Assembly (NCBI GenBank): GCA_024653345.1
Contig: JANLFV010000001.1
Coordinates: 148,387-212,386, forward strand
DNA length: 64,000 nt
DNA from: Candidatus Acetothermia bacterium
Lineage (GTDB): Bacteria > Bipolaricaulota > Bipolaricaulia > RBG-16-55-9 > JANLFV01
Direction of reading: 5' to 3'
Shown: positions 1 through 64,000 of the stretch, piece after piece
How positions within the stretch are numbered: the first letter of the stretch is position 1
Layout: each line of letters starts with the position of its first letter
Program-made: the position numbers and the translations under genes
Notes under the pieces: generated by a model
What the model saw: the letters and a program-made list of their open reading frames with translations, nothing else
Told to the model about the DNA's origin: nothing
The model's database searches: none

Positions 1-482
1 TCCTGATGGTCGAGCAGCCCTTCGCCTACGACGACCTGGTGGACCACGCCGCGCTCCAGCGGGAGCTTGAGACCCCGATCTGCCTCGACGAAAGCATCCC
101 CTCGCTCAATGCGGCCAAGGCGGCCCTGGCCCTCGGAAGCTGCAGGATCATCAACATCAAGCCGGGGAGGGTCGGGGGCCTCACCCAGGCGATTGCCATT
201 CACGACTATTGCCGGGAAAGGGGGCTCCCGGTCTGGTGCGGCGGGATGCTCGAGACCGGGATCGGAAGGGCCCACAATGTGGCCCTGGCCTCGCTTCCGG
301 GCTTCTCCCTCCCGAACGACCTCTCGGCGAGCAGGCGCTACTGGGAGCATGATATAATCGAGCCGGAGTTCGAGCTGAACGAGGACGGGACGATCTCCGT
401 CCCCAAGAGGCCGGGGATCGGGGTCGAGGTTCTCAAGGAGCGGCTCGAGGCGGCCACCCTCAGGGTGAGGAGCTACAAATGA
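1..482 (+). CDS. N-succinylamino-acid racemase / o-succinylbenzoate synthase-like enzyme (C-terminal part)
   Basis: The frame is open at the left edge, so the start lies outside the window. The 158+ residues seen are the C-terminal barrel half of an enolase-superfamily NSAR/OSBS enzyme. Motifs visible are PICLDESI (metal-ligand region), [13 protein letters not shown] (second catalytic lysine strand), [15 protein letters not shown] and SASRRYW. Family members either dehydrate SHCHC in menaquinone synthesis or racemise N-acyl amino acids. No other men gene is visible, so racemase activity is at least as likely. The stop overlaps the deoC start (ATGA), indicating translational coupling. The family call is sure; the substrate is not. 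Confidence 0.85.
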
Positions 483-1150
483 CCAGGAAGGAATTGGCGG
501 GGCGGATCGACCACACCGCTTTAGGGCCCGAGGTCTCGCCCGAGCGGGTCCGCCAGCTCTGCGCCGAGGCGAAGGAGTGGGGCTTCTACGGCGTCTGCGT
601 CAACCCCTCCTACATCGAGCTGGCCAGGAAGGAGCTCGAGGGCGCGCCGGTGAAGATCGTGACGGTCATCGGCTTCCCCCACGGCGCGACCCTCCCCCAG
701 GCCAAGGCCTGCGAGGCCCGCGCGGCGGTCGAGGCCGGTGCGGACGAGCTGGACATGGTCATCAACATCGCCGCACTCAAGGCCAAGGACTACCAGGCGA
801 TCCTGAAGGAGCTGGCCGCGGTCCGGGAGGCCCTGGTCCGGGCCCCGAGGCGGATCGTCCTCAAGGCCATCCTGGAGACCGGCCTCCTCAGCGACGAGGA
901 GAAGGTGGCCGGGGCGATCCTCGCCCAGGCCGGGGGTGCCGACTTCGTCAAGACCTCGACCGGGTTCGGCCCGCGGGGCGCGACCGTCGAGGATGTCCGG
1001 CTCTTGAGGGCCGCGGTCGGGCCGCAGATGAAGATCAAGGCCGCCGGCGGGATCCGGGACTACCAGGCGGCGGTGGCCATGATCGAGGCCGGTGCGGACC
1101 GGCTCGGGACGAGCGCCGGGGTGGCAATCATCACCGGGGCACCGGAGTAA
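479..1150 (+). CDS. deoC: Deoxyribose-phosphate aldolase
   Basis: This 223-aa class I aldolase splits 2-deoxyribose-5-phosphate into glyceraldehyde-3-phosphate and acetaldehyde in deoxynucleoside catabolism. The Schiff-base lysine is K158 in the motif DFVKTSTGF, and the second active-site lysine lies in [10 protein letters not shown]. Length is normal for the family (about 220 aa). The ATG overlaps the preceding stop. The pyrimidine phosphorylase and cytidine deaminase near 16.3-18 kb would supply deoxyribose-1-phosphate upstream of this step. Confidence 0.95.
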
Positions 1151-1151
1151 G

Positions 1152-1898
1152 TTGGCCCTCGCCAAGGCGACCGGGTTCGTCATAAGGGCTTTCGACTATC
1201 AGGAGAGCTCGAGGATCGTCACCCTCCTCTCCCCACGGCTGGGGAAGATCTCGCTCTTGGCCAAGGGGGCCAGGAAGCTCGAGAGCCGGTTCGGGGCCGC
1301 TCTGGACCTGTTGAACCTCATCGAGGTCGTCTTCTACGAGGGGCGGGGGCTCAAGCTCCTCAAGGAGGCCGCCCTCATCGAGGGCTACCCCCGCCTCAAG
1401 CGGGACTACGACCGGCTCGAGGTGGCCTTGCAGGCCGCAAGGGCCCTGAACCTCCTGCTCCGGGAGGGGCAGGGCGAGAGCCGGGCCTACAGGCTCTTCC
1501 AGGAACTGCTCCAGGAATTGGACCGAGAGGGAGAGCTAGTCCGTCTGAGCCTGCTCCAGCTCGGCTTCAAGCTGAAGCTGATCGACTATCTCGGGTTCGG
1601 GCCGGAGCTCGAGGCCTGCGCCTCCTGCGGGAGGCCGCTCGCCAGGGATGAGCCGGCCTGGCTCTCGCCCCAGGCTGGCGGCTTGGTCTGCGCCGATTGC
1701 CGGGCCGCTCAGGCTCAAGCCCAGGCTGGGGCCGGCCCGCGGGCGTGCGAGGTCCCCCCGCCGCTCGCCCAGGCCTGGCGGGCGAGCCTCCGCTTCCCTC
1801 TAGCAAAGCTCTCCCGGCTCGTCCTCCCCGAGGAGCTGATCGGGCTCGGCGAGGAGCTGCTCGAGGAGTTCATCGCCTACCATCTCCAGCCGATCTGA
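1152..1898 (+). CDS. recO: DNA repair protein RecO
   Basis: This is a 248-aa RecO, which loads RecA on SSB-coated DNA in the RecFOR pathway. The N-terminal OB-fold reads ATGFVIRAFDYQESSRI, typical of the family. Two Cys pairs, CASCG and CADC, form the zinc finger in the C-terminal half. I chose the TTG at 1152, one base after the deoC stop, because the protein then begins MALAKATGFVI, as in homologues; an in-frame ATG at 1092 lies well inside deoC. GGAG is at 1144-1147, with short spacing. Confidence 0.9.
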   Translation: MALAKATGFVIRAFDYQESSRIVTLLSPRLGKISLLAKGARKLESRFGAALDLLNLIEVVFYEGRGLKLLKEAALIEGYPRLKRDYDRLEVALQAARALNLLLREGQGESRAYRLFQELLQELDREGELVRLSLLQLGFKLKLIDYLGFGPELEACASCGRPLARDEPAWLSPQAGGLVCADCRAAQAQAQAGAGPRACEVPPPLAQAWRASLRFPLAKLSRLVLPEELIGLGEELLEEFIAYHLQPI

Positions 1899-2002
1899 GC
1901 TGGCTAGGCTGGGCTGAGTGAGAGCTCGCGCCCATCTCGCACTGACCTTCAGACGCGAGTTCGGACAAGAGCCTCTAGTCAAGATAGAATCGCTCTTCCA
2001 TT

Positions 2003-2052
2003 CCCCTCCCCCACGCGGGAGGGGCAAGGGGAGGGGGTAATCCATCCCCCTC
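2003..2052. repeat. Tandem palindromic GC hairpins in the recO-ALDH gap
   Basis: Two adjacent hairpins lie in the 269-bp gap. The first pairs CCCCTCCC (2003-2010) with GGGAGGGG (2017-2024) around a 6-nt loop. The second pairs GAGGGGG (2031-2037) with CCCCCTC (2046-2052) around an 8-nt loop. Arrays of this type resemble dispersed REP-like palindromes found in many GC-rich genomes. They could also end recO transcription, though no T-run follows. The rest of 1899-2130 shows nothing recognisable. Confidence 0.45.
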
Positions 2053-2130
2053 ACCCAGCCTCTCCCTCGTTCGCCCATTAGAGGCTGTCGATGTCCGATT
2101 TCATGTCCGGAGGTCAGCAATCTCACGGAC

Positions 2131-2159
2131 TTGCCCCCGCTTCGGCTCGCCCCTATCCT
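2131..2159 (+). promoter_or_regulatory. Promoter of aldehyde dehydrogenase gene (predicted leaderless)
   Basis: A -35 box TTGCCC (2131-2136) is followed after 17 bp by a -10 box TATCCT (2154-2159). Only 8 nt separate the -10 box from the ATG at 2168 and no Shine-Dalgarno is present, so transcription should begin at or next to the start codon. Confidence 0.6.
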
Positions 2160-2167
2160 TAGGCAGA

Positions 2168-3607
2168 ATGGTCGAGCTCGGGCTCCTAATCGGCGGGGAA
2201 TGGGTCGAGACCGCGAAGAAGCTGGAGGTCCGGAATCCCTACAATCACGAGTTACTGGCCGAGGTCCCCCAGGCCGGGGAGGCGGAGGTCGAGCGGGCCC
2301 TCGCTGCGGCACAAGAGGCCTTCACGAGCTACCGCAAGAGCCCGGCCCATGCGCGGGCGGCCTTGCTCCGCCGCGCGGCCGCCCTTCTGGAGAAGTGGAA
2401 GGAGGAGTTCGCCCGGACGATCGCACTCGAGGCGGCCAAGCCCTGGCGGTATGCCCTGGCCGAGGCCGAGCGGGCGGTCGAGACCCTCTCCTTCTCCGCC
2501 GGGGAGGCCGAGCGGCTCCACGGCGAGACGGTCCCCATGGACGCGGCCCGGGGCTCTGAGCATAGAAGGGGTTTGTTCATCCGCCAGCCTGTGGGGGTGA
2601 TCGTCGCCATCTCGCCCTTCAACTTCCCCTTGAACCTCGTGGCCCACAAGGTCGGGCCGGCCCTGGCGGCGGGGAACACGGTCATTCTGAAGCCGGCCTC
2701 GGCGACCCCTCTTACTGCCTTGAAGCTCGGCGAGCTTTTTCTGGAGGCCGGCCTCCCGCCCGGGGCATTGAACATCCTGGTCGGCCCGGGCCGGACCGTC
2801 GGGGAGCGGCTGATCCGGGACAAGCGGGTCCGGATGGTCACCTTCACCGGGAGCGCCCCGGTCGGGGAGCGGCTCAAGCGGGAGTCGGGGATCAAGAAGC
2901 TGACGCTCGAGCTCGGCTCGAACTCCGGGGCGATCATCGCCGAGGACGCAGACCTCGAGCAGGCCCTGGCGAAGTGCCTGGTCGGTGGCTTCGCCTACTC
3001 CGGGCAGGTCTGCATCCACACCCAGCGGATCTACATCCACGAATCGCTGAAGGAGCGGTTCACCGCGGAGTTCGTGAGCCGGGCCGCGCGCCTGCGGCGG
3101 GGCGATCCCCTGGACCCGGCCACCGAGCTCGGCCCGCTGATCGACGAGCCCGCGGCAATCAAAGCCGAGAGCTGGATCAAGGAAGCGATCTCGCAGGGCG
3201 CGCGGCTCCTCTGCGGCGGGAGGCGGGAGGGGAACTTCCTCGAGCCGACGGTCCTGACCGAGGTCAGGCCAGAGATGAAGGTAGTCTGCGAGGAGACCTT
3301 CGCCCCGATCGTCGTAATCGATAGCTTCGCTGATTTCGAGGAGGCGATCGAGAAGTTCAACGAGGGCTCCCGGCTGGGGAGCTACGACTACGGCCTGGCC
3401 TGCGGGGTCTTCACCCGCGACCTTAAGAGGGCCTGGCGGGCGATCGAGGAGCTGGAGGTCGGGAATGTCTTCATCAACGACTCCGCGACCTTCCGGGCCG
3501 ACCAGATGCCCTACGGCGGGGTCAAGGAGAGCGGCCTGGGCCGGGAGGGGCCGCATTTCGCGCTCGAGGAGATGACCGAGATCAAGATGGTCTCGTTCAG
3601 CTTGTGA
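2168..3607 (+). CDS. NAD(P)-dependent aldehyde dehydrogenase
   Basis: This 479-aa ALDH-superfamily enzyme oxidises an aldehyde to the acid. The cofactor-binding region PFNFPLN and the motif FTGSAPVG are present. The general base is E248 (LTLELGS) and the nucleophile is C282 (SGQVCIHTQ). The C-terminal NVFINDSATFRADQMPYGG resembles the GAPN/lactaldehyde/succinate-semialdehyde group. The adjacent class III aminotransferase, starting 17 nt downstream, suggests a pathway in which an amine is deaminated to an aldehyde and then oxidised, as in GABA or lysine-type catabolism. The exact substrate is inferred only. Confidence 0.88.
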   Translation: MVELGLLIGGEWVETAKKLEVRNPYNHELLAEVPQAGEAEVERALAAAQEAFTSYRKSPAHARAALLRRAAALLEKWKEEFARTIALEAAKPWRYALAEAERAVETLSFSAGEAERLHGETVPMDAARGSEHRRGLFIRQPVGVIVAISPFNFPLNLVAHKVGPALAAGNTVILKPASATPLTALKLGELFLEAGLPPGALNILVGPGRTVGERLIRDKRVRMVTFTGSAPVGERLKRESGIKKLTLELGSNSGAIIAEDADLEQALAKCLVGGFAYSGQVCIHTQRIYIHESLKERFTAEFVSRAARLRRGDPLDPATELGPLIDEPAAIKAESWIKEAISQGARLLCGGRREGNFLEPTVLTEVRPEMKVVCEETFAPIVVIDSFADFEEAIEKFNEGSRLGSYDYGLACGVFTRDLKRAWRAIEELEVGNVFINDSATFRADQMPYGGVKESGLGREGPHFALEEMTEIKMVSFSL

Positions 3608-3624
3608 ATGAAAGGAGAGAGAGC

Positions 3625-5019
3625 ATGCGCGAAGTTAAGGTGGACTTGACTGGCTTGCACTTCCCTGGGGCACCGCTCGTCCGGGGCGAGCTCCCGGGGC
3701 CGAAGGCCAAGGAGCTCCTGGCAGCCCAGCAGGGCCTGGAGAGCAATGTCTTCAAGTATCCCCGGGTGATCCCGCTCGTCCCCGAGGAAGCCCGGGGGGC
3801 CACGATCAGAGATGTCGATGGGAACATCTTCCTCGACTTCTTCGCCGGGATCGGGGTCCTCAACTTCGGCCACTCCAACCCCCAGATTCTGGCCGCAGCG
3901 CGGGCTCAGGAAGAGAAGATAATCCACGCCCTGGACTTCCCCGCCCCGCCGCGGGTCGAGCTGATGCGAAAGCTCAAGGAGATCGCACCCGGGGAGCTGC
4001 GCGGCCACGCCAAGGTCATGTTCGGGGGACCCTCCGGCTCGGACGCGGTCGAAGGCGCAATCAAACTGGCCAAGCTCTGCACCGGCCGCCACGCGCTGCT
4101 CGCCTTCTCCGGAAGCTACCACGGTCAGACCGCGGGGGCCCTGACCCTCAGCTCCGGGCGGAGCTATCGAGAGAAGCACCTCCCCCTCCTGCCCGAGGTC
4201 CACTTCGCGCCTTATCCTTACTGCTACCGCTGCCCCTTCAAGCAGGTGCCCCAGAGGTGCGGCCTCCTCTGCCTCAACTACCTGGCCGAGCTCCTCCGCG
4301 ACCCCTACTCCGGCCTAGCCAAGCCGGCGGCGATCATCGTCGAGCCGATCCAGGGCGAGGGTGGGGTGGTCGTCCCACCAGACGGCTTCCTAGTGGAGCT
4401 CCGCCGGCTGACGGCCGAGGAAGAGATCCCCCTGATCGTCGATGAGATCCAGACCGGCTTCGGGCGGACCGGACGGATCTTCGCCTCCGAGCACTCCGGG
4501 ATCACCCCGGACTTCATGACCCTGGGGAAGGCCCTGGGAGGGGTCGGCTACCCCCTCTCCGGGGTCGTCTACCATGAGCGGTGGGATACCGTCGAGCCCG
4601 GGGGGCACATGGGGACCTTCCGCGGCCACCTCGTGGCGATGGCTGCCGGTGCTGCGGGGATCGATTTCATGTTGGAGAACGATCTTCCGGAGCACGCCGC
4701 TCGGCTCGGCGAGCTCCTCCTCGCGGAGCTGAGGAAGCTCCAGCAGGAAGTCCTGCAGATCGGCGAGGTCCGCGGAAGAGGGCTCTTCATCGGCCTGGAG
4801 CTCGTCAAGGACCGCGAAACCAAGGAGCCGAATCCCGAGCTGGTAAAGGCGGTCCAGCTGGAGTGCTTCGAGAGGGGCTTGCTCGTCTGGTCCGCCGGCC
4901 GTTACGGCAATGTCGTCCGGATCATGCCGCCGCTCGTGATCACCGAGGAGCTGGCCCTGAAGGGCTTAGAGATCTTGGCTCGAGCGCTCCATGGGCTGAC
5001 AAAGCGCGCATCGCGTTGA
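3625..5019 (+). CDS. Class III aminotransferase (GABA/ornithine-type)
   Basis: This 464-aa PLP enzyme is of the acetylornithine/4-aminobutyrate aminotransferase family. GGPSGSDAVEGAIKLA binds the PLP phosphate, IVDEIQTGFGRTG carries the aspartate that contacts the pyridine nitrogen, and the PLP lysine lies in MTLGKALGG. A four-cysteine segment (CYRCPF...CGLLC) is typical of thermophile and archaeal members that include broad-specificity aminotransferases and amino-acid racemases. I chose the ATG at 3625 because AAAGGAG lies just upstream; a GTG at 3604 overlaps the ALDH stop. It is likely co-transcribed with the ALDH. Confidence 0.87.
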   Translation: MREVKVDLTGLHFPGAPLVRGELPGPKAKELLAAQQGLESNVFKYPRVIPLVPEEARGATIRDVDGNIFLDFFAGIGVLNFGHSNPQILAAARAQEEKIIHALDFPAPPRVELMRKLKEIAPGELRGHAKVMFGGPSGSDAVEGAIKLAKLCTGRHALLAFSGSYHGQTAGALTLSSGRSYREKHLPLLPEVHFAPYPYCYRCPFKQVPQRCGLLCLNYLAELLRDPYSGLAKPAAIIVEPIQGEGGVVVPPDGFLVELRRLTAEEEIPLIVDEIQTGFGRTGRIFASEHSGITPDFMTLGKALGGVGYPLSGVVYHERWDTVEPGGHMGTFRGHLVAMAAGAAGIDFMLENDLPEHAARLGELLLAELRKLQQEVLQIGEVRGRGLFIGLELVKDRETKEPNPELVKAVQLECFERGLLVWSAGRYGNVVRIMPPLVITEELALKGLEILARALHGLTKRASR

Positions 5020-5174
5020 GTAGCTCGCCTCATGATCCGCCGCCCTTCGCGCCAGACCTCGCGGGCCAGCCGAGTTGTTTCAGGCTGGGCAGTTCAGCAG
5101 CTTCAGAATCCACGGTCACCTCGATCATGACTCCCGCTCGGTCCTCAAGCTGGAGAAGGTCGTAGCCGGGGATC

Positions 5175-5204
5175 TTGACTCTGCCTCTCCTTCGGAGATA
5201 TAGT
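5175..5204 (+). promoter_or_regulatory. Promoter of Tat-exported protein
   Basis: TTGACT (5175-5180) and TATAGT (5199-5204) are separated by 18 bp. The leader is about 35 nt and ends with a strong ribosome-binding site AAGGAGG (5231-5237), 8 nt before the ATG at 5246. Confidence 0.65.
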
Positions 5205-5245
5205 CACTGACCGTCCGAGTCTCTCGGCCCAAGGAGGTGGGGAAG

Positions 5246-6358
5246 ATGGCGAAGGCCGGGAAGCTGACGCGAAGGGAGTTCCTCAAGGGTGCGGGCGCCG
5301 CCGCATTAGGCCTGGCTCTGTCAGACATACTGCCAAGAAGGGCTTTAAGCCAGGCTGCGGGGTGCCAGCCGTATCGAGGCATTGCACCGACGGATTGGGA
5401 TTATAGTGCTCGAACAGTCATACCGCGGCGTGCCGAAATCCGCGAACACTGGCTGGATGAGATAAAAGAGCTGGGTGCCGACAGCGTGGAGATAACCATT
5501 CCTGTTAGTAGAGGTCCTGATCACCAAGTCGGATACCCTACCGAGTATCCCCCCTACTGGGAGCCGTGGGACAGCACGGTGCATGATGAAGGCATAAAGC
5601 GCTATGTCAGGCAGGCACAGGCGCGAGGGTTTAAAGTCATCCTTGACATCCCGAGCTTCCTGGGAAGTAGATATCCCCGTCCCCAGCCCTTCGACCTCGA
5701 CCTGTTCTATTCCAACCTCGAAACGATGGCGTTGAAGTGGGCCGAGATCGCCGAAGAGCTCGGTGTTGAAGGCTATTGTCCTGAAGGCGAGTTCGCATTC
5801 GAAGCTTCTCTGGGGCTGTCACCTTCCTTTACTAGGCCAGATGGATATGTGTCATTCCATACCCCGAGGCTCGCTGCATGGATTAAGCAGTTGATTCCCA
5901 AGGTCAGGGAGAGGTATTCCGGCAAGATAATCATTCAGGAAGATCCTTATGAGACACCGGATATCGATTTCGACGGGGCAGACTACATCGGGTTACACCT
6001 CCATGTGAAGGAGGGCGAGAGATATGTTCCCGGCCAGACAGTGCAAAACTGGCGAAGATATCTGAGAAACCGAATCACCGCGGCCCAGCAAGCCGCCCAA
6101 CGCGACAACTGTAGGGTGATGATTACAGAGGCGAGTTTCGGGATGATTCCAACGAACGGATACACTTCGCCAGACAATACCGTCGTAAACGAACAACAGC
6201 AGAGAGAATTGTGCGAAGCCTTCTTCCAAGAGGCTTGGGGAAAAACGGATGGGATATTTCCCTGGTCGTGGGGTTCTGAACCCGAGTTTAGGAGATCTCT
6301 TGCAGTTACAGATCGTCCAGCCGAAGAGGTCGTCCGGCGCTACTACCAGGGCTGCTGA
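5246..6358 (+). CDS. Tat-exported TIM-barrel glycosidase-like protein
   Basis: This 370-aa protein begins with a twin-arginine signal (TRREFLKG, R9-R10, followed by an Ala/Leu-rich stretch), so it should be exported folded. The remainder looks like a (beta/alpha)8 glycosidase of the GH-A type: repeated strand-helix units, an acid/base candidate in YCPEGEFAFE and a nucleophile candidate in the strand MITEASFG. I do not recognise the exact family. The ATG at 5246 is chosen because the upstream in-frame GTG (5237) lies inside the AAGGAGG site. Base composition is visibly lower in GC than in neighbouring genes, suggesting transfer. Its last 176 bp recur at 7332-7507. Confidence 0.7.
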   Translation: MAKAGKLTRREFLKGAGAAALGLALSDILPRRALSQAAGCQPYRGIAPTDWDYSARTVIPRRAEIREHWLDEIKELGADSVEITIPVSRGPDHQVGYPTEYPPYWEPWDSTVHDEGIKRYVRQAQARGFKVILDIPSFLGSRYPRPQPFDLDLFYSNLETMALKWAEIAEELGVEGYCPEGEFAFEASLGLSPSFTRPDGYVSFHTPRLAAWIKQLIPKVRERYSGKIIIQEDPYETPDIDFDGADYIGLHLHVKEGERYVPGQTVQNWRRYLRNRITAAQQAAQRDNCRVMITEASFGMIPTNGYTSPDNTVVNEQQQRELCEAFFQEAWGKTDGIFPWSWGSEPEFRRSLAVTDRPAEEVVRRYYQGC

Positions 6359-6359
6359 G
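6184..6359 (+). repeat. Direct repeat, copy A (3' end of the glycosidase-like gene)
   Basis: This is copy A of a 176-bp direct repeat whose partner is 7332-7507, 1148 bp downstream. By eye 171 of 176 bases match with no gaps. It covers the last 58 codons and the stop of the Tat-exported gene. A toxin-antitoxin pair lies between the copies. Confidence 0.9.
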
Positions 6360-6386
6360 CCAGCTTGGCCGGGCTGGTCCGTCCCC

Positions 6387-6415
6387 TTGCACCTCGAACG
6401 CTCGCCCGCTAAGAT
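6387..6415 (+). promoter_or_regulatory. Promoter of the VapBC-like pair
   Basis: TTGCAC (6387-6392) and TAAGAT (6410-6415) are 17 bp apart, followed by GAGGGGAG (6431-6438) 7 nt before the ATG at 6446. The toxin-antitoxin pair therefore has its own promoter inside the repeated segment. Confidence 0.6.
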
Positions 6416-6445
6416 GCGGGCGGGGTATCCGAGGGGAGATTAGCG

Positions 6446-6730
6446 ATGGAGAAGACGACAATTCTGCAATACCTGAGCGAGCTCGAGAGGAAGCTCGCTG
6501 AGCTGCGGAGGGCCGTGGAGAGGATGCCGGAGGAGCCTGGCGCGCCGGAGGCAGTGCGATTCGTGGACAAGCGTGCGCTCGCTTCCCTGATCGCCCGCTC
6601 CTTCCGCAAGATGGGTATTCAGCCTCAGCCGGTCGGGGCGGAGAGGCTCCAGGAGTTGATCGCCGCCTGCGGGGTGGAGCCGGAGGCGAACGCCTTCAGC
6701 CGCGCGATCATCGCGCTGCGCGAGGGATAG
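6446..6730 (+). CDS. Putative antitoxin partner of PIN toxin
   Basis: This is a 94-aa acidic/basic helical protein with a predicted N-terminal coiled coil (LSELERKLAELRRAVERM, residues about 10-27). It ends 3 nt before a PIN-domain gene. Size, position and coupling match an antitoxin. No AbrB, MetJ/Arc or Phd fold is obvious, so the antitoxin class is unassigned. The name rests on the toxin next to it, not on the protein's own sequence. Confidence 0.6.
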   Translation: MEKTTILQYLSELERKLAELRRAVERMPEEPGAPEAVRFVDKRALASLIARSFRKMGIQPQPVGAERLQELIAACGVEPEANAFSRAIIALREG

Positions 6731-6733
6731 CCC

Positions 6734-7225
6734 TTGCCTAACCAGTTCTTCTGGGACGCGAGCGCCCTGGTGAAGCGCTACGCGCCGGAGAGTGGCACCC
6801 AGTTGGTAAACCTCCTCTTCTCCCGGGTGAAGCTCGAGCGGATGATCTCCCTGAGCCTCGCGGTCAGCGAGGTGCTCTCCGTCTTCGTGCGGAAGAGGAA
6901 CGACGGGCTCATCACCGACGCCATCTTCTCCCAGGCGCTAGCAGAGCTCCGGGCTGAGGTGCTCGACTCCCCCTTCAGGCTGGCCCCCTTAGAGGACCGG
7001 CTTGTCTTCGCTTCGCACCCGCTGATCGTCCAGCACTCGCTCAACGCCACGGACGGGCTCGTCCTGCGGGCCGCCCTCGAGCTGCGGACCGCCTTGCGCC
7101 GCGCGGGGGACGATCTGGTCCTGATCGCTTCCGATCAGCGGTTGCTGCGGGCAGCGGACGCTGAGGGGCTCCGGGCCTTCAACCCTGAGACCGGCTCGCA
7201 GTCAGAGCTCGAGCTGCTCATGTGA
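6734..7225 (+). CDS. PIN-domain ribonuclease, VapC-like toxin
   Basis: This 163-aa protein has the four acidic residues of the PIN nuclease site: D8 (FFWDASALVKRY), E46 (AVSEVLS), D106 (NATDGLVL) and D134 (IASDQRLL). Such toxins cleave RNA and are held inactive by the upstream antitoxin. It starts at TTG, with GAGGG 7 nt upstream inside the end of the antitoxin gene. The pair is bracketed by the 176-bp direct repeat. Confidence 0.82.
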   Translation: MPNQFFWDASALVKRYAPESGTQLVNLLFSRVKLERMISLSLAVSEVLSVFVRKRNDGLITDAIFSQALAELRAEVLDSPFRLAPLEDRLVFASHPLIVQHSLNATDGLVLRAALELRTALRRAGDDLVLIASDQRLLRAADAEGLRAFNPETGSQSELELLM

Positions 7226-7331
7226 ACTCCCACCTCATTCGGAGCGCCCCTTCTCTTCTTGACTTGACCGGGCCTCAGATAGGATGCTAACCTGACGGAA
7301 AGGCAGGACTAAGTTGCGATATTATTACTCC

Positions 7332-7507
7332 CGTAAACGAACAACAGCAGAGAGAATTGTGCGAAGCCTTCTTCCAAGAGGCTTGGGGGAAAACGGACGG
7401 GATATTTCCCTGGTCGTGGGGTTCTGAACCCGAGTTTGCTAGATCTCTTGCAGTTACAGATCGTCCAGCCGAAGAGGTCGTCCGGCGCTACTACCAGGGC
7501 TGCTGAG
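7332..7507 (+). pseudogene. Direct repeat, copy B: orphan 3' fragment of the glycosidase-like gene
   Basis: Copy B keeps the reading frame for the final 57 or so residues and the stop, but has no start region. The five differences from copy A are two synonymous changes (GGA/GGG, GAT/GAC) and one codon replaced outright (AGG to GCT, Arg to Ala). The 106 bp upstream (7226-7331) contain only weak promoter-like strings (TTGACT/TTGACC near 7255). The gap 7508-7613 holds a short hairpin, CCCTTG/CAAGGG at 7510-7524, between convergent units. Confidence 0.85.
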
Positions 7508-7613
7508 GCCCCTTGAGCCAAGGGCCGTTTGCTACTGCAGGGCGAGCGCGGGCCGGATTGTCTACTGCGATGGCCTGCTCATCACCGCTCGATGGGGCCC
7601 CCCAGGGCTATGG

Positions 7614-8420
7614 TCAGTCGGCCTCCAGGTGGGCCAGTCCCTGGATAAACGCCTTCTGCGCGACCAGAAAGAGGAGCAGCATCGGCAGCGCCGCGAGGGT
7701 GTTGGCCGCCAGCAGCAGCGGCCAATCGGGCCCCAGCTCCGACTTGAGCGCGGCCAGCCCGACGGGGAGGGTCCGCATCCCCGGGCTCTGGGTGACGACC
7801 AGCGGCCAGAGGAGGCTGTTCCACTGCCAGAGGAAGACCAGAAGCCCCAGCGCTACCAGGCTCGGGCGGACGAGCGGGAGGAAGACCCTGAAGAGGGCCT
7901 GGAACCGCGAGCAGCCGTCGATCCGCGCCGCATCCTCCAGGGCCTGCGGGACTTCCAAGAAGGCCTGGCGCATCATGAAGGCCGCGAACGGGCCGGCGAG
8001 GAAGGGCACGGTGAGGGCATAGTATGTGTCGAGGATGCCCAGCCACTTCAGGATCAGGAAGGAAGGGATGAGCGTGACCTGGTGAGGGAGGGCGAGCGAG
8101 CCGAGGTAGAGATAAAAGAGCTTATCCCTTCCGGGGAAGCTGAGCCGAGCGAAGGCGTAGCCTGCGAGCGCTCCAGTTGCCAACTGGCCGAGGGTCACGA
8201 CCGCGGCCACGAGGAGACTGTTGAGGTAGAGTCGCGCTAATGGCAGCTCCCGCCAGGCCCTCTGGTAGTTCGAGAGCTGCCAGCCGGTCGAGAGCCACCG
8301 CTCCGGCTCGCGGAAGATCTCGGCCCCCTCCTTGAGGGAGGCCAGGACCATCCAGAGGAAGGGAAGGCTCACCAGGGCCACAATCGTGCTCAGGAGGAGG
8401 TGCCGTCCGAGCCTGTTCAT
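7614..8420 (-). CDS. Carbohydrate ABC transporter permease (MalG/UgpE type)
   Basis: This is a 268-aa inner-membrane permease with about six hydrophobic segments. The EAA loop that contacts the ATPase reads ALEDAARIDGCSRFQA, typical of the CUT1 sugar family. The ATG follows GGAGG by 7 nt, and that site overlaps the end of the upstream permease gene. No ATPase or binding protein is adjacent, so it probably uses a shared MsmX-type ATPase encoded elsewhere. Confidence 0.9.
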   Translation of the reverse strand: MNRLGRHLLLSTIVALVSLPFLWMVLASLKEGAEIFREPERWLSTGWQLSNYQRAWRELPLARLYLNSLLVAAVVTLGQLATGALAGYAFARLSFPGRDKLFYLYLGSLALPHQVTLIPSFLILKWLGILDTYYALTVPFLAGPFAAFMMRQAFLEVPQALEDAARIDGCSRFQALFRVFLPLVRPSLVALGLLVFLWQWNSLLWPLVVTQSPGMRTLPVGLAALKSELGPDWPLLLAANTLAALPMLLLFLVAQKAFIQGLAHLEAD

Positions 8421-8421
8421 T

Positions 8422-9315
8422 TTATTCCTCCCGGAGGCGGCTCCCCCGGCCGATGTAGCGGATCTGGACCAGCGCGAGGGCCACGAGGATGAGAGCCAAG
8501 AGCCAGCCGACGGCGCTGGCGTAGCCTAGGCGGAAGAACTCGAACGCCTCGCGGTAGAGGTAGTTCACGACCAGGTTGGTCGAGTCCATCGGCCCCCCGC
8601 CGGTCAGGACATAGACCAAGCCGAAGGCCTGGAAGGAGTTGATCGTGGCGATCACGAGCACGAAGGCCGTGGTCTTCCGCAGCAGGGGGAGGGTGATGCT
8701 GAAGAGCCGGCGGATTGGGCCGGCCCCCTCGAGCCTGGCGGCCTCGTAGTAGCTTGCGGGGATCCGCTCAAGCCCGGCGCTGAAGATGACCATGTAGTAG
8801 CCGGCATACTGCCAGACGGTCGCGATGATCAGGGCCGGGAGGGCCCAATTCGGGTCGGCGAGCCAGTTCGGCCCCCAGAGCCCGATCCTCCGGAGGAGGT
8901 AGTTGATCAAGCCGGAGTGGGGCTCGAAGGCCCAGGACCAGATCAGCCCCGTCACGGCCGGGGAGAGGGCCGCGGGGGCGAAGATGGCTGCCCGGTAGAG
9001 AGCCGCGCCGCGGCCCCTTTGGAGGAGGAGGGCCAGCCCGAGCGAGGTGACTAGAAGGAGGGGGATCGAGCTGATGGCGTAAAGCCCGGTCACGCGGAAG
9101 GCATTCCGCCCCGCGGGGGAGGCGAGGATCTTCCTGAAGTTCTCGAGAGCGACGAACTCGCGGGCCGGCGAGAAGAACGACCAGTCGTGTAAGCTCAGGT
9201 AGACTGAGTAGACCAAGGGGAAGGCAGTGAAGACGAGAAAGATGAGCGCAGTTGGGAGGAGGGCGAGGAGCGCGGCTCTCATCTCCTCGTGGCTTGGTCT
9301 CGGCTTCGAGGGCAT
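8422..9315 (-). CDS. Carbohydrate ABC transporter permease (MalF/UgpA type)
   Basis: This 297-aa CUT1 permease partners the following gene. The EAA loop is YYEAARLEGAGPIRRL, and the C-terminal part contains NLVVNYLYREAFE, typical of the family. A -10-like TAGAAT (9322-9327, minus strand) ends 6 nt before the ATG, so the transcript may be leaderless. The usual binding-protein gene upstream is missing; the next gene is on the other strand and is an amino-acid binding protein. Confidence 0.9.
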   Translation of the reverse strand: MPSKPRPSHEEMRAALLALLPTALIFLVFTAFPLVYSVYLSLHDWSFFSPAREFVALENFRKILASPAGRNAFRVTGLYAISSIPLLLVTSLGLALLLQRGRGAALYRAAIFAPAALSPAVTGLIWSWAFEPHSGLINYLLRRIGLWGPNWLADPNWALPALIIATVWQYAGYYMVIFSAGLERIPASYYEAARLEGAGPIRRLFSITLPLLRKTTAFVLVIATINSFQAFGLVYVLTGGGPMDSTNLVVNYLYREAFEFFRLGYASAVGWLLALILVALALVQIRYIGRGSRLREE

Positions 9316-9463
9316 GCATGTATTCTACAACTTCCCCCGCGTCAAACGGAGATGCGGGAGCCGCATCGTCCAAGCGCCAGGCCTGAGCCTATCCAACCCG
9401 ATGCACTCGTGATCGAGGCCTTGGCCCCCGGGGTTCGCGGGGGGCGGCTCCTGACTGCTGGCC

Positions 9464-9493
9464 TTGACTTCCCGGATTGGTCTGTGCTATAAT
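9464..9493 (+). promoter_or_regulatory. Promoter of amino-acid ABC transporter operon
   Basis: TTGACT (9464-9469) and a perfect TATAAT (9488-9493) are 18 bp apart. A leader of about 30 nt ends in GAGGAGG (9514-9520), 8 nt before the ATG at 9529. Confidence 0.75.
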
Positions 9494-9528
9494 CTAGGGT
9501 TCCAAACTCAAATGAGGAGGTGGGATGG

Positions 9529-10434
9529 ATGTGCGGCAAGATCTGGCGTTCGGCCTTTGTCTTCGCCCTAGCCCTGGCCTTGGCGATCGGGAGCGGCATC
9601 GTCCCCCAGGCCCAGCAGAAGCCCTATACCGTCTGCTCGGACATCCCCTGGGACCCGTTCGAGATGGTCACGGCCGGGGGAGAGTATTTCGGGTTTGACC
9701 TGGATGTGATGCGGATGATCGCGATCGTCGAGGGCTATGAGATCGAGATCCAGAACATGGCCTTCGACGCGATCATTCCGGCTGTCCAGGCCGGGAAGTG
9801 CGACATCGGTGCCTCGGGGTTTACCATCACCGAGGAGCGAGAGGAAGTCGTGGACTTCTCCTGCCCCTACTGGACCTCGAATCAGGCGGTGATCGTCCGC
9901 CAGGACTCCGGCTTCACCTCGCTGGATGATGTCTTCTGCTGCGGCCATAAGATCGGGGCCCAGCGCGGGACGACCGGGGCCGACTGGGTCCAGACCAACC
10001 TAATTGACCAGGGCGTGGATGTCGAGCTTGTCCTCTACGAGACCTACCCCTTGGCAGTGCTCGACCTGTTCAACAGGCGGATCGACGCCGTGGTCCAGGA
10101 CGAGCCGGCCTCGAAGGCCTCGATCGCCGCCTATCCCGGCGTGCTCACCATCCTGGGGGTCATCGAGACGAACGAATACTTCGGGTTCCTCGTGGCCGAG
10201 GGCGACCCCTATGGCCTGTTGGCCAAGTTCAGTGAAGGCATGTGCTTGCTTGGTTACAGCTGTGCCCGTGGTTTCGTCGTCCCAGGAAGCCCTTGGGACA
10301 ACCTGGTCAAGGCCTACTTCGGCCCGTCCGCCGATGTCATCGAGGCCTGCTGGCTGGAGTGCAAGGGCAAGCTCCTGACAGACAAGGATGTAGTGGGCTT
10401 CGCCGCCTGCATGGCGGGGTGCGTAGCAAGGTAG
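9529..10434 (+). CDS. Polar amino-acid ABC transporter substrate-binding protein (family 3)
   Basis: This 301-aa exported binding protein has a signal peptide of about 30 residues (ALALALAIGSGIVPQAQ). The mature part matches SBP_bac_3: GFDLDVMRMIA, MAFDAIIPAVQAGKCDIG, and FTITEEREEVVDFSCPYW. It carries more cysteines than usual (for example FCCGHKIG and the C-terminal ECKGK...ACMAGC), which may form disulfides outside the membrane. ATG 9529 is chosen by spacing from GAGGAGG; the in-frame GTG at 9520 overlaps that site. It is first in an operon with two permeases and an ATPase. Confidence 0.9.
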   Translation: MCGKIWRSAFVFALALALAIGSGIVPQAQQKPYTVCSDIPWDPFEMVTAGGEYFGFDLDVMRMIAIVEGYEIEIQNMAFDAIIPAVQAGKCDIGASGFTITEEREEVVDFSCPYWTSNQAVIVRQDSGFTSLDDVFCCGHKIGAQRGTTGADWVQTNLIDQGVDVELVLYETYPLAVLDLFNRRIDAVVQDEPASKASIAAYPGVLTILGVIETNEYFGFLVAEGDPYGLLAKFSEGMCLLGYSCARGFVVPGSPWDNLVKAYFGPSADVIEACWLECKGKLLTDKDVVGFAACMAGCVAR

Positions 10435-10451
10435 GTAAAGTGACTTTCTCA

Positions 10452-10483
10452 GCCAGGGGAGGGGCCTGTGCCCCTCCCCTGGC
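10452..10483 (+). promoter_or_regulatory. GC hairpin between binding-protein and permease genes
   Basis: GCCAGGGGAGGGGC (10452-10465) pairs perfectly with GCCCCTCCCCTGGC (10470-10483) around a 4-nt loop CTGT. No U-tract follows. Such intercistronic stems are known to protect binding-protein mRNA from 3' exonucleases and so raise its dose over the permeases. Two more are found at 14447-14473 and 63826-63858. Confidence 0.75.
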
Positions 10484-10522
10484 CCCAGAGTCTGGAGAGG
10501 GTGATCGCCGATCGGGGACTGG

Positions 10523-11206
10523 GTGATCGTCTTTCGGGGCCTTCCGGGGCTTTTTCAGGCCTCGCTGCTTAACATTGCCCTTCTCTTCGGCCTGATCGGT
10601 CTGGGATTCGTGGTCGGCATCCCGATCGCGCTCTTTCAAGTCTATGGAAACCGCCTGCTGGGCGGCGTTGCCTCCGCCTGGGAGTGGTTCTTCCGCGGGG
10701 TCCCCGAGCTGGTGCTGCTCTTCCTTTTCTTCTTCGGCTCGGCCCAGCTAGGCCTGAAGATCTCCGCCTTTGTGGCAGCGACCCTGGCCCTCGGCTTCCG
10801 CTCCTCGGCCTACCAGTCCCAGATCTTCCGCGGGGCGATCCAGGCGATCCCCAAGGGACAGATGATGGCTGCTCACTCGATCGGCCTCTCCCGTTGGCAG
10901 GCGATCCGCTACATCATCCTCCCCCAGGCGCTCCGGCTGGCGATCCCGCCGTGGTCCAACGAGTTCTCCTCGGTGATCAAGGACACGACCCTGGCCTACG
11001 CGATCGGGGTGAATGAGATTACCCGCTACGCAAGGTTCATCACCGAGCGGCACTATCGTCTGGCGATGGCGGTCTACCTCGTCGTCGCCCTGATCTTCCT
11101 CCTCTTCACCTATCTGGGGAACCGCCTGCTAGGGACTCTCGAGCACGCGCTGAGGGTCCCGGGGTTTGAGGCAAAGGCCGCGCGCGCAGCCGGTGAACAT
11201 GGCTAG
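10523..11206 (+). CDS. Polar amino-acid ABC transporter permease
   Basis: This is a 227-aa HisMQ-type permease. The FFRGVPELV motif and the EAA loop [20 protein letters not shown] are diagnostic of polar amino-acid systems. The start is taken as the GTG at 10523, just after the intercistronic hairpin. Its end overlaps the ATPase gene start. The second permease (11957-12625) makes the heterodimer partner. Confidence 0.9.
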
Positions 11207-11957
11207 CAATGTGATCCTCAAGGTCGAGGACATTCACAAGCGCTACGGCAGGGAGGAGGTCCTCCGCGGGGTCTCCTTCAGTCTCTTCAAGGGCGAGACG
11301 AAGGTGATCATCGGGCCGTCGGGGACCGGGAAGAGCACCCTGCTCCGGTGCATCAACCGCCTCACCCCGCCAGACAGGGGGCGAGTCTGGCTCGACGGGG
11401 TCGAGGTGAGCCATCCCAAGACGAACATCAACAAGATCCGGGCGGCGATCGGGTTCGTCTTCCAGGACTTCAATCTCTTCACCCACCTCAACGCGCTCGA
11501 CAATGTCCGCCTGGGGTTGCTCAAGATCAAGCGGCTGGATAAGAAGAAGGCCACGGAGATCGCCATGATGGAGCTCGAGCGGGTCGGGCTGGCCGAGAAG
11601 GCCAAGGCCTACCCCGCCGAGCTCTCGGGCGGCCAGCAGCAGCGGGTCTCAATCGCCCGTGCACTGGCGATGGACCCGAAGGTGATCCTCTTCGACGAGC
11701 CGACCTCGGCCTTAGACCCCGAGCTGATCGGCGAGGTCCTCGAGGTGATGACAGACCTAGCCCGTGCCGGGATGACCATGGTCGTCGTCTCCCACGAGAT
11801 GGGGTTCGCCCGCTCCGTAGCCGACGAGATCATCTTCATGGAGGGCGGGGTGATCGTCGAGCAGGGCTCGCCGGAGCAGCTCTTCACCAATCCGCGGCAG
11901 AAGAGGACCGGGGAGTTCCTGCGGAAGATCACCGAGCTCTACGGGGAGGCGAGCTGA
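11199..11957 (+). CDS. Polar amino-acid ABC transporter ATP-binding protein (GlnQ-like)
   Basis: This 252-aa ATPase has Walker [11 protein letters not shown]-loop FVFQDFNLF, signature LSGGQQQR, Walker [10 protein letters not shown] and the H-loop VVVSHEMGF. It powers the surrounding amino-acid permeases. ATG 11199 gives [17 protein letters not shown], as in homologues; the longer frame from 11166 would lie inside the permease gene. It overlaps its neighbours at both ends, so translation is coupled. Confidence 0.95.
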
Positions 11958-12625
11958 TGCCCCAGCTCGTCTTCAAGTGGGAGTGGCTCCCGAAACTCGC
12001 CCAAGGGCTGACGCTCACCGCCGAGATCACCGCCACCTGCATTGCCATCGGGATCGTGCTCGGGCTGATCTTGGCCCTCGGGCGGGTCTACGGGCGGCAC
12101 ATCTTCTACTGGCTTGCGAGCGCCTATGTCCAGTTCTTCCGCGGGACCCCGCTCCTGGTGCAGCTATTGATGGTCTACTATGGGCTCCCGAGCTGGGGGA
12201 TCAGCCTCTCGCCGTTCATCTCAGGGATCTTGGCCATGGGCCTGAACACAGCAGCCTACCAGGCCGAATACTTCCGCGGGGCCATCCAGTCGATCAAGGC
12301 CGGCCAGATGCTCGCGGCCCGCTCGATCGGCCTCTCCCGCTCCCAGGCGATCAGGTATGTCATCCTTCCGCAGGCCCTCAGGCTCGTGATCCCTCCCTGG
12401 TCGAATGAGCTCATCTACATGCTCAAATACTCCTCGATCGTCTACATGGTCACGGTGATGGACCTCATGGGGGTAGCGCGGGTGATTGCCGCGCGGAACT
12501 TCCGGTTCTTCGAGGTCTTCATCATCACGGCGCTGATCTACCTGGCGCTCGTCTTGATCATCTCCTGGCTCCTGAGGCTGCTCGAGCGGCGGGTGAAGAT
12601 CCCCGGCCTGGGAGCCGAGCGCTAA
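11957..12625 (+). CDS. Polar amino-acid ABC transporter permease (second)
   Basis: This is a 222-aa HisMQ-type permease with QFFRGTPLLVQL and the EAA loop GQMLAARSIGLSRSQAIRYV. Its ATG shares a base with the ATPase stop. It closes the operon and is convergent with the oligopeptide permease genes; only 12 bp lie between the stops. Confidence 0.92.
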   Translation: MPQLVFKWEWLPKLAQGLTLTAEITATCIAIGIVLGLILALGRVYGRHIFYWLASAYVQFFRGTPLLVQLLMVYYGLPSWGISLSPFISGILAMGLNTAAYQAEYFRGAIQSIKAGQMLAARSIGLSRSQAIRYVILPQALRLVIPPWSNELIYMLKYSSIVYMVTVMDLMGVARVIAARNFRFFEVFIITALIYLALVLIISWLLRLLERRVKIPGLGAER

Positions 12626-12637
12626 GGGCTCTTTGCT

Positions 12638-13489
12638 TCAGGCCCGGAGCTTCGGATCGGTCACATCCCTCAGCCCGTCTCCCATCAGGTTGAAGGCGAA
12701 GACCGTGAGGAGGATTGCCACTCCCGGGAAGACCGAGACCCACCAGGCGTCGGTGAGGTGGTCCATCCCCGTGCGGATCATGTTCCCCCAGGTCGGTGTC
12801 GGCGGGGGGACCCCGAGGCCGAGGAAGCTCAGGTTCGCTTCGAGGCGGATCGCCGTCCCGACCCAGAGGGTCCCCATCACCAGCAGTTCCCCGAAGATGT
12901 TGGGGAGGATGTGCTTGGTGATGATCCGAGCATCGCTCACCCCGATCGCCCTGGCGGCGGAGACATAGTCCCGCTCCTTCAGGGAGAGGGTGGGGGCGTG
13001 CGCCAGGCGGATGAACCGCGGGGCCATGAGGATGGCAATAGCGATGACGAGCTTGAGCAGCCCCGAGCCGAGCACGACCACGATCATGATCCCGAAGACC
13101 TCGTCGGGGAAGGACATCATCACATCGGTCGCCCTCATGATCGCGCTCTCGACCCTCCCGCCCTTGTAAGCAGCGAGCATCCCGAGGACCATCCCGAAGA
13201 CCATCCCCAACAGGACTGAGGCCGTCCCGACGAGCAGCGAGACCCTCGCTCCCCAGAGGACGCGGCTCAGGATGTCGCAGCCGTAGAAGTCAGTTCCCAG
13301 GGGGTGCGAGGCCTCGGGAGGGGTGAAGCGGTAGTAGACATTCTGCTTCAGCGGGTTGTAGGGGGAGATCCAGGGGGCGAGGACCGCCACGAGGATCATC
13401 GCCAGGGCGAGGGCCGCCCCGGCCACCGAGGTCTTATTCCGCAGGAAGGTGCGGAGCATCCGCCGCCGCGGCGAGATCATCCTAGTCAT
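12638..13489 (-). CDS. Oligopeptide/dipeptide ABC transporter permease (DppC type)
   Basis: This 283-aa permease is of the OppC/DppC family: the N-terminal FLRNKTSVAG segment, LGTDFYGCDILSRVLWGAR, and the EAA region YVSAARAIGVSDARII. It pairs with the DppB-type gene, whose 3' end it overlaps. No DppD/DppF ATPase is present in the window, so the ATPases must be encoded elsewhere. Confidence 0.92.
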   Translation of the reverse strand: MTRMISPRRRMLRTFLRNKTSVAGAALALAMILVAVLAPWISPYNPLKQNVYYRFTPPEASHPLGTDFYGCDILSRVLWGARVSLLVGTASVLLGMVFGMVLGMLAAYKGGRVESAIMRATDVMMSFPDEVFGIMIVVVLGSGLLKLVIAIAILMAPRFIRLAHAPTLSLKERDYVSAARAIGVSDARIITKHILPNIFGELLVMGTLWVGTAIRLEANLSFLGLGVPPPTPTWGNMIRTGMDHLTDAWWVSVFPGVAILLTVFAFNLMGDGLRDVTDPKLRA

Positions 13490-14423
13490 ACTTGATCCGC
13501 GGATCGACTAGTCCGTAGGCCAGATCGGTCAGGAGATTGATCAGCACCACGAACCCGGCGTAGATGACCATCACCGACTGGAGCGTGATGTAGTCCCGCT
13601 GGAGCATGGCCCCGACCATCATCTTCCCCAGGCCCGGCCGGGAGAAGACGATCTCCACTAAGAGGGACCCCCCGATGAGGACGATCGAGTAGACGCCGAT
13701 GATCGAGATGATCGGGATGAGCGCATTCTTCAGGATGTGCTTGTAGATGACGATCCGCTCCCTCAAGCCTTTGGACCTGGCGGTCCGGACATAGTCCTCG
13801 TTCAGAACATTGAGGATCGAGGAGCGGCTCATCCTGGTGACATAGGCGGTCATGATCAGCCCCAGGGTCAGCCCGGGGAGGACGAGGTGGCGGAGGTTGT
13901 CCCCCAAGTTATGGAGGTCCCCGCCCCCGACGGCGGGGAAAAGCTTGAGCCAGACCGCAAAGGCGAGGATGAGCAAGATCCCCAGGTAGAAGGTGGGGAA
14001 GGAGAGCCCGGCCAGGGAGAAGATCCGCCCGAGGTAGTCCGGGAGCCGATTCCGCCGGAGGGCGGTGTAGATCCCCAGGGGTATCCCGAAGACGGCCCCG
14101 AAGATGATCCCGGAGAGGGTCAGCTCGATCGTGTAGGGGAGAGCATAGGCCACCTGGCGCGCTACGGGGAAACCGGTGATCATCGACTTCCCCAGGTTTC
14201 CCCTGGCTAGCCCGACGATGAAATCGAGATATTGCTGCCAGAGCGGCCTATTCAGCCCCATCCTCTCGCGGAGAGCCTGGACCGCCTCCTTCGAGGCGTA
14301 GTCTCCTAAGATCGCTTGGGCCGGGTCGCCGGGGGCCACCCGGGCCAATAGAAAGACGATCGTGAGGACGGCGAGGAGGATAGGGATCGAGATCAGGATC
14401 CTGCGGATGGCATAGCCGATCAT
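13482..14423 (-). CDS. Oligopeptide/dipeptide ABC transporter permease (DppB type)
   Basis: This 313-aa permease has the family N-terminus YAIRRILISIPILL, the VAPGDPA motif, GLNRPLWQQY and the EAA region YVRTARSKGLRERI. ATG 14423 is preferred, since the upstream in-frame TTG (14462) falls inside a strong hairpin between this gene and the binding-protein gene. Confidence 0.9.
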   Translation of the reverse strand: MIGYAIRRILISIPILLAVLTIVFLLARVAPGDPAQAILGDYASKEAVQALRERMGLNRPLWQQYLDFIVGLARGNLGKSMITGFPVARQVAYALPYTIELTLSGIIFGAVFGIPLGIYTALRRNRLPDYLGRIFSLAGLSFPTFYLGILLILAFAVWLKLFPAVGGGDLHNLGDNLRHLVLPGLTLGLIMTAYVTRMSRSSILNVLNEDYVRTARSKGLRERIVIYKHILKNALIPIISIIGVYSIVLIGGSLLVEIVFSRPGLGKMMVGAMLQRDYITLQSVMVIYAGFVVLINLLTDLAYGLVDPRIKYD

Positions 14424-14446
14424 CTCGTCGGAATGGTAGCGGAGCT

Positions 14447-14473
14447 GGGGGGCGGGCGCCAAGCCCGCCCCCC
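14447..14473 (-). promoter_or_regulatory. GC hairpin between dppA-like and dppB-like genes
   Basis: GGGGGGCGGGC (14447-14457) pairs perfectly with GCCCGCCCCCC (14463-14473) around a 5-nt loop. There is no U-tract on the transcribed (minus) strand. It has the same position and build as the hairpins at 10452-10483 and 63826-63858, between a binding-protein gene and its permease gene. Confidence 0.75.
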
Positions 14474-14481
14474 TTGTTACC

Positions 14482-16104
14482 TCACTTCGAGGTCAGTTCG
14501 TTGATCGGCGGATAGAGGGCCAGCGTGGAGATCAGAGTGTAGCCGTAGTTCACGTTCGGCTTGCGGGCGAAGACGAACTTCTTGATGTAGAAGGGATAGG
14601 CGGCATTAAGGCCCATGATCTCTATCTGGGCCTTCTGCCATAACCAGATCTGCTTTCCAGGAATAAGCTCCGACCGCGCGGTCTCGATGAGACTGTCGAT
14701 GCTGTCAATGGAGCCGTCGCCGTCAGCGTCAACTCCACCGATGTGCGAGAAGTTTGTATCCGGCTTCGCGCCGGTCACGACGATCGAGGCGGAGTGGTAG
14801 AACCTGGTGAGGAAGGCATCGGCGTTCGGCCGCCAGGCGACATAGAGGACCATTGGGTTGACATCCTGGCGGATCAGAGTGTGCATCGAGGAGTGGTCGA
14901 CGACCTTGAGCGTCACCTTGACGCCGCACTCGGCGAGCTGGGCCTGAATGTTCTGCATCGGGATGAGATACTCCGCCCGCTCGGAGGTCACCACCTCGCC
15001 GGCATCGAAGCCGTTGGGATAGCCAGCCTCGGCTAAGAGAGCCATAGCTGTTTCTATATTCTGGTCATATCTTAGCACTCCTACATCGGTGCAGCTGATC
15101 CCCCCAGCAAGGACCGGGGGCACAGGGGCACAGAGCGGCTCGGCGATGGCCGGCCCGATCGCAGCGACGAGCTCCTCCCGGCTCAGGCAGAAGTCGAGCG
15201 CCCAGCGGACCCGGATGTCATCGAACGGCTTCTTCGTCATGTTCCAGTGGATCACGACGGTCTCGCCCGGGCCGAAGGTGTCGACTACCGTGCCCGGCTT
15301 GGCCTGCATCTTCTCCACCCAGGGCTGCTCCGGCCGGCCCTCGATCACGTCCAACTCGCCCGTCTCCAGTCCCGACTCCCGCGCGGTCACATCGGACATG
15401 TAGCGGACCACGACCTTGTCCAGCTTCGGTGCGCCGCGGAAGTAGTTGGGGTTCTTCACCAGGACGACCTTCTCCATCGGGCTATAGCTCTGGAACATGA
15501 ACGGCCCGGTCCCGACAGGGTTGGTCTTGAAGGCGTCGTCGCCCAGATCCTCCACGGCCTTCTTGCAGACGATGAATCCGCCGGCGTAATCGGCGATCTT
15601 CGGGAAGAAGAGGACCTCGGAGAGCGCAGTCGGGAGGGTAATCCTCACCGTATACTTGTCGACGGCCTCAAAGGTCATCCCGGTATATTCGCCCGAATAG
15701 GCCGAGCGGGCCGCATCGGCCGCCTTGGTCAAGGAGTAGACGACATCCTCGGAGGTCAGCTCGTAGCCGGGATTCCCGCCCCAGGGGTGGCACATGACCC
15801 CCCTCCTCAGGTTGAAGGTCCAGACGTTGCCGTTCACCTGCCAGCTCTGGGCTAGATCCGGCTCGAAGACGGTGATGTCCCCCGGCTTGTAGCGGACCAG
15901 CCCGTTGAAGACCATGTCCACGACCGCGCGGTCCATCGTCGCCGAGGCGAAGTGCGGGTCCAGGGTCTTCAGATCAGCGGCATCGAAGGCGATCGTCAGG
16001 ACCTGCTCCTGCTGCGACTGGACTAACGGAACGAGTGCCGTCCCGATCAGCACCAGAACTCCCAGTCCGACCTTAACCAGACTGCTACCGAAAAACTCAC
16101 GCAT
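14482..16104 (-). CDS. Oligopeptide/dipeptide ABC transporter substrate-binding protein (family 5)
   Basis: This 540-aa SBP_bac_5 protein has an N-terminal signal (VGLGVLVLIGTALVPLVQS). Typical motifs are LDPHFASATMDRAV, LAQSWQVNGNVWTFNLRRGV, TNPVGTGPFMFQSYSP and FDDIRVRWALDFCLSRE. It captures peptides or related solutes outside the membrane for the following permeases. The ribosome-binding site AAGGAGGTGG precedes the ATG with good spacing. The 3' end is followed by a perfect GC hairpin. Confidence 0.93.
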   Translation of the reverse strand: MREFFGSSLVKVGLGVLVLIGTALVPLVQSQQEQVLTIAFDAADLKTLDPHFASATMDRAVVDMVFNGLVRYKPGDITVFEPDLAQSWQVNGNVWTFNLRRGVMCHPWGGNPGYELTSEDVVYSLTKAADAARSAYSGEYTGMTFEAVDKYTVRITLPTALSEVLFFPKIADYAGGFIVCKKAVEDLGDDAFKTNPVGTGPFMFQSYSPMEKVVLVKNPNYFRGAPKLDKVVVRYMSDVTARESGLETGELDVIEGRPEQPWVEKMQAKPGTVVDTFGPGETVVIHWNMTKKPFDDIRVRWALDFCLSREELVAAIGPAIAEPLCAPVPPVLAGGISCTDVGVLRYDQNIETAMALLAEAGYPNGFDAGEVVTSERAEYLIPMQNIQAQLAECGVKVTLKVVDHSSMHTLIRQDVNPMVLYVAWRPNADAFLTRFYHSASIVVTGAKPDTNFSHIGGVDADGDGSIDSIDSLIETARSELIPGKQIWLWQKAQIEIMGLNAAYPFYIKKFVFARKPNVNYGYTLISTLALYPPINELTSK

Positions 16105-16173
16105 TGCTCCACCTCCTTCTAGGATTAGCCTGGGGCAAATTCAGCTCAACTCCGGGAACTGGCTTGTTCACCA

Positions 16174-16220
16174 CCTCCTTTCGGTGATCTATTATACACC
16201 TATTGCCACCGCTCAGTCAA
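16174..16220 (-). promoter_or_regulatory. Promoter of dppA-like operon with 5'-terminal GAAAGGAGGTGG box
   Basis: On the minus strand TTGACT (16215-16220) is followed after 18 bp by a perfect TATAAT (16191-16196). Nine nt later comes AAAGGAGGTGG (16171-16181), so this box lies at the predicted 5' end of the mRNA, about 65 nt before the real start, which has its own AAGGAGGTGG. The same box at the same 9-nt distance occurs upstream of the exported-protein gene ending at 37582. Confidence 0.7.
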
Positions 16221-16257
16221 GAGGAGACTTGTCAAGCTCAGCCAGATCCACAGCCGT

Positions 16258-16286
16258 TTGATCTCCCCCACTTCCTGGACTAAGAT
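16258..16286 (+). promoter_or_regulatory. Promoter of pyrimidine phosphorylase gene (predicted leaderless)
   Basis: TTGATC (16258-16263) and TAAGAT (16281-16286) are 17 bp apart. Only 6 nt lie between the -10 box and the ATG at 16293, with no Shine-Dalgarno. Confidence 0.6.
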
Positions 16287-16292
16287 CCCCTC

Positions 16293-17594
16293 ATGCGGAC
16301 CATTGACCTCATCCAAAAGAAGCGCGACGGCGGGCGGCTCACCCGGGAGGAGATCGCCCAGCTCATCGCGGGCTTCGTCCGAGAGGAGATCCCCGACTAC
16401 CAGATGAGCGCGCTCTTGATGGCCATCTACCTCCGCGGGATGGATCGAGAGGAGACGCTCGACCTGACGGAGGCGATGGCACGCTCGGGGAGGCGGCTCA
16501 AGTTCGATGTGGACGGGTTCGTCGCCGACAAGCACTCGAGCGGTGGGGTGGGCGATAAGGTCTCGCTCGTCCTCGTCCCGCTGATCGCCTCGGCGGGGCT
16601 GTTCATCGGGAAGCTCTCGGGGCGAGGATTGGGCCATACTGGCGGAACGATCGACAAGCTCGAGTCGATCCCCGGCTTCTGCGCCGCGCTCCCGCTCGCA
16701 GAATTCAAGCGACAGGTGGCCGAGGTCGGCGCAGCCATCGCGGAGAGTTCTTCCGAGATCGCCCCGGCAGATCACAAGCTCTACGCCCTCCGCGACGCGA
16801 CCGCGACCGTGAGCTCGCTCCCCTTGATCGCCTCCTCGATCATGAGCAAGAAGCTGGCGATCGACTCGGATGGGCTCGTCCTCGATGTGAAGGTCGGCCG
16901 GGGAGCTTTGATGGAGACCGAAGAGAGGGCGGAGGAGCTGGCGAGGCTGATGGTCGACCTGGGCCAGCGGGCTGGACGAAAGACGGCGGCGCTCATAACC
17001 GCGATGGACCAGCCGCTCGGGAGGATGGTCGGGAATGCCCTGGAGCTACGAGAGGCCTTGAGCGCGCTCGAAGACCAAGGGCCGCAGGACCTGGAGGAGC
17101 TGACCCTCGAGCTCGGGGCGGAGCTCCTCTTGATGGCCGGGCAGGCGCACACGAGGGATGAGGGGAAGACGAAACTCCGCCAGAAGCTCCGGGACGGCTC
17201 CGCGCTGGCGAAGCTCCAGGAGTTGGTCGCGCGCCAGGGCGGGGACCCACGAGCCCTGGAAGATCCAGAGCTGCTGCCCCAGGCGAGAGGTCGCCTGGAG
17301 GTGAAGGCCCGTCAGCCCGGTTACATCAAGGAGCTAGACGCCCTGGCAATCGGCGAGGCTGCCCATCTCCTCGGCGCGGGAAGGACTGCCAAAGGCCAGG
17401 CACTCGACCATGCCGTGGGAATAGAGCTATTGAAGAAGGTCGGCGACCATGTGGCCCTCGGTGAGCCCGTGGCTCTGGTCCACTACAACTCCGAGGAGCG
17501 GCTCGCTCTAGCGAAGAGCAAGGTCGAGGCGGCTTTCACGGTCGGGGCTGAGCCGCCCGCGCCCGAGGCGCTGATCAGGAAGCGGATCGCTTGA
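16293..17594 (+). CDS. deoA: Pyrimidine-nucleoside / thymidine phosphorylase
   Basis: This 433-aa enzyme phosphorolyses thymidine/uridine to the base and (deoxy)ribose-1-phosphate. Motifs are the N-terminal helical domain (MRTIDLIQKKRDG), the family signature SGRGLGHTGGTIDKLE and DKHSSGGVGDK, which binds phosphate. Length matches the Pdp/DeoA family. Its 3' end overlaps the 3' end of the convergent cytidine deaminase gene by 20 bp. With cdd and deoC it makes a pyrimidine nucleoside salvage/catabolic route. Confidence 0.93.
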   Translation: MRTIDLIQKKRDGGRLTREEIAQLIAGFVREEIPDYQMSALLMAIYLRGMDREETLDLTEAMARSGRRLKFDVDGFVADKHSSGGVGDKVSLVLVPLIASAGLFIGKLSGRGLGHTGGTIDKLESIPGFCAALPLAEFKRQVAEVGAAIAESSSEIAPADHKLYALRDATATVSSLPLIASSIMSKKLAIDSDGLVLDVKVGRGALMETEERAEELARLMVDLGQRAGRKTAALITAMDQPLGRMVGNALELREALSALEDQGPQDLEELTLELGAELLLMAGQAHTRDEGKTKLRQKLRDGSALAKLQELVARQGGDPRALEDPELLPQARGRLEVKARQPGYIKELDALAIGEAAHLLGAGRTAKGQALDHAVGIELLKKVGDHVALGEPVALVHYNSEERLALAKSKVEAAFTVGAEPPAPEALIRKRIA

Positions 17595-17982
17595 AGCTCG
17601 ACCCGTCGAAGGCGGCGGGGAGCAGCTCCGCCAGGCTCTTCACCTCGAATTCGCCCCGGGTATTGCCCATCACCACCTGGATCTGGGGCGCGAACTCGAA
17701 GAGGACCTGCCGGCAGGCCCCGCAGGGCCGGCAGAAGCCGGTGTCGCCGCAGACGACCGCGAGCTTCACGAACTCCCTCTCCCCCTCGGAGACTGCCTTG
17801 GCGACAGCCACCCGCTCCGCGCAGATCGAGAGGCCGTTCACGGAGTTCTCCACATTCGCCCCACGATAGATCTTCCCCGAGCGGCCGAGCAACGCCGCGC
17901 CGACAAGATGGTGCGAGTAGGGAGCGTAAGCGTGGATCCGGGCGGCGCAGGCCTCACGGAGGAGCTCGCGATCCCCGATCAT
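17575..17982 (-). CDS. cdd: Cytidine deaminase
   Basis: This 135-aa enzyme hydrolyses cytidine/deoxycytidine to uridine/deoxyuridine. The zinc site is CAERVAV plus PCGACRQ, the three-cysteine arrangement of tetrameric bacterial CDAs. VENSVNGLSICAE is the substrate region. It lies downstream of, and overlaps by ATGA with, the subtilase gene, an unexpected operon partner. It is convergent with deoA. Confidence 0.95.
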   Translation of the reverse strand: MIGDRELLREACAARIHAYAPYSHHLVGAALLGRSGKIYRGANVENSVNGLSICAERVAVAKAVSEGEREFVKLAVVCGDTGFCRPCGACRQVLFEFAPQIQVVMGNTRGEFEVKSLAELLPAAFDGSSFKRSAS

Positions 17983-20747
17983 CTCAGGAGCACCGCCTTG
18001 CCCAACCTCTGCGACTCCCTTCCCCCAGGGCCGCGAACGGTAAGCGCATAGAGATAGACTCCATTCGCCAAGGGGGCTTCACCCCGGCCGATGAGCAAGA
18101 GCCCGTTCTCCACCCAGCCGCTATCATAGAGCCGCCGGCCAGCTAGGTTGAAGAGCCGGAGGCGGATGGCCGCGATCCCCTGGCCTTCGAGATGGAACTC
18201 GACGGCCCCGCCCCTTCGGACGAACCTCAGGCCCTGGATCTGCGGCGGGGGGAGAGTCGAATCGGCTTGTGCCTCGCCCCCGACCAGATAGCTGAATCGC
18301 GGGAGGGCACTGCTGATCAGGCCTTGCACCTCGGCCTCCCGCTCCCCACGGAGCAGCGGCCGGGCACGATAGCGGACGATCAGCACTTCGCCCGGCTCGA
18401 TCAGCCGAGGCCAGAGCCACTCGCTGCCCTTTCGGACTGCCCCGCCATCGTCACGGGGCTCGATCCGCCAGCTCGCCGGCCAGGCCTCGTCCAGCCTCAG
18501 CCCATAGGCCCTGGCATGGGCTTGGATCGCCACAGTCACCGCAACGCTCCCGTCCGCTTCAATGGCGAGATTCCGCTCGGCCGTCGCCACCTCCCATGTT
18601 TCAAGCGAGGGCAGCGGCTGGCTCACCGGGCTTCCAGTAAGCTGATAGGCGACCAATCGCTCGAGCTCGTCGGCCCCGACGATCCTTCCCGCGCTGCCTG
18701 GGACCTCGGCCTCGGTGAGCCACCAGGCGATGGCCTGCTCGAGTTGGGCCGAGCTGATCTGCTCGCCCAGCTCGAGATCGATGAGCCCGCGCTCCACATC
18801 CCAATGGGCCACCACCGCGGGGACGGTCAAGGGCGCGAGGACCCGGATCTCCGCCTCGCCCTCGACTGGCCCGCCGTTGATCCGGCCATCAAGACGGTAG
18901 CTTCCCGGGGCCTGACCTGGCGGGATGATGAGCCTATACCTGATGGTTCGACCTGAGCCGGGATCGACGATCGGCCAAGCCCAGGTGAGCAGCCGGGGAT
19001 CGAACTCCGCGCCGCCGTTATCCAACGCCTCGAGGCGGAAGCCAGGGGGGATTTGCTCCTCGAAGATCAAGCTCCCGAAGCGCGACGGCGGCATCACCAG
19101 CCTCACAGTCACGAGCAGCGAATCGCCTTGAACCGCCTGGTCCCCCGGCTGGATCAGGCTCGTGATCTCGCGGCTCGCCCGAGGCTGGCCGAGGCTCAAG
19201 TTCAGCCGCCCGGCGCCGTAGATGTTGTCCTTCCCCGGCAAGCCGATGTCGATGCTGCTCTCTTCCAGGGCCTCCCAGACTTGGCCCGCGGCCCACTCTG
19301 GATGCTGAGAGAGGAGGAGCGCAGCTGCGCCCGCGACCTGCGGCGCGGCCGCGGATGTCCCGGAGAAGCGGTGGAGAAAGCCCACCTCCGTGGCTGTCCA
19401 GACATTGTCGGGGGCCACGAGGTCGGGCTTGACGCGGCCGTCGCTAGTCGGCCCCTGGGAGCTGTAGGCCGCGGCCGGGCCGGTCTCCCATAGGCCTATG
19501 GGAATAGCTCCCACAGCCAGGACGCCCCGGGCATCGGCCGGCGCGGGGAGGCTCCCCCGCGGGACCGCCGGCTCAAGCCGCGCGTTCGCGCTGAAGACCT
19601 TCAAGGGCGCGGGCTTCAGCTTGTTCCGTGCCAGGACGCGGACATAGTAAGCACCCGGCTGGAGGACCAGGTAGTCCAGTTCCTCCGTCGGGGGCTCGCT
19701 GCAGGTTTGGTAGTTCTGGGATGAAGCCAACAGCTCGCCCGAGCCGCTGTAGACGAACAAGTCGTAGTCCTGGCAGGTGCGGGGCCAGTCGTCCCATGTC
19801 AGGAAGAGCTGGAGCTGGCCGAAGCTCGGCTCGACTCTCAGTTCCTCCTGGGGGCCTTGAAACTCGACCCAGCCGTCGCCATCGAGATCACGGAACGGGC
19901 CGGTCCAGTGCTGCTGCGCATGGTTCCCCGCGGCATTGACCCACAAGATCCCCAGGCGACTTGCTCGCTCGGCAATCTCGGCCACAATCCCCTTCCCGTC
20001 AGTGAAGTTCGTGTTGAACCATCCGACGGAGTGGACGATGATCTTCACCCCTTGGCGGAGGCAGTCGTCCACGGCATCTGCAAGATCGACCTCATCGCCG
20101 ATCTTCTTGAGATAGAGCGTGGCTTGAGGCGCGACCTCGTGCGCCAGCTCGGCGACGGCCGTCCCGTGGTTGGTCCCCTCCTCGAGCCCCTCCCCAGTGT
20201 AGTCCGTGGCGTCGCCGATGATCCCCCTGGGGAGGACCCCTTGGCTGATGGCCCAGGAGAGGCCGGCAAAGCCCACATCGATCACCGCGATCTTCACCCC
20301 CTGGCCCTTGAAATTGTGGGCCTGGAAGAGGATGGCCCCGATCGGGCCGAGGGACTCCAGCAGCGGGATCGGGCGGTAGGGCCGCCGGATGAAGGCCACC
20401 TCCGGAAGCTCGGCTAGGGCTTCGAGCTCATCCGGTGAGAGGAGAGCACGAATGACGTTCGCGGAATGGGCCTCGACGACTACGCCCAGGCCCGAGAGCT
20501 CAGCTAGAAGGCCAGGGCTCACCGGGCCAGCCAGCTCGATGCTCACCCTCGCTCGATCGCTCCCGCCCGGCCCCTGGGCCTCAGCTTGGCCGAGGGCGAG
20601 GGCCGTCTCGATCTTGGGATGATGGGCAACGGCGGGCTTCGGCGGGGGCTCGGGCTCAGGGGCCGAATGCCCGCCGGACGGGGAGAGGGCCAAGGCCAGG
20701 CTGAGAAAGGTGAGCGCGATCTTCAGGGCCAGGCGTCGCCAGTCCAT
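17979..20747 (-). CDS. Secreted subtilisin-like serine protease (S8) with FlgD-like C-terminal domain
   Basis: This 922-aa exported protease has an N-terminal hydrophobic signal (ALTFLSLALALSPSGG). The catalytic triad is D157 (KIAVIDVGF), H194 (GTNHGTAV) and S465 (FSGTSAAAPQ), with oxyanion N275 (NAAGN). A pre-peptidase-like beta insert with DLDGDGWVEF, likely calcium-binding, sits before the serine. After residue about 540 come DUF11-like repeats. The last 90 or so residues form a FlgD-type Ig fold (LRLFNLAGRRLYD ... ANGVYLYAL), as in surface or sorting domains. The gene shares ATGA with cdd. Confidence 0.9.
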   Translation of the reverse strand: MDWRRLALKIALTFLSLALALSPSGGHSAPEPEPPPKPAVAHHPKIETALALGQAEAQGPGGSDRARVSIELAGPVSPGLLAELSGLGVVVEAHSANVIRALLSPDELEALAELPEVAFIRRPYRPIPLLESLGPIGAILFQAHNFKGQGVKIAVIDVGFAGLSWAISQGVLPRGIIGDATDYTGEGLEEGTNHGTAVAELAHEVAPQATLYLKKIGDEVDLADAVDDCLRQGVKIIVHSVGWFNTNFTDGKGIVAEIAERASRLGILWVNAAGNHAQQHWTGPFRDLDGDGWVEFQGPQEELRVEPSFGQLQLFLTWDDWPRTCQDYDLFVYSGSGELLASSQNYQTCSEPPTEELDYLVLQPGAYYVRVLARNKLKPAPLKVFSANARLEPAVPRGSLPAPADARGVLAVGAIPIGLWETGPAAAYSSQGPTSDGRVKPDLVAPDNVWTATEVGFLHRFSGTSAAAPQVAGAAALLLSQHPEWAAGQVWEALEESSIDIGLPGKDNIYGAGRLNLSLGQPRASREITSLIQPGDQAVQGDSLLVTVRLVMPPSRFGSLIFEEQIPPGFRLEALDNGGAEFDPRLLTWAWPIVDPGSGRTIRYRLIIPPGQAPGSYRLDGRINGGPVEGEAEIRVLAPLTVPAVVAHWDVERGLIDLELGEQISSAQLEQAIAWWLTEAEVPGSAGRIVGADELERLVAYQLTGSPVSQPLPSLETWEVATAERNLAIEADGSVAVTVAIQAHARAYGLRLDEAWPASWRIEPRDDGGAVRKGSEWLWPRLIEPGEVLIVRYRARPLLRGEREAEVQGLISSALPRFSYLVGGEAQADSTLPPPQIQGLRFVRRGGAVEFHLEGQGIAAIRLRLFNLAGRRLYDSGWVENGLLLIGRGEAPLANGVYLYALTVRGPGGRESQRLGKAVLLR

Positions 20748-20753
20748 CGCTCC

Positions 20754-20782
20754 AGAATAGCAGCCGCTCGAGCGATCGGCAA
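20754..20782 (-). promoter_or_regulatory. Promoter of subtilase-cdd operon (predicted leaderless)
   Basis: On the minus strand TTGCCG (20777-20782) and TATTCT (20754-20759) are 17 bp apart. The -10 box ends 6 nt before the ATG at 20747. It sits back to back with the lipoprotein promoter. Confidence 0.6.
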
Positions 20783-20797
20783 GCGGTCACCCGCTCT

Positions 20798-20825
20798 TTG
20801 ACCGGCACGCCGGAATCGGTATGAT
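20798..20825 (+). promoter_or_regulatory. Promoter of lipoprotein gene (predicted leaderless)
   Basis: TTGACC (20798-20803) and TATGAT (20820-20825) are 16 bp apart. The -10 box ends 9 nt before the ATG at 20835 and no ribosome-binding site is seen. Confidence 0.6.
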
Positions 20826-20834
20826 TGAGCTGCG

Positions 20835-21257
20835 ATGAGAGAGCATCTCCCAAGCTGCGGGCTGCTCGCGGCAGTGCTGGCCCTATCTTTAGCAGGATGC
20901 GACGGCCTTCTCGGCGGCTGGCCGGTCCGGGCCGAGCTCGGCGAGCCCTTCACCCTCAGAGTAGGCCAGACTGCGGCCGTCGAGGGCCTGCGCGTGACCT
21001 TCCTCAGGGTCCTACAGGACTCCCGCTGCCCCGTCGATGTCGTCTGCATCTGGGCGGGGAACGCCAGGGTCGAGCTCGAGCTGGCTGCCTCAAGCCACGG
21101 CCGGACCACCGTGGAGCTCAACTCGAGCCTCGCACCGCGCGAGGCCACCTTTGGCAGCTATCTCGTGCGCTATGTTGACCTTAGGCCCTATCCCAGAAGC
21201 ACGGAGCGGCCCGACCCGCCGGCGTATCGCCTAACCTTGGTGGTCTCCAGCCCCTAA
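20835..21257 (+). CDS. Small putative lipoprotein
   Basis: This 140-aa protein has a lipoprotein signal peptide ending in the lipobox LSLAGC (C22), so it should be lipid-anchored. The mature part is one beta-rich domain containing a motif, DSRCPVDVVCIWAGNARV, that recurs in small bacterial lipoproteins of unknown function. The two cysteines in it may bond. It has its own promoter, divergent from the subtilase. I know no function for it. Confidence 0.75.
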   Translation: MREHLPSCGLLAAVLALSLAGCDGLLGGWPVRAELGEPFTLRVGQTAAVEGLRVTFLRVLQDSRCPVDVVCIWAGNARVELELAASSHGRTTVELNSSLAPREATFGSYLVRYVDLRPYPRSTERPDPPAYRLTLVVSSP

Positions 21258-21344
21258 TCTCATATCAATAACGCTGCTGCGACGCTTCCGGTCTCCCCAG
21301 CGGCTGAAGTTAGGAGCTGGCTCTTCAACTGGCGGACTACGGAA

Positions 21345-22379
21345 TTACAGGCCGAACCCGGCGACCGCCGCCCCACACTGGGCACAGCGGCCATCTCTCA
21401 CGCCGTATCGAGCGATGCTGAAGCCCCAGCGGGCGATGAGCAGTGCGCCGCAGTTGTGGCAATAGGTGTTCTCCCCTCCCTCGCCGGGGACATTCCCCTC
21501 GTAGACATACTTCAACCCCTCTTCCAGCCCGATCTCCCGCGCCCGGCGGAGCGTCCCCACCGGCGTCGGGGGTAGGTCAAGCAGTTTGTAGCTCGGATAG
21601 AATCGGGTGACATGCCAGGGGATCGCCGGATCGACCCCCTTGAGGAAGCGCGCGATCTCCCTTAGTTCTTCCTCTGAATCGTTGACCGTGGGGATGATGA
21701 GGGTCGTCACTTCGACCCAGATCCCGAGCTGGCGCATCAGCTTGACCGTATCGAGCACGGGCTGGAGCGTCGCGCCGTAGTAGCGCCGGTAGGTGGCATC
21801 CTTGAAGGCTTTGATGTCGATGTTGATCGCATCGAGGTAGGGCGAGATCGCCCTCGTGGCCTCCTCGGTGAGATAGCCGTTGCTGACGAAGACATTCGCA
21901 AGCCCCCGCTCGTGGGCCAGCCTGCTGGTATCGTAGGCGAACTCGAAGAAGACCGTCGGCTCGACATAGGTGTAGGAGATCGATTGGCAGCGGTAGCGCT
22001 CGGCGTCGGCCACGATCTCCTCGGGGGTGAAGCTCCCGCCCACGATCTCGTCCCCATGTTCCCTCGGGTATTGGGAGATCTCCCAGTTCTGGCACTGCCG
22101 GCAGTGGAAGTTGCACCCGACCGTGGCGATGGAATAGGACGCGCTCCCGGGGTGGAAGTGGAAGAGCGGCTTCTTCTCGATCGGGTCGACGGCCCTCGAG
22201 ACGAGCCGCCCGTAGACCAGGCTGTATAGAGTCCCATCACGATTCTCCCGGACCCGGCAGATCCCCCGCTTCCCGGGGAAGATCAAGCAGCGGTGGGCGC
22301 AGAGGTGGCAGCGGACCTTCCCCTCGGGGAGCCGCTCCCAGAGCATCGCCTCCTTGGCTGCCTCGACTTTGATCGGCAT
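21345..22379 (-). CDS. amrS: AmmeMemoRadiSam system radical SAM enzyme
   Basis: This 344-aa radical SAM protein has the cluster motif CNFHCRQCQNWEIS. It also has an N-terminal CHLCAHRC...GICRVREN zinc-like segment and a C-terminal pair of CxxC ribbons (YCHNCGALL, GRCAQCGAAV). This set is characteristic of AmrS, which clusters in many genomes with MEMO1 and AMMECR1. Those partners are not in this window. It lies 4 nt after a small coiled-coil gene and forms one operon with it and a DUF763 gene. Confidence 0.9.
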   Translation of the reverse strand: MPIKVEAAKEAMLWERLPEGKVRCHLCAHRCLIFPGKRGICRVRENRDGTLYSLVYGRLVSRAVDPIEKKPLFHFHPGSASYSIATVGCNFHCRQCQNWEISQYPREHGDEIVGGSFTPEEIVADAERYRCQSISYTYVEPTVFFEFAYDTSRLAHERGLANVFVSNGYLTEEATRAISPYLDAINIDIKAFKDATYRRYYGATLQPVLDTVKLMRQLGIWVEVTTLIIPTVNDSEEELREIARFLKGVDPAIPWHVTRFYPSYKLLDLPPTPVGTLRRAREIGLEEGLKYVYEGNVPGEGGENTYCHNCGALLIARWGFSIARYGVRDGRCAQCGAAVAGFGL

Positions 22380-22383
22380 GGGC

Positions 22384-22632
22384 TCATTCCTTCCCGAGGC
22401 GCGCGAGCTCCTCCTCGACCCGCTTCAGCTCCTCGTCCAGCTCGCGGCGATAGCCCTCGAGCTCCCGCTTGTAGTCCTCGAGCATCGCCCTATACTCCTC
22501 CCGGCTGGGGAAGCCCCAGCCGAACTTCCAAGGCTTCCCGAACCAGACGCCAAACCCCGGCGGGAAGAGGCCGAAGGCGAACCGGCCGGGGAAGCCGAAG
22601 CTGCAGAAGAAGCACCGCCGATGGCCTCCCAT
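22384..22632 (-). CDS. Small aromatic/glycine-rich coiled-coil protein
   Basis: This 82-aa protein has two halves. Residues 1-42 are rich in Phe, Gly, Trp and Pro with a CFFC pair (MGGHRRCFFCSFGFP). Residues 43-82 are a charged heptad coiled coil (EEYRAMLEDYKRELEGY, then ELKRVEEELARL). It somewhat resembles DUF5320-type small proteins. GAGGAGGTG lies upstream, 12 nt from the ATG. Tight spacing to amrS (4 nt) suggests it works with that enzyme, for example as a scaffold. Function unknown. Confidence 0.65.
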   Translation of the reverse strand: MGGHRRCFFCSFGFPGRFAFGLFPPGFGVWFGKPWKFGWGFPSREEYRAMLEDYKRELEGYRRELDEELKRVEEELARLGKE

Positions 22633-22660
22633 CTGGAAGTTTCACCTCCTCGTCTCGCAG

Positions 22661-23743
22661 TTAAGCCTCCCAAGTTGCCAGGCGCTTGAGCGCCTCCAGT
22701 TTCTCCCGCCGGCCGAGCTTGGCTTGCTCGACCGCCTTCCTCAGGACCGCGATCGTCCGGTCGTAGCCCCGCCGGTCGACGGGGTAGGGGTGGCCGTCCT
22801 TCCCGCCGTGGGCGAAGCTATAGCGGGCCGGATCGCGCCAGTCCAGCTCGGCCCCGTAGACCAGCTCGCTCAGCAGGGCCAGGGCCCGGACGGTCTTCGG
22901 CCCGACCCCTTCCAGGCTCAGCAGCTCCTCGAAGCCCGCGGGCTGGCGCTCATAGGTCCTAAGGAAGATCTTCTCCAGCCGCTCAGGGTGGATATCCTCG
23001 AGGAGGAGCCGATGGCGCGGTGGGAGCGAGAGCACCTTCTCCCGGAGCTGCTGCAATTCCCTGGCCAGGCGCTCGGGCCGCTCGCAGGCCAGCGCGGCGC
23101 TGACCTGCCTCGCCTCGCCGCTCACCCTTGAGACCAGATTGAGCGCCTCGCCGCGGCGGTCGCAGCAGATCGCGGTATGGGGCTCCTCCACGAAGCTGAA
23201 TTCAGGCCGATGGCCCCCGAGCCAGTGGTAGCGCCGGGCATAGCCCGTCTGCTCGTTCATCCCCTGCTGGACCACGGCCCAGCGGCCCTCCCGGTCGAAG
23301 ATAAATAAATGATGGTAGATCTGATACCCGTCCTGGAGGGCGGAGTTATCGACCTTCGCGCTCATCCGGCTGGCGTAGACCAGCTCCGCCGGATCGACCT
23401 TCAGCTCCGGCCCCCAGCCCTCGATCTCCTCGGGCGCCTTCCGGGAGGTCGCCCCCTTCCCCCTGGCGATGAAGAGCCCCAGCTCCTTCTCTAGGCCGCG
23501 GATCCCCTCCTTCAGCGCCGCCCCGGTCGTGGTCGTCAGGCCGGAGGAGTGCCAGTCGAATCCGAGCAACGACCCCAGGGCCTGGAACCAGAAGGGGTCG
23601 GCGAGCCGCCTCATCAGCTCGAACGGCCCGAATTCGTCGACCAGGAGGATCGCGATCTGGCGGGCCAGCTCCCTCATCCTTTCAAAGAGCCAGTGCGGCG
23701 TCTCGCCATAGTGGAGCGGCAGCTCCGCGGTCCCCGTGCGCAT
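22661..23743 (-). CDS. DUF763 domain protein
   Basis: This 360-aa protein matches DUF763, a family frequent in archaea and thermophilic bacteria. It begins MRTGTAELPLHYGE, contains YASRMSAKVDNSALQDGYQ and WAVVQQGMNEQTGYARRYHW, and has a helix-hairpin-helix-like LLSLEGVGPKTVRALALL near residue 300, hinting at nucleic-acid binding. ATG 23743 fits the family N-terminus and has GGGGTGAG upstream. It is the first gene of the DUF763, coiled-coil, amrS operon and is divergent from ssb. Confidence 0.88.
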   Translation of the reverse strand: MRTGTAELPLHYGETPHWLFERMRELARQIAILLVDEFGPFELMRRLADPFWFQALGSLLGFDWHSSGLTTTTGAALKEGIRGLEKELGLFIARGKGATSRKAPEEIEGWGPELKVDPAELVYASRMSAKVDNSALQDGYQIYHHLFIFDREGRWAVVQQGMNEQTGYARRYHWLGGHRPEFSFVEEPHTAICCDRRGEALNLVSRVSGEARQVSAALACERPERLARELQQLREKVLSLPPRHRLLLEDIHPERLEKIFLRTYERQPAGFEELLSLEGVGPKTVRALALLSELVYGAELDWRDPARYSFAHGGKDGHPYPVDRRGYDRTIAVLRKAVEQAKLGRREKLEALKRLATWEA

Positions 23744-23790
23744 CTCACCCCAGTTTAACGAACTTCCGGAGTAGAGCAAAGCCGCGGAAC

Positions 23791-23818
23791 TTGACTGTCA
23801 GGCCTTGCGGGGTAAGCT
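23791..23818 (+). promoter_or_regulatory. Probable promoter of ssb
   Basis: TTGACT (23791-23796) and TAAGCT (23813-23818) are 16 bp apart. A leader of about 28 nt with GAGGTG precedes the ATG at 23853. The -10 match is modest. Confidence 0.4.
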
Positions 23819-23852
23819 AATCTTCACCAAAGTGTAACGAGGTGCGACATAG

Positions 23853-24407
23853 ATGGGGTTGAACCGAGTGATCCTGACGGTGAACCTCACCGCCGATCCT
23901 GAGCTCCGCTATACTCAGTCGGGCCGGGCGCGGACGCGGTTCACCATCGCGGTGAACCAGCAATATCGCGATCAAGAGGGCCATCTTCAGGAGACGACTA
24001 TCTTCGTTCCAATCGTGGTCTGGGGCCCGCAGGCCGAATTCTGTGCCAACTTCTTGAAGAAGGGGCAAGAGGTGGCGGTCGACGGGAGGCTGAGGATTGA
24101 CACCTTCGAGACCCGGGAGGGGAAGCCCTGGAAGATCGTGGAGGTCATCGCACAGCACGTAGAGCTTCCCGGAGGGCGGCCCGCGGAGGCGAAGGAGGAG
24201 CTGCCGGAAGAGCCGGAGCCTGGAGATGAGGAAGCTCTTTCGGAAGTGGCGAGAGACCAAGCACCGCCCAAATATCACCCTACCAAACCCATGTATTGTT
24301 GGAACTGTAAAACTACTGTCCAAGCCGAGGGAATTTGGGACGATTTTGATGAAAGGTGGAACTATAGATGCACTAGATGCGGATATCTAATCGGTTCGCA
24401 TCGTTAA
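23853..24407 (+). CDS. ssb: Single-stranded DNA-binding protein with C-terminal zinc ribbon
   Basis: This is a 184-aa protein. Residues 1-108 are a standard bacterial SSB OB-fold (LNRVILTVNLTADPELRYT; VVWGPQAEFCANFLKKGQEV; VDGRLRI). An acidic linker follows (about 110-140). Instead of the acidic DDDIPF-like tip that recruits partners, the protein ends in a zinc ribbon: C149-x2-C152 and C173-x2-C176 (YCWNC ... YRCTRCGY). The DNA coding residues 140-184 is markedly AT-rich (TGT, AAA, ACT, TTT codons) against the GC-rich OB-fold, as if the tail came from another source. Confidence 0.88.
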   Translation: MGLNRVILTVNLTADPELRYTQSGRARTRFTIAVNQQYRDQEGHLQETTIFVPIVVWGPQAEFCANFLKKGQEVAVDGRLRIDTFETREGKPWKIVEVIAQHVELPGGRPAEAKEELPEEPEPGDEEALSEVARDQAPPKYHPTKPMYCWNCKTTVQAEGIWDDFDERWNYRCTRCGYLIGSHR

Positions 24408-24455
24408 TAAAGAGTCCTACGGCAACTACCCAGCCGATGTTCGTAACCCTCCCTC

Positions 24456-24590
24456 GTGGACATTACTGCGCTCGATCGGGAGGAGGTCCACCGCCTCCTT
24501 CCGGAACTCGAGCTCCCTCCAAAGATCCGGAGGCTGTGGGAGGGATACTTTGAGCATCAAGAGGCGGAAGCTGGGGGTCAGCGCATGTAG
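24456..24590 (+). CDS. Possible small ORF downstream of ssb
   Basis: A GTG-started 44-codon frame reads with plausible helical character (DREEVHRLLPELELPPKIRRL) and GC-rich codon use like the neighbours. It has no clear ribosome-binding site and its end overlaps the 3' end of fabG by 13 bp. It may be a remnant. I see nothing else in 24408-24577. Confidence 0.2.
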   Translation: MDITALDREEVHRLLPELELPPKIRRLWEGYFEHQEAEAGGQRM

Positions 24591-25318
24591 ATCCCACCGT
24601 TGGCATTGATCGTCTCGCCGGTGATGTAGCTGGCCTCATCCGAGGCGAGGAAGGCTATGACCGCGGCGATCTCCTCCGGCTCGGCCGGCCTCCCCAAGGG
24701 GATCTTGGCCGCGATCTCCGCGCTATGCTTCTCGAGAGCCTCGCGGGTCATCTCCGTCCTGGTATAGCCCGGCGCGACGGCGTTGACGGTGATCTTGTAT
24801 TTTGCCAGCTCGAGGGCCAGCGACTTGGTGAGCCCGATGATCCCGGCCTTGGCCGAGGCGTAGTGGGCCCCGTGGTCCGAGCCGGTCATGGCCCGGAGTG
24901 AGGCGACATTGACGATCCTCCCCCAGCCGGCCTCCCTCATGTAGGGGATCGCGGCCTGGGCGCAGACGAAGGCCGCAGTCAGCCCGATCCGGAGCATCCT
25001 CTCCCAGTCCTCGAGCTTCAGCCCCTCGATAGCGGCATGCTGGGAGTAGCCTGCATTGTTCACTAGGATCTGGAGGCCACCGAGCCCCTCCGCCGCCTGT
25101 TGAATGAGCTTTCGGGCCTGCTCGGGCTCGCCGACATCGGCCTGGAGGGCCACAGCTCTCTGGCCGAGGGCCCTTATCTTCGCCACCACCGCCTCCGCCC
25201 CTTTTAGGTCGTGGAGGTAGTTCACGGCCACGGCGCAGCCATCTCTTGCCAGCCTGATGGCCGTGGCCGCCCCGATCCCCCGCGAGGCGCCGGTCACGAG
25301 CGCGACCTTCTCCTCCAT
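24578..25318 (-). CDS. fabG: SDR-family oxidoreductase, 3-oxoacyl-ACP reductase-like
   Basis: This 246-aa short-chain dehydrogenase has the dinucleotide motif TGASRGIGAATA, the NNAGYS motif, and the catalytic Ser-Tyr-Lys (VASLRAM region, YASAKAG). The C-terminal YITGETINANGGIYM is typical of FabG. It would reduce 3-oxoacyl-ACP with NADPH in fatty-acid synthesis, though stand-alone FabG paralogues often act on other substrates. A TATAAT box and GGGGTGAG lie upstream. It is divergent from the flavin reductase gene. Confidence 0.88.
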   Translation of the reverse strand: MEEKVALVTGASRGIGAATAIRLARDGCAVAVNYLHDLKGAEAVVAKIRALGQRAVALQADVGEPEQARKLIQQAAEGLGGLQILVNNAGYSQHAAIEGLKLEDWERMLRIGLTAAFVCAQAAIPYMREAGWGRIVNVASLRAMTGSDHGAHYASAKAGIIGLTKSLALELAKYKITVNAVAPGYTRTEMTREALEKHSAEIAAKIPLGRPAEPEEIAAVIAFLASDEASYITGETINANGGIYMR

Positions 25319-25399
25319 CGCTCACCCCTTGCCCTTGGCTTGAGGAATCGGGCTATTATATCATCTGGCGAGATCGATCGAGAGGAGGGCCTGATCGCG

Positions 25400-25978
25400 A
25401 TGGCGAAGATCCGAACTACCGATGTCGGAGGGTTCTACCACTTCTATCCGAAGCTGGCGACGGTCGTGACCGTCCGGGCCGGGGGTAAGCGGAACGGGAT
25501 GGCCGTGGCCTGGGGGAGCCCGATCTCCTTCGAGCCCCCGATCTACGGGGTCTCGATCTCCTCCAAGCGCTACACTTACAGGCTGATCCTCGAGGCGAAG
25601 GAGTTTGTGGTCAACTTCCTCCCGATCGGGGCGAGGAGGCTCATCGCGGCCTTCGGGCGGACGAGCGGCCGGGAGTTCGACAAGTTCGAGCGGTTCGGGA
25701 TCGAGACCGAGGAGCCCCTCAAGCTCGGCTCGCCGATCTTGAAGGCAGCCTACGCCGCTTACGAGTGCGAGCTCCTGGATCACCGGACTTACGGGGACCA
25801 CGACTGGTTCGTCGGGGAGGTCGTGGCCGTCCATTACGAGAAGGACCTCTTCTCCCCCGAGGGGGTCCTCGACCTGGAGAGGGTCGCCCCGGCCCTCTAC
25901 CTGGGGAACGACCTTTACCTTGAAATCGCGAAGAAGGCCATCTATCGGATCGGGCGGGAGGAGGTCCTCAAGCCCTGA
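25400..25978 (+). CDS. Flavin reductase-like (FMN-binding split barrel) protein
   Basis: This 192-aa protein begins MAKIRTTDVGGFYHFYP. It has the flavin reductase-like domain pattern: VTVRAGGKRNGMAVAWGSPISFEPPIYGVSIS, strand by strand, then RLILEAKEFVVNFLP. Such proteins bind FMN and transfer electrons to O2, iron or partner oxygenases; in anaerobes they often serve redox stress. ATG 25400 is chosen because GAGGAGG lies upstream and homologues start here; longer frames run through the divergent fabG promoter. Confidence 0.85.
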   Translation: MAKIRTTDVGGFYHFYPKLATVVTVRAGGKRNGMAVAWGSPISFEPPIYGVSISSKRYTYRLILEAKEFVVNFLPIGARRLIAAFGRTSGREFDKFERFGIETEEPLKLGSPILKAAYAAYECELLDHRTYGDHDWFVGEVVAVHYEKDLFSPEGVLDLERVAPALYLGNDLYLEIAKKAIYRIGREEVLKP

Positions 25979-25987
25979 CCGACCCTG

Positions 25988-26170
25988 ATGACTCTAACGG
26001 TCCTGGGTCTGATCCTGCTCCTCGCCTTGGGGGCCCTGCTCGTGCGGGGGCTCTACCAGCGCCGGGCCTATCGGGCCGGCCGGCTCGCGCGCTGCCCCCA
26101 CTGCGGGCGATACTAGACCTATTGCCCCCACTGCGGCGAGGTGGTGGCGAAATGGTCTAGTCGGCGATAG
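25988..26170 (+). pseudogene. Small membrane zinc-ribbon protein split by an in-frame TAG
   Basis: From ATG 25988, 42 codons encode one membrane helix (LTVLGLILLLALGALLV) then a basic stretch and a zinc knuckle RCPHCGRY. A TAG follows (26114-26116). The same frame continues for 17 codons with the second knuckle, TYCPHCGEVV, to a TAG at 26168. Only read-through would make a complete C-x2-C, C-x2-C ribbon. It may be a nonsense mutation, a sequencing error, or true stop-codon read-through. The gene begins 9 nt after the flavin reductase stop. Confidence 0.55.
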
Positions 26171-26173
26171 GGC

Positions 26174-27661
26174 TCACTCGTTGTGTGGGATCTCGATGGT
26201 GCTCCCGCCGATGAACTCCCGGACGAGGGCATCTCCCGGGATGAGGGCGAGATCATTGACCTGCTCAAAGGTGAGCCCCTCCACGGAATCGAGTAGCTTT
26301 CTAATCCGCTCGTAGCGGATCCGGGCGTCGAGGAAGGAGGCATACTGCTCGAGGTCCTCCCGCTTGGGCCAGAGGCTCTCCGGCCCGGAGAAGAAGGGCT
26401 TCAAGACCGGGAGATCGAAGGGCATCCCCCCGTTTATGATATGGTCCGCCAGACCCTTCAGGGGGATAATGCTGAAGAGCTCCCCCGCACGGACATAGTG
26501 CCAGTGGAGGAGGGTCGCGAGCGGGGTGTGGTTCCGGTGCCGCGCGTCCCGGACCATCCGCCGGAGCAAGCGCACATCGGCGAAGCGCGTGAGCCGCCGC
26601 CCGGTCCGATCGCCCTCGAGGAGCGGGAGCATGAATTCCCGCTCGTAGAGGGGGTTCATCGCCTCGACGTAGAGGCGGAACATCACCTTCGGGTCGATCC
26701 CCTCAGTGAGGGGGGGATAGAACCCGTGGAGGCAGTCGAGGATCATGATCTGGTCCGGCGCGCGCTTGACCGGCTTAGTCCCGATCCTTCTCCCCTCCTT
26801 GAAGCTATAGACCGGCTTCTCGACCGGCCTCCCCTCGAGCAACTCCTTCAGGTGGCGGTTGAGGAGCTGGATGTCCATCGCTTCCGGGGTCTCGTAGTTC
26901 CGGTCGTTGATCCAGTCGGTGGGGTGCTCGATGAGCGGCCAGAAGTAGTCGTCGAGGTTGAGCATGAGGAACCGCAGGCCCCAGCGCTCGAGCCGCTCGG
27001 CCAGCTTGACCGTCGAGGTCGTCTTCCCCGAGCTTGAGGGGCCGCTGATCCAGATCATCTGGAGCTCGTCCCCCGCGTCGAGCCGCCTGATCAACTTTCT
27101 GGCCGCCTCATCTAGCGAGGCCTCATACTCGGCGATCGCGGCCTCGACGAGGGGCTTCAGCCGCCCCTCGCGAATGATCTCGTTCAATCCCTCGATCGTG
27201 TCGCAGCCGTGGGCCCGATTCCAGGCGAGGAGCTTCTCCATATGCTCCTTGGGGTAGCCGCCCCCGACGAACTGTTCCTGGGTGATCGCCCCCTCGCGGA
27301 CCCAGTGCCGCCCCCAGCGGTAGCAAGTGTAGGCGTCGGCGGTCACGGTGAAGCCAGTGCTCTGCAACACATGCAATACCACATCCTGGATCTCCTCGAC
27401 CGTCGGGGGGAAGTTGGCGACGAGGTGCTCCGGCTTGGCATTAAGGCAGATCACCACAAGGTCGGAGAGGAACTCCGCGATCCCCTCATCGGTCTTCCCC
27501 GCGGCGAAGATCCGGTCATTGATCCCCTCGAGGTAGTCCTGCTCGAACCCGCCGATTGAGTCGGCCGCGCGGCGGATGGCCCGGACGATCCGCCCCTGGT
27601 CGAAGCTCACCAGGGCATGGTTCCGCTTCATCACCTTCCCGATCTTGTTGACTACGGCCAT
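26174..27661 (-). CDS. ATP-cone / uridine kinase-like nucleoside kinase
   Basis: This 495-aa protein fuses an N-terminal ATP-cone (about residues 1-110: VMKRNHALVSFDQGRIVRAIRRA ... EIQDVVLHVL pattern) to a P-loop kinase of the uridine/phosphoribulokinase group. Walker A is GPSSSGKTT (207-215), followed by LNLDDYFWP, ILDCLHGFYP and RLLRRMVRDARHRN. The kinase part resembles nucleoside kinases that usually carry a TGS domain instead. The ATP-cone, known from ribonucleotide reductases and archaeal 2-phosphoglycerate kinase, suggests allosteric control by (d)ATP. Substrate unproven. Confidence 0.8.
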   Translation of the reverse strand: MAVVNKIGKVMKRNHALVSFDQGRIVRAIRRAADSIGGFEQDYLEGINDRIFAAGKTDEGIAEFLSDLVVICLNAKPEHLVANFPPTVEEIQDVVLHVLQSTGFTVTADAYTCYRWGRHWVREGAITQEQFVGGGYPKEHMEKLLAWNRAHGCDTIEGLNEIIREGRLKPLVEAAIAEYEASLDEAARKLIRRLDAGDELQMIWISGPSSSGKTTSTVKLAERLERWGLRFLMLNLDDYFWPLIEHPTDWINDRNYETPEAMDIQLLNRHLKELLEGRPVEKPVYSFKEGRRIGTKPVKRAPDQIMILDCLHGFYPPLTEGIDPKVMFRLYVEAMNPLYEREFMLPLLEGDRTGRRLTRFADVRLLRRMVRDARHRNHTPLATLLHWHYVRAGELFSIIPLKGLADHIINGGMPFDLPVLKPFFSGPESLWPKREDLEQYASFLDARIRYERIRKLLDSVEGLTFEQVNDLALIPGDALVREFIGGSTIEIPHNE

Positions 27662-27670
27662 GGTAACGGG

Positions 27671-27676
27671 ATTATA
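27671..27676 (-). promoter_or_regulatory. -10 box of nucleoside kinase gene (predicted leaderless)
   Basis: A perfect TATAAT on the minus strand ends 9 nt before the ATG at 27661, leaving no room for a leader or ribosome-binding site. The -35 region is weak. Confidence 0.5.
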
Positions 27677-27874
27677 TCAGCGAGTCCGGAATAGGGCTAC
27701 ATCCATCGGCCCGAGCGTCCTGCAAGCTCAGGCCAGCGGAGCCGCGGAACCATCGCCCCAGCGAAGAGGTGCTAAGACCCTCGGCTGGAAGATCCAACTG
27801 GTCGAGGGAGATGCACGGGGACTCGCCCCAGCCGACAGCGGAAAGGCCGCTCGGACGGCTGCGAAGGCCGGGCT

Positions 27875-27903
27875 TTGCGGCTCGGAGCGCGAAAGTGTAG
27901 AAT
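27875..27903 (+). promoter_or_regulatory. Promoter of the nucleotidyltransferase-like / glyA-gcvT / NIF3 operon (predicted leaderless)
   Basis: TTGCGG (27875-27880) and TAGAAT (27898-27903) are 17 bp apart. The -10 box ends 9 nt before the ATG at 27913. Confidence 0.6.
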
Positions 27904-27912
27904 TCCCCCGCT

Positions 27913-29094
27913 ATGGCCGCTGGGAAGGTAACCCTGCTCATCTTGCCCGGCCCCGAGGGGAAGAGCGAGGTCGAGCGGCTGGTCAGCGGAGCGAGGGCGG
28001 CGATCGCGCGCGACTTGATCGAGAAAGCTCTGCAGGTGAAGACTATCGATGAGATCATCGTCGCTACTCCCGCAGCCACCTTCGCCTCCGAATTGGCGGG
28101 CTTGCCCGTCGTCACGGAACTGCTCGATGGGGCTGACTTCCACTTCGGTCTGCGGGTCTGGAGCCTCATCGAGAAGCATCGGATCGAGAGGCTGATCTAC
28201 ATCTCCGGCGGGAGCGGGGCCCTCCTCTCGGAGGAGGAACTGGCCACGCTGGCCGGGCTCCTCCTCGAGGAGGAGCGGCTCTTCCTGGCGAACAACTTCT
28301 ACTCCACTGACTTCCTCGCCCTCGCACCGGCCCAGGCCCTCCTCCCACTCCCGCCGCCGGAGAGCGACAACCGGCTCGGCTGGCTCCTCTGGGAGGCCGG
28401 GTTCAAGGCGGCCGAGCTCCCCCGGACCGCCGCGACCCAGTTCGACATTGACACCCCGACCGACCTTCTGATCTTGAAGATCCATCCCGGGGCCGGGCCG
28501 AATACCAGGGCCTACCTGGAGGGGCTCGACTTGGGCGCGGCTGCGGCCCGCCTCGACGCGGCCCTCCGGGCCTTCACCAATCGCGAGGCGACGGTCCTGG
28601 TCGCCGGGCGGGTCTCGGCCCAGACCTGGCGGTTCCTCGAGGAGGAGACCGCCTGCCAGGCCCAGGTCTTCTCCGAGGAGCGGGGCTTGAAGGCCAGCGG
28701 GCGGGAGGAGCGGGGCGAGGGGCGGTCGCTCTTGGGCTTCCTCCTCGAGGAGCTCGGCCCGGAGCGATTCTTCCGGACTCTGGGGAAGCTCGCGGACCTG
28801 GCGTTGATAGACTCGCGAGTCCTCTTCGCCCACCTGAGGAAGTGGCCCACGGCCCAGGACCGCTTCCTCTCGGACCTCCTCCGCGCGGAGGAGATACAGG
28901 ACCCGGAGATAAGGGAGTTCACCGCCGCCGCGAGGGCGGCCCCCTTGCCGGTGATCCTCGGGGGCCATTCGCTCGTCTCCGGGGGCTTGTATGCCCTGGT
29001 CGAGCTCGCCTGGCGGGGGAAGAGCCTCGAGCGGCGGGTCCAGGTCCGGCCATTATCGATCCCGGTCCGCATGAACATGAAAGTGAAGGAGTGA
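27913..29094 (+). CDS. Nucleotidyltransferase-like protein of unknown function
   Basis: This 393-aa protein is not firmly recognised. The N-terminal 200 or so residues have the build of a GT-A nucleotidyltransferase: an opening strand VTLLILPGPEG, a helix with basic residues (GARAAIARDLIEKAL), alternating strands (EIIVATP, RLIYISGGSGALL) and a closing TQFDIDTPTDLLIL, as in MobA/CofC/IspD-type enzymes. The usual N-terminal GxGxR loop is not clear. The C-terminal half is helical. It starts an operon with a SHMT-GcvT fusion and NIF3, so a role in folate/C1 or a cofactor is conceivable. Confidence 0.5.
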   Translation: MAAGKVTLLILPGPEGKSEVERLVSGARAAIARDLIEKALQVKTIDEIIVATPAATFASELAGLPVVTELLDGADFHFGLRVWSLIEKHRIERLIYISGGSGALLSEEELATLAGLLLEEERLFLANNFYSTDFLALAPAQALLPLPPPESDNRLGWLLWEAGFKAAELPRTAATQFDIDTPTDLLILKIHPGAGPNTRAYLEGLDLGAAAARLDAALRAFTNREATVLVAGRVSAQTWRFLEEETACQAQVFSEERGLKASGREERGEGRSLLGFLLEELGPERFFRTLGKLADLALIDSRVLFAHLRKWPTAQDRFLSDLLRAEEIQDPEIREFTAAARAAPLPVILGGHSLVSGGLYALVELAWRGKSLERRVQVRPLSIPVRMNMKVKE

Positions 29095-29099
29095 GAAGG

Positions 29100-32000
29100 A
29101 TGTATGAGCGCTATTTCAATCGGCCCCTAGCGGAGGTCGACCCCCTGATCGCGGCCCTCATCGGCCACGAGGAGGAAAGGCAGGCGAGGAAGATCATCCT
29201 GATCCCCTCGGAGGCGATGGCCCCCTCGCTGGTGAGGGAGGCCCTCGGCTCGGTCTTCACCAACCTATATGCCGAGGGTTATCCCCCGGTGAGGATGGTC
29301 CGCTCCGATGAGAGGCTCCTTTCGGACCTGGCCTGCCAGCTTGCCCACCTCCGCCGCTACGGCGACCGGAGGTTCTACAAGGGGGTGGAGTATGTCGATA
29401 TCTTGGAGGCGCTCGCCCAGCGGCGGATCGCGGAGTGCTTCGCCAACCCCCGCGCCCCGGCGGATGAGATCTTCGTGAACATCCAGCCGCTCTCCGGCGC
29501 GGCGGCCAACCTCGCCGTTTATGACGCCTTCCTCGAGCATGGGGATGTGGTGATGGGGATGGACCTGATGCACGGCGGCCACCTCACCCACGGGAGCCGG
29601 TTCAACTTCTCCGGGAAGTGCTACAAGGTCGTCTCCTACACCGTCGACCCCAAGACCGAGCTTTTGGACTACGACCAGATCATGGAGCTGGCGAGGGAGC
29701 ATAAGCCGAAGCTGATCATCGCGGGCTACACCTCTTACCCCTGGGCCCCCGACTGGGAGAGATTCCGGAAGATCGCCGATGAGGTCGGGGCGATCCTGCT
29801 CGCGGATATCGCCCACACCGCGGGGATGGCGATCGCCGGGGCCTACCCCAACCCCGTGGGGATCGCCGATGTCGTGACCTTCACGACCCATAAGACGATC
29901 TGCGGCCCCCGAGGGGCCTGCATCCTCACCACCGACGAGGCCAAGGCTGAGAAGATTGATAATGCCGTCTTCCCCGGGGAGCAGGGCGGCCCGCATGTCA
30001 ATAAGTTCGCGGCCATGGCCGTGGCCTTCGGGATCGCCAAGACCGAGGCCTTCCGGGAATTGCAGCACCGGATCGTCGCCAATGCCAAGCACCTGGCCGA
30101 GGCCCTAAAGAACCGCGGGATCCGCTTGGCCTACGGCGGGACGAACACCCACATCGTGATGGTTGACCTCAAGTCGGTCCACCCCGAGCTGAAGGGCGAG
30201 CCGGCGGCCAGGATCTTGGACCTCGCGGGGATCGTGGTGAACCGGAACACCATCCCCGGGGACACCGTCACGGCCCTGGGGACGGGGATCAGGCTCGGGA
30301 CCCCCTGGGTGAGCCAGCGGGGGATGGGGAAGGAGGAGATGGAGAAGCTCGCGGAGCTGATCCATCGGATCATCTCGAATATCAAGCCCTTCAGCTACCA
30401 GGGCCTCCGGGGCGAGCTCCCCCGGGGGAAGATCGAGCTCGAGGTCTTGGAGGAGGTCAAGCGCGAGGTCGAGGAGCTGGCCGCGGCCACGCCGGCCGAG
30501 ACCCGCTCCCGCGGGACTGGCTACCCGCACTACTACTTCCTCGAGGAGGCCCGGGCTGTGACGAGGGAGCATGCCCCGGCTTCGGCGGGCAATCCTAAGC
30601 CGGCCCTGCTCGATGAGCTGACCATCCTCCAAGTCCGGGGCGCGCGGGCCCTACCCTTCCTCCAGGAGGCCCTCACCGCCGACATCGCCGCCCTCAGGCC
30701 GGGGGAGTGCACCCCCTCTTTTATCCTCGAGCGGGATGGCCGGGTGATGGACGAGCTCCTGGTCTTGCGGCTCGAGCCCGAGCGGTTCATCCTCTTCAGC
30801 CGCCCGGAGAATGCCCCAAGGGTCAAGGCCTGGCTCCGCGGCCTATCGGACGGCTACATCATCTTCGACGATGACGATCTCTTAAGGAAAGTCGAGGGTC
30901 CGGCGGTCGTGGAAGACCTGGCGACGGACCTCCCCGAGGAGGAGCGGCAGGCCCTGCTCTCCCGGATCGAGCGGGCCCTCCGCGCCGCAGGGGCGGGGGT
31001 CGACCCCCGCCGAAGGGCGTTGGAGGTGGCCCCCGATGGCGACCGGCCCCAGGCCGCGGACCTTTACCGGGATGAGCGCTATCGCCCTCTCTTCCGGCTC
31101 AGCAAGCCCTACTTCGTCGGCCAGGCGAGCCTAGAGCGATTCGCCCCCAGGGTGAAGAAGAAGGAGTTCAAATGGGAGGGCCATGAGCCGGGGCCTCTCC
31201 GGCGGACCCCGCTCTTCGAGGAGCACAAGCGCCTTGGGGCCAAGTTCGTCCCCTTCGCCGGGTGGGAGATGCCGGTCTGGTATTCCAGCGTGAGCGAGGA
31301 GCACCTTGCCGTCCGAGAGGCGGCCGGGCTCTTCGATGTCGGCCACATGGGGGTCCTCGAGGTCGCGGGAGAGCACGCTACGAGCCTCCTCGACCTGGCC
31401 ACGACCAACTATGTCCGGTGGCTCGAGCCCGGGGAGTCGCAATACACCTACCTCCTCGACCCCGACGGCCGAGTGATCGACGACCTGATCGTCTACTGCC
31501 GTGACAGAGAGCGATACTTGCTCGTCGTGAACGCCATCAACGCCGAGGAGGACCTGGCCTGGCTTTTGGCCGTGAACTCTGGGGAATACCTCCTCGACCG
31601 CCGGAGGCCGTGGGTCGAGCCCGAGGGGCCGGCCCTGGTCCGGGACCTCAAAGCCCCCGAGGCGGGCGAGGACCGGCGGATCGACCTGGCCCTCCAGGGG
31701 CCCAAATCGCTGGCGATCCTCCAGAGGTTGGCCGAGCCCGAGCTGAGCCATCGCCTGGGGCGGCTCAAGCGGACCGAGCTCTTGGAAGGCGAGCTCGCCG
31801 GCATCCCGGTGATCATCGCCCGGACGGGCTATACCGGCGAGGAGTTCGGGTATGAGCTTTTAGTCCACCCCGACCGGGCGGTCGCGCTCTGGCGGCTCTT
31901 GCTCGAGGCCGGGGCCGAGTTCGGGCTCAAGCCCGCCGGCCTGGGAGCAAGAGACTCCACGAGGACCGAGGCCGGCCTCCCCCTCTACGGCCATGAGCTG

Positions 32001-32447
32001 GCGGGCGAGCTGGGCATCTCTCCGATCGAGGCCGGCTTCGAGGGGTATGTGAAGTTCCATAAGCCGTTCTTCATCGGGAGGGAGGCCCTCCTCAAGCGGA
32101 AGCGGGAGATGAAGATGACGGTCGTCCGGTTCAGGATGGAGAGGAAGGGAGTCCGGCCCCCGAAATACGGCGATCCCGTGGTCGACCGGACCGGGCGGTT
32201 CCTCGGGCAGGTCACCTCCTGCGCCCTCGACACCGAGGGCTTCCTGGTCGGGATGGCCTATATCGATAAGGGCGCGAGCGCCGAGGGGACCCCGCTCTGG
32301 ATCTACTCCCTCCCCGAGCGAGGGGCGGAGAAGGGGCCAAGGGGACTTCGCCCGGGCGACCGGCTTCCCCTGCCGAACGAGGCCAAGGTCATCCCGAGGT
32401 TCCACATCGGCCGGCCGCTCGCCCTCCACACTGCCTGCCAGGAGTGA
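29100..32447 (+). CDS. Serine hydroxymethyltransferase - GcvT-like - aminomethyltransferase fusion
   Basis: This 1115-aa polypeptide has three parts. Residues 1 to about 480 are a complete SHMT (GlyA), with the PLP lysine K265 in TTHKTICGPRG. Residues about 495-690 look like a degenerate GcvT folate barrel (ALPFLQEALTADIAALRPGE; FDDDDLLRKVEGP). Residues about 700-1115 are a full glycine-cleavage T protein (FEEHKRLGAKFVPFAGWEMP; FDVGHMG; RTGYTGEEFGYELL). SHMT exchanges glycine and serine with methylene-THF; T protein makes methylene-THF from the glycine aminomethyl group. Fusion could channel the folate. ATG 29100 has AAGGAG 8 nt upstream, 5 nt after the previous stop. Frame is open throughout. 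Confidence 0.88.
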   Translation: MYERYFNRPLAEVDPLIAALIGHEEERQARKIILIPSEAMAPSLVREALGSVFTNLYAEGYPPVRMVRSDERLLSDLACQLAHLRRYGDRRFYKGVEYVDILEALAQRRIAECFANPRAPADEIFVNIQPLSGAAANLAVYDAFLEHGDVVMGMDLMHGGHLTHGSRFNFSGKCYKVVSYTVDPKTELLDYDQIMELAREHKPKLIIAGYTSYPWAPDWERFRKIADEVGAILLADIAHTAGMAIAGAYPNPVGIADVVTFTTHKTICGPRGACILTTDEAKAEKIDNAVFPGEQGGPHVNKFAAMAVAFGIAKTEAFRELQHRIVANAKHLAEALKNRGIRLAYGGTNTHIVMVDLKSVHPELKGEPAARILDLAGIVVNRNTIPGDTVTALGTGIRLGTPWVSQRGMGKEEMEKLAELIHRIISNIKPFSYQGLRGELPRGKIELEVLEEVKREVEELAAATPAETRSRGTGYPHYYFLEEARAVTREHAPASAGNPKPALLDELTILQVRGARALPFLQEALTADIAALRPGECTPSFILERDGRVMDELLVLRLEPERFILFSRPENAPRVKAWLRGLSDGYIIFDDDDLLRKVEGPAVVEDLATDLPEEERQALLSRIERALRAAGAGVDPRRRALEVAPDGDRPQAADLYRDERYRPLFRLSKPYFVGQASLERFAPRVKKKEFKWEGHEPGPLRRTPLFEEHKRLGAKFVPFAGWEMPVWYSSVSEEHLAVREAAGLFDVGHMGVLEVAGEHATSLLDLATTNYVRWLEPGESQYTYLLDPDGRVIDDLIVYCRDRERYLLVVNAINAEEDLAWLLAVNSGEYLLDRRRPWVEPEGPALVRDLKAPEAGEDRRIDLALQGPKSLAILQRLAEPELSHRLGRLKRTELLEGELAGIPVIIARTGYTGEEFGYELLVHPDRAVALWRLLLEAGAEFGLKPAGLGARDSTRTEAGLPLYGHELAGELGISPIEAGFEGYVKFHKPFFIGREALLKRKREMKMTVVRFRMERKGVRPPKYGDPVVDRTGRFLGQVTSCALDTEGFLVGMAYIDKGASAEGTPLWIYSLPERGAEKGPRGLRPGDRLPLPNEAKVIPRFHIGRPLALHTACQE

Positions 32448-32452
32448 GCCCG

Positions 32453-33280
32453 ATGAACACTGAGGAGATCATGGCCCTGGCCTTGAGGCTCGCCGGCCTC
32501 TCCGAGGTCCCGGCGGATAGCCAGATCTACTACCCCGGCGAGAGGATCAAAAAGATTCTCATCGGGCTCGACCTCGGGAGCGCGGAGCTCCAGCTCGCCA
32601 AGTCACTGGGGTTCGACCTGGCGATCGCTCATCACCCCCAGGGCGGGCGAGCCTCACTCAACTTCGCTGAGGTCCTGAAGAACCACATCCGGCAGATGGT
32701 CCAGGCCGGGGTCCCCCGCGAGATCGCGGAGGCGGCGATCCAGGAGCGGCTCTTTGAGGCCCGCGTGAGCGCCCATATGAGCAACTACGACCATGCTCTC
32801 TCGATCGCCCGCTTGCTCGGGCTGCCGTTCATGAACATCCATACCCCGCTCGATGAGATCGGGCGGCAGAGGCTGGCCGAGGTCGTGGGAAGAGCCCATC
32901 CCGAGCTGAGCCTCCTAGAGCTAGTCGGCCTCCTGAAGGAGAGCCTGCCTGAATTCCGCCATGCGCAGACCGAGATCGACATCCGCGTGGGGCAGCCCCA
33001 GAACATGATCGGGCGGACGGTGGTCTCCCACGGGGCGGGGACGAACGGCGGGTATCCCGTCGCCAAGGCTTACTTCGAGCACGGCGTGGACACCGTGATC
33101 TACATCCACTGCAGCCCAGGGGACTCCAAGCGGCTGCGGGAGGAGTTTCAAGAGAAGGGGAAGAACCTGATCGTCACCGGCCATATCGCGAGCGACTCAC
33201 TTGGGATCAACCCGTTCATCGCCGAGCTGTTGAGGCGCGGCCTGGAGGTGGTGCCGATCAGCGGGATTGTGCCGGGTTGA
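32453..33280 (+). CDS. NIF3-family dinuclear-metal protein
   Basis: This 275-aa protein belongs to the NIF3/DUF34 family: an N-terminal IGLDLGSAELQLAKSLG segment, the metal-binding AHHPQGG, and the C-terminal VTGHIASDSLGINPF. Family members are toroidal hexamers with two metals per subunit. Some have been described as GTP cyclohydrolase I type 2, but the general role is unsettled. ATG 32453 has AGGAG (inside the fusion's stop region) 8 nt upstream; a GTG at 32444 overlaps the stop. Placement after GlyA-GcvT makes a folate-linked role plausible. Confidence 0.82.
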   Translation: MNTEEIMALALRLAGLSEVPADSQIYYPGERIKKILIGLDLGSAELQLAKSLGFDLAIAHHPQGGRASLNFAEVLKNHIRQMVQAGVPREIAEAAIQERLFEARVSAHMSNYDHALSIARLLGLPFMNIHTPLDEIGRQRLAEVVGRAHPELSLLELVGLLKESLPEFRHAQTEIDIRVGQPQNMIGRTVVSHGAGTNGGYPVAKAYFEHGVDTVIYIHCSPGDSKRLREEFQEKGKNLIVTGHIASDSLGINPFIAELLRRGLEVVPISGIVPG

Positions 33281-33368
33281 TCCCCGCAGACTGGCTCGCA
33301 AGCCGAGGTGATCCCCACTAGCCTCTTTGGGACAGAATTAACGCTTCCCCAGGCTCCAGAGGGGGGAC

Positions 33369-33424
33369 TTGACAATTCCGGCCGGCCTGTGCTAGCCTCA
33401 AGCCGCTGACGAGAAGGGAGGTGG
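33369..33424 (+). promoter_or_regulatory. Possible promoter and 5' GGGAGGTGG box of exported-protein gene
   Basis: TTGACA (33369-33374) is followed after 18 bp by a weak -10 TAGCCT (33393-33398). GAAGGGAGGTGG (33413-33424) lies near the predicted 5' end, about 80 nt before the start codon, resembling the box at 16171-16182. The rest of 33281-33500 has no recognisable structure. Confidence 0.35.
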
Positions 33425-33500
33425 GACACGGCTAGAGAAGTGCAAGCGACGCGGCAGGAGAATTCGGTGACCAAGGGGAGCCTATATTAGGAGGTGATTC

Positions 33501-34325
33501 TTGGTGTTTATCGTGCGTGTTTTCCGCGTTCTTTCGGTCGTCCTGCTTTTCTCCCTTCTTCCGCTTGCCCAGCAAGCCTTCGCGCACAATCTCACCGTTG
33601 AGGTCTGGACGGATAAGCCCTCGTATCAGGCAGGCGAGGAGTTGATGATCACGGTGCTGGTCTCCTACAATGGCCAGCTGGTCAATGCGGCCATCGATCA
33701 AGGCTACATCGACATTACGCCGACTCGCGCCCCCGACTTCACTTACAGATACTTCATCACCCAGCACTTCAGGCAAGTGCGGCCCGGGCTATTCATCGCC
33801 AATGTGAGGGCTGGAGAGGCCGGGAGCCACCAGATCTATGTGAGTGCCAGCGCTGTCATCAGAGAAGGGTGCTGCTGCAGGACGCTCTACGGGTTCGCGG
33901 TCCACCCCTTCCCGGTGGGGCCGGCCTGCCCGCCCGGCTACGCCCCGTGCTATCAGCCTCCTGCGCCCTGCCCACCCTGCGGGGCGGTCACTCCGGACTT
34001 CACCGTCCGGCAGCGGGTCAGGCTGGAAGGGACTCGGCCGACGAGGGTCTCCCTCGCTCTCCCGAGCTTTGTGCTGGAGCAGCTCGCGCGCATGGCCAGG
34101 CAGCTGACCTTCAGAGAGGCTCCCTGGGAAAGGGCGAGAGATTGGGCTCGTGATAGGCTCTCCGACCTCCGCCTCTCGCTCGACCCGCGCACCGGGGAGA
34201 TCGCCGGCGAGCTGAGCTCGGAGAGGATCTACAAGAAGGACTACTCGTTTCTCCTGGAGGTCCTGAACCCCGAAGGACGAGTGATCGCGACGATCTTGCT
34301 GAAGCTGGAGGTCCTCATCAGCTGA
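33501..34325 (+). CDS. Exported protein with Cys/Pro-rich insert
   Basis: This 274-aa protein starts at TTG, 6 nt after AGGAGG (33489-33494). A signal peptide of about 28 residues (VLLFSLLPLAQQAFA, cleaved after AFA) leads into a bacterial-Ig-like domain (VEVWTDKPSYQAGEELMITVLVSYNG), as in carrier or adhesion modules. In the middle lies a short segment with nine cysteines (EGCCCRTLYG ... PGYAPCYQPPAPCPPCG). The C-terminal half is a second beta domain with VSLALPSFVLEQLARMARQ. Function unknown. Confidence 0.7.
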   Translation: MVFIVRVFRVLSVVLLFSLLPLAQQAFAHNLTVEVWTDKPSYQAGEELMITVLVSYNGQLVNAAIDQGYIDITPTRAPDFTYRYFITQHFRQVRPGLFIANVRAGEAGSHQIYVSASAVIREGCCCRTLYGFAVHPFPVGPACPPGYAPCYQPPAPCPPCGAVTPDFTVRQRVRLEGTRPTRVSLALPSFVLEQLARMARQLTFREAPWERARDWARDRLSDLRLSLDPRTGEIAGELSSERIYKKDYSFLLEVLNPEGRVIATILLKLEVLIS

Positions 34326-34586
34326 CCTATACTGGTCCCTCGCGTTCCAGCCCGATCTGCCGCCCGGGCGGGCGATAAGGAGGGGGTTAGCTCCTAGCAG
34401 AGGCCTAGACCCTTGTGAATTCTGAGGCTTCGGGCCTGAGCCATCTGATGAGGAGCTCGCCAGTGATCTGTTGACCAAGGTCAGCAACCCCGATGCCGGC
34501 AATCATGTATCCTTCGCAGAGTGGAAACTAGAATGGGGCCAGTGAGCTGACGCCATTTTGAGCCCCAATTCAAGGAGGAGATGCTG

Positions 34587-35936
34587 ATGGGCAAAGGTCC
34601 GACCGTCGAGGAACTGTTAGCCAAGGCGAAGAAGCCCGGAGAGGACGCGATGAAGCTCCACCCCTTCTATCGCGGGAAGGTCAAGATCGTCCCGAAGTGC
34701 GCGATCCGGGACTTCAATGACTTCGCGATCTGGTATACCCCCGGGGTGGCCGAGCCATGTAGAGCGATCCAGAAGGACCCGGAGAAGGTCTTCGAGCACA
34801 CGAACAAGGCGAACTTCGTGGCCGTGGTCACTGATGGCACCCGGGTCCTGGGCCTGGGAGATATCGGCCCGGAGGCCGGCCTCCCGGTGATGGAGGGCAA
34901 AGCGATCCTCTTCAAGTATCTCGGCGGGGTCGATGCCTTCCCGATCTGCCTCGACACCAAAGACCCGGACGAGTTCATCAAGACCATCCTCCTCCTCCAG
35001 CCGACCTTCGGAGGGATCAACCTCGAGGACATCGCCCAGCCGAAGTGCTTCTATATCCTCGATACCCTGAGGAAGGAGGCGCGGATCCCCGTCTGGCACG
35101 ACGACCAGCAGGGGACAGCCGCGATCACGCTCGCCGGGCTGATCAACGCCGTGAAGATCGTGGGGAAGAAGCTCAATGAGGTGAAGATCGCCATGGTCGG
35201 GGCTGGGGCCTCGAACATCGCCATCGCGCGGGTCATTATCGCCGCGGGGGTCGATCCGAAGAAGGTCTTCATGACCGATACCAAGGGGATCCTCCATCCG
35301 AACCGCGAGGACAAGGAGGAGCTGAAGAAGAACTTCAAGGAGAAGTGGCACATGGCCACGACAACGAACGGCGAGGGGCGCCGCGGGGGAATCCCGGAGG
35401 CGATGAAGGGGGCCGATGTCCTGATCGCCCTCTCCAAGCCCGGACCGGGCGTGATCCAGAAGGAGTGGGTCCGGAGCATGGCCGAGGACCCGATCGTCTT
35501 CGTCTGCGCCAACCCCGTCCCGGAGATGTGGCCCTGGGAGGCCAAGGAGGCCGGGGCGAAGGTCGTGGCGACCGGGAGGAGCGACTTCCCCAATCAGGTC
35601 AACAATTCCCTGGGCTTTCCGGGGATCTTCCGCGGGACCCTCGATGTGATGGCCCGGACGATCACGGACGAGATGTGCATCGCCGCGGCCCAGGAGTTGG
35701 CCAAGTGCGCCGAGGACAAGGGCCTCGACCCGGAATACATCATCCCGACGATGGACGAGTGGGAGGTCTTCCCGAGGGAGGCCACGGCCGTGGGGATGAA
35801 GGCGATCGAGCAGGGCGTGGCCCGGCTCAAGCTCTCGCGGAAGGAGCTTTTCGAAAAATCCTCGAGGATCATCAAGCAGGCCCGCGAGGAGACCCAGTTC
35901 CTGATGAAGGAAGGGTTCATCCCACTGCCGAAGTAG
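34587..35936 (+). CDS. NAD(P)-dependent malic enzyme
   Basis: This 449-aa enzyme decarboxylates malate to pyruvate. The N-terminal domain has IWYTPGVAEPC and TDGTRVLGLGDIGPEAGLPVMEGK. The metal site is in GGINLEDIAQP and WHDDQQGTAAI, and the Rossmann domain has MVGAGASNIAIAR. Length matches the short bacterial malic enzymes without a phosphotransacetylase domain. ATG 34587 is 8 nt from AAGGAGG; ATG 34581 would be too close. The 265-bp gap before it holds a decayed-looking frame ending near 34545 and no clear promoter. Confidence 0.93.
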   Translation: MGKGPTVEELLAKAKKPGEDAMKLHPFYRGKVKIVPKCAIRDFNDFAIWYTPGVAEPCRAIQKDPEKVFEHTNKANFVAVVTDGTRVLGLGDIGPEAGLPVMEGKAILFKYLGGVDAFPICLDTKDPDEFIKTILLLQPTFGGINLEDIAQPKCFYILDTLRKEARIPVWHDDQQGTAAITLAGLINAVKIVGKKLNEVKIAMVGAGASNIAIARVIIAAGVDPKKVFMTDTKGILHPNREDKEELKKNFKEKWHMATTTNGEGRRGGIPEAMKGADVLIALSKPGPGVIQKEWVRSMAEDPIVFVCANPVPEMWPWEAKEAGAKVVATGRSDFPNQVNNSLGFPGIFRGTLDVMARTITDEMCIAAAQELAKCAEDKGLDPEYIIPTMDEWEVFPREATAVGMKAIEQGVARLKLSRKELFEKSSRIIKQAREETQFLMKEGFIPLPK

Positions 35937-35980
35937 CCTCCCCCGACCCGGCGCGCGTGCCCGGAAGTGGTCAAGCGCGG

Positions 35981-36424
35981 ATGGAAAGGTCCGAGCGCGC
36001 GGCCTTGCTGTTCAACGAGGGCTTCAACTGCGCCCAGGCAGTCCTTGGGGCCTTCGGGCCTGGGCTGGGGCTCGACCGCGAGCTGGCTTTAAAGGTCGCC
36101 GGGCCGTTCGGGGGCGGGATGGGCCGGACCGGCGGGACCTGCGGGGCCGTGGCCGGCGGGCTGATGGCCCTCGGGCTCAAGTTCGGCCCGACCAGGACTG
36201 GGGACGAGGGGGCCAAGGAGCGGGCCTACGGGCTGGTCCGGGAATTCTTCGAGGAGTTCGAGGCCCGGAACGGCTCGGTCCTGTGCAAGCAATTGCTGGG
36301 CTGCGATCTGAGCGCACCCGAGGGGCAGAAGCGCGCGAGGGAGGCCGGGCTCCACTCCTCCCTTTGCCCGAAGTTCGTCCGCGATGCCGCGGAGATCCTG
36401 GAGTGGCTGCTGGAGCTGGAATGA
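35981..36424 (+). CDS. C_GCAxxG_C_C family redox protein
   Basis: This 147-aa protein matches the C_GCAxxG_C_C family of putative redox or metal proteins: FNCAQAVLGAF, GGGMGRTGGTCGAVAGGLMALG, LGCDLS and LCPKFVRDAAEIL. Members often occur near electron-transfer systems in anaerobes. ATG 35981 fits the family start. It lies 44 nt after the malic enzyme and its stop overlaps the Nudix start (ATGA). Confidence 0.85.
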   Translation: MERSERAALLFNEGFNCAQAVLGAFGPGLGLDRELALKVAGPFGGGMGRTGGTCGAVAGGLMALGLKFGPTRTGDEGAKERAYGLVREFFEEFEARNGSVLCKQLLGCDLSAPEGQKRAREAGLHSSLCPKFVRDAAEILEWLLELE

Positions 36425-36882
36425 GCCGCCGGCCGGCCCAGGTCCTGGTCTATGTTGCCCGCTGGGCCGGCGATGATTGGGAGTTCTTGCTTCTGGGCCG
36501 CATCCCCAGCCGCGGGGGCTTCTGGCAGGGCGTGACCGGCGGGGCCGAGTGGGGCGAGCCCCTGCTCGAGGCGGCCCGCCGGGAGCTCCTGGAGGAGACC
36601 GGGCTCAGCCCGCTGAAGCTCGAGCAGCTCGATTTTGCCTATACGCTCCCTTTGGATGAGGAGGACCGCCGGCTCTACGGCCCCGAGGTCGAGAAGGTCG
36701 AGGAGTTCGTCTTCCTGGCCCTCGTCGAGGCCGAGGGCAGCGAGCCGCGGCTCGACCCGAACGAGCATGACCTCTGGCGCTGGTGCCGCTTCGAGGAGGC
36801 GCTAGAAGTGCTGACCTGGCCGGAGAATAAGGAAGCCCTCCGGCGCTGCCACGAGGCGCTCCTCAACCGCGCGAAGTCCTAG
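36421..36882 (+). CDS. Nudix hydrolase
   Basis: This 153-aa protein has a full Nudix box, GGAEWGEPLLEAARRELLEETG, which binds Mg2+ and cleaves nucleoside-diphosphate-linked substrates. The general build (VYVARWAGDDWEFLLLGRIPSRGGFWQG) resembles dihydroneopterin-triphosphate pyrophosphatase, a folate step, but this is a guess. Translation is coupled to the preceding gene. Its end overlaps the convergent AbrB gene by 4 bp. Confidence 0.88.
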   Translation: MSRRPAQVLVYVARWAGDDWEFLLLGRIPSRGGFWQGVTGGAEWGEPLLEAARRELLEETGLSPLKLEQLDFAYTLPLDEEDRRLYGPEVEKVEEFVFLALVEAEGSEPRLDPNEHDLWRWCRFEEALEVLTWPENKEALRRCHEALLNRAKS

Positions 36883-37175
36883 CGTGTCCCGGTGGTGGGA
36901 TAAGTCCGGTAGACCTCGCGGAGCAGCTCCTCCTTGACGCGATCGACCCTCTCCCGCACCTCCTCCTCGGAGTAGCCCTCGGCCTCCGCCTCGGCGGCGA
37001 TCGAGCGAGATAGCTCTCTGATCGGGCTCATCCGCTCCAGAATGTAGAGGTTCTCGTCGAGCTTGTAGATGTTGATGAAGTCGCCCCGGCGGATTTCCAG
37101 ATCCTGCCGGATCTCTTGGGGGAGGGTGATCTGGCCCTTCGCGCCCACACGGAGCGTCCGCTTCAGGAATGCCAT
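36879..37175 (-). CDS. AbrB/MazE-family DNA-binding protein
   Basis: This 98-aa protein has an N-terminal swapped-hairpin AbrB domain (RVGAKGQITLPQEIRQDLEIRRGDFINIY) followed by a helical acidic tail. It can be a transcription regulator or the antitoxin of a toxin pair, but no toxin gene is adjacent. AAAGGAGG lies 4-5 nt before the ATG. It has its own promoter, back to back with that of the PC4-like gene. Confidence 0.85.
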   Translation of the reverse strand: MAFLKRTLRVGAKGQITLPQEIRQDLEIRRGDFINIYKLDENLYILERMSPIRELSRSIAAEAEAEGYSEEEVRERVDRVKEELLREVYRTYPTTGTR

Positions 37176-37204
37176 CTTTCCTCCTTTCCGACTCGGCGAT
37201 TCCC

Positions 37205-37233
37205 AGTCTAGGCGAGGGACCCGCTGGAGTCAA
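37205..37233 (-). promoter_or_regulatory. Promoter of AbrB-family gene
   Basis: On the minus strand TTGACT (37228-37233) and TAGACT (37205-37210) are 17 bp apart, with a leader of about 25 nt to the ATG at 37175. Confidence 0.65.
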
Positions 37234-37241
37234 GCGCGCAC

Positions 37242-37271
37242 TTGCTCTGGAGAGCGCCCGGGGCCTATACT
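37242..37271 (+). promoter_or_regulatory. Promoter of PC4-like gene
   Basis: TTGCTC (37242-37247) and TATACT (37266-37271) are 18 bp apart; AAGGGG (37288-37293) precedes the ATG at 37299. It is divergent from the AbrB promoter with only 8 bp between the -35 boxes, so AbrB-type autoregulation could affect both genes. Confidence 0.6.
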
Positions 37272-37298
37272 CTGTCCAATCTAGCTTAAGGGGTGAGC

Positions 37299-37529
37299 AT
37301 GGCAGAGGAAGAGAGGTTGATCAAGGCATTCGAGCGCGGGGCGGGCCAGCAGCTCCAGATCAGGTTGATCAACTTCCGCGGGCGGGAGTATCTCGACCTG
37401 CGGAACTTCTATCTCGACGAGAACAACGAATGGAAGCCGACCAGAAAGGGGATCGCCATTCCGACAGAGCTTTATGAGGAACTGATGGCGGCCCTTCAGG
37501 AGGTCGGGGAGATACTTAAGGAAGGCTAG
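37299..37529 (+). CDS. PC4/Sub1-like single-stranded nucleic-acid-binding protein
   Basis: This 76-aa protein matches the transcriptional coactivator p15 (PC4) fold: LINFRGREYLDLRNFYLDENNEWKPTRKGIAIPTELYEEL. Bacterial PC4-like proteins bind single-stranded DNA as dimers and may act in repair or transcription. ATG 37299 is preferred over GTG 37293, which overlaps the ribosome-binding site. Confidence 0.85.
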   Translation: MAEEERLIKAFERGAGQQLQIRLINFRGREYLDLRNFYLDENNEWKPTRKGIAIPTELYEELMAALQEVGEILKEG

Positions 37530-37581
37530 GCCCAGCTCTAGTCCCCTCCGCAAGTCTGGATGACTTACGCAGTCTCTTGGG

Positions 37582-38331
37582 CTACTCATCAGGAGTCAAC
37601 AGCTCGTCCATCATGGACAAAGCTTGCTGCTGCCCGATGCCCAGTTCGATTAGCCGCTGTAGGATCTCGAGAGTAAGATCGGGGCGACTGCTGGAGACTT
37701 CTTCTAGAACGGCAAACACTGTAGCGAGGGTTGCCTCGGGAGTGAACTGCCAGCTCTCTTCCAGTGCCAGAATTCCCCTTTCGCCTGCTTGCTTTACGAA
37801 CGTCTTCACTCCTGGAGCATAGTAGAGGTCCGAGATCACCGTGGCTCCCTGCTGGTACCGAACGTGGAAAGTGTCAAACGTCCCGAAGCCCGTTTGAATC
37901 ATCTCTATACCTTGAACCTCTGCAACGACAGGTTCCGCGTCGTGCCCGGGCCTAGCAACCCACTGCTTGCCTACTTCAAGGGGGAAGGCGTAGGCTTGAA
38001 AGACGACCGGGCCCTCAAACCTTGACGCGACCGTGGGATAGGGGGACTGCATATCGGCATAGGCGAGGAACGGTATGGGTCCATGAGCTGTCTTGTAGAT
38101 AGAGAACAAGACATAGATCCCTTCAGGAACTCGGGCCAATACCCAGTATTCTATCGAGCTAGTGATCGTATCATAAGGCGTTGTAGGCACTTCTGGAGGG
38201 CCATAGCTATATTGCCAATACAGTCCTATATCCCAAGAGGGAAGCTCGGCCCGACACTGGCCAAAGACAAGCGACACTGCCAACCACAGTGCCAGCACGG
38301 AATAGGAGATCACCTTCCTGCTGATTGTCAT
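37582..38331 (-). CDS. Exported protein of unknown function
   Basis: This 249-aa protein has a signal peptide (VISYSVLALWLAVSLVFG, cleavage probably after CRA). The mature part has a pattern seen in DUF3108-like and similar exported proteins: FPLEVGKQWVARPG, then GFGTFDTFHVRYQQG and LYYAPGVKTFVKQAGE. The C-terminal 60 residues are helical. ATG 38331 is 5 nt after AAGGAGG. Its leader has the GAAAGGAGGTGG box at the predicted 5' end. The 52-bp gap to the PC4 gene is empty. Confidence 0.75.
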   Translation of the reverse strand: MTISRKVISYSVLALWLAVSLVFGQCRAELPSWDIGLYWQYSYGPPEVPTTPYDTITSSIEYWVLARVPEGIYVLFSIYKTAHGPIPFLAYADMQSPYPTVASRFEGPVVFQAYAFPLEVGKQWVARPGHDAEPVVAEVQGIEMIQTGFGTFDTFHVRYQQGATVISDLYYAPGVKTFVKQAGERGILALEESWQFTPEATLATVFAVLEEVSSSRPDLTLEILQRLIELGIGQQQALSMMDELLTPDE

Positions 38332-38394
38332 GTTGACCTCCTTCTGGGCTCCAAAGTCGATGAGTGACTCTACTCCTGCGCTTCTGCGGTCCAA

Positions 38395-38442
38395 CCACCT
38401 CCTTTCACGAGCCGATTATGCACCATCACCCCCAGGTGTCAA
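38395..38442 (-). promoter_or_regulatory. Promoter with 5'-terminal GAAAGGAGGTGG box (exported protein)
   Basis: On the minus strand TTGACA (38437-38442) and CATAAT (38415-38420) are 16 bp apart. Exactly 9 nt later comes AAAGGAGGTGG (38395-38405), as at the dppA-like operon. The true start codon is about 65 nt further on with a second AAGGAGG. An in-frame TTG at 38394 is too close to the box to be a good start. Confidence 0.65.
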
Positions 38443-38711
38443 GAGGGGGTGATGAGGATCACCTTCGCCGCCCAATTCCCGAGGGGAATTCAGTAAACTC
38501 CCGCCGCGAGAAACTGCCGCATACGAGCACCTCTTTCATGAGAAGCTCTACGAGCAAACCGTTTTATTTGTTTTACCGCCGACTCCCCCGCTTGTCAAAC
38601 TCTTGCCAAAAGCATGCCCGTGATGGCCGCTGACCAAGACCGGGACTTGTTTAGTGGTGTGGCATTAGGACGGATTGACAGCAGCGAGACGCTGAGAGGA
38701 GAACTTCCCCC
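38443..38711. other. Gene-free region
   Basis: This stretch between a promoter and the end of the ABC-2 permease gene holds no recognisable gene. On the plus strand a short frame near 38520-38618 reads like the tail of a lost gene (YEHLFHEKLYEQTVLF), with AT-richer codons. I see no RNA or terminator. Confidence 0.4.
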
Positions 38712-39830
38712 TCAGGCCTCCGTCGCCCACTTGAAGAACCGGAAGGTGATGAGGAGGCAGATCAGCCCCCAGCCGGCCAGGACACCGAGGTTCGGGCCGA
38801 TCTCGGCCAGCCCGGCCCCGCGGATGGTGATCTCGCGGAAGCCGTCGAGGAAGAACCTCAAGGGGAGGACCCGCATGATCGGCTGGAGCCAGGCGGGCAT
38901 CAGGCCGGGCGGGAAGAAAGCCCCCGAGAGGAGGACCATCGGCATGTAGAAGATCTGGGCCAGGCCGATCGCCGCCTCGTGGGTCTTGGAGAACGCAGCG
39001 ATGGCGAACCCCATCAGGATGAACGAGAGCGAGCCCACGGTGAAGAGCAGCGCGAGGGCGAGATAGCCCCCCTGGAGCTTCGCTCCCAAGAGCGTTATCG
39101 CAAGCCCCACGACCACGATCCCCTGCAGCACGGTGACGATGAACTGCTGGACCGTGCGGGCAGAGAAGAAGGTCACGGGGTGGAGAGGCATCGTGCCGAG
39201 GAGTTTCAAGAGCTTCCACTTCCGCTCGAACGCCAGATCGATCGCCCCGGAGAGAAGGGCCGTCGCGAGGACTGCCATCGCCAGGTAGCTGGGAAGGGCG
39301 AAATCGACATAGCTGATCTCCTCAGTTGGCTTCGCGCTCGGGGCCACCGTCTCCTGGACGAGCCCGAGCGGCGCGGGCTGGATCCGCTCATTGAACTCGA
39401 CCAAGAGCTGCTGGACCACGGCGGGGATGAGCCCCTTGAATTGCGGGTTCATCCCACCGTAGAGCAGGAGCTTGATCCGGCTCCCGCCGCGCCCCAGCGA
39501 AGCCTGAAGCCCCTGGGGAATGATGACTAGCCCGTCGAGCCTCCCTGCCTCGAGCTCGGCCCGCAGGCTCTCCTCGGCCCCCTCCTCGAGCTGGAGGACC
39601 GGCGTCTCGCGGAAGGCCGCGACCAACGCCTTCGAGAGCTCTGAGCCGTCGAGGTCGACCAGCCCCACCTTCAGGCTCACCCCGCCCTGTTCGCCCCCCA
39701 ACGCAAGGACGAAGAGGAACATCAGGACCAAGGGGAAGACGAACTCCCAGAAGACGGCCATCCGGTCGCGGAAGTGGAGCTTCAGGTTGACCCAGACCTG
39801 CTTGATGAAGACGAGGCCGCGCCCTCTCAT
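38712..39830 (-). CDS. ABC-2 type exporter permease
   Basis: This 372-aa membrane protein has an N-terminal membrane helix (FWEFVFPLVLMFLFVLALG), a large extracytoplasmic domain (about 40-190), and five or more helices after residue 195, ending in the ABC-2 signature region FFPPGLMPAWLQPIMRVLPLRF. Such permeases export lipids, drugs or polymers. The start overlaps the ATPase stop by ATGA. Confidence 0.9.
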   Translation of the reverse strand: MRGRGLVFIKQVWVNLKLHFRDRMAVFWEFVFPLVLMFLFVLALGGEQGGVSLKVGLVDLDGSELSKALVAAFRETPVLQLEEGAEESLRAELEAGRLDGLVIIPQGLQASLGRGGSRIKLLLYGGMNPQFKGLIPAVVQQLLVEFNERIQPAPLGLVQETVAPSAKPTEEISYVDFALPSYLAMAVLATALLSGAIDLAFERKWKLLKLLGTMPLHPVTFFSARTVQQFIVTVLQGIVVVGLAITLLGAKLQGGYLALALLFTVGSLSFILMGFAIAAFSKTHEAAIGLAQIFYMPMVLLSGAFFPPGLMPAWLQPIMRVLPLRFFLDGFREITIRGAGLAEIGPNLGVLAGWGLICLLITFRFFKWATEA

Positions 39831-40738
39831 TCCCGCAGCTCCTTCCCCGTGAGGGCCAGGAAGACATCCTCGAGGTTCGGCCGCTCGAGCCGCTCGATGG
39901 CCACATCGTCGAACCGGCGGAACAACTCCCGCAAGAAGAGATTAACATCTGTGCTCTCGACCCGCACGCGTTGGCGGTCCGAGGGCTTGAGGGCTCGGAC
40001 GGCCGCGAGGGCCTTCAGCCCGTCGAGGTCTAGCTCACCGGCGTAGCTGAGAGTCACGGCGCTCTCGAGGCCGGAGTTTCTTATGAGATTCTCCGGGGTG
40101 TCGAGTGCGACCATCTGGCCTAAGTCAATGATCCCCACTCGATCGCAGAGGGACTCGGCCTCCTCGATGTAGTGCGTCGTGAGGAGGACCGTCCGCCGCT
40201 GGGCCTTCATCTCCTTGATCAAGTCCCACAGCCGCCTCCGGGCCTGGGGGTCGAGCCCCGTCGTCGGCTCATCGAGGAAGACCAGCTCAGGGTCGTTCAC
40301 CAACGCCGCGGCTAGTGAGAGCCTTCGCTTCTGGCCGCCCGAGAGCTTCTCGACATGGCTATTGGCCTTGTCTTCGAGCCCCACGAGCTCCAATAGCTCC
40401 CTTACCGGGAGCGCCCGGCGATGGTAACTCCCGAAGAGGTCGAGCAGTTCCCAGACCTTGATCTTGTCGTAGAACTGGGCCTCCTGGAGCTGGACGCCCA
40501 TCTTCTGTTTCATTTCAGGATTCAAGCCCGGCCGGACCCGCTCGCCGTCGATGATGACCTCCCCGGAGTCCGCCCTTCGCAGTCCTTCGATGATCTCGAC
40601 CGCGGTAGTCTTCCCCGCCCCGTTCGGCCCGAGTAAGCCGAAGATCTCGCCCTCCTCGATTGAGAAGCTGATCCCCTTGAGGGCCCGAACCTCGCCGTAG
40701 CTCTTCCAAAGCCCGCGGGCGGTCACCTTCTCCGGCAT
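39827..40738 (-). CDS. ABC-2 type exporter ATP-binding protein
   Basis: This 303-aa ATPase has Walker A GPNGAGKTTA, Q-loop VQLQEAQF, signature LSGGQKRRLS, Walker B LVFLDEPTTGLDP and H-loop LLTTHYIEEAE. The C-terminal 80 residues form the extra domain usual in DrrA/CcmA-type exporters. It drives the permease that follows. ATG 40738 is chosen because a promoter ends 7 nt upstream. Confidence 0.93.
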   Translation of the reverse strand: MPEKVTARGLWKSYGEVRALKGISFSIEEGEIFGLLGPNGAGKTTAVEIIEGLRRADSGEVIIDGERVRPGLNPEMKQKMGVQLQEAQFYDKIKVWELLDLFGSYHRRALPVRELLELVGLEDKANSHVEKLSGGQKRRLSLAAALVNDPELVFLDEPTTGLDPQARRRLWDLIKEMKAQRRTVLLTTHYIEEAESLCDRVGIIDLGQMVALDTPENLIRNSGLESAVTLSYAGELDLDGLKALAAVRALKPSDRQRVRVESTDVNLFLRELFRRFDDVAIERLERPNLEDVFLALTGKELRE

Positions 40739-40745
40739 CGCCGCC

Positions 40746-40774
40746 GTTATATCAGATGGCCCGCCGCAGAGCAA
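40746..40774 (-). promoter_or_regulatory. Promoter of ABC-2 exporter operon (predicted leaderless)
   Basis: On the minus strand TTGCTC (40769-40774) and TATAAC (40746-40751) are 17 bp apart; the -10 box ends 7 nt before the ATG at 40738. Confidence 0.6.
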
Positions 40775-40915
40775 GACGGGAGAGCCAGACTCCGCGGGTG
40801 TCGCCCGTTGCCCGGCCCAGGGTGATCCCCTTCCTCGCCTCTGGGCCCACTTGCTATCGCCGCGCCAGCGGCTGGGCTTTACTCTATGAATTAAGAACTC
40901 TCTTAGGCGTTCCCG

Positions 40916-40938
40916 AGCCCCCGTCGCGAGCGGGGGCT
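40916..40938 (-). terminator. Possible terminator of beta-helix gene
   Basis: AGCCCCCG (40916-40923) pairs with CGGGGGCT (40931-40938) around a 7-nt loop, just past the stop at 40946 on the minus strand. No clear T-run follows, so termination efficiency is uncertain. Confidence 0.4.
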
Positions 40939-40945
40939 TCGCATT

Positions 40946-41997
40946 TCAGGGTCGGTCGTTGTCCTCAGACTCCCCCGGAGCTCCACCTCTCTGCGGGTGC
41001 TCCCCGCCGGCCTCAGTAAGCAGAAACTGGAGTTCCCCAGGGCAGAACGCCCCCAGGCCATTCCCCTCGGGCTCTTCTGACCCGGAAATGATGTTGGCTC
41101 TCCCGCAGTGATGGCCGAGGAACGCCTCGGCCGTCATGTAGCAGGGTCGATGGTAGAGCAAGATCCCATAGCCTCTGTTGCTGATGATTCTGTTCCTCAC
41201 GATGCTGGCGCGCGCCCGGCCGGCGAGCTGGATGCCCTCACCATTCTCGGAGATGAGCGAGTCCGCAATGTTGGCCTGCGCGCTGTCCCTGACCCACACG
41301 CCGCCCTGCCTGTTCCTTGTCACCGCCGAACGGCTGAGCCTGGCCCGGGCCTCATCGGCCAGCCAGAGGCCGTAGTGGCCGTTCCCCGCCAGGGTCGAGT
41401 GAACGATCGTCGCCCAAGCTCGATCGCGGAGGGCAATCCCGTCCCGCCCGAGATCGGAGCTGCTCTCGATCCCAACGCCGTTCTCCAGGACTGCCGAATT
41501 GCTTACCCTGGCATAGGCCGAGTTCCAGAGCCAGAGGCCATAATGGCCGTTCCTGGCAATAGTGCAGCCGCTGATGACCAGACGGGCTGAATCCCAGAGC
41601 GAGATCCCGCTCCTGCTGTTGGAAGCGACCGCTGAGCCGGTCAGCTCCACCCGCACCGGCCCTTGGATCAGCAACCCGTCCGCACAGACCCCTGGTGCCA
41701 CTCAGCGCAATCGCCCCGCGCGCCGCCAATCTCGAGCCCCTCGAGCCTCACCACCATCTCCTCCCCTCCCGGAGGGCCCGCGATCCAGATGGCAGGATAA
41801 CCTTTCTCACGCCCGCTGACGCTGGACCTTCCCTTGCCCGAGCCCCGGAGCGTCAGGGGCTTCTCGATCAGGATGTTCTCCCGCCAAGCTCCGGGGGCTA
41901 GCGAGAGAACCCCTCCTGCCTCGAGCCGATCGATCGCCTCTTGTAGCGAGGCCCCGGGCTGGACTGCTCGACCGGGTCCCCAAGGATGCTGCCTCAC
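40946..41997 (-). pseudogene. Right-handed beta-helix repeat protein, frameshifted
   Basis: Two overlapping frames make up one protein. The first (from GTG 41997, AGGAGG 5 nt upstream) encodes a NosD/pectate-lyase-like opening: GASLQEAIDRLEAGGVLSLAPG, ILIEKPLTLRG, then RLEGLEIGGA. It ends at 41668. The second frame (readable from 41701) picks up with GVCADGLLIQGPVRVELTG and carries repeated rungs such as ARNGHYGLWLWNSA and AGNGHYGLWLADEA. A shift to the -1 frame near 41690-41702 would restore about 350 residues. No signal peptide is seen. It may be a real lesion, programmed shift or sequencing error. Confidence 0.7.
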
Positions 41998-42023
41998 CGT
42001 CTCCTCCTGTTCCAGTGAGCTCA

Positions 42024-42053
42024 ACTATAACCTGCCGGGGGCGGACATCCCAA
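42024..42053 (-). promoter_or_regulatory. Promoter of beta-helix gene
   Basis: On the minus strand TTGGGA (42048-42053) and TATAGT (42024-42029) are 18 bp apart. The leader contains AGGAGG before GTG 41997. It is divergent from the acyl-CoA synthetase gene, whose own promoter may be TTGACC (42065-42070) and CAAAAT (42088-42093), 17 bp apart. Confidence 0.5.
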
Positions 42054-42111
42054 ATCGGCCGGAATTGACCTCTCCCTCTCCGCTGCCCAAAATAGCGCGA
42101 GAGGAGGGAAG

Positions 42112-43986
42112 ATGGAGAGGTTCTCGATCAGTGGCGTGGCAGATATCGAGCGGCTCGAGGCGGTCCCGCTCTCCGAGCGGCTCCCGGCCCAGAGCACCTA
42201 CGAGCTGATCCGCCGCGGGGCGATGATCAACCCGAAGAAGGTGGCGCTCTACTTCATCCCCCGGGGCGAGGACTACGATAGACCGCTAGCGATCAGCTAC
42301 GAGCAGCTCTGGGGGCGGATCAACCAGACGGCCAATCTCTTCTATGACCTCGGCCTCCGCCCGGGAGACACGGTCTCCATTTTATTGCCGAACCTGCCCC
42401 AGACGCACTTCGCCCTCTGGGGCGGCGAGGCGGCGGGGGTCGCCAACCCGATCAATCCGTTCTTGGGGGCCGACCAGATCAAGGAGATCATGCGGACGGC
42501 CAGGACGAAAATCCTGGTGGCCCTCGGGCCCCAGCCCGGAGTGGACATCTGGGAGAAGGTCGAGCTTATCCGGAGGGAGCTGAAGCTCGAGGCGGTCCTC
42601 CAGGTCGGCGGGCCTGGGGAGGAGAAGGAGGGGGTCTACAGCTTCGACGAGCTGGTGGGCAAATATGATCCCACAAGGCTTGCAAGCGGCCGAGAGATCG
42701 GGCCGGACGAGCTCGCCGCGCTCTTCCACACTGGGGGGACGACCGGCCTGCCGAAGCTAGCGAAGCATACCCACCTGAACGAGGTCTACGACGCCTGGGC
42801 CATCGCCGTGATGGGTGACTTCTCGGAGAAGGAGGTCCTGCTCTGCGGCCTCCCGCTCTTCCATGTGAACGGCGTGATCATTACCGGCCTCACGCCGTTC
42901 GCCTTCGGCGCGACGGTCGTCCTGCTCTCGCCCGCGGGCTACCGCGATCGGGCGATCATCCAGAACTTCTTCAAGATCATCGAGCAGTATCGGGCCACAT
43001 TCTTCAGCGCCGTCCCCACGGTCTACGCCGCGCTCATGCAGGTCCCCTTGGCTGGCGAAGACTTAAGCTCCCTGAGGTATGCCATCTGCGGCGCGGCCCC
43101 GATGCCGGTCGAGCTCTTCCGGGAGTTCGAGCGCCGGACCGGCGTAAAGATCTTGGAGGGCTACGGCCTGACCGAGGGGGCCTGCGCCAGCTCGGTCAAC
43201 CCCCGGGATGGGGAGCGCCGGATCGGCTCGATCGGGATCAGGCTCCCCTACCAGGAGATGAAGACCGTGATCGTGGACGAGCAAGGCAAGTATGTCCGCG
43301 ACTGCCGGACCGACGAGATCGGAGTGGTGGTGATCAAGGGGCCGAATGTCTTCCCCGGCTACCTCCAGGAGGAGCACAACCGCGGGATCTGGGTGGCACC
43401 GGGGTGGCTCAACACCGGCGACCTGGGGAGACAAGACAAGGACGGCTACTTCTGGCTCACTGGGCGGGCGAAAGATCTAATTATAAGAGGCGGGCACAAC
43501 ATCGACCCGGCCACGATCGAGGAGCCGCTCTACCGCCATCCCGCGGTGGCCCTGGCCGCGGCCGTCGGGCGGCCCGATCCCTACGCCGGTGAGGTGCCGA
43601 TGGCCTACATCGTCCTCAAGGAGGGGGCTAAGGCCACGGAGGAGGAGCTCCTGGAGTATTGCAAGAAGGCCATCGGCGAGCCGATGGCCGTCCCCAAGGA
43701 GATCGTCTTCCTCGAGAGGATGCCTATGACCCAGGTGGGGAAGATCTTCAAGCCCGAACTGAGATGGGACGCCGTCCGGCGGGTCTACCAGCGAGAGCTC
43801 GAGGCCCTGAAGGCCGAGGGGCTGGCCGAGGAGATCACTGTCCAGGTGGGCGAGCACAAGCTTCATGGGGTCTTCGCGACCATCGCCATCACCCTCAAGC
43901 GGGGAGTGGCCCGTGAGCGGCTCGAAGCCCGCCTCGCTGAGGCACTTAGCAAATACACAGTCAAGTATGAGCTGAAGGTAGCCTAG
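42112..43986 (+). CDS. Acyl-CoA synthetase (AMP-forming)
   Basis: This 624-aa ligase activates a carboxylic acid to acyl-AMP and acyl-CoA. The AMP-binding loop is LFHTGGTTGLPKLA, followed by GYGLTEGACASS, the hinge region FWLTGRAKDLIIRGGHNI and the catalytic lysine region TQVGKIFKPELR. The N-terminal 50 residues and a C-terminal extension of about 65 residues (AEEITVQVGEHKLHGVFATIAI) match a group of medium/long-chain acyl-CoA synthetases rather than acetyl-CoA synthetase. GAGGAGGG precedes the ATG. Confidence 0.88.
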   Translation: MERFSISGVADIERLEAVPLSERLPAQSTYELIRRGAMINPKKVALYFIPRGEDYDRPLAISYEQLWGRINQTANLFYDLGLRPGDTVSILLPNLPQTHFALWGGEAAGVANPINPFLGADQIKEIMRTARTKILVALGPQPGVDIWEKVELIRRELKLEAVLQVGGPGEEKEGVYSFDELVGKYDPTRLASGREIGPDELAALFHTGGTTGLPKLAKHTHLNEVYDAWAIAVMGDFSEKEVLLCGLPLFHVNGVIITGLTPFAFGATVVLLSPAGYRDRAIIQNFFKIIEQYRATFFSAVPTVYAALMQVPLAGEDLSSLRYAICGAAPMPVELFREFERRTGVKILEGYGLTEGACASSVNPRDGERRIGSIGIRLPYQEMKTVIVDEQGKYVRDCRTDEIGVVVIKGPNVFPGYLQEEHNRGIWVAPGWLNTGDLGRQDKDGYFWLTGRAKDLIIRGGHNIDPATIEEPLYRHPAVALAAAVGRPDPYAGEVPMAYIVLKEGAKATEEELLEYCKKAIGEPMAVPKEIVFLERMPMTQVGKIFKPELRWDAVRRVYQRELEALKAEGLAEEITVQVGEHKLHGVFATIAITLKRGVARERLEARLAEALSKYTVKYELKVA

Positions 43987-44106
43987 GGCACCGTAGTTCC
44001 ACGACCCCCTATGGCCCAGGCGGGTCTCGGCTGAGACTATAGCCCTGCCCGAGCGCTGACTAGGAGGTGCTGCCATCTTGCCCTGGCATCAGTTGGCCCT
44101 TTTTCG

Positions 44107-44112
44107 TAGAAT
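44107..44112 (+). promoter_or_regulatory. -10 box of hypCDE (predicted leaderless)
   Basis: TAGAAT ends 9 nt before the ATG of hypC at 44122 and no ribosome-binding site is present. The -35 region is weak. Confidence 0.45.
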
Positions 44113-44121
44113 GTTTTCAGT

Positions 44122-44379
44122 ATGTGCCTAGCGATTCCCAGCAGGGTTACCGAGGTCAGCGAGTCCGAGGCCCTCGTAGACCACGGCGGGGTGAAGAAGC
44201 GGGTGAAGCTCGACCTCCTCGATGAGTCAGTGAAGGTCGGGGATTACCTCCTGATCCACACCGGCTTTGCGATTCAGCGGATCCCCCCGGAGGAGGCCGA
44301 GGAGACCCTCAGGCTCTTCGATGAGTTGCTGAGAGCAGCTTTTGATGATGAAGGACCTCCGCTTCCGGGATCGAGCTAA
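44122..44379 (+). CDS. hypC: Hydrogenase maturation chaperone HypC
   Basis: This 85-aa protein begins MCLAIPSRV; the N-terminal Cys2 is the residue that binds HypD and the hydrogenase precursor. It carries the Fe(CN)2CO unit during [NiFe]-hydrogenase assembly. The SDEL-like stretches VDHGGVKKRVKLDLL and VGDYLLIHTGFAIQRI match the family. Its 3' end overlaps hypD by 38 bp. Confidence 0.95.
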   Translation: MCLAIPSRVTEVSESEALVDHGGVKKRVKLDLLDESVKVGDYLLIHTGFAIQRIPPEEAEETLRLFDELLRAAFDDEGPPLPGSS

Positions 44380-45427
44380 GGCCGAAGAGCTGGCCCGACT
44401 GATCGCGCGGCTCGCCCCCGAGGAGCCGGTCAAGCTCGTTCATGTCTGCGGGACACACGAGGTGACGATCACGGAGTTCGGCCTCCGGAGCCTCTTGCCG
44501 CCCCAGGTCGAGATCCTCGAGGGGCCCGGCTGCCCCGTCTGCGTGACGCCGGTCAAGCACATCGACGAGGCCGTGGCCCTGGCCGAGCAGGGGCATATTG
44601 TGGCGACCTTCGGGGATATGGCCCGTGTGCCCGGGACTCACCAGAGCCTGGAAGACGCCCGGAGCGCCGGGGCCGATGTCCGGATCGTCTACAGCGTGGC
44701 CGACGCGGTCGAGCTGGCCCGGAAGACCGATCGGGAGGTGGTCTTCTTCGCCGTGGGGTTCGAGACGACCGCCCCGACCGTCGCCGCGGCCATGCTCGAC
44801 GGGGTCCCGGAGAACTTCAGCCTCCTCGTCTCTCACAAGTTGATCCCGCCGGCGATGGCGGCGCTCGTCCAGGGCGAGCACGACATCTCCGGGTTCCTCG
44901 CCCCGGGCCATGTCTCGACGATCATCGGGATGGAGCCTTACAAGATCTTCCCGGAGAGGTTCGGGGTCCCGGTGGTGATCGGCGGGTTCGAGCCGCTGGA
45001 CATCCTCTATTCCATCGCCCTGCTGCTCCGCCAGCTCCGCAAGGGGGAGCCGAAGGTCGAGAACGCCTACACTCGGGCGGTGAGGCCGGAGGGGAATCTC
45101 AAGGCCCAAGCCATCCTCGCGGAGGTCTTCGAGGTCACCGACCACTACTGGCGGGGGATGGGCCCTATCCCCGGCTCGGGGCTGAAGCTCCGAGAGGAGT
45201 TCGCGGCCCACGACGCCCGAGAGAGGTTTGGCCTCGAGGTGGAGAGCAACGAGGCCCTCCACCCCGGCTGCCGCTGCGCCCAGGTGATCACGGCCAAGGC
45301 CAGGCCCGATCAGTGCCCCCTCTTCCAGAAGGCCTGCACCCCGAGGACGCCCTACGGCCCCTGCATGGTCGGCGAGGAGGGGATGTGCCACATCTGGGCC
45401 CGCTACGGCGGGAGGCCTAAGCTATGA
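44342..45427 (+). CDS. hypD: Hydrogenase maturation protein HypD
   Basis: This 361-aa iron-sulfur protein is the scaffold for Fe(CN)2CO synthesis. Motifs are HVCGTHE, EGPGCPVCVTP, FAVGFETTAP and a C-terminal cluster-binding set (ALHPGCRCAQVI, QCPLFQKACTPRTPYGPCMV). Start is the ATG within the hypC end; several ATGs are tandem, so the exact one is uncertain. It overlaps hypE by 4 bp. Confidence 0.95.
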   Translation: MMMKDLRFRDRAKAEELARLIARLAPEEPVKLVHVCGTHEVTITEFGLRSLLPPQVEILEGPGCPVCVTPVKHIDEAVALAEQGHIVATFGDMARVPGTHQSLEDARSAGADVRIVYSVADAVELARKTDREVVFFAVGFETTAPTVAAAMLDGVPENFSLLVSHKLIPPAMAALVQGEHDISGFLAPGHVSTIIGMEPYKIFPERFGVPVVIGGFEPLDILYSIALLLRQLRKGEPKVENAYTRAVRPEGNLKAQAILAEVFEVTDHYWRGMGPIPGSGLKLREEFAAHDARERFGLEVESNEALHPGCRCAQVITAKARPDQCPLFQKACTPRTPYGPCMVGEEGMCHIWARYGGRPKL

Positions 45428-46455
45428 CGATCAAGCAAGATGAGCGGATCACGCTACTGCACGGGGCCGGAGGCCAACTGATGGGCGAGCTCCTCGCCCG
45501 GCTCCTCAAGAGGTTCACCAAGACCTCGGTCGGGGGCGGGCTCGGCCTGAAAGAGCTGGACGACGGGGCGGTGATCCCCCTTTTGGGGAAGAACCTGGTC
45601 TTCACGACCGACAGCCATGTGGTCCAGCCGCTCTTCTTCCCCGGGGGGGACATCGGCCGGCTGGCCGTGGCCGGGACGGTCAACGACCTCGCGGTCATGG
45701 GGGCCCAGCCGTTGGCCCTCTCCTGTGGGCTGGTCATCCCCGAGGGCTTCCCCATCAGCGAGCTCGAGCGGATCCTGGAGTCGATGGACCGGGCCCTCGA
45801 GGAGGCCGGTGCGGCCTTGATCACCGGCGATACCAAGGTCCTCGGCCACGGCGAGCTCGAGGGCTTGATCATCAACACCGCCGGGCTCGGGCTGGCCGAG
45901 AGGGTGGTGACCGACGCCGGCCTCCGCGCGGGGGATAAGATCCTCGTGACCGGGACGATCGGGGACCACGGGATGGCCCTCTTAGCCCACCGGGAGGGGC
46001 TGGGGTTCGAGACGACACTGGAATCGGATGTGGCCCCGATCAACCGCCTGATCGCCAGGGCCCTCGAGGCCGGGGGCGAGGGGATCACGGCGATGAAGGA
46101 CCCCACAAGGGGCGGGCTGGCCGCCTGCTTGAATGAGATGGCCCGGAAGGCCGGGGTGGGGATCATGGTCCACGAGGGCGCGATCCCGATGCGGGAGGAG
46201 GTCCGCGGGCTGGGCGAGCTTCTGGGGATCAATCCCCTGGAGATCGCCAACGAGGGGAAAGCCGTGATCGGTGTGGCCCCCGAGCGGGCCGAGGCAGTCC
46301 TCGAGGCACTGAGGTCCCATCCCCAGGGGCTGAGGGCCGCGCTCATCGGCGAGGCCACCGCCGACTACCCCGGGAAGGTGATCCTCGTTACAGAGGTCGG
46401 GGGGAAGCGGTTCCTCGAGAACCCGATCGGCGACCCCGTCCCGAGGATCTGCTAG
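45424..46455 (+). CDS. hypE: Hydrogenase maturation protein HypE
   Basis: This 343-aa enzyme dehydrates thiocarboxamide on its C-terminal cysteine to thiocyanate, the CN donor for hydrogenase. The conserved C-terminus PRIC is intact. The PurM-like ATP-binding fold shows LLHGAGGQLMGELL, LGLKELDDGAVIP, TDSHVVQPLFFPGG and MKDPTRGGLAA. HypF, HypA/B and hydrogenase subunits are not in the window. Confidence 0.95.
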   Translation: MTIKQDERITLLHGAGGQLMGELLARLLKRFTKTSVGGGLGLKELDDGAVIPLLGKNLVFTTDSHVVQPLFFPGGDIGRLAVAGTVNDLAVMGAQPLALSCGLVIPEGFPISELERILESMDRALEEAGAALITGDTKVLGHGELEGLIINTAGLGLAERVVTDAGLRAGDKILVTGTIGDHGMALLAHREGLGFETTLESDVAPINRLIARALEAGGEGITAMKDPTRGGLAACLNEMARKAGVGIMVHEGAIPMREEVRGLGELLGINPLEIANEGKAVIGVAPERAEAVLEALRSHPQGLRAALIGEATADYPGKVILVTEVGGKRFLENPIGDPVPRIC

Positions 46456-46599
46456 GACTCTGTTGAGGGGAGCTCGGTGAGCAACTACCTATCCCCTAGC
46501 GGAAGGAGGTGCCTAGTCGCTTTCTCAATCGCTAGATCTGCGATCTTGACCGGGAGGTCTGGGGCTAGCGGCAGTCTCGTGTTTCCCGATTACATGAAT

Positions 46600-46612
46600 A
46601 GGGTCTGACCCT
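46600..46612. repeat. Short palindrome AGGGTCTGACCCT
   Basis: A perfect 6+6 palindrome with a 1-bp centre lies in the 294-bp gap after hypE. Similar GGGTC-GACCC strings flank REP-type repeats in other genomes; here it stands alone. The rest of 46456-46695 shows no gene. Confidence 0.25.
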
Positions 46613-46695
46613 GGACACCCTGCAATTTGAGCAGCCGGTTTGCTCTTGAGTGATGTAGGATTACAAGACTTGGTCTTATCCGTTCGCGCGGGCGC

Positions 46696-46726
46696 TTGAC
46701 AGACGGGGGGGGTAGGGATGTATAAT
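46696..46726 (+). promoter_or_regulatory. Promoter of Cys-rich exported protein
   Basis: TTGACA (46696-46701) and a perfect TATAAT (46721-46726) are 19 bp apart. GGAGG (46736-46740) starts only 9 nt after the -10 box and is 9 nt before the ATG at 46750, so the leader is very short. Confidence 0.65.
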
Positions 46727-46749
46727 CAAGCCAACGGAGGTGAACAGAG

Positions 46750-47571
46750 ATGAGTGGGATTACCAATAGGGGTAGAATAATCAGCTTGCTAGCAGAACTC
46801 CTGATCGTCTGCGTCCTGGGGTTCTCAGCTGGGGTAGGTGAGGGCGGTGAGGGCCTATCCGCGGTAACTATGTCTCTACAGTTTGATCCCGAGATCTCAA
46901 GCTCATGTGCTGTAAAGGGCTTGGTCAGCCCTGTAGTCCTTGGAGGAGATCCTTCGGCCGCGTTTGCGGGGATAACGATTAGCGATCCGGACGGGGTGGA
47001 GATGCGATTGGATGTGGGATCTATTTCAAGCTGCTGGGCTGGGGTGGTAATAATCGAGGCGAAGATCGATCCTAGCAATTCTGGTAAGCATTTGCGCGCG
47101 ACCCTGGGATTTGAGCCGTCAATCGCGGAATCATGCCTAGGAAGTGGTTTGCTCGAGCCGAGGATAGTGCCAGCGGACGAGTCAGCCACTGTGGACCGCA
47201 TAGTGGAAGAGGACAGCTTAGCGCGATTCGAATTTGATGTCTCGGCTCTTTCAAGATGTTGGGCCGGGGTAGCGACAGTTAAGGCGGAAGACCCTGAACT
47301 TCCCAAAGTGCAACCCCAGAGGATTGATTACTGTCAGGGGCAAAGCTGTGAGTGGGTAAACTGTGGTAAAGTAACGTGCGATGGAGTAGAATGCACTGCA
47401 ATCGACTCCGATGGCTGGGAAGTCTCACGACGCTGTGTGAAAAGCCCATATCCAGGCCTGCGATGTTGGCAATTAGACTGCCAAGGCGTCTGCTGGTATT
47501 GTTGCCCATGTGGGGGAGGGAGGATTATCTCCTATCCTAAGTCATATAGAAGAGAGGGTGATTCTTGCTGA
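46750..47571 (+). CDS. Exported Cys-rich protein with two internal repeats
   Basis: This 273-aa protein has a signal peptide (LLAELLIVCVLGFSAG). Two repeats of about 70 residues follow: one around SLQFDPEISSSCAV ... SISSCWAGVVIIEA, the second around TLGFEPSIAESCLG ... ALSRCWAGVATVKA. The C-terminal 80 residues hold about 14 cysteines (YCQGQSCEWVNCGKVTCDG; CWYCCPCGGG), likely a disulfide-rich or metal-binding knob. GC content is clearly lower than in hypE and dnaB. I recognise no family. The gap 47572-47806 to dnaB is empty. Confidence 0.65.
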   Translation: MSGITNRGRIISLLAELLIVCVLGFSAGVGEGGEGLSAVTMSLQFDPEISSSCAVKGLVSPVVLGGDPSAAFAGITISDPDGVEMRLDVGSISSCWAGVVIIEAKIDPSNSGKHLRATLGFEPSIAESCLGSGLLEPRIVPADESATVDRIVEEDSLARFEFDVSALSRCWAGVATVKAEDPELPKVQPQRIDYCQGQSCEWVNCGKVTCDGVECTAIDSDGWEVSRRCVKSPYPGLRCWQLDCQGVCWYCCPCGGGRIISYPKSYRREGDSC

Positions 47572-47806
47572 GCATCAGCTGATGTTAACTAGACTGGCCA
47601 GGAGCGTCAAAGCCCTTATGCCTTTTGGTTCACCTTGTCTGTCAAACCTCTGCTACGCAGGGGGCTGGGGCAGAGGTCGCAGTCAAGCCAAGCCTTAAGT
47701 AGCATCGGCCAGCTAGTGAATTAGGAGGTCGACAAGTCCCTCCCTCGACATTGGCTGGACTGGATTTGCTCCGGCCATCGAACTGCACCACGACCGGGCT
47801 AACCTT

Positions 47807-50416
47807 CTAGAACTGGGGCGTCTGGGAGGTGAACTCATAGAAGCTCGCGTAGCTCCGGTGGAAGCTGAGCTTGAACGAGCCGGTCGGGCCGTTCCGCTGC
47901 TTCCCGATGATGATCTCCGTGGGGTTGACGTCGGCCTTCTCCCCTCCCTCTTCTTCATCGTAGTAGCTCTCGCGGTAGATGAAGACGACCACGTCAGCGG
48001 TCTGCTCGATCTCGCCGGAATTGTGCACCACAATCCCGTTGGCTACAAAATTATGTGCGCCCGCTACCACCAAATCCCAGACAGGTTCTTCCCCCTCGGG
48101 CACGATCGAGAGCACCCGCTCCCATAGGATATCACTCTTAGCCCAGTTCTGGAGTTGTAGGTCACCGAGCCGCTGGGCGATCTCTTGGGCCCGGCTGCGG
48201 GAGATGCGTTTCCCGACGGCTCGATACCCTAGGGCGGCATGAGATAGTCCCAAGCGCTTCCGCTGCTCATTAATCAGCAGGGAAACGAGTGGGGGCAGCG
48301 CTTCTAAACCGCTGTTAGTGCGCCGGCATCGCGGGGATGCCGCGAGCTGGTGGGCCAGCTCGGCCTTCTTGGCATGCAGGGGGATGAGCTTCGCGAATCT
48401 CGTGAGATTCTCCTCACTTCTCGATAGGTAGACTGTATAGAGAGGGCAAGTAGCCTTTACACCTTGATAGCCGGCGGTCAGCGCCGATACCAGACCAAGC
48501 CGGGTCAAGAGATATCGGACATCTTGGGCCAACCTCCAACTGGTCGTGGTCAACTTGACATCCCAGTAGCATCCCGGCCTTTGCACTAGGGAGCCATCGG
48601 TGGCGAATAGACCGCTCAAGTATTCCGCAATCCCCCGGTTATCAGCGGTGAGAACCCAGTCGGGCACGCTCTTTCGGTCATATCGTTCGCCAAGAACCCC
48701 TAGCTCCCCCAGCCAATTTCGGAGGGGATTCCCGTAGGGCTGACCGTAGCCATCGGGGTTCTTCTTAACAAAGGTCAATTGTTGGCTGCTAAAATGAGGC
48801 CGCCTGGACACCGTGACATCGAAATGCTCTTGTGCAATTGTTATGACATCTTGGATCAGGGTGGGATCGCTGTTGGCAAAGCCGACCTCCCGATGGCGCA
48901 AGTATGTGCCATCACCGGTCAAATAGCCCAGAAGGCGACAAAGCTCGGGATCGCGGTGCTCCCCCGGGAGGCTCACGGAGCGGGCGGTGGCGATGAGTGT
49001 CCCAGGGGCCAGTTCCCGGAGGGGCCGCCAGCCCTGCTCAGTGAAGAAGGGATGGTTAGCGGTCGCTCGGATCTCTCGCCCCGTTTGGGTCCTCAACCGA
49101 TAGACTCGATTGACCCCCTTGGGGATGACATCGAGGACCAGGGCCGGCCTCAGCCTTTGATCCTTGCCTAGTGCGATTACACTCATGCCAGGGCGGGCTC
49201 GGCACACCTCGACCAAGTTGCCTGTCTGACTGTCAATCACCCGGGTGTCGCTGGTCACGCATTCCCTCAAGTCCGAGAGCCGGGGGCGATGGGCCTCGCG
49301 CCGCTCGACGGCCCTCGAGAGCTGGGAGCAGGCGACCACGGGGATCGAGAGCTCGCGGGCCAGGGCCTTGAGGCTCCGGGCGATGTGCGAGATCTCCTGC
49401 TCCCGGACATCGGTCTTCGTCCCGCTCTCGACCAACTGGAGGTAATCGACGAACAGCAGGTCTATATCGTATTCAGCCTTCATCCGCCTCGCCCGGGCCT
49501 TCAGCTCCATCACCGAGATCCCCGGCGTATCGTCGATGACGATCCGGCTCTTGGCGAGCTTCCCCGCGGCCACGACGATGTCCCGCCACTTCTCCGCGGG
49601 GAGATAGCCCGAGCGGAGCTGATGGAGGTTGATCTTGGCCTCGCCGCAGATCAGCCGCTCCAGAAGCTGCTCCTTGGTCATCTCCAGGGAGAAGAGGCCC
49701 ACCCCCTTCCCGTCGCGCAAGGCCGCATTCCGGGCGATCGAGACGGCCAGGCTTGACTTCCCCATCGACGGCCGCCCGGCAATGATGATCAGGTCCGACG
49801 GCTGGAGCCCGCCAGTCATCTCGTCGAACTTCTTGAACCCCGTGGAGAGCCCGGTCACCGTGTGCTTATCCGGGTCGCGATGGAGCCGCTCGAGATTGCT
49901 GATGTGCTCGTGGATGAAGTCGCTGATCAGGTGATACCCCGGCCTCGTCCCAAGACGCGAGATGGAGAAGATCGACTCCTCCGCGCGGTCGAGCAGCTCC
50001 TCCAGCTCTTCCTCCTCGCTGTAGCCGAGCTCGGAGACGGCCTTGCCCGCCTCGATGAGGGCGCGCAAGGTCGCCTTCTTCCGGACGATCTCCGCGTAAT
50101 ACTCGACGGAGGTCGTGGTGGTGACGCTCCCGACCAGCTCGCTAAGATAGACCCGGCCCCCGACCCCCTGGAGGAGCTGGAGCTCTTCCAACCGGTCGGC
50201 CACTGTGATCAGGTCGGGCGCCCGCCCCTTCTCCGCCAACTCCAGAATCGCACGATAGATCACCTGATGCTGCTGCCAGTAGAAGTGCTCCGGGCTGAGG
50301 TAGTTCAGGAGGATGGGGAGGACGGTCTCCGGCTCCAACAGCGCCGCGCCGAGGACGACCTGCTCCGCCTCGCGGTTCTTCGGCAGCGGCCGAGGGAATT
50401 CGCGCTCCAGCGCCAT
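47807..50416 (-). CDS. dnaB: Replicative DNA helicase DnaB containing an intein
   Basis: This 869-codon frame encodes DnaB (455 aa after splicing). The N-terminal domain binds primase (PLPKNREAEQVVLGAAL). The RecA-like motor has Walker A AGRPSMGKSSLA, Walker B DLLFVDYLQL and the arginine-finger region near the end. A 414-aa intein interrupts the motif LSDLRE/SGEIEQTAD, a known DnaB intein site. The start is ATG 50416, not the longer frame from 50494, because a consensus promoter ends 9 nt before it and the upstream codons lie in the promoter. Confidence 0.95.
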   Translation of the reverse strand: MALEREFPRPLPKNREAEQVVLGAALLEPETVLPILLNYLSPEHFYWQQHQVIYRAILELAEKGRAPDLITVADRLEELQLLQGVGGRVYLSELVGSVTTTTSVEYYAEIVRKKATLRALIEAGKAVSELGYSEEEELEELLDRAEESIFSISRLGTRPGYHLISDFIHEHISNLERLHRDPDKHTVTGLSTGFKKFDEMTGGLQPSDLIIIAGRPSMGKSSLAVSIARNAALRDGKGVGLFSLEMTKEQLLERLICGEAKINLHQLRSGYLPAEKWRDIVVAAGKLAKSRIVIDDTPGISVMELKARARRMKAEYDIDLLFVDYLQLVESGTKTDVREQEISHIARSLKALARELSIPVVACSQLSRAVERREAHRPRLSDLRECVTSDTRVIDSQTGNLVEVCRARPGMSVIALGKDQRLRPALVLDVIPKGVNRVYRLRTQTGREIRATANHPFFTEQGWRPLRELAPGTLIATARSVSLPGEHRDPELCRLLGYLTGDGTYLRHREVGFANSDPTLIQDVITIAQEHFDVTVSRRPHFSSQQLTFVKKNPDGYGQPYGNPLRNWLGELGVLGERYDRKSVPDWVLTADNRGIAEYLSGLFATDGSLVQRPGCYWDVKLTTTSWRLAQDVRYLLTRLGLVSALTAGYQGVKATCPLYTVYLSRSEENLTRFAKLIPLHAKKAELAHQLAASPRCRRTNSGLEALPPLVSLLINEQRKRLGLSHAALGYRAVGKRISRSRAQEIAQRLGDLQLQNWAKSDILWERVLSIVPEGEEPVWDLVVAGAHNFVANGIVVHNSGEIEQTADVVVFIYRESYYDEEEGGEKADVNPTEIIIGKQRNGPTGSFKLSFHRSYASFYEFTSQTPQF
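48020..49261 (-). mobile_element. DnaB intein with LAGLIDADG endonuclease
   Basis: The 414-residue intein begins with Cys (CVTSDTRVIDSQTG), has block B RATANHPFFTEQGW, and ends VVAGAHNFVANGIVVHN, followed by extein Ser+1. All splicing residues (Cys1, TxxH-type His, penultimate His, last Asn, Ser+1) are present, so it should self-splice. Two dodecapeptide motifs, CRLLGYLTGDGTY and YLSGLFATDGSL, keep the acidic residues of an active homing endonuclease. GC content looks somewhat lower than in the exteins. Confidence 0.93.
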
Positions 50417-50425
50417 GGCAAGCTC

Positions 50426-50454
50426 ATTATAGTCATGGCCCCCTGGCGGTTCAA
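50426..50454 (-). promoter_or_regulatory. dnaB promoter (predicted leaderless)
   Basis: On the minus strand TTGAAC (50449-50454) and perfect TATAAT (50426-50431) are 17 bp apart; 9 nt remain to the ATG at 50416. The -35 box is one arm of the inverted repeat GGTTCAA (50448-50454) / TTGAACC (50463-50469), whose other arm is the rpsB -35 box. Confidence 0.75.
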
Positions 50455-50462
50455 CCGCCGGT

Positions 50463-50491
50463 TTGAACCACAGCGGTGCTTGTGGTATATT
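50463..50491 (+). promoter_or_regulatory. rpsB-tsf-pyrH promoter
   Basis: TTGAAC (50463-50468) and TATATT (50486-50491) are 17 bp apart, followed by a leader of about 44 nt. It is face to face with the dnaB promoter through a shared inverted repeat. Confidence 0.7.
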
Positions 50492-50541
50492 CACCCAACA
50501 GGAGTTGGTCTTCTGGAGATAAGGGGAAAGGAGGAGAGAAT

Positions 50542-51315
50542 GTGGAGCTTCTGACGATCAAGGAGCTCTTGGAGACGGGTGTGCACTTCGGCCATCGGGT
50601 GCACAAATGGAACCCAAAGATGGAGCCGTTCATCTTCACCGAGCGGAAGGGGATCCACATCATCGACCTGGAGAAGACGATCGCCCTCTTCGCCGAGGCC
50701 TACTACTTCGTGCGGGATCAGGTGGCCCAGGGGAAGGAGATCCTCTTCGTCGGGACGAAGCGCCAGGTCCGGGAGACGATCGAGGAGGAGGCCAAGCGCT
50801 GCGGGGCCCATTATGTGAGCCGGCGCTGGCTCGGCGGGACGCTCACCAACTTCGGGACGATCCGGACGCGGGTGAAGCGCCTGATCGAGCTCGAGGAGAT
50901 GGACTCCCTCGGCCAACTCGACAAGCTCCCCAAGAAGGAGGCCCTCTCCCTCCGCCGCGAGGTGATGAAGCTCCGGCGGAACCTCGAGGGGCTCCGCCAC
51001 ATGGAGCAGCTGCCGGGGCTCATCTATGTCATCGACCCAACGGTCGAGGAGAACGCCATCCGCGAGGCCAGGCTGATGAAGATCCCCATCGTGGGCGTGG
51101 TCGACACCAACTGCGATCCGGACCTCGTCGACTATCCGATCCCGGGGAACGATGACGCGATCAAGGCCACGAAGCTGATCACCTCCCGGATCGCCGATGC
51201 GGTCCTCGAGGGGCGCGAGGGGGCAACCGTGGCCGCCGCTGCTGTTGAGGCCGAGGAGCCGGCCAAGGATGGCTCGGACGAGGAGCTCGAGGAAGAGGCT
51301 GCGCCAGAAGCATAA
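50542..51315 (+). CDS. rpsB: Ribosomal protein uS2
   Basis: This 257-aa S2 begins at GTG 50542 ([19 protein letters not shown]), 7 nt after GGAGG within AAAGGAGGAG. Family motifs are [43 protein letters not shown], and [20 protein letters not shown]. The acidic C-terminal tail of about 35 residues ([16 protein letters not shown]) is variable in the family. The operon continues with tsf and pyrH. Confidence 0.97.
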
Positions 51316-51332
51316 GACGAGGAGGATCGGAC

Positions 51333-51929
51333 TTGGCAGAGATCAGCAATGAGATGATCATGGCCCTCCGGGCGGAGACCGGGGTGGGGATCATGGACTG
51401 CAAGCGGGCGCTCCTCGAGAGCAACGGGGACGTGGAAGCGGCCAAGAAGCTCCTGCGTGAGCAAGGTAAGGAGCTCTTCTCGCGGGCGAGCGAGGCCGTC
51501 GAGGGCCGGGTCGCCTCTTACATCCACCATAGCGGGAAGGTGGGGGTCCTGGTGGAAGTCGACTGCCAGACCGACTTCGCCGCGGAGAGCGCCCCCTTCA
51601 AGGAGTTCGTCAAGGACCTGGCGATGCACATCGCCGCGGCCAAGCCGCGCTACATCGGCCTGGAGGATGTCCCGGAAGAGGTCCTAAGGCAGGAGCGCGA
51701 GATCTACCGCCACCAGGCGGAGGCCGAGGGGAAGCCGCCCCAGGTGATCGAGAAGATCGTCGAGGGTCGGCTCAAGAAGTTCTACGCCGAGGCCTGCCTC
51801 CTCCACCAGCCCTATGTGAAAGACCCGCAGAAGACGATCGAGGACCTCCTGGGCGAGCTGGCGGCGAAGGTGGGCGAGAAGGTCGTGATCAGGCGGTTCG
51901 CCCGGTTCGAGGTCGGGCGGAATGAATGA
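51333..51929 (+). CDS. tsf: Elongation factor Ts
   Basis: This 198-aa EF-Ts starts at TTG, 7 nt after GAGGAGG. It recycles EF-Tu by displacing GDP. The N-terminal UBA-like segment (MALRAETGVGIMDCKRALLES) and TDFAAESAPFKEF are conserved. It is the short form (about 200 aa) with a single core subdomain, as in Thermus and Thermotoga, rather than the 283-aa form of E. coli. The stop overlaps pyrH. Confidence 0.96.
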   Translation: MAEISNEMIMALRAETGVGIMDCKRALLESNGDVEAAKKLLREQGKELFSRASEAVEGRVASYIHHSGKVGVLVEVDCQTDFAAESAPFKEFVKDLAMHIAAAKPRYIGLEDVPEEVLRQEREIYRHQAEAEGKPPQVIEKIVEGRLKKFYAEACLLHQPYVKDPQKTIEDLLGELAAKVGEKVVIRRFARFEVGRNE

Positions 51930-52633
51930 AGGGTAAGGGCGCCCGCCGCCTCTTACTCAAGGTCAGCGGCGAGGCCCTGGCCGCTGAGAGCGGTTCGGGA
52001 ATCTCCCTAGTGGCCCTAGAGAGGCTGGCCGGGCTCCTCGCCTCCGCCGCGAAGCTCGCGGAGCTGGCCGTGGTGATCGGCGGGGGGAACATCGTCCGGG
52101 GCGCAACCTCCGGCTTGGAGCGGGTGGCCGCGGACCAGATGGGGATGCTCGCCACGATCATCAACGGCCTAGCCCTCCAGAGCAAGTTGGAAGAACATGG
52201 GATAAGAGCAATCTTGCAATCGGCCATCCCAACGCCCTTCACGGAGCCGCTCGACCGGCGAAGAGCGATCCAGGCCCTCGAACGGGGCGAGCTCGTGATC
52301 TTCGCCGGTGGGACGGGGAACCCCTTCGTGACGACTGATACGGCCGCGGCGATCCGGGCGAGCGAGATCGGGGCAAAGCTTCTCCTCAAGGGGACGAAGG
52401 TCGACGGGGTCTACACCGCCGACCCGGCGAAGGACCCCTCGGCCAGGAAGCTTGACCGCCTCTCTTACCAGGAGGTCCTGGCCCGTGACCTGGGGGTGAT
52501 GGACCTCGCGGCGATCGAGCTCTGCCGGCTGAACAAGATCCCGATCCTGGTCTTCAACCTCTTCAAGGCGAGGGAGCTCGAACGGGCGGTCCGGGGCGAG
52601 AGCGTCGGGACCATAGTGACCTCCTGCAGCTGA
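51926..52633 (+). CDS. pyrH: UMP kinase
   Basis: This 235-aa amino-acid-kinase-fold enzyme phosphorylates UMP. Motifs are LLLKVSGEALA, VIGGGNIVRGA, FAGGTGNPFVTTDTAA and KGTKVDGVYTADP. It overlaps tsf by 4 bp. In most bacteria frr (ribosome recycling factor) follows; here the next 500 bp hold no gene. Confidence 0.96.
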   Translation: MKGKGARRLLLKVSGEALAAESGSGISLVALERLAGLLASAAKLAELAVVIGGGNIVRGATSGLERVAADQMGMLATIINGLALQSKLEEHGIRAILQSAIPTPFTEPLDRRRAIQALERGELVIFAGGTGNPFVTTDTAAAIRASEIGAKLLLKGTKVDGVYTADPAKDPSARKLDRLSYQEVLARDLGVMDLAAIELCRLNKIPILVFNLFKARELERAVRGESVGTIVTSCS

Positions 52634-52770
52634 GCCTGCCGAGGGGTGCTGGGCTTGAGCGTGTCGACGCGGCTCCAGTGCCCGGGGAGAGCTCGAGGGT
52701 TTATGGTGTTTGAATCCCATCCAGAGGGTGGTCATCCTGCCAGGTGCAGGCAGGGTGAGAGGGAGCTAAG

Positions 52771-52960
52771 ATGTCCAGGGTGATCACTCATACGGACGAT
52801 CAAGAGCCAGCCCTGTCCCCGTCGCAACTGCCCGACTATGGCTCCTCGACACAGGTCACCATGGCCGGCCAGAGAAGCGGGGCGACCGCGCTTCCTCTGC
52901 AAGAGCTGTAGATACTTCTTTCTCTCCCGCCAAAGGGACCCTCTTCTACGGCTGTCCAAG
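52771..52960 (+). pseudogene. Decayed zinc-ribbon remnant, possibly IS1-type InsA-like
   Basis: A short frame from ATG 52771 (stop 52909-52911) contains DYGSSTQVTMAGQRSG. In another frame the same stretch continues GRPRFLCKSCRYFF. With frameshifts these join into the N-terminal zinc-ribbon pattern of IS1-type InsA proteins (CPxCGS ... G.xRFxCKxCxRYF). No intact transposase or terminal repeats were found. The remaining bases of 52634-53133 show no gene, tRNA or clear hairpin. A 46-aa real ORF is the alternative. Confidence 0.3.
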
Positions 52961-53133
52961 CCGAGCGGAACAATCTCGCTACGATAGACTCAATCAAGGA
53001 GGAAACAACTCTCCTGAGTTGAGAAGACCATTCGACCTGTCCAGGAAGCGAAGGAACCTTTTTATTATAACTCCGGTCAAGAGACCTCTTTACGTCCACC
53101 TCCCACGAATATCGACGGAGTAATAGTATAGCG

Positions 53134-53721
53134 CTACATGCTGTCCTGCCGGATCGCTTCGTGGCAGTAGCACTCTTGAAGGTCGAAGTCCTGATATCCT
53201 AGGATAGGACAGATCCAGGACTGATCCCTGCGAAGGCCGAGCTGGGGAGAGATGACGAGGAGGTCTCCCGCTCCATTGAGATAGTAGCCAGCGCAGAGGG
53301 CAACTGGCACTGCTGCTTCAAGCTGAGAGAAGAGCAAGATCACCGCGTCATCCACGAGGAACAAGCCGAAGCGTAGCTGTTCTGCCTGCCACCCCGATAG
53401 CTTCCCTTCAATTTGAAAGATGGTTATCCCTATGGTGATGCTGTCCAGCTTGGACATTACATTCCAGGACATCGCTTGGGGATCCTGTTCGCTCCTGAGG
53501 GCCCTGGTTGCTTGGTCTGCCATGGCCAGAAAGAAGGACCGGACTAGCTCTGAGGTGATCTGCATCAAGTCGATCTGTTGCTGGAATGCGCCAAGCCGTT
53601 CTAGCGCCAATGTCTGCAAGTCCAGCAAACGCTCCGCCTGATGCGAGGAACCCGTTGGAAAAGGTAGGATTCCACCCAGCAAGACCGCCAATAATATCAA
53701 CCCTATCCTTAATGGTTTCAT
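53134..53721 (-). CDS. Exported protein of unknown function
   Basis: This 195-aa protein has a signal peptide (IGLILLAVLLGGILPFP). The mature part is mostly helical (ERLLDLQTLALERLGAFQQQ) with a C-terminal Cys cluster (SWICPILGYQDFDLQECYC). AAGGAGG lies just before the ATG. Codon use is AT-richer than in the housekeeping genes around it. No family is recognised. Confidence 0.6.
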   Translation of the reverse strand: MKPLRIGLILLAVLLGGILPFPTGSSHQAERLLDLQTLALERLGAFQQQIDLMQITSELVRSFFLAMADQATRALRSEQDPQAMSWNVMSKLDSITIGITIFQIEGKLSGWQAEQLRFGLFLVDDAVILLFSQLEAAVPVALCAGYYLNGAGDLLVISPQLGLRRDQSWICPILGYQDFDLQECYCHEAIRQDSM

Positions 53722-53742
53722 TCTCGCCTCCTTCCGATAGGT

Positions 53743-54105
53743 TCAGCACCTATATAGACTGCACCTTTCCTCTACCCAAGTTCTCCATTCTCCAGCGTAG
53801 AACCCGGTGCACTCGTAAAAACGGCACTTGCATATGCAGAATTCCCAGGGGTCGCACCACCATACATAGCTTGAGCAACCCCACCACAGAGCACACAGAT
53901 CATAGAAGTAGCCAGTAATAGGAACACACTCTGCAGGGACATACTGCGGTGCTTGCGAACCCGGACCAGCCGCGAATGAGGGATTTGCTTCATGAGCGGC
54001 TGTGGATCTTGAGGAGAGCGAGAAGTCGTTACCCCAAGAGATCAGCAGAATCACAAGCAGCACCGCTGCCAAACCGCTCTTGCCGATCCACCCTATCTCT
54101 GTCAC
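53743..54105 (-). CDS. Small exported Cys/Trp-rich protein (start uncertain)
   Basis: A signal-like helix (GLAAVLLVILLISWG) leads to a C-terminal 60 residues with ten cysteines and many aromatics (LCALWWGCSSYVWWCDPWEFCICKC). The longest frame begins at GTG 54126, but that lies between the -35 and -10 boxes. GTG 54105 overlaps the ribosome-binding site GGAGG (54105-54109). The codon at ideal distance (8 nt) is ATA at 54096, giving MGWIGKSGLAAV. I give the nearest canonical start. No family is recognised. Confidence 0.5.
   Translation of the reverse strand: MTEIGWIGKSGLAAVLLVILLISWGNDFSLSSRSTAAHEANPSFAAGPGSQAPQYVPAECVPITGYFYDLCALWWGCSSYVWWCDPWEFCICKCRFYECTGFYAGEWRTWVEERCSLYRC
53751..53779 (-). 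promoter_or_regulatory. Promoter of exported-protein gene
   Basis: On the minus strand TTGGGT (53774-53779) and TATATA (53751-53756) are 17 bp apart. It lies within the 3' end of the upstream gene, so the two exported-protein genes can be transcribed separately. Confidence 0.5.
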
Positions 54106-54116
54106 CTCCAAATTAA

Positions 54117-54145
54117 AAAATAGCACAGAATGTCGCCTTTGTCAA
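54117..54145 (-). promoter_or_regulatory. Promoter of Cys/Trp-rich exported protein
   Basis: On the minus strand TTGACA (54140-54145) and TATTTT (54117-54122) are 17 bp apart. GGAGGTGA begins 7 nt after the -10 box, as in the very short leader at 46736. Confidence 0.6.
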
Positions 54146-54272
54146 GAGTTCTCTCTCAGTAAGGCCCAGAGATAGCAATAGGCACACAGAGAATACACCT
54201 GAAGAACCACGCTGCCGTCTTGCTAATGAATAATTATTGAGGAGACCGGTTGTGTAATCTGCTTCCTCACGT

Positions 54273-54560
54273 CTAGTGGGCAAATGCCTTCGGGACCTCG
54301 AAGTAGTCTCCCCGGCGCTTGGGGGCGTTCTTGAGGGCCTCCTCCGGCGGGACTGACTCACGGGGCTGGTCCTCCCGGAACGGGCTCCCGCGCGAGAGGA
54401 CATGCTTGAGCAGCTCGACCCCCTCTGTATCGACCTCCTCGAGCTTCCGGAAGTAATCGAGGATCTCACCTAGCTGCGCCCGGAAGAGTTCGACCTCTTC
54501 CTCCGTCAGCTTGAGCTTCGCCAGCTTGGCGATGTGCAGGACCTCTTCTCGGGTGATCAT
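54273..54560 (-). CDS. gatC: Aspartyl/glutamyl-tRNA amidotransferase subunit C
   Basis: This 95-aa subunit stabilises the GatAB enzyme that converts Glu-tRNA(Gln) or Asp-tRNA(Asn). Motifs are EVLHIAKLAKLKLTEEE and the C-terminal RGDYFEVPKAF. The gene begins 1 nt after the recG stop, so it is translated from the recG transcript. gatA and gatB are not in the window, and 54127-54272 is empty. Confidence 0.93.
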   Translation of the reverse strand: MITREEVLHIAKLAKLKLTEEEVELFRAQLGEILDYFRKLEEVDTEGVELLKHVLSRGSPFREDQPRESVPPEEALKNAPKRRGDYFEVPKAFAH

Positions 54561-54561
54561 T

Positions 54562-56907
54562 CTAGAATCTCGCCCACTCGAACCGCCCGCCGAACCGCCG
54601 CGAAAACTCGGCCACCAAGGGGTGGTCCGGCTCGGCCTCGATCAGCTTGAGCGCCTCCTCCCGCGCGAGCTTCAATAGCTCGAGGTCCCTCAGCAGGTCC
54701 GCGGCCTTGAAGGTGGTGTCCAGGCCGTGCTGGGCCGGGCCCAACAGCTCCCCCGGGCCGCGGATCAGGAGGTCCTGCTCGGCAATCTTAAAGCCATCAT
54801 CGGTATCGCGGAAGGCCTCGAGCCGCCGTCTCGCCTCCTCGGTCTTGGGGCTGGCCAAGGCGAAGCAGAGGGCCTCCTGGCCGGCCCGGCCGATCCGGCC
54901 CCGAAGCTGGTGCAACTGGGCCAGGCCGAACCGGTCGGCGTGCTCGATGATCATGATCGAGGCGTCGGGGACATCGATCCCGACCTCGACGATCGTGGTG
55001 GCGACCAGGACATGGAGCTCCTTTCGGCGGAAGGCCTCCAGGACCGCCCGCTTCTCCGCGTCACTCACCCGGCCGTGGAGGAGGCCGACCTTGAACTCCC
55101 GGAAGGGGCCGCGCGCAAGTTCCTCGGCCATCTCCGTGGCCGCGCGAAGGTCCAGGAGGCGCGCCTCCTCCTCCGGCTCCTCGATCAAGGGGTAGATAAT
55201 GAACGTCTGCTCGCCCTTCGCCAGCCTCCCCTTGATGAGCTGGTAGACCTCCTCGCGCCGCTCCTCCGCGACCCAGTAGGTCTTGATCCGCCGCTCATAG
55301 GGGAGCTCGTCCAGGATCGAGATCTCGAACTGGCCGTAGAGGATGAGGGTGATCGTCCTCGGGATCGGGGTAGCGCTCATCACCAGGACATCGAGCTCCT
55401 GGCCCTTCTTCTCCAACTCGGCCCGCTGGATCACCCCGAAGCGGTGCTGTTCGTCGATGACCGCCAGGCCCAGCCTCCGGAAGCGGACCTCATCCTGGAT
55501 CAGGGCGTGGGTCCCCAGTACGAGGTCGACCTCCCCGCGCTCGATCCCCTCCCGCATCGCGGCCTTCTCCCGCTCGGGCAAGCTCCCGATCAGCAGGCCC
55601 ACCCTCAAGGGGAGCCGGGCCCGCTCGACCAAGTCGGTGATCACGCGGTAGTGCTGCTCGGCCAGGATCTCGGTCGGGGCCATCATCGCCGCTTGGTAGC
55701 CGCTCGCGTGGGCGATGAGGCAGGCGATCAGGGCCAAGACGGTCTTCCCGCTCCCGACATCCCCCTGGAGGAGGCGGTGCATCGGGCGGGGCGCGGCCAG
55801 GTCTTCTCTGATCTCGGCGAGCGCCCGCCCCTGGGCCGCGGTGAGCCGGAAGGGGAGGGCGGCGATGAACTCCTCGAGCTGCTCATCCGAGATCGTCAGG
55901 CTCCGCCCCGGCCGGTCCCGCACCCGCCGGCGCTCGAGGGCCACCCCGATCTGGAAGAGGAAGAGCTCCTCGAAGGCCAGGCTCCTCCTGGCGAGCTCGA
56001 ACTCCTCGAGGCTCTCGGGGAAGTGGATCTTGAAGAAGGCCTCCCGCCTCGGGAGGAGGCCCAGCCGGAGCCGGACCTCCTCGGGGATCAGCTCCTCGAT
56101 CTCATCTTGGTAGAGCGCGAGGTTCTCCCGGATCAAGCGGAGGAGGGCCCCCTGGGGGAGCCCCTCGGTCGCGGGGTAGACCGGGACGAGCCGGCCGGTC
56201 AGGAAGTTCTCGCCCGCGGGCTCCCAGACGGGGTTGGTGAGCTGGACCGCCCCGAAGGCCCGCTCGACCTCCCCAAAGAGGGCGAGTTTCATCCCGACCG
56301 CGAACTGCTTCTTCAGCCAGGGCTGGTTGAACCAGACGGCGTAGGCCACCCCGCTTATGTCCTGGACCGCCACTTTCAGGATCTCCAGGTCCCGCCGCGG
56401 GCGGATGGTGTCGATCGCGCTCACCCTCCCGTGGATCGTGGCCCGCTCGCCGTGCCTCAAGGAGGCGATCCTTTTAATCTGGGAGCGGTCCTCGATCCGC
56501 CGAGGGAAATAGAGCAATAGGTCCTCGATCTTCTCGATCCCCAGCTTGTTCAATAGCTTCTCCCGCCGCTCGCCCACCCCCTTGGCGTAGCGGACGGGCG
56601 AGCCCAGGCCCCCCTTGGCCTTTCGCGCTTTAGGAGATACAACCCCGACCTCGACCGCGCGGAGGAGGTCCTCCAGTTCCCGGATCGCCTCCCTTCTCTT
56701 CATGAAAGGCATCGCGGCGTAGCCCTGGGCCTGGGCCCGGAGCGCGGCCGCTAGCTCCGCGTCCGCGGGCTCGAGCTCCGCAGCGGCGCGCTCGATGAAC
56801 CCCTCCAGGCCGCCGAGGACCGCCCGGTCCTGATACCCCTCCCGCTTCTCCAGCTGGAGGACCTTCGCCAGGCGGGCGAGCAGCTCTTCCCTCGCTTGTC
56901 CGGCCAT
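54562..56907 (-). CDS. recG: ATP-dependent DNA helicase RecG
   Basis: This 781-aa helicase remodels stalled forks and Holliday junctions. An N-terminal extension of about 120 residues precedes the wedge OB-fold (GVGERREKLLNKLGI, GERATIHGRVSAID). Helicase motifs are LLQGDVGSGKTVLA (I), MAPTEILAEQHY (Ia), DEQHRFGV (II), SATPIPRT (III), VATTIVEVGIDVP (V) and QLRGRIGRAG (VI), followed by the RecG TRG motif region. ATG 56907 follows a -10 box by 7-9 nt. Confidence 0.96.
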   Translation of the reverse strand: MAGQAREELLARLAKVLQLEKREGYQDRAVLGGLEGFIERAAAELEPADAELAAALRAQAQGYAAMPFMKRREAIRELEDLLRAVEVGVVSPKARKAKGGLGSPVRYAKGVGERREKLLNKLGIEKIEDLLLYFPRRIEDRSQIKRIASLRHGERATIHGRVSAIDTIRPRRDLEILKVAVQDISGVAYAVWFNQPWLKKQFAVGMKLALFGEVERAFGAVQLTNPVWEPAGENFLTGRLVPVYPATEGLPQGALLRLIRENLALYQDEIEELIPEEVRLRLGLLPRREAFFKIHFPESLEEFELARRSLAFEELFLFQIGVALERRRVRDRPGRSLTISDEQLEEFIAALPFRLTAAQGRALAEIREDLAAPRPMHRLLQGDVGSGKTVLALIACLIAHASGYQAAMMAPTEILAEQHYRVITDLVERARLPLRVGLLIGSLPEREKAAMREGIERGEVDLVLGTHALIQDEVRFRRLGLAVIDEQHRFGVIQRAELEKKGQELDVLVMSATPIPRTITLILYGQFEISILDELPYERRIKTYWVAEERREEVYQLIKGRLAKGEQTFIIYPLIEEPEEEARLLDLRAATEMAEELARGPFREFKVGLLHGRVSDAEKRAVLEAFRRKELHVLVATTIVEVGIDVPDASIMIIEHADRFGLAQLHQLRGRIGRAGQEALCFALASPKTEEARRRLEAFRDTDDGFKIAEQDLLIRGPGELLGPAQHGLDTTFKAADLLRDLELLKLAREEALKLIEAEPDHPLVAEFSRRFGGRFEWARF

Positions 56908-56924
56908 CGAGGCTATAATATAAT
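56896..56924 (+). promoter_or_regulatory. fmt promoter
   Basis: TTGTCC (56896-56901) and TATAAT (56919-56924) are 17 bp apart. It overlaps the divergent recG promoter in the same AT-rich core. Confidence 0.6.
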
Positions 56925-56944
56925 CCTAGCGCTTCCAGCGCCAA
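56915..56944 (-). promoter_or_regulatory. recG-gatC promoter (predicted leaderless)
   Basis: On the minus strand TTGGCG (56939-56944) precedes TATTAT (56915-56920, 18-bp spacer) or TATATT (56917-56922, 16-bp spacer). The -10 box ends 7-9 nt before the ATG at 56907, with no ribosome-binding site. Confidence 0.55.
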
Positions 56945-56954
56945 GGTGGACAGG

Positions 56955-57878
56955 ATGAGGCTCATCTTCATCGGCTCCGGTGAGATCGGGGTCCCGACCC
57001 TCGAAGGGCTCGCCCGGGCTCATGATGTTCTGGCGGTCTTCACTCGGCCCGACCGGCCCGCGGGGCGGGGCCAGCGGCCCCAGCCGACCCCGATCAAGGA
57101 GGCCGCCTTGAGGCTCGGCCTCAGCCTTTATCAGCCGGAGAGCGTCAAATCCCCCGAGAGCCTCGAGCTGATCCGCGGGCTTGAGCCGGAGTTCATCATC
57201 GTCGCCGCCTATGGTGAGATCCTCTCCAAGGAGCTCTTGGTCATCCCCAAGCGGGGGGCGATCAACCTCCATGCCTCGCTCTTGCCCAAATACAGGGGCG
57301 CGGCCCCGATCCAGTGGGCGATCATCCGCGGGGAGCGCGAGACCGGGATCACCACCTTCCTCATGGACGAGGGGATGGACACCGGCGAGATCCTCCTCCA
57401 GCGAGCGATCCCGATCGAGGAGGAGGACACCGCCGGCTCGCTCTATGCCAAGCTCGCCCAGCTCGGGGCGGAGGTGATGCTCGAGACACTCGAGGGGCTC
57501 GAGCGGGGGACCCTGAAGCCCAAGCCGCAGGACCACTCCCAGGCCACCTACGCCCCGAAGATCAAGAAGGAGCTGGGCCAGCTCGACTGGGCCAGGCCGA
57601 GCCGGGAGCTGTTCAACCTGATCCGGGGGCTCAACCCCGACCCCGGGGCCTTCACCTTCTTTCGGGGGAAGCGACTGAAGGTCCACCGGAGCCGGGTCGT
57701 CCCTGGCGAATTCCCCGGAAGCCCCGGAGAGGTCTTAGATGTGAAGCCCGGGCTCATCGTCCGGGCCGGGGAGGAGGCCCTCGAGCTCCTCGAGGTCCAG
57801 CCCGAGGGGAAGCGCGCGATGAGCGGGCCGGACTTCGTCCGAGGGTATCGGGTTGAGGTAGGAGAGCAGCTAGGATAG
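56955..57878 (+). CDS. fmt: Methionyl-tRNA formyltransferase
   Basis: This 307-aa enzyme formylates initiator Met-tRNA with 10-formyl-THF. Motifs are IFIGSGEIGVPTLEGL, the folate loop LHASLLPKYRGAAPIQWAI with the catalytic Asn-His-Asp set, and FLMDEGMDTGEIL. The C-terminal tRNA-binding domain (YAPKIKKELGQLDW...) is present. ATG 56955 is chosen over GTG 56946 by family alignment. def, its usual neighbour, is absent. Confidence 0.95.
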   Translation: MRLIFIGSGEIGVPTLEGLARAHDVLAVFTRPDRPAGRGQRPQPTPIKEAALRLGLSLYQPESVKSPESLELIRGLEPEFIIVAAYGEILSKELLVIPKRGAINLHASLLPKYRGAAPIQWAIIRGERETGITTFLMDEGMDTGEILLQRAIPIEEEDTAGSLYAKLAQLGAEVMLETLEGLERGTLKPKPQDHSQATYAPKIKKELGQLDWARPSRELFNLIRGLNPDPGAFTFFRGKRLKVHRSRVVPGEFPGSPGEVLDVKPGLIVRAGEEALELLEVQPEGKRAMSGPDFVRGYRVEVGEQLG

Positions 57879-57969
57879 ACCATCGCCCCGCAGTTAAGAG
57901 AAGAGCCACCCGTCCTTCGCTAGTTTTGTTTCAAAGAGCTCCTCTTGCCGACCTTGCGAGCTCTCCTGA

Positions 57970-57999
57970 TTGCATCGGTCCGTGGTGCTCGGCTAAGAT
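57970..57999 (+). promoter_or_regulatory. Promoter of FGGY kinase gene
   Basis: TTGCAT (57970-57975) and TAAGAT (57994-57999) are 18 bp apart; AGGAGG follows about 10 nt before the ATG at 58030. Confidence 0.6.
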
Positions 58000-58029
58000 C
58001 ACCCGGCACAGCAGGAGGAAGATAGGAAG

Positions 58030-59595
58030 ATGAAGGAGTACTTGCTCGGGGTTGATGTGGGCACCCAGGCGACCAAGGGCACGTTAGTGCGGCCATCCGG
58101 TGAGGTGGTGGCTGTGGCTGCGGAGGAGTATGAGGTGCTTCATCCCCGGCCACTGTGGGCCGAGCAATGGCCGGAGGTGTGGCTTCAAGCGGTTGGCACG
58201 GTAATCCGGGCCTTGCTCACGAGGGCAGGGGTCTCCCCTAAAGAAGTTACCGGTGTTTGTATAAGCGGCCTTTACGGCGGTAGTGGGATCCCCCTGGATG
58301 CCAAGATGAAGCCGATCCGGCCTTGCCTCATCTGGATGGACCGCCGGGCCACCGCTGAGGTGGAGTGGATCAAGGCCAATGTTGATTTAGATAAGCTTTT
58401 CCTGGTTACCGGGAACTGGGTGGACAGCTACTTCGGCTACACGAAGATCCTGTGGATCAAGCGGCATGAGCCGGCCAACTGGCGCAGGATTTCCCTGTTC
58501 TTGCCCCCCAACTGCTACATCAACTTTCGCCTCACGGGCCAAGTGGCGATCGACCACTCTTCTGCTGGGAACTTGGGCGGATTATACGATATCAGAACCC
58601 ATGCGTGGTCCGAGGAGATGGCCCAGGCCTTGGGCCTCCCGCTCGAGCTTATGCCGGAGAAGATCGTGGCCTCCGGCGAGGTGATCGGTGAGGTCACGAG
58701 GGAGGGAGCCCAGCTGACCGGCCTTGCGCCGGGGACACCGGTGCTGGCCGGCGGGGTAGATGCCCCCATGGCCACCCTAGCTGCTGGGGCCCTGACCGTG
58801 GGGGACAATGTGACGATGATGGGCACCTCCACATGCTGGGGGGTGATCCACGCCGGCGAGGGGTTCGCGCGGGAGTTGGTCTCTATGCCCCATGTGGTGG
58901 AAGCGACCGAGAAGTTCTACACCTGGGGCGGATCGGCGACCTCCGGGGCGCTAGCCCGCTGGTTCCGGGACGAGCTGGGCCAGGCCGAGGTCGCTCGTGG
59001 GCTCGGGGAGGGGGGCAAGGATCCCTACCAGTTTCTCGACGACCTGGCCCGAGCTGTTCCACCCGGCTGCGAGGGGCTCCTAGCGTTACCGTATTTTATG
59101 GGCGAGCGGGCCCCCCTCTGGGACCCGAGCGCGCGCGGTGCCTGGGTCGGGCTCACCCTCTCTCACACTAAAGGCCACCTCTTCCGAGCCCTGCTCGAGG
59201 CCGCTGGGTTCGCCCTGCGCCACGCTATCGAAGTCGGGGAGGAGATTGGCCTCCCGATCAGCAAGGAGACCATGGTGGTCGGCGGGGTGGCGAAGTCCCC
59301 GCTGTGGCTCTCGATCATCGCGGACATCACCGGCCGCGCCATTCGCACCCCGGCCACCGAGGGGATCGAGGCCCCATTAGCTGATGCGCTGTTGGTCGGG
59401 CTAGCCATGGGGCTGGTGGACCGCTACGAGCGGATTCGGGAATGGATAAGCTATGGCGAACCGGTGCTCCCCCATCCCGAGCGCCATGCCATATACGACC
59501 GCTGGTATGCCCTATACCGCCAGCTCTACCAAGCCCTCCGCCCGCTGTTCTCCAAGCTCCAAGAGCTCCCTGGGGATCAGGCGAAGACGCGGTAG
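58030..59595 (+). CDS. FGGY-family carbohydrate kinase
   Basis: This 521-aa kinase phosphorylates a sugar (ribulose, xylulose or a relative). The N-terminal phosphate loop is LLGVDVGTQATKGTLV, substrate residues include LIWMDRRATAE, and the C-terminal ATP motif is VVGGVAKSPLWLSIIADITG. Overall build is nearest to xylulokinase. The gene tail overlaps that of the convergent isomerase-like gene by 19 bp. With isomerase, sialidase-fold protein and ABC transporter it forms a sugar-use module; the sugar is not known. Confidence 0.9.
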   Translation: MKEYLLGVDVGTQATKGTLVRPSGEVVAVAAEEYEVLHPRPLWAEQWPEVWLQAVGTVIRALLTRAGVSPKEVTGVCISGLYGGSGIPLDAKMKPIRPCLIWMDRRATAEVEWIKANVDLDKLFLVTGNWVDSYFGYTKILWIKRHEPANWRRISLFLPPNCYINFRLTGQVAIDHSSAGNLGGLYDIRTHAWSEEMAQALGLPLELMPEKIVASGEVIGEVTREGAQLTGLAPGTPVLAGGVDAPMATLAAGALTVGDNVTMMGTSTCWGVIHAGEGFARELVSMPHVVEATEKFYTWGGSATSGALARWFRDELGQAEVARGLGEGGKDPYQFLDDLARAVPPGCEGLLALPYFMGERAPLWDPSARGAWVGLTLSHTKGHLFRALLEAAGFALRHAIEVGEEIGLPISKETMVVGGVAKSPLWLSIIADITGRAIRTPATEGIEAPLADALLVGLAMGLVDRYERIREWISYGEPVLPHPERHAIYDRWYALYRQLYQALRPLFSKLQELPGDQAKTR

Positions 59596-60995
59596 GTGAT
59601 CCCCAGCATCCGAGCTACCCATACCAACTCCTCAACCCAGTCGCCGTATACGCCGTGGATGTGGTTCGAATCATACTCGGCGAGGAACTCCTCGGGCCCC
59701 ACAGCGAGGCGGGCAAAGGCGTGGGGCCAATTGACCTGGATTGCCTCGGCCTTCCGCTCGGCCTCTTCATGCGGCAACTCGACGAACTCTCCGGGTAGGA
59801 TCGCTAGCCAATACTTGCCATTCCGGCGGGCCAGGCGGGCTAAAGTGACCTTCCCCGGGGCGGCAATGTGCCGCACCGCGGCCCCTCCGGCAGGGAAATA
59901 GAAGCCTTGGGGATAGAACTCTACCCTCGGGAGGTTCACATCAGGGTCATAGGAGTGCCCCGCAAAGTAGGTGGGATGGGTGCCGGAATTGCAGAGGTCG
60001 AACACCCCTAACTCCTCGTCGTAGTGCCGGAGGTCGGCGAATAGGACCGGCTCACCGGTGATGTGCTTCAAGATCTCCATCGTCAGGGCCCCGTCCATGT
60101 CCGCCTCGGTGGCCGCGACCAGGGGCTCTTTTGGGCCGTTCCAGTCGTAGGGATCGTTGAGGAACGCTTCGGCCACATCCATGGTCACGAAGTGGTCGGT
60201 GAGCTCGGGCTGGCTCTTCACCCCAAGGAAATCGAGGCCCATCTCTTTGCTCATCTCCCGGAGCGCGATATAGCTCCGGATCTGGAGCTTGAGCTTCTCC
60301 GGGGTGAGCTGCTTGCCATCATAGCGGATCTCGCCCACTTTCTTGGAGAGCCACTGGAATGCATGTTCGACCTCCTCCTCGGGCACCTCTTGGGCCCGGC
60401 GGACGATCTCCCACTGGTCAATGTGCTCGATATCCACCCCAAAGAGGCTCATCCACTGATCGGGGTTAGCGACCGCCGTATACATGCCCATGGGTCGGCC
60501 GCCGAACAGCCCGAATCTCTCGCCCTTGAGCCGGGCGAGGGCCGAGCCAGCGCGGATGAACGCGAGGACTTTACGCAGGACTTTGGGGTCCCGGATGTCG
60601 CCGGAGAGCCGGCCGTGGAAGACCCCGATCTGGTCCAGGGCCCCGGCCGAGGCCAGCATCCCGACCATCCCCGGATACTGGGGATTGATATTCGAAAAGA
60701 GGAGGAACGGCCCGGGCGCGAACCGCGAGGCCACCGCCGCGAGGTGCGGGAAGCTCCAGACCGCGAAGTTGAAGATCGTGACCTCACAGCCCTCGTGAGC
60801 CAGGCGCCTGGCCTCGTTCCGGGCGAGCTCCGCGGTCCAGATGATCTCTCGGCCTACAACAGGCTCCACCTCACCGGTGGCTCGCAGCGCCTCGGCCAGG
60901 CGGGTTTGGAACTCCCGGTTCACTGGCTCGACCTCTCGATGGACGGCCTCCCGGCCGTCAGAGAATGTCAAGATACCAACCCTGCGTTGCATCAT
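59577..60995 (-). CDS. L-fucose/L-arabinose isomerase-family protein
   Basis: This 472-aa protein has the fold pattern of L-fucose/L-arabinose isomerases: an N-terminal RVGILTFSDGR domain, the central FGLFGGRPMGMYTAV, the metal-ligand region AATEADMDGALTMEILKHITG, and the final LCNSGTHPTYFAG. Such enzymes interconvert aldoses and ketoses using Mn2+. The family includes many members of unknown substrate. AAGGAGG lies 6 nt before the ATG. It is the last gene of the minus-strand transport operon, opposite the kinase. Confidence 0.85.
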   Translation of the reverse strand: MMQRRVGILTFSDGREAVHREVEPVNREFQTRLAEALRATGEVEPVVGREIIWTAELARNEARRLAHEGCEVTIFNFAVWSFPHLAAVASRFAPGPFLLFSNINPQYPGMVGMLASAGALDQIGVFHGRLSGDIRDPKVLRKVLAFIRAGSALARLKGERFGLFGGRPMGMYTAVANPDQWMSLFGVDIEHIDQWEIVRRAQEVPEEEVEHAFQWLSKKVGEIRYDGKQLTPEKLKLQIRSYIALREMSKEMGLDFLGVKSQPELTDHFVTMDVAEAFLNDPYDWNGPKEPLVAATEADMDGALTMEILKHITGEPVLFADLRHYDEELGVFDLCNSGTHPTYFAGHSYDPDVNLPRVEFYPQGFYFPAGGAAVRHIAAPGKVTLARLARRNGKYWLAILPGEFVELPHEEAERKAEAIQVNWPHAFARLAVGPEEFLAEYDSNHIHGVYGDWVEELVWVARMLGITYRVFA

Positions 60996-61013
60996 CGCAT
61001 ACCTCCTTGCTCA

Positions 61014-62057
61014 TTATTCTCCCTCCAACCTCGCGAGAAGCTGCTCCTCGGTCAGCTGGACATGGCAGATGGCCTTCCGATTATACGTGTATGCCACATG
61101 AATGATCCCCTGCTCGTCTTGGATGATGGCCGGGTAGCTGAACTCCCCAGGGCCTTCCTCAAGAGCTAGCCGGTAAGGCCAGGTCTTCCCCTCATCCTGG
61201 GAGAGGGCCAGGACCAGTGGGGTGCGTGGTCCCCACACATCGAAGCCGGCGGGCATCACCTCAGGCCAACCTTGGTGGAGCTTGGCCAGCCCGGGGACCG
61301 GTGTGGTCGGGTTGAACGCGAGCACCAAGCTTCCTGAGTCGAGGCGTTCCATATCGATCCCGCTATTGTTGTTGGGCAGAGGTGTAGGCTGGGGCCTGGT
61401 CCAGCTCTTCCCCAGGTCAGGGGAGTAGGCCACAAAGATGTATCGCTCCTGGCTCCGCATGTAGGCCATGAGCCTCCCGTCAGCGAGCGGGACCAAAGCC
61501 GGCTGGATCAGATGAGCCCCTGCTTCCTTCCCCAGATCACCCACGATCTCCCAGGTCGCTCCGTTGTCCTCCGAGCGGAGAAATGCCGCGCTCCATTCGC
61601 GCTCCCACTCCACTGGAATCAGCCAGACCTCTCTGAGGTGGAGGGGCTTGTTCTTCCCGAGGAGCCCCTTCTCCTCCCAGAAGAGCTCGAGGTCACGCCA
61701 AGTCCGGCCGAGGTCGAAACTCCGCTTGAGGAAGAGGTAGGTCTCGCCGCTGCACCATCTCGGGCCGTAGTTGATCCCAACGAGTAGCCACACGGCCCCG
61801 TCCGGGCCGAGGAAGATACGGGGGTTGGCGGGGGCCCGGCCGGGCACATCCACCCAAACCTCCGGCGATGACCATTCAGAGCGCTCAGGGTCAAAACGCG
61901 CCCCGAGGACCACTGAGTCCGGCGCTCCCTCCCTGCTCCCGGCGTAGAATGCGAGGAGTAGCTCCCCGCCCGGCAGCTCGCAAAGGCTGGGGGCGTGACA
62001 GGTAGGATGCGAAGGGGGAGCTGGGATGTAGCGCCGGGTTAGGTCGAGGGCCTCCAA
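61014..62057 (-). CDS. Sialidase-fold (BNR repeat) protein
   Basis: This 347-aa protein is a six-bladed beta-propeller with at least four Asp-boxes: SFDLGRTW, SEDNGATW, SPDLGKSW and SQDEGKTW. A signal peptide is not visible, so it would act in the cytoplasm. The fold occurs in sialidases and in other glycoside-processing enzymes; the classical Arg triad cannot be assigned by eye. It starts at TTG with GAGGAGG upstream, between the isomerase-like and permease genes, so it likely processes the imported glycoside. Confidence 0.8.
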   Translation of the reverse strand: MEALDLTRRYIPAPPSHPTCHAPSLCELPGGELLLAFYAGSREGAPDSVVLGARFDPERSEWSSPEVWVDVPGRAPANPRIFLGPDGAVWLLVGINYGPRWCSGETYLFLKRSFDLGRTWRDLELFWEEKGLLGKNKPLHLREVWLIPVEWEREWSAAFLRSEDNGATWEIVGDLGKEAGAHLIQPALVPLADGRLMAYMRSQERYIFVAYSPDLGKSWTRPQPTPLPNNNSGIDMERLDSGSLVLAFNPTTPVPGLAKLHQGWPEVMPAGFDVWGPRTPLVLALSQDEGKTWPYRLALEEGPGEFSYPAIIQDEQGIIHVAYTYNRKAICHVQLTEEQLLARLEGE

Positions 62058-62076
62058 TGCCTTTGCCTCCTCCTCG

Positions 62077-62898
62077 TCAGCCTTTGATCCCGGAGGAGAG
62101 CGCGATCCCGCGGATGATCCGCTGGCGAAGGATGAGAAAGACGACCAGAGATGGGAGAGAGGCCATGAACGCCGCGGAGGTGATCAGCCCGTAGTTAATC
62201 TCAAATGCCCCCTGGATCAGCCTTAACCCCACAGGGAGCGTGACCTTCTGCGCGCTCCGTAGGCAGATCAGAGACCAGAAGAATTCGTTCCAGGTGTAGT
62301 TGAAGATATACATGCCGTATGCCGCGAAGACCGGGGTCGAGTTCGGGATGATGACACGAGTCAGGACCCCCCAGCTCGAGCAGCCATCGATGCGTGCCGC
62401 GTCTTCCAGATCGCGGGGGATGTTGAGGAAGAACTGCCGGAGAAGAAAGACCCCGATGGGGAGGGCGATCATCGGAAGGGCAGCACCGTAGATCGTGTTG
62501 AGGAGCCGGAAGCTGTTCATCATGAAGTATAGAGGTATCACACTAACCTCCATAGGGAGAAGCATGAACACGAGGATCACCAGGAAGAGCGCGTCCCGCC
62601 CGGGCCACTGAAGACGGGCGAAGGAGAAGGCCGCTAAGGTCGAGACGATCAATGAGCTGGCCGTCACCAAGGTTGCGAGGATCAGGCTGTTCAGCAGCCA
62701 GCGCCCGAAAGGCCAGCTCGCGAAGAGCTTGCCGAGATGAGCGGTGGTCAGACGCGAGGGGAGCCACTTCGGTGGGATGGAGAAGATGTCGGGATTAGGT
62801 TTGAACGCGGTCTCGGCCACCCATAGACTAGGGATGATCCAGAGGAGGGCGATGCCGAACATCACAAGATATGGTCCCCAGGCTCTGAGCCTTGTCAT
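62077..62898 (-). CDS. Carbohydrate ABC transporter permease (MalG type)
   Basis: This 273-aa CUT1 permease has six membrane segments and the EAA loop DLEDAARIDGCSSWGV. ATG 62898 overlaps the stop of the partner permease gene (ATGA); a longer open frame upstream is only the shadow of that gene. Confidence 0.92.
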   Translation of the reverse strand: MTRLRAWGPYLVMFGIALLWIIPSLWVAETAFKPNPDIFSIPPKWLPSRLTTAHLGKLFASWPFGRWLLNSLILATLVTASSLIVSTLAAFSFARLQWPGRDALFLVILVFMLLPMEVSVIPLYFMMNSFRLLNTIYGAALPMIALPIGVFLLRQFFLNIPRDLEDAARIDGCSSWGVLTRVIIPNSTPVFAAYGMYIFNYTWNEFFWSLICLRSAQKVTLPVGLRLIQGAFEINYGLITSAAFMASLPSLVVFLILRQRIIRGIALSSGIKG

Positions 62899-63797
62899 CC
62901 TAGTTCCGATTTGAGGCCCAGCAGCTTGACTCCGATGAGGGTGAGGACCAGCATGATGACCAAGAGCACTACTCCGGAAGCCGCGGCCTTTCCGATGTTG
63001 AAATACTCGAAGGCCGTGCGGTAGAGATAGAGGGCCAGGACCTCTGTAGACCTCCCCGGCCCGCCCTCCGTCATCATCAGTGCCTGGCCGAAGGTCCGGA
63101 AGGCGGAGATGAGCGTCAGGACTAGAGAGAAGAGGAGAGCCGGTTTGAGAAGCGGGAGGATGATGTGGAGGAATTTCTGGTGGAAGACCGCGCCGTCGAT
63201 CGAGGCTACCTCGAAGAGTTCCTGGGGGATCTCCCCAAGGCCGGCCTGGAAGACGACCATGCGATACCCGGCCAACCACCAGGCAGTGGCGAAGGCGATC
63301 GCGGGCAGGGCCCAGGCAGGCTCCGTCAGAAACACGGGAGCCGCGATCTTCAGGGCCTTGAACGCATGTGTCACCAAGCCGAAGTCGGGATCGAACATCC
63401 ACTTCCAAGTGATGGCCACGGTGGAGACGGTGAGGAGGTAGGGGAAGAAGAGCACGGCCTGGATGAAACCGACCCCACGCCGGGTCCGTCCCCAGCTCCA
63501 GAGCATCAAGGCAAAGAGCAGCCCCAGGCCGAGGATCAGGGGCACAGCGATCGCGGCAAACTTGAATGTGTTGCCCAGGGCGTTCAGGAACCGCGCGTCG
63601 CCGAAGAGCTTGATATAGTTCTCCAAGCCGACGAAGCGAGAACCCTGCATCGGGCTCCACTCGAAGAGGCTGAGGTAAATCCCATATCCGACCGGCCAGG
63701 CGAGGAAGATGCCCCATAACGCAGCAAACGGGAGCACATACAGGATCCCCTCGAGCCCTCGATGGCGATAGAGGAATCCCCTGATCTTGGCTCTCAT
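62895..63797 (-). CDS. Carbohydrate ABC transporter permease (MalF type)
   Basis: This 300-aa CUT1 permease has the opening helix GILYVLPFAALWGIFLAWP, the EAA loop LFEVASIDGAVFHQKF and the C-terminal LYLYRTAFEYFNIG. ATG 63797 (MRAKIRGFLYRH) is favoured because a hairpin separates it from the upstream binding-protein gene; the in-frame extension to 63851 would run through this hairpin. Confidence 0.92.
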   Translation of the reverse strand: MRAKIRGFLYRHRGLEGILYVLPFAALWGIFLAWPVGYGIYLSLFEWSPMQGSRFVGLENYIKLFGDARFLNALGNTFKFAAIAVPLILGLGLLFALMLWSWGRTRRGVGFIQAVLFFPYLLTVSTVAITWKWMFDPDFGLVTHAFKALKIAAPVFLTEPAWALPAIAFATAWWLAGYRMVVFQAGLGEIPQELFEVASIDGAVFHQKFLHIILPLLKPALLFSLVLTLISAFRTFGQALMMTEGGPGRSTEVLALYLYRTAFEYFNIGKAAASGVVLLVIMLVLTLIGVKLLGLKSELG

Positions 63798-63825
63798 GGC
63801 TTGATCACTTATCTGATTTGAAGAA

Positions 63826-63858
63826 GCCGGGGGTGGAGGCCAAGGCTCCACCCCCGGC
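63826..63858 (-). promoter_or_regulatory. GC hairpin between sugar-binding-protein and permease genes
   Basis: GCCGGGGGTGGAG (63826-63838) pairs perfectly with CTCCACCCCCGGC (63846-63858) around a 7-nt loop. No U-tract follows on the minus strand. It is the third example of this arrangement in the window. Confidence 0.75.
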
Positions 63859-63870
63859 CCTCTCCCAAGC

Positions 63871-64000
63871 TTACCCGCCCTGTAGGATCCGATTGCACTC
63901 TGCCTCTGCCTCGGCTAGGGCCTGTGCGGGCGTGAGCTGTCCGTTCACCGCCAGTTCGATCCTGGTCTCGATCGCGCTTTCCAGCTCCGAGCCGCGCGGG
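63871..64000 (-). CDS. Sugar ABC transporter substrate-binding protein (C-terminal end)
   Basis: The minus strand is open from the window's right edge to TAA at 63871-63873. The last 42 residues read ...SAIETRIELAVNGQLTPAQ then ALAEAEAECNRILQGG, the typical C-terminal helix of family 1 sugar-binding proteins. It precedes the MalF/MalG-type permeases, matching the usual gene order. The start is outside the window. Confidence 0.8.
   Translation of the reverse strand, partial: PRGSELESAIETRIELAVNGQLTPAQALAEAEAECNRILQGG

Follow-up and report, generated by a model that had tools for sequence, protein, structure and literature searches.

The locus analysed here raises the question of how a toxin-antitoxin (TA) pair came to lie between an intact gene and a second copy of that gene's 3′ end. 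The locus belongs to a 64,000-nucleotide stretch of the genome of a Candidatus Acetothermia bacterium, hereinafter termed the window.

A repeated gene end on either side of a VapBC-like pair

Gene A (positions 5237–6358, forward strand) is intact and codes for a 373 aa protein predicted to be Tat-exported and GH113-like, with Pfam matches to TAT_signal (E 8e-5) and to a GH113-like domain (E 4e-8); its GC content is 0.55, as against 0.64 for the window and 0.65 for the TA stretch. Sequence comparison within the window recovered a 176-bp segment of this gene in two direct copies, at 6184–6359 and 7332–7507, spaced 1148 bp apart and identical at 171 of 176 positions. The first (copy A) is the 3′ end of gene A; it takes in the stop codon at 6356–6358, so that the repeat extends one base past the stop. 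The second (copy B), likewise on the forward strand, is a 3′-terminal fragment that lacks the start and 5′ part of its gene, a member of the same family; it is open in frame for about 72 codons and could not encode the full protein. The final 67 bp are identical between the copies, and the codon differences comprise two synonymous changes (GGA/GGG at codon 335 and GAT/GAC at codon 338) and one complete swap (AGG/GCT at codon 352) that exchanges R for A. When the 64-kb window was compared with itself at E<1e-5, the only other matches were a 285-bp pair shared by two tandem permease genes and one weak inverted match; so sparse a yield indicates that the close repeat pair is not background. The repeat and its codon changes are thus as originally described, stop codon included, and the accompanying argument that the copies diverged under coding constraint or came from two paralogues is sound, but only three events stand behind it.

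Between the two copies lies a predicted TA operon on the forward strand. Its likely promoter/operator (6380–6445), as read from the sequence, comprises the boxes TTGCAC and TAAGAT separated by 17 nt, with the palindrome CGCCCGC-TAAGAT-GCGGGCG surrounding the −10 box; this inverted repeat is hairpin-forming (z −2.4) and is of the kind that would be expected of an autoregulated TA promoter. The first open reading frame (6446–6730) encodes a putative antitoxin of 94 aa, which matched no known family in Pfam and other family searches and has a homologue beside the homologous toxin in a related genome (G012). The second (6734–7225, start TTG) encodes a VapC-like protein of 163 aa with relatives in 13 other genomes, whose best Pfam hit is PIN with an E-value of 0.02, below the cut-off. 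A multiple alignment of this protein with seven relatives (A1, 8 sequences) showed E46, D107 and D134 to be invariant and position 8 to be D or E; the window protein carries D8 together with the other three and is a divergent PIN protein and putative toxin. G012 has the pair as a whole, with 65% for the toxin and 50% for the partner over 56 aa. Searches by sequence against solved structures gave no match, and the toxin was found on no plasmid or viral contig. The conserved acidic residues and the conserved partner support the original prediction of a VapBC-like pair, with a predicted promoter of its own, between the copies.

Further copies of gene A and the flanks of the fragment

Searching the bacterium's own genome (1.71 Mb, 31 contigs) uncovered copies of the gene A family that the original prediction had not included. 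The very end of contig C14 is the 5′ half of one copy (70% aa), the very start of contig C6 is the last 63 bp of one, and each of these contig ends has exactly 55 nt in common with gene A. A fixed exact overlap at contig ends is the trace left by a k=55 de Bruijn assembler at a repeat; the genome thus holds at least one further full copy of the gene that was split by the assembly, probably with C14 on one side of the break and C6 on the other. Two separate copies are also possible, since in the sole genome of the same genus the genes that neighbor the C14 copy and those that neighbor the C6 gene end are on separate contigs and not at contig ends. Comparison of gene A (5237–5732) with the C14 copy (L009:10546-11050) revealed mosaic DNA identity, which is very high over the first ~140 bp, at the Tat-signal end of the gene, much lower in mid-gene and exact again over the 55 nt at the contig end; this suggests recombination or gene conversion between the two. 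In the gene end on C6 (L003:1-180), CGA stands where the stop codon would be and the frame stays open for another 38 codons, with a strong hairpin directly after. Beyond this genome, the search of relatives that the original prediction had proposed as a check recovered only distant relatives of gene A in 60 related genomes and GTDB contigs, and there was no match on plasmids or viral contigs. The same-genus genome has neither gene A nor its neighboring gene order, and two full tandem genes of the family were not found in any genome searched.

The 106-bp gap between the VapC-like gene and the fragment, which the original prediction had passed over, contains a stretch (7228–7303, forward strand) that is similar to the C14 copy in its promoter region, with the boxes TTGACT and TAGGAT separated by 17 nt. 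The local alignment score of 20 compares with 8.9 (sd 1.5) for shuffled sequences, was reached by none of 7,847 tiles of the bacterium's own genome in either direction, and exceeds the best score (17) of 36 promoter-like sites; the match is nonetheless short (~75 nt), and the −35 and −10 boxes that form part of it are consensus elements. On the other side, the downstream flank of the fragment (7508–7610, forward strand) shows a weak similarity to what follows the gene end on C6, with a score of 18 that 1.2% of genome tiles also attain (p ~0.012). In the same comparisons, the flanks of gene A itself showed neither likeness. Among the gene ends of A, B and C6 the similarity stops at or just past the stop codon, as expected of paralogues whose non-coding flanks have drifted. 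Two further candidate features were set aside in the course of these comparisons. A C-terminal extension common to the fragment and C6 (the 'LITAR' motif) reached only p ~0.01 against natural tiles and was kept as weak evidence, and a terminator hairpin common to every copy was rejected, as only the C6 hairpin beats shuffled sequences.

Our preferred reading, to which we assign a probability of roughly 0.6, is that 7332–7507 is the remaining stump of a further member of the gene A family, with the TA pair in the spacer. The genome carries the low-GC, Tat-exported, GH113-like gene in several copies, one of which would have lain downstream of gene A. An internal deletion would have removed the coding region of this downstream copy between a point just behind the promoter and about codon 311, leaving its promoter region, 3′ end and downstream flank. 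The VapBC-like pair, with a promoter of its own, would lie in the spacer between the gene A stop and the promoter of the stump, having either settled in a recombination-prone stretch or helped to preserve it; the latter may apply because the antitoxin gene would be lost if the two gene ends recombined. The genome does hold further copies of the gene, on C14 and C6, the fragment has flanks like those of the other copy (strongly so upstream, weakly downstream), and the TA pair is conserved in another genome. As both flanks resemble those of the other copy while the coding region to codon 311 is missing, an internally deleted paralogue is the simplest account, and from these observations we infer the deletion and the order of events. 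That two of the three codon differences between A and B are synonymous also speaks for a paralogue. Against it stand the shortness of the promoter match with its consensus boxes, the weakness of the downstream match and the lack of two full tandem genes in the genomes searched. Moreover, the closest relative of the TA pair, in G012, likewise lies between two copies of a gene end, there of a different gene; under the stump reading this would have to be a coincidence or a general habit of TA pairs. Of the original suggestion that two paralogues stood here and the second was damaged, the multicopy family and the flanks of the fragment make the outline the best fit, but the TA pair does not appear to have replaced the 5′ part. 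Since the promoter region of the paralogue apparently survives between the VapC-like gene and the fragment, the coding region was apparently lost by a separate internal deletion.

Repeats around TA loci in related genomes

A serious rival, although the less probable reading, is that the TA pair inserted just behind the gene A stop and duplicated the last 176 bp of the gene, or that a circle carrying a gene end and the TA pair integrated at the gene end by a single crossover. Gene A would thereby have been left intact, and its native 3′ end and flank moved to the far side. Such an origin has a precedent in restriction-modification systems (PMC3031569; PMC3874152), for which long target duplication is described in works that these two sources cite (Nobusato 2000; Furuta 2010). 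A literature search covering mostly papers outside subscription returned only two reports that combine VapBC with target duplication, one of them a restriction-modification review already cited here.

We surveyed the loci of relatives of the VapC-like protein in 100 genomes of the class for bracketing direct repeats, 40 nt or longer with one copy on either side, at first within ~1.5 kb and later in wider flanks. In this survey, which was devised after the window had been seen and covers loci that are not independent and a pattern that is heterogeneous, 8 of the first 11 loci were bracketed as against 1 of 152 control windows; once the flanks were widened, more members added and the controls improved, the subfamily stood at 9 of 17 (window excluded), and four of its members that were found later had no brackets. 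Other PIN genes were bracketed in 6 of 52 cases, and the controls in 3 of 289 (none of 29 acetyltransferase genes, 2 of 108 positions on the same contigs and 1 of 152 other stretches). Read with the same post hoc caution, the subfamily is set apart from other PIN genes (p 0.001), and each of the two groups from the controls; at 6/52, PIN genes in general are not as strongly bracketed as the subfamily. Among the bracketed loci, L044 and L162 have low-complexity or dispersed repeats, L156 a promoter-like stretch and L161 tandem paralogues, which, like the four later members without brackets, counts against insertion. Cassette sites of the integron type were ruled out as the brackets, since the brackets differ from one another in sequence and many of them are coding. 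A GC-rich, palindrome-like intergenic repeat, CCCCTCCCCCTCTTGAGGGGAGGGG (query 687-727), has many dispersed copies in G007, G011, G016, G017 and G018.

The search for other TA pairs flanked by gene copies, which the original prediction had likewise proposed, yielded four loci besides the window at which both bracketing copies are gene 3′ ends (G012:C69, G017:C28, G017:C88 and G009:C23), an arrangement that favors insertion. At G012:C69 (L050:5389-6765 and 6775-7633) these are the ends of a rep-type gene: the closest TA relative adjoins a gene with a replication-initiator domain (Pfam RPA), and a degraded copy of that gene's 3′ end lies on the other side. The brackets at G009:C23 and G017:C88 are gene ends with the motif SEVRKL. 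G009:C23 (L144) and G009:C62 (L188) are paralogous stretches that carry different inserts at the same place, beside the 3′ ends of dockerin-domain genes. At G017:C28 (L158), a vapBC-like pair parts a gene from its right-hand neighbor, and the second gene end is frameshifted; the two genes are contiguous in G004:C6 (L187). For this related TA locus, G004 thus offers an empty site, with the gene and the right flank joined and a single gene end; the same-genus genome, devoid of gene A and the neighboring order, offers no such comparison for the window. The two bracketing copies at G017:C28 are 23% divergent, as orthologues between genomes are, and so look more like two homologues brought together than like a fresh duplication.

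At the window itself, two features sit poorly with insertion. A mobile unit is not all that lies between the copies, as the ~106 bp behind the VapC-like gene resemble a promoter of the gene A family, which target duplication does not predict; in G012, by comparison, the homologous toxin terminates directly at the stop of the gene. Furthermore, the repeat stops one base after the stop codon, which under target duplication would reflect chance or selection for an intact gene A. The original view of an element that restores the gene end it inserts into thus gains from the related TA loci, which are bracketed above background and in one case have an empty site, and loses by the promoter-like gap in the window. 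TA modules with a VapC of this subfamily might also, in the manner proposed for restriction-modification systems, move with no integrase and come to rest directly behind stop codons, so that the target gene stays intact and its last 60–180 bp are present again on the far side; this broader generalization, under which the window would be one of several cases in the order, we hold to be improbable.

A misjoin of family copies in the assembly, whereby the fragment or its flanks would belong to another locus, is very improbable: C14 and C6 do break inside the gene A family with exact 55-nt overlaps, and the identity of the last 67 bp of A and B makes the assignment of the downstream flanks rest on read linkage, but the sites at which A and B differ lie at most 67 bp apart, which ordinary short reads bridge, and the 335-kb contig of the window (C11) runs on past both sides of the locus.

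Comparison with known systems and implications

Like type II VapBC systems (PIN-domain toxin, PF01850), the window pair combines a small upstream partner with a PIN-like toxin in one operon, has a predicted promoter of its own with a palindrome, and retains the four conserved acidic positions; unlike them, its putative toxin falls below the Pfam cut-off and its partner belongs to no known antitoxin family. With the long target duplications of restriction-modification systems, the locus has in common a selfish gene pair set between direct copies of a stretch of the order of 100 bp with no transposase adjoining. It differs in the promoter-like stretch of a paralogue inside the repeat bracket, and also in the kind of system, as such duplication was described for restriction-modification systems and the window pair is VapBC-like. 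With decayed paralogues of multicopy families the locus shares the retention of a promoter-like stretch, a 3′ end and a flank, and a fragment that cannot code for the protein; it is set apart from them by the TA pair that separates this fragment from the intact gene.

Under the decayed-paralogue reading, the locus would be an ordinary accessory stretch. Taken by itself it comes close to the ordinary; what deserves to be pursued is how TA loci are bracketed in the related genomes. Should it hold that duplicated gene 3′ ends enclose TA pairs more often than they enclose other genes, this would matter, since it would suggest either that chromosomal TA modules spread without a transposase or that they protect flanking duplications from loss by recombination.

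Follow-up and report, generated by a model that had tools for sequence, protein, structure and literature searches.

The ssb2 locus and its product

The window, that is, the whole 64-kb stretch of DNA which was analysed, carries a gene, here called ssb2, which specifies a paralogue of the bacterial SSB protein (Table 1). The gene stands alone, with its own spacer and ribosome-binding-site-like sequence, between a gene for a DUF763 protein and, on its 3' side, a short-chain dehydrogenase gene on the opposite strand. A search of the + strand 5' of ssb2 gave no sigma-70-like promoter, nor, when the sequence was read by eye, was a ribosome-binding-site-like sequence seen 5' of the ribbon's own ATG (24294), at which an internal start might be considered.

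Table 1. Features of ssb2 and of other genes discussed (positions in the window; aa, amino acids)
Feature	Position	Strand	Basis or remark
DUF763 gene	22661–23779	-	start side 73 bp upstream of ssb2
Ribosome-binding-site-like GAGGTG, 8 nt 5' of ATG	23839–23844	+	reading of sequence
ssb2, 184-aa SSB paralogue with C-terminal zinc ribbon	23853–24407	+	ORF, ATG start, uninterrupted; SSB profile matches
OB fold, aa 1–105	23853–24167	+	PF00436, E 5.4e-30; pLDDT about 94–97 (aa 11–100)
Acidic linker, aa 106–138, net charge -8	24168–24266	+	low model confidence
SSB tip remnant DEEALS; GAA (Glu131) opposite the sister's TAG stop	24225–24245	+	global DNA alignment
Zinc-ribbon tail, aa 139–184, C149-x2-C152-x20-C173-x2-C176, net charge +2, GC about 0.45	24267–24404	+	composition, AlphaFold2
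First CxxC pair, Cys149 and Cys152	24297–24308	+	translation
Second CxxC pair, Cys173 and Cys176, then Gly-Tyr	24369–24380	+	translation
DnaB helicase gene	47807–50494	-	about 23 kb from ssb2
RecG	54562–56907		about 30 kb from ssb2

The N-terminal part of the product matches the SSB profiles PF00436 [aa 3–105, 104 bits, cut-off 26] and TIGR00621 of NCBIfam [111.9 bits, cut-off 53.95], and judged by these profiles it is a true member of the bacterial SSB family. It shares the OB fold and the acidic linker with the housekeeping bacterial SSBs, but has a zinc ribbon of 46 aa where the Pro-Phe tip would be; its C-terminal end reads ...YLIGSHR and the acidic Pro-Phe tip (SSB-Ct) is absent. Since tip-less SSB paralogues are known, the missing tip bars the name of a canonical hub SSB and not membership of the SSB family. 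The full-length model [single chain, 38-sequence alignment, mean pLDDT 84.2], taken with the sequence, shows the ribbon as a folded unit tethered by a disordered, acidic segment. Profiles, AlphaFold2 and alignment thus bear out the sequence-only reading of this gene as an SSB with an acidic linker followed by a zinc-ribbon-like C-terminus.

That reading had also raised a possible connection of ssb2 with RecO, RecG or DnaB, taken to be encoded nearby. The gene context lends this no support: the genes for RecG and DnaB lie about 30 and 23 kb away, so that no partnership can be read from their occurrence in the window, and the immediate neighbours are the DUF763 and short-chain dehydrogenase genes. 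The DUF763 product was in turn considered as a partner and rejected, being missing from all 18 genus and order mates and having no SSB beside it in any of the 12 DUF763 loci read. It is found in 51 of 100 genomes of the class (the source genome included) and, among the control genomes, only in the archaeon Sulfolobus acidocaldarius.

Elsewhere in the window, the DnaB gene is split by an intein that bears a LAGLIDADG endonuclease domain, and a 1201-aa ORF (28842–32447, + strand) combines serine hydroxymethyltransferase with two regions that match the aminomethyltransferase domain GcvT.

Duplication of ssb and the fate of the tip

Two SSB genes were detected in the source genome, a draft of 1.71 Mb in 31 contigs which is about 92% complete. 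The other one, the housekeeping ssb of 133 aa, sits between rpsF-like and rpsR-like ORFs, so named from their translations (locus L001 1495–1896; G000 C7:19367–19768). In a tree of 92 SSBs of the class the two genes are sisters with a support of 0.976, and over 105 codons (aa 1–105) they are 82% identical in nucleotides and 83% in amino acids. Tree and identity together show, at the level of sequence, that ssb2 arose from the housekeeping ssb by a lineage-specific duplication. The named relatives matched by the ssb2 protein belong to Candidatus Fraserbacteria, Bipolaricaulota and Acetothermia; no SSB match was obtained from the genus mate G001 (73% complete).

The terminal branch of ssb2 measures 0.136 versus 0.063 for its housekeeping sister, and position 10 is Val in ssb2 where all aligned relatives carry Gly. 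The longer branch and changes of this kind at conserved sites fit specialisation. The pairwise dN/dS of the OB part, the only part compared and one to whose value constraint on the sister contributes, is 0.12 [dN 0.093, dS 0.75]. By this measure ssb2 does not resemble a dead gene. Its OB fold appears to be under purifying selection, and for this reason ssDNA binding has very probably been kept.

The junction with the tail can be placed by aligning the linker DNA of the two genes. The sister reads GAT GAG GAG GTG CCT TCC TAG and ssb2 reads GAT GAG GAA GCT CTT TCG GAA, 14 of 21 bases being identical by hand count on the global alignment. DEEVPS and its stop codon pair with DEEALS and a Glu, which means that the ribbon begins, after a short bridge, close to the position of the former stop codon. 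On this alignment the tip has been replaced through extension past the old stop, and its remnant DEEALS is now internal, without a terminal carboxylate. A frameshift near 24260 had been named earlier as the observation that would overturn a replaced tip; instead no break interrupts the ORF, whose linker remains in frame with the sister as far as the sister's stop. The sister alignment therefore upholds the claim that the tip was replaced and not frameshifted.

A further question raised by the sequence-only reading, whether the genome has another ssb with a normal tip, finds an unexpected answer. A second ssb is indeed present, but it ends in DEEVPS and not in PF, the end found in all 92 SSB loci of the relatives. 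DEEVPS is a single T-to-C change (TTC to TCC) from DEEVPF. Ser occupies the aligned place in ssb2 as well (TCG), and its presence in both copies hints, on the basis of one seven-codon alignment, that the Phe disappeared ahead of the duplication and that its loss is no sequencing error. The terminal Phe is therefore absent from both SSBs detected in the genome; a third, canonical SSB may be encoded in the missing 8% or so. In E. coli, an SSB that lacks its terminal Phe no longer binds partners, and the deletion is lethal (PMC10164576).

How unusual is the tail? From 90 of the 99 relatives searched we obtained 92 SSB loci, the remaining nine genomes having no SSB match; in two of these loci a frame break divides the gene, and here the C-terminal piece was scored. 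A CxxC pair behind the OB fold occurs in none of the 92, in none of the 78 complete SSBs among 80 loci from genome contigs, and in none of 80 viral SSBs. The pair is thus missing from about 250 other SSBs, in sets that were chosen by likeness to the query, that are no random bacterial sample and in which some named loci repeat class relatives. PF lies within the last six residues of all 78 complete genome-contig proteins and of 73 viral ones (missing in 7 of 80). Likewise, the literature searched, whose coverage leaves out most subscription journals, described no SSB of bacteria that ends in a zinc ribbon. One draft genome is so far the only known source of this odd SSB variant.

Fold, composition and origin of the tail

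When the 52-aa tail was given alone to AlphaFold2 it was modelled as a four-stranded ribbon (strands 9–17, 22–31, 36–41 and 47–51 of the model), with mean pLDDT running from 85.5 in the best of five models down to 43.5 in the poorest. The cysteines, at 17, 20, 41 and 44, fall at strand ends and turns, a zinc-ribbon-like placement. The full-length model reproduces the ribbon [block means 77–87; strands 147–149, 154–156, 158–163, 168–173 and 179–183]. A confident four-strand fold from the tail alone makes the ribbon more than a set of chance cysteines. By its two CxxC knuckles and its modelled beta-ribbon fold the tail qualifies as a zinc ribbon, and on the same models it would presumably bind zinc.

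The best Pfam match of the ribbon is the TFIIB-type ribbon PF08271 [E 0.0024, 17.8 bits], below the cut-off of 29, and neither this nor any other named zinc-ribbon family in Pfam reaches its curated cut-off with the tail. Structural comparison gave weak matches to PDB chains of Elf1 [Z 4.0] and RPB9 [Z 3.9], amid unrelated rows of similar or higher Z, and their Foldseek E values are at least 1.7. The best VIA-align match was an unrelated propeller [Z 5.1], and Foldseek searches of solved and viral structures returned no match to the ribbon at E <= 0.001. Like the tail, these small stand-alone or terminal ribbons (TFIIB-type PF08271, Elf1, RPB9) have two CxxC knuckles in an all-beta ribbon; with all of them below the curated cut-offs or at a Foldseek E above 1, shared descent is not claimed.

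The DNA of the ribbon (aa 138–184) has a GC content of 0.447 [GC3 0.43], that of the OB part 0.600 [GC3 0.80] and the whole window 0.640, so that the earlier remark that the ribbon DNA is the AT-richer of the two proves correct. Windows of 138 bp as AT-rich as the ribbon or more make up 0.11% of the 64 kb. Other equally AT-rich patches are found at about 38.1, 47.6, 53.0, 53.7 and 54.2 kb, which makes the ribbon patch unusual and not unique, and low GC alone is weak evidence of foreignness. On the 3' side of the ssb2 stop codon GC returns to the genome level within about 20–40 bp. A cluster of small AT-rich ORFs occupies 52836–54287 of the window; three of them were scanned and gave no Pfam match.

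The sequence-only reading had gone further and suggested a tail fused from another replicon. No donor came to light in phages, plasmids, viral or genome contigs or the 99 relatives, and with low GC as weak evidence this suggestion is left without support. In particular, the relatives contain no clear homologue of the ribbon; phages gave no tail match at E <= 1, and the one plasmid match, in Agrobacterium [E 0.6, 28 residues], was taken as chance. Scanning the viral contigs and the genome contigs (the latter of 84,980 genomes) for exact 8-residue patterns, a method that distant relatives would escape, returned no tail match. The best E values against PHROGs and the PDB sequences were 0.018 and 1.2, respectively. 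Within the source genome the tail DNA is single-copy and, as far as the relatives and contig scans reach, the ribbon is known from this genome only.

Outside the source genome, the 100 genomes of the class (own included) gave two weak tail matches [E 0.0024 and 0.0089]. Pursuit of the better one brought out a family of small zinc-ribbon proteins, membrane-anchored and spread through the Bipolaricaulota class (L277–L306), which at E <= 0.01 is found in 59 of the 100 genomes, the ssb2 tail itself being counted. Single-sequence comparison with this family gave E 0.0024 in one direction and 0.0077 in the other. A profile of 30 members scored 4.7 bits on the tail, a value reached or exceeded by 263 of 2000 shuffles with Cys and Gly fixed. 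Because the profile does no better than shuffles, descent of the tail from this family is not claimed. The family members themselves (e.g., L277 1501–1851, - strand) are about 110–160 aa long and have a stretch resembling a membrane helix at the N-terminus and the zinc ribbon at the C-terminus; two have no Pfam match over the cut-off, and the ribbon cysteines are lost in some.

Possible roles of the ribbon

We infer, with even chances of being right, that ssb2 encodes a specialised SSB which docks through its zinc ribbon. The gene would have arisen as a duplicate of the housekeeping ssb, with the OB fold kept. Its product might then cover ssDNA during some form of repair, restart or recombination, where the ribbon, on its flexible acidic tether, would dock one particular partner, or ssb2 itself. 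With the canonical docking tip gone, partners which read the terminal Pro-Phe-carboxylate should not bind ssb2, if the E. coli work is a guide. A new recruitment mode through the ribbon, as the sequence-only reading imagined, is possible and is the function we prefer. As to the ribbon's main business, it could about equally well be protein docking or something else, and contact with nucleic acid would be a tentative second choice. Several points speak against this explanation: the ribbon is known from a single genome, the dN/dS is pairwise and covers the OB part only, the neighbours suggest no partner, no + strand promoter was found, Foldseek gave no match at E <= 0.001 and the worst tail-only model has a mean pLDDT of 43.5. 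The duplicate could also be young and heading for loss.

The main rival is that the ribbon is a nucleic-acid-binding add-on beside the OB fold, which alters site size, affinity or specificity, much as the zinc finger of OB-2/OB-C does in the RPA of archaea and eukaryotes, and recruits nothing; we regard this as possible, if doubtful. The net charge of +2 and the several Trp, Tyr and Phe residues of the ribbon agree with it, as does the conservation between archaea and eukaryotes of the reported contacts of the RPA zinc finger with ssDNA (PMC10122647). However, the RPA finger lies inside the OB fold (PMC10122647), whereas in ssb2 a long acidic linker precedes the ribbon, and the ribbon hairpin is acidic (Asp-Asp-Phe-Asp-Glu), which is unfavourable to DNA contact.

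Decay and assembly error are both less likely than either docking or nucleic-acid contact. One might imagine a redundant copy which lost its stop, became joined by accident to an adjacent piece of a zinc ribbon and is decaying with a tail of little or no function. Occurrence in one genome only, the faster terminal branch, the change at an otherwise invariant Gly, the absent tip and the AT-rich tail would all be expected of such a gene, but its ORF is intact, the pairwise dN/dS of the OB part is 0.12 at a dS of 0.75, and the four cysteines and a confident fold have been kept; we consider this explanation quite unlikely. Very unlikely, in our opinion, is an assembly or binning artefact in which the ribbon was joined from the sequence of another organism. 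A sharp drop in GC at the ribbon, relatives that lack it and a draft in many contigs might raise this suspicion. Yet the site is well inside a long contig, GC recovers soon after the stop, the genome has no second copy of the tail DNA, and the frame is kept across the join, with an exact alignment of the upstream part as far as the stop of the sister. We also entertained an origin by read-through from ssb into a duplicate of rpsR (bS18). In the housekeeping operon rpsR follows ssb after three bases and shares its frame, and its product bS18 has a CxxC near its start. Alignments of the tail with rpsR are no better than shuffles (61% of the protein and 92% of the DNA shuffles score as high or higher), and rpsR as the source of the tail, which we find scarcely credible, was rejected on this test.

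Docking through the ribbon, the reading which we prefer, would have wider meaning. Few docking peptides of bacteria are as conserved as the SSB tip, and a genome with no terminal Phe in either detected SSB and with one ribbon is a natural test of rebuilding the SSB hub on another module. It is conceivable, although we think it unlikely, that this lineage has moved off the near-universal Pro-Phe tip, the housekeeping Phe having been lost before the duplication and the ssb2 ribbon having then taken over recruiting. Were this so, partners would be docked to ssDNA via a folded metal-binding module and not via a C-terminal peptide.

Among systems already described, SsbB of naturally competent Firmicutes is likewise a second, specialised SSB beside a housekeeping one (PMC3128108, seen in part). 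Its C-terminal end is dispensable for one function, the ssDNA reservoir, and a zinc ribbon is not mentioned in that portion of the source (PMC3128108). The archaeal and eukaryotic RPA (OB-2/OB-C) is likewise an OB protein which binds ssDNA and has acquired a zinc module; it belongs to a different family and carries its finger between strands 1 and 2 of the OB fold (PMC10122647). In ssb2, unlike RPA, the OB fold (aa 3–105) is uninterrupted and the ribbon is a C-terminal appendage (aa 139–184) behind the linker. If zinc binding and docking are both true, ssb2 would be a bacterial, independently reached parallel to the archaeal and eukaryotic OB proteins that carry zinc.
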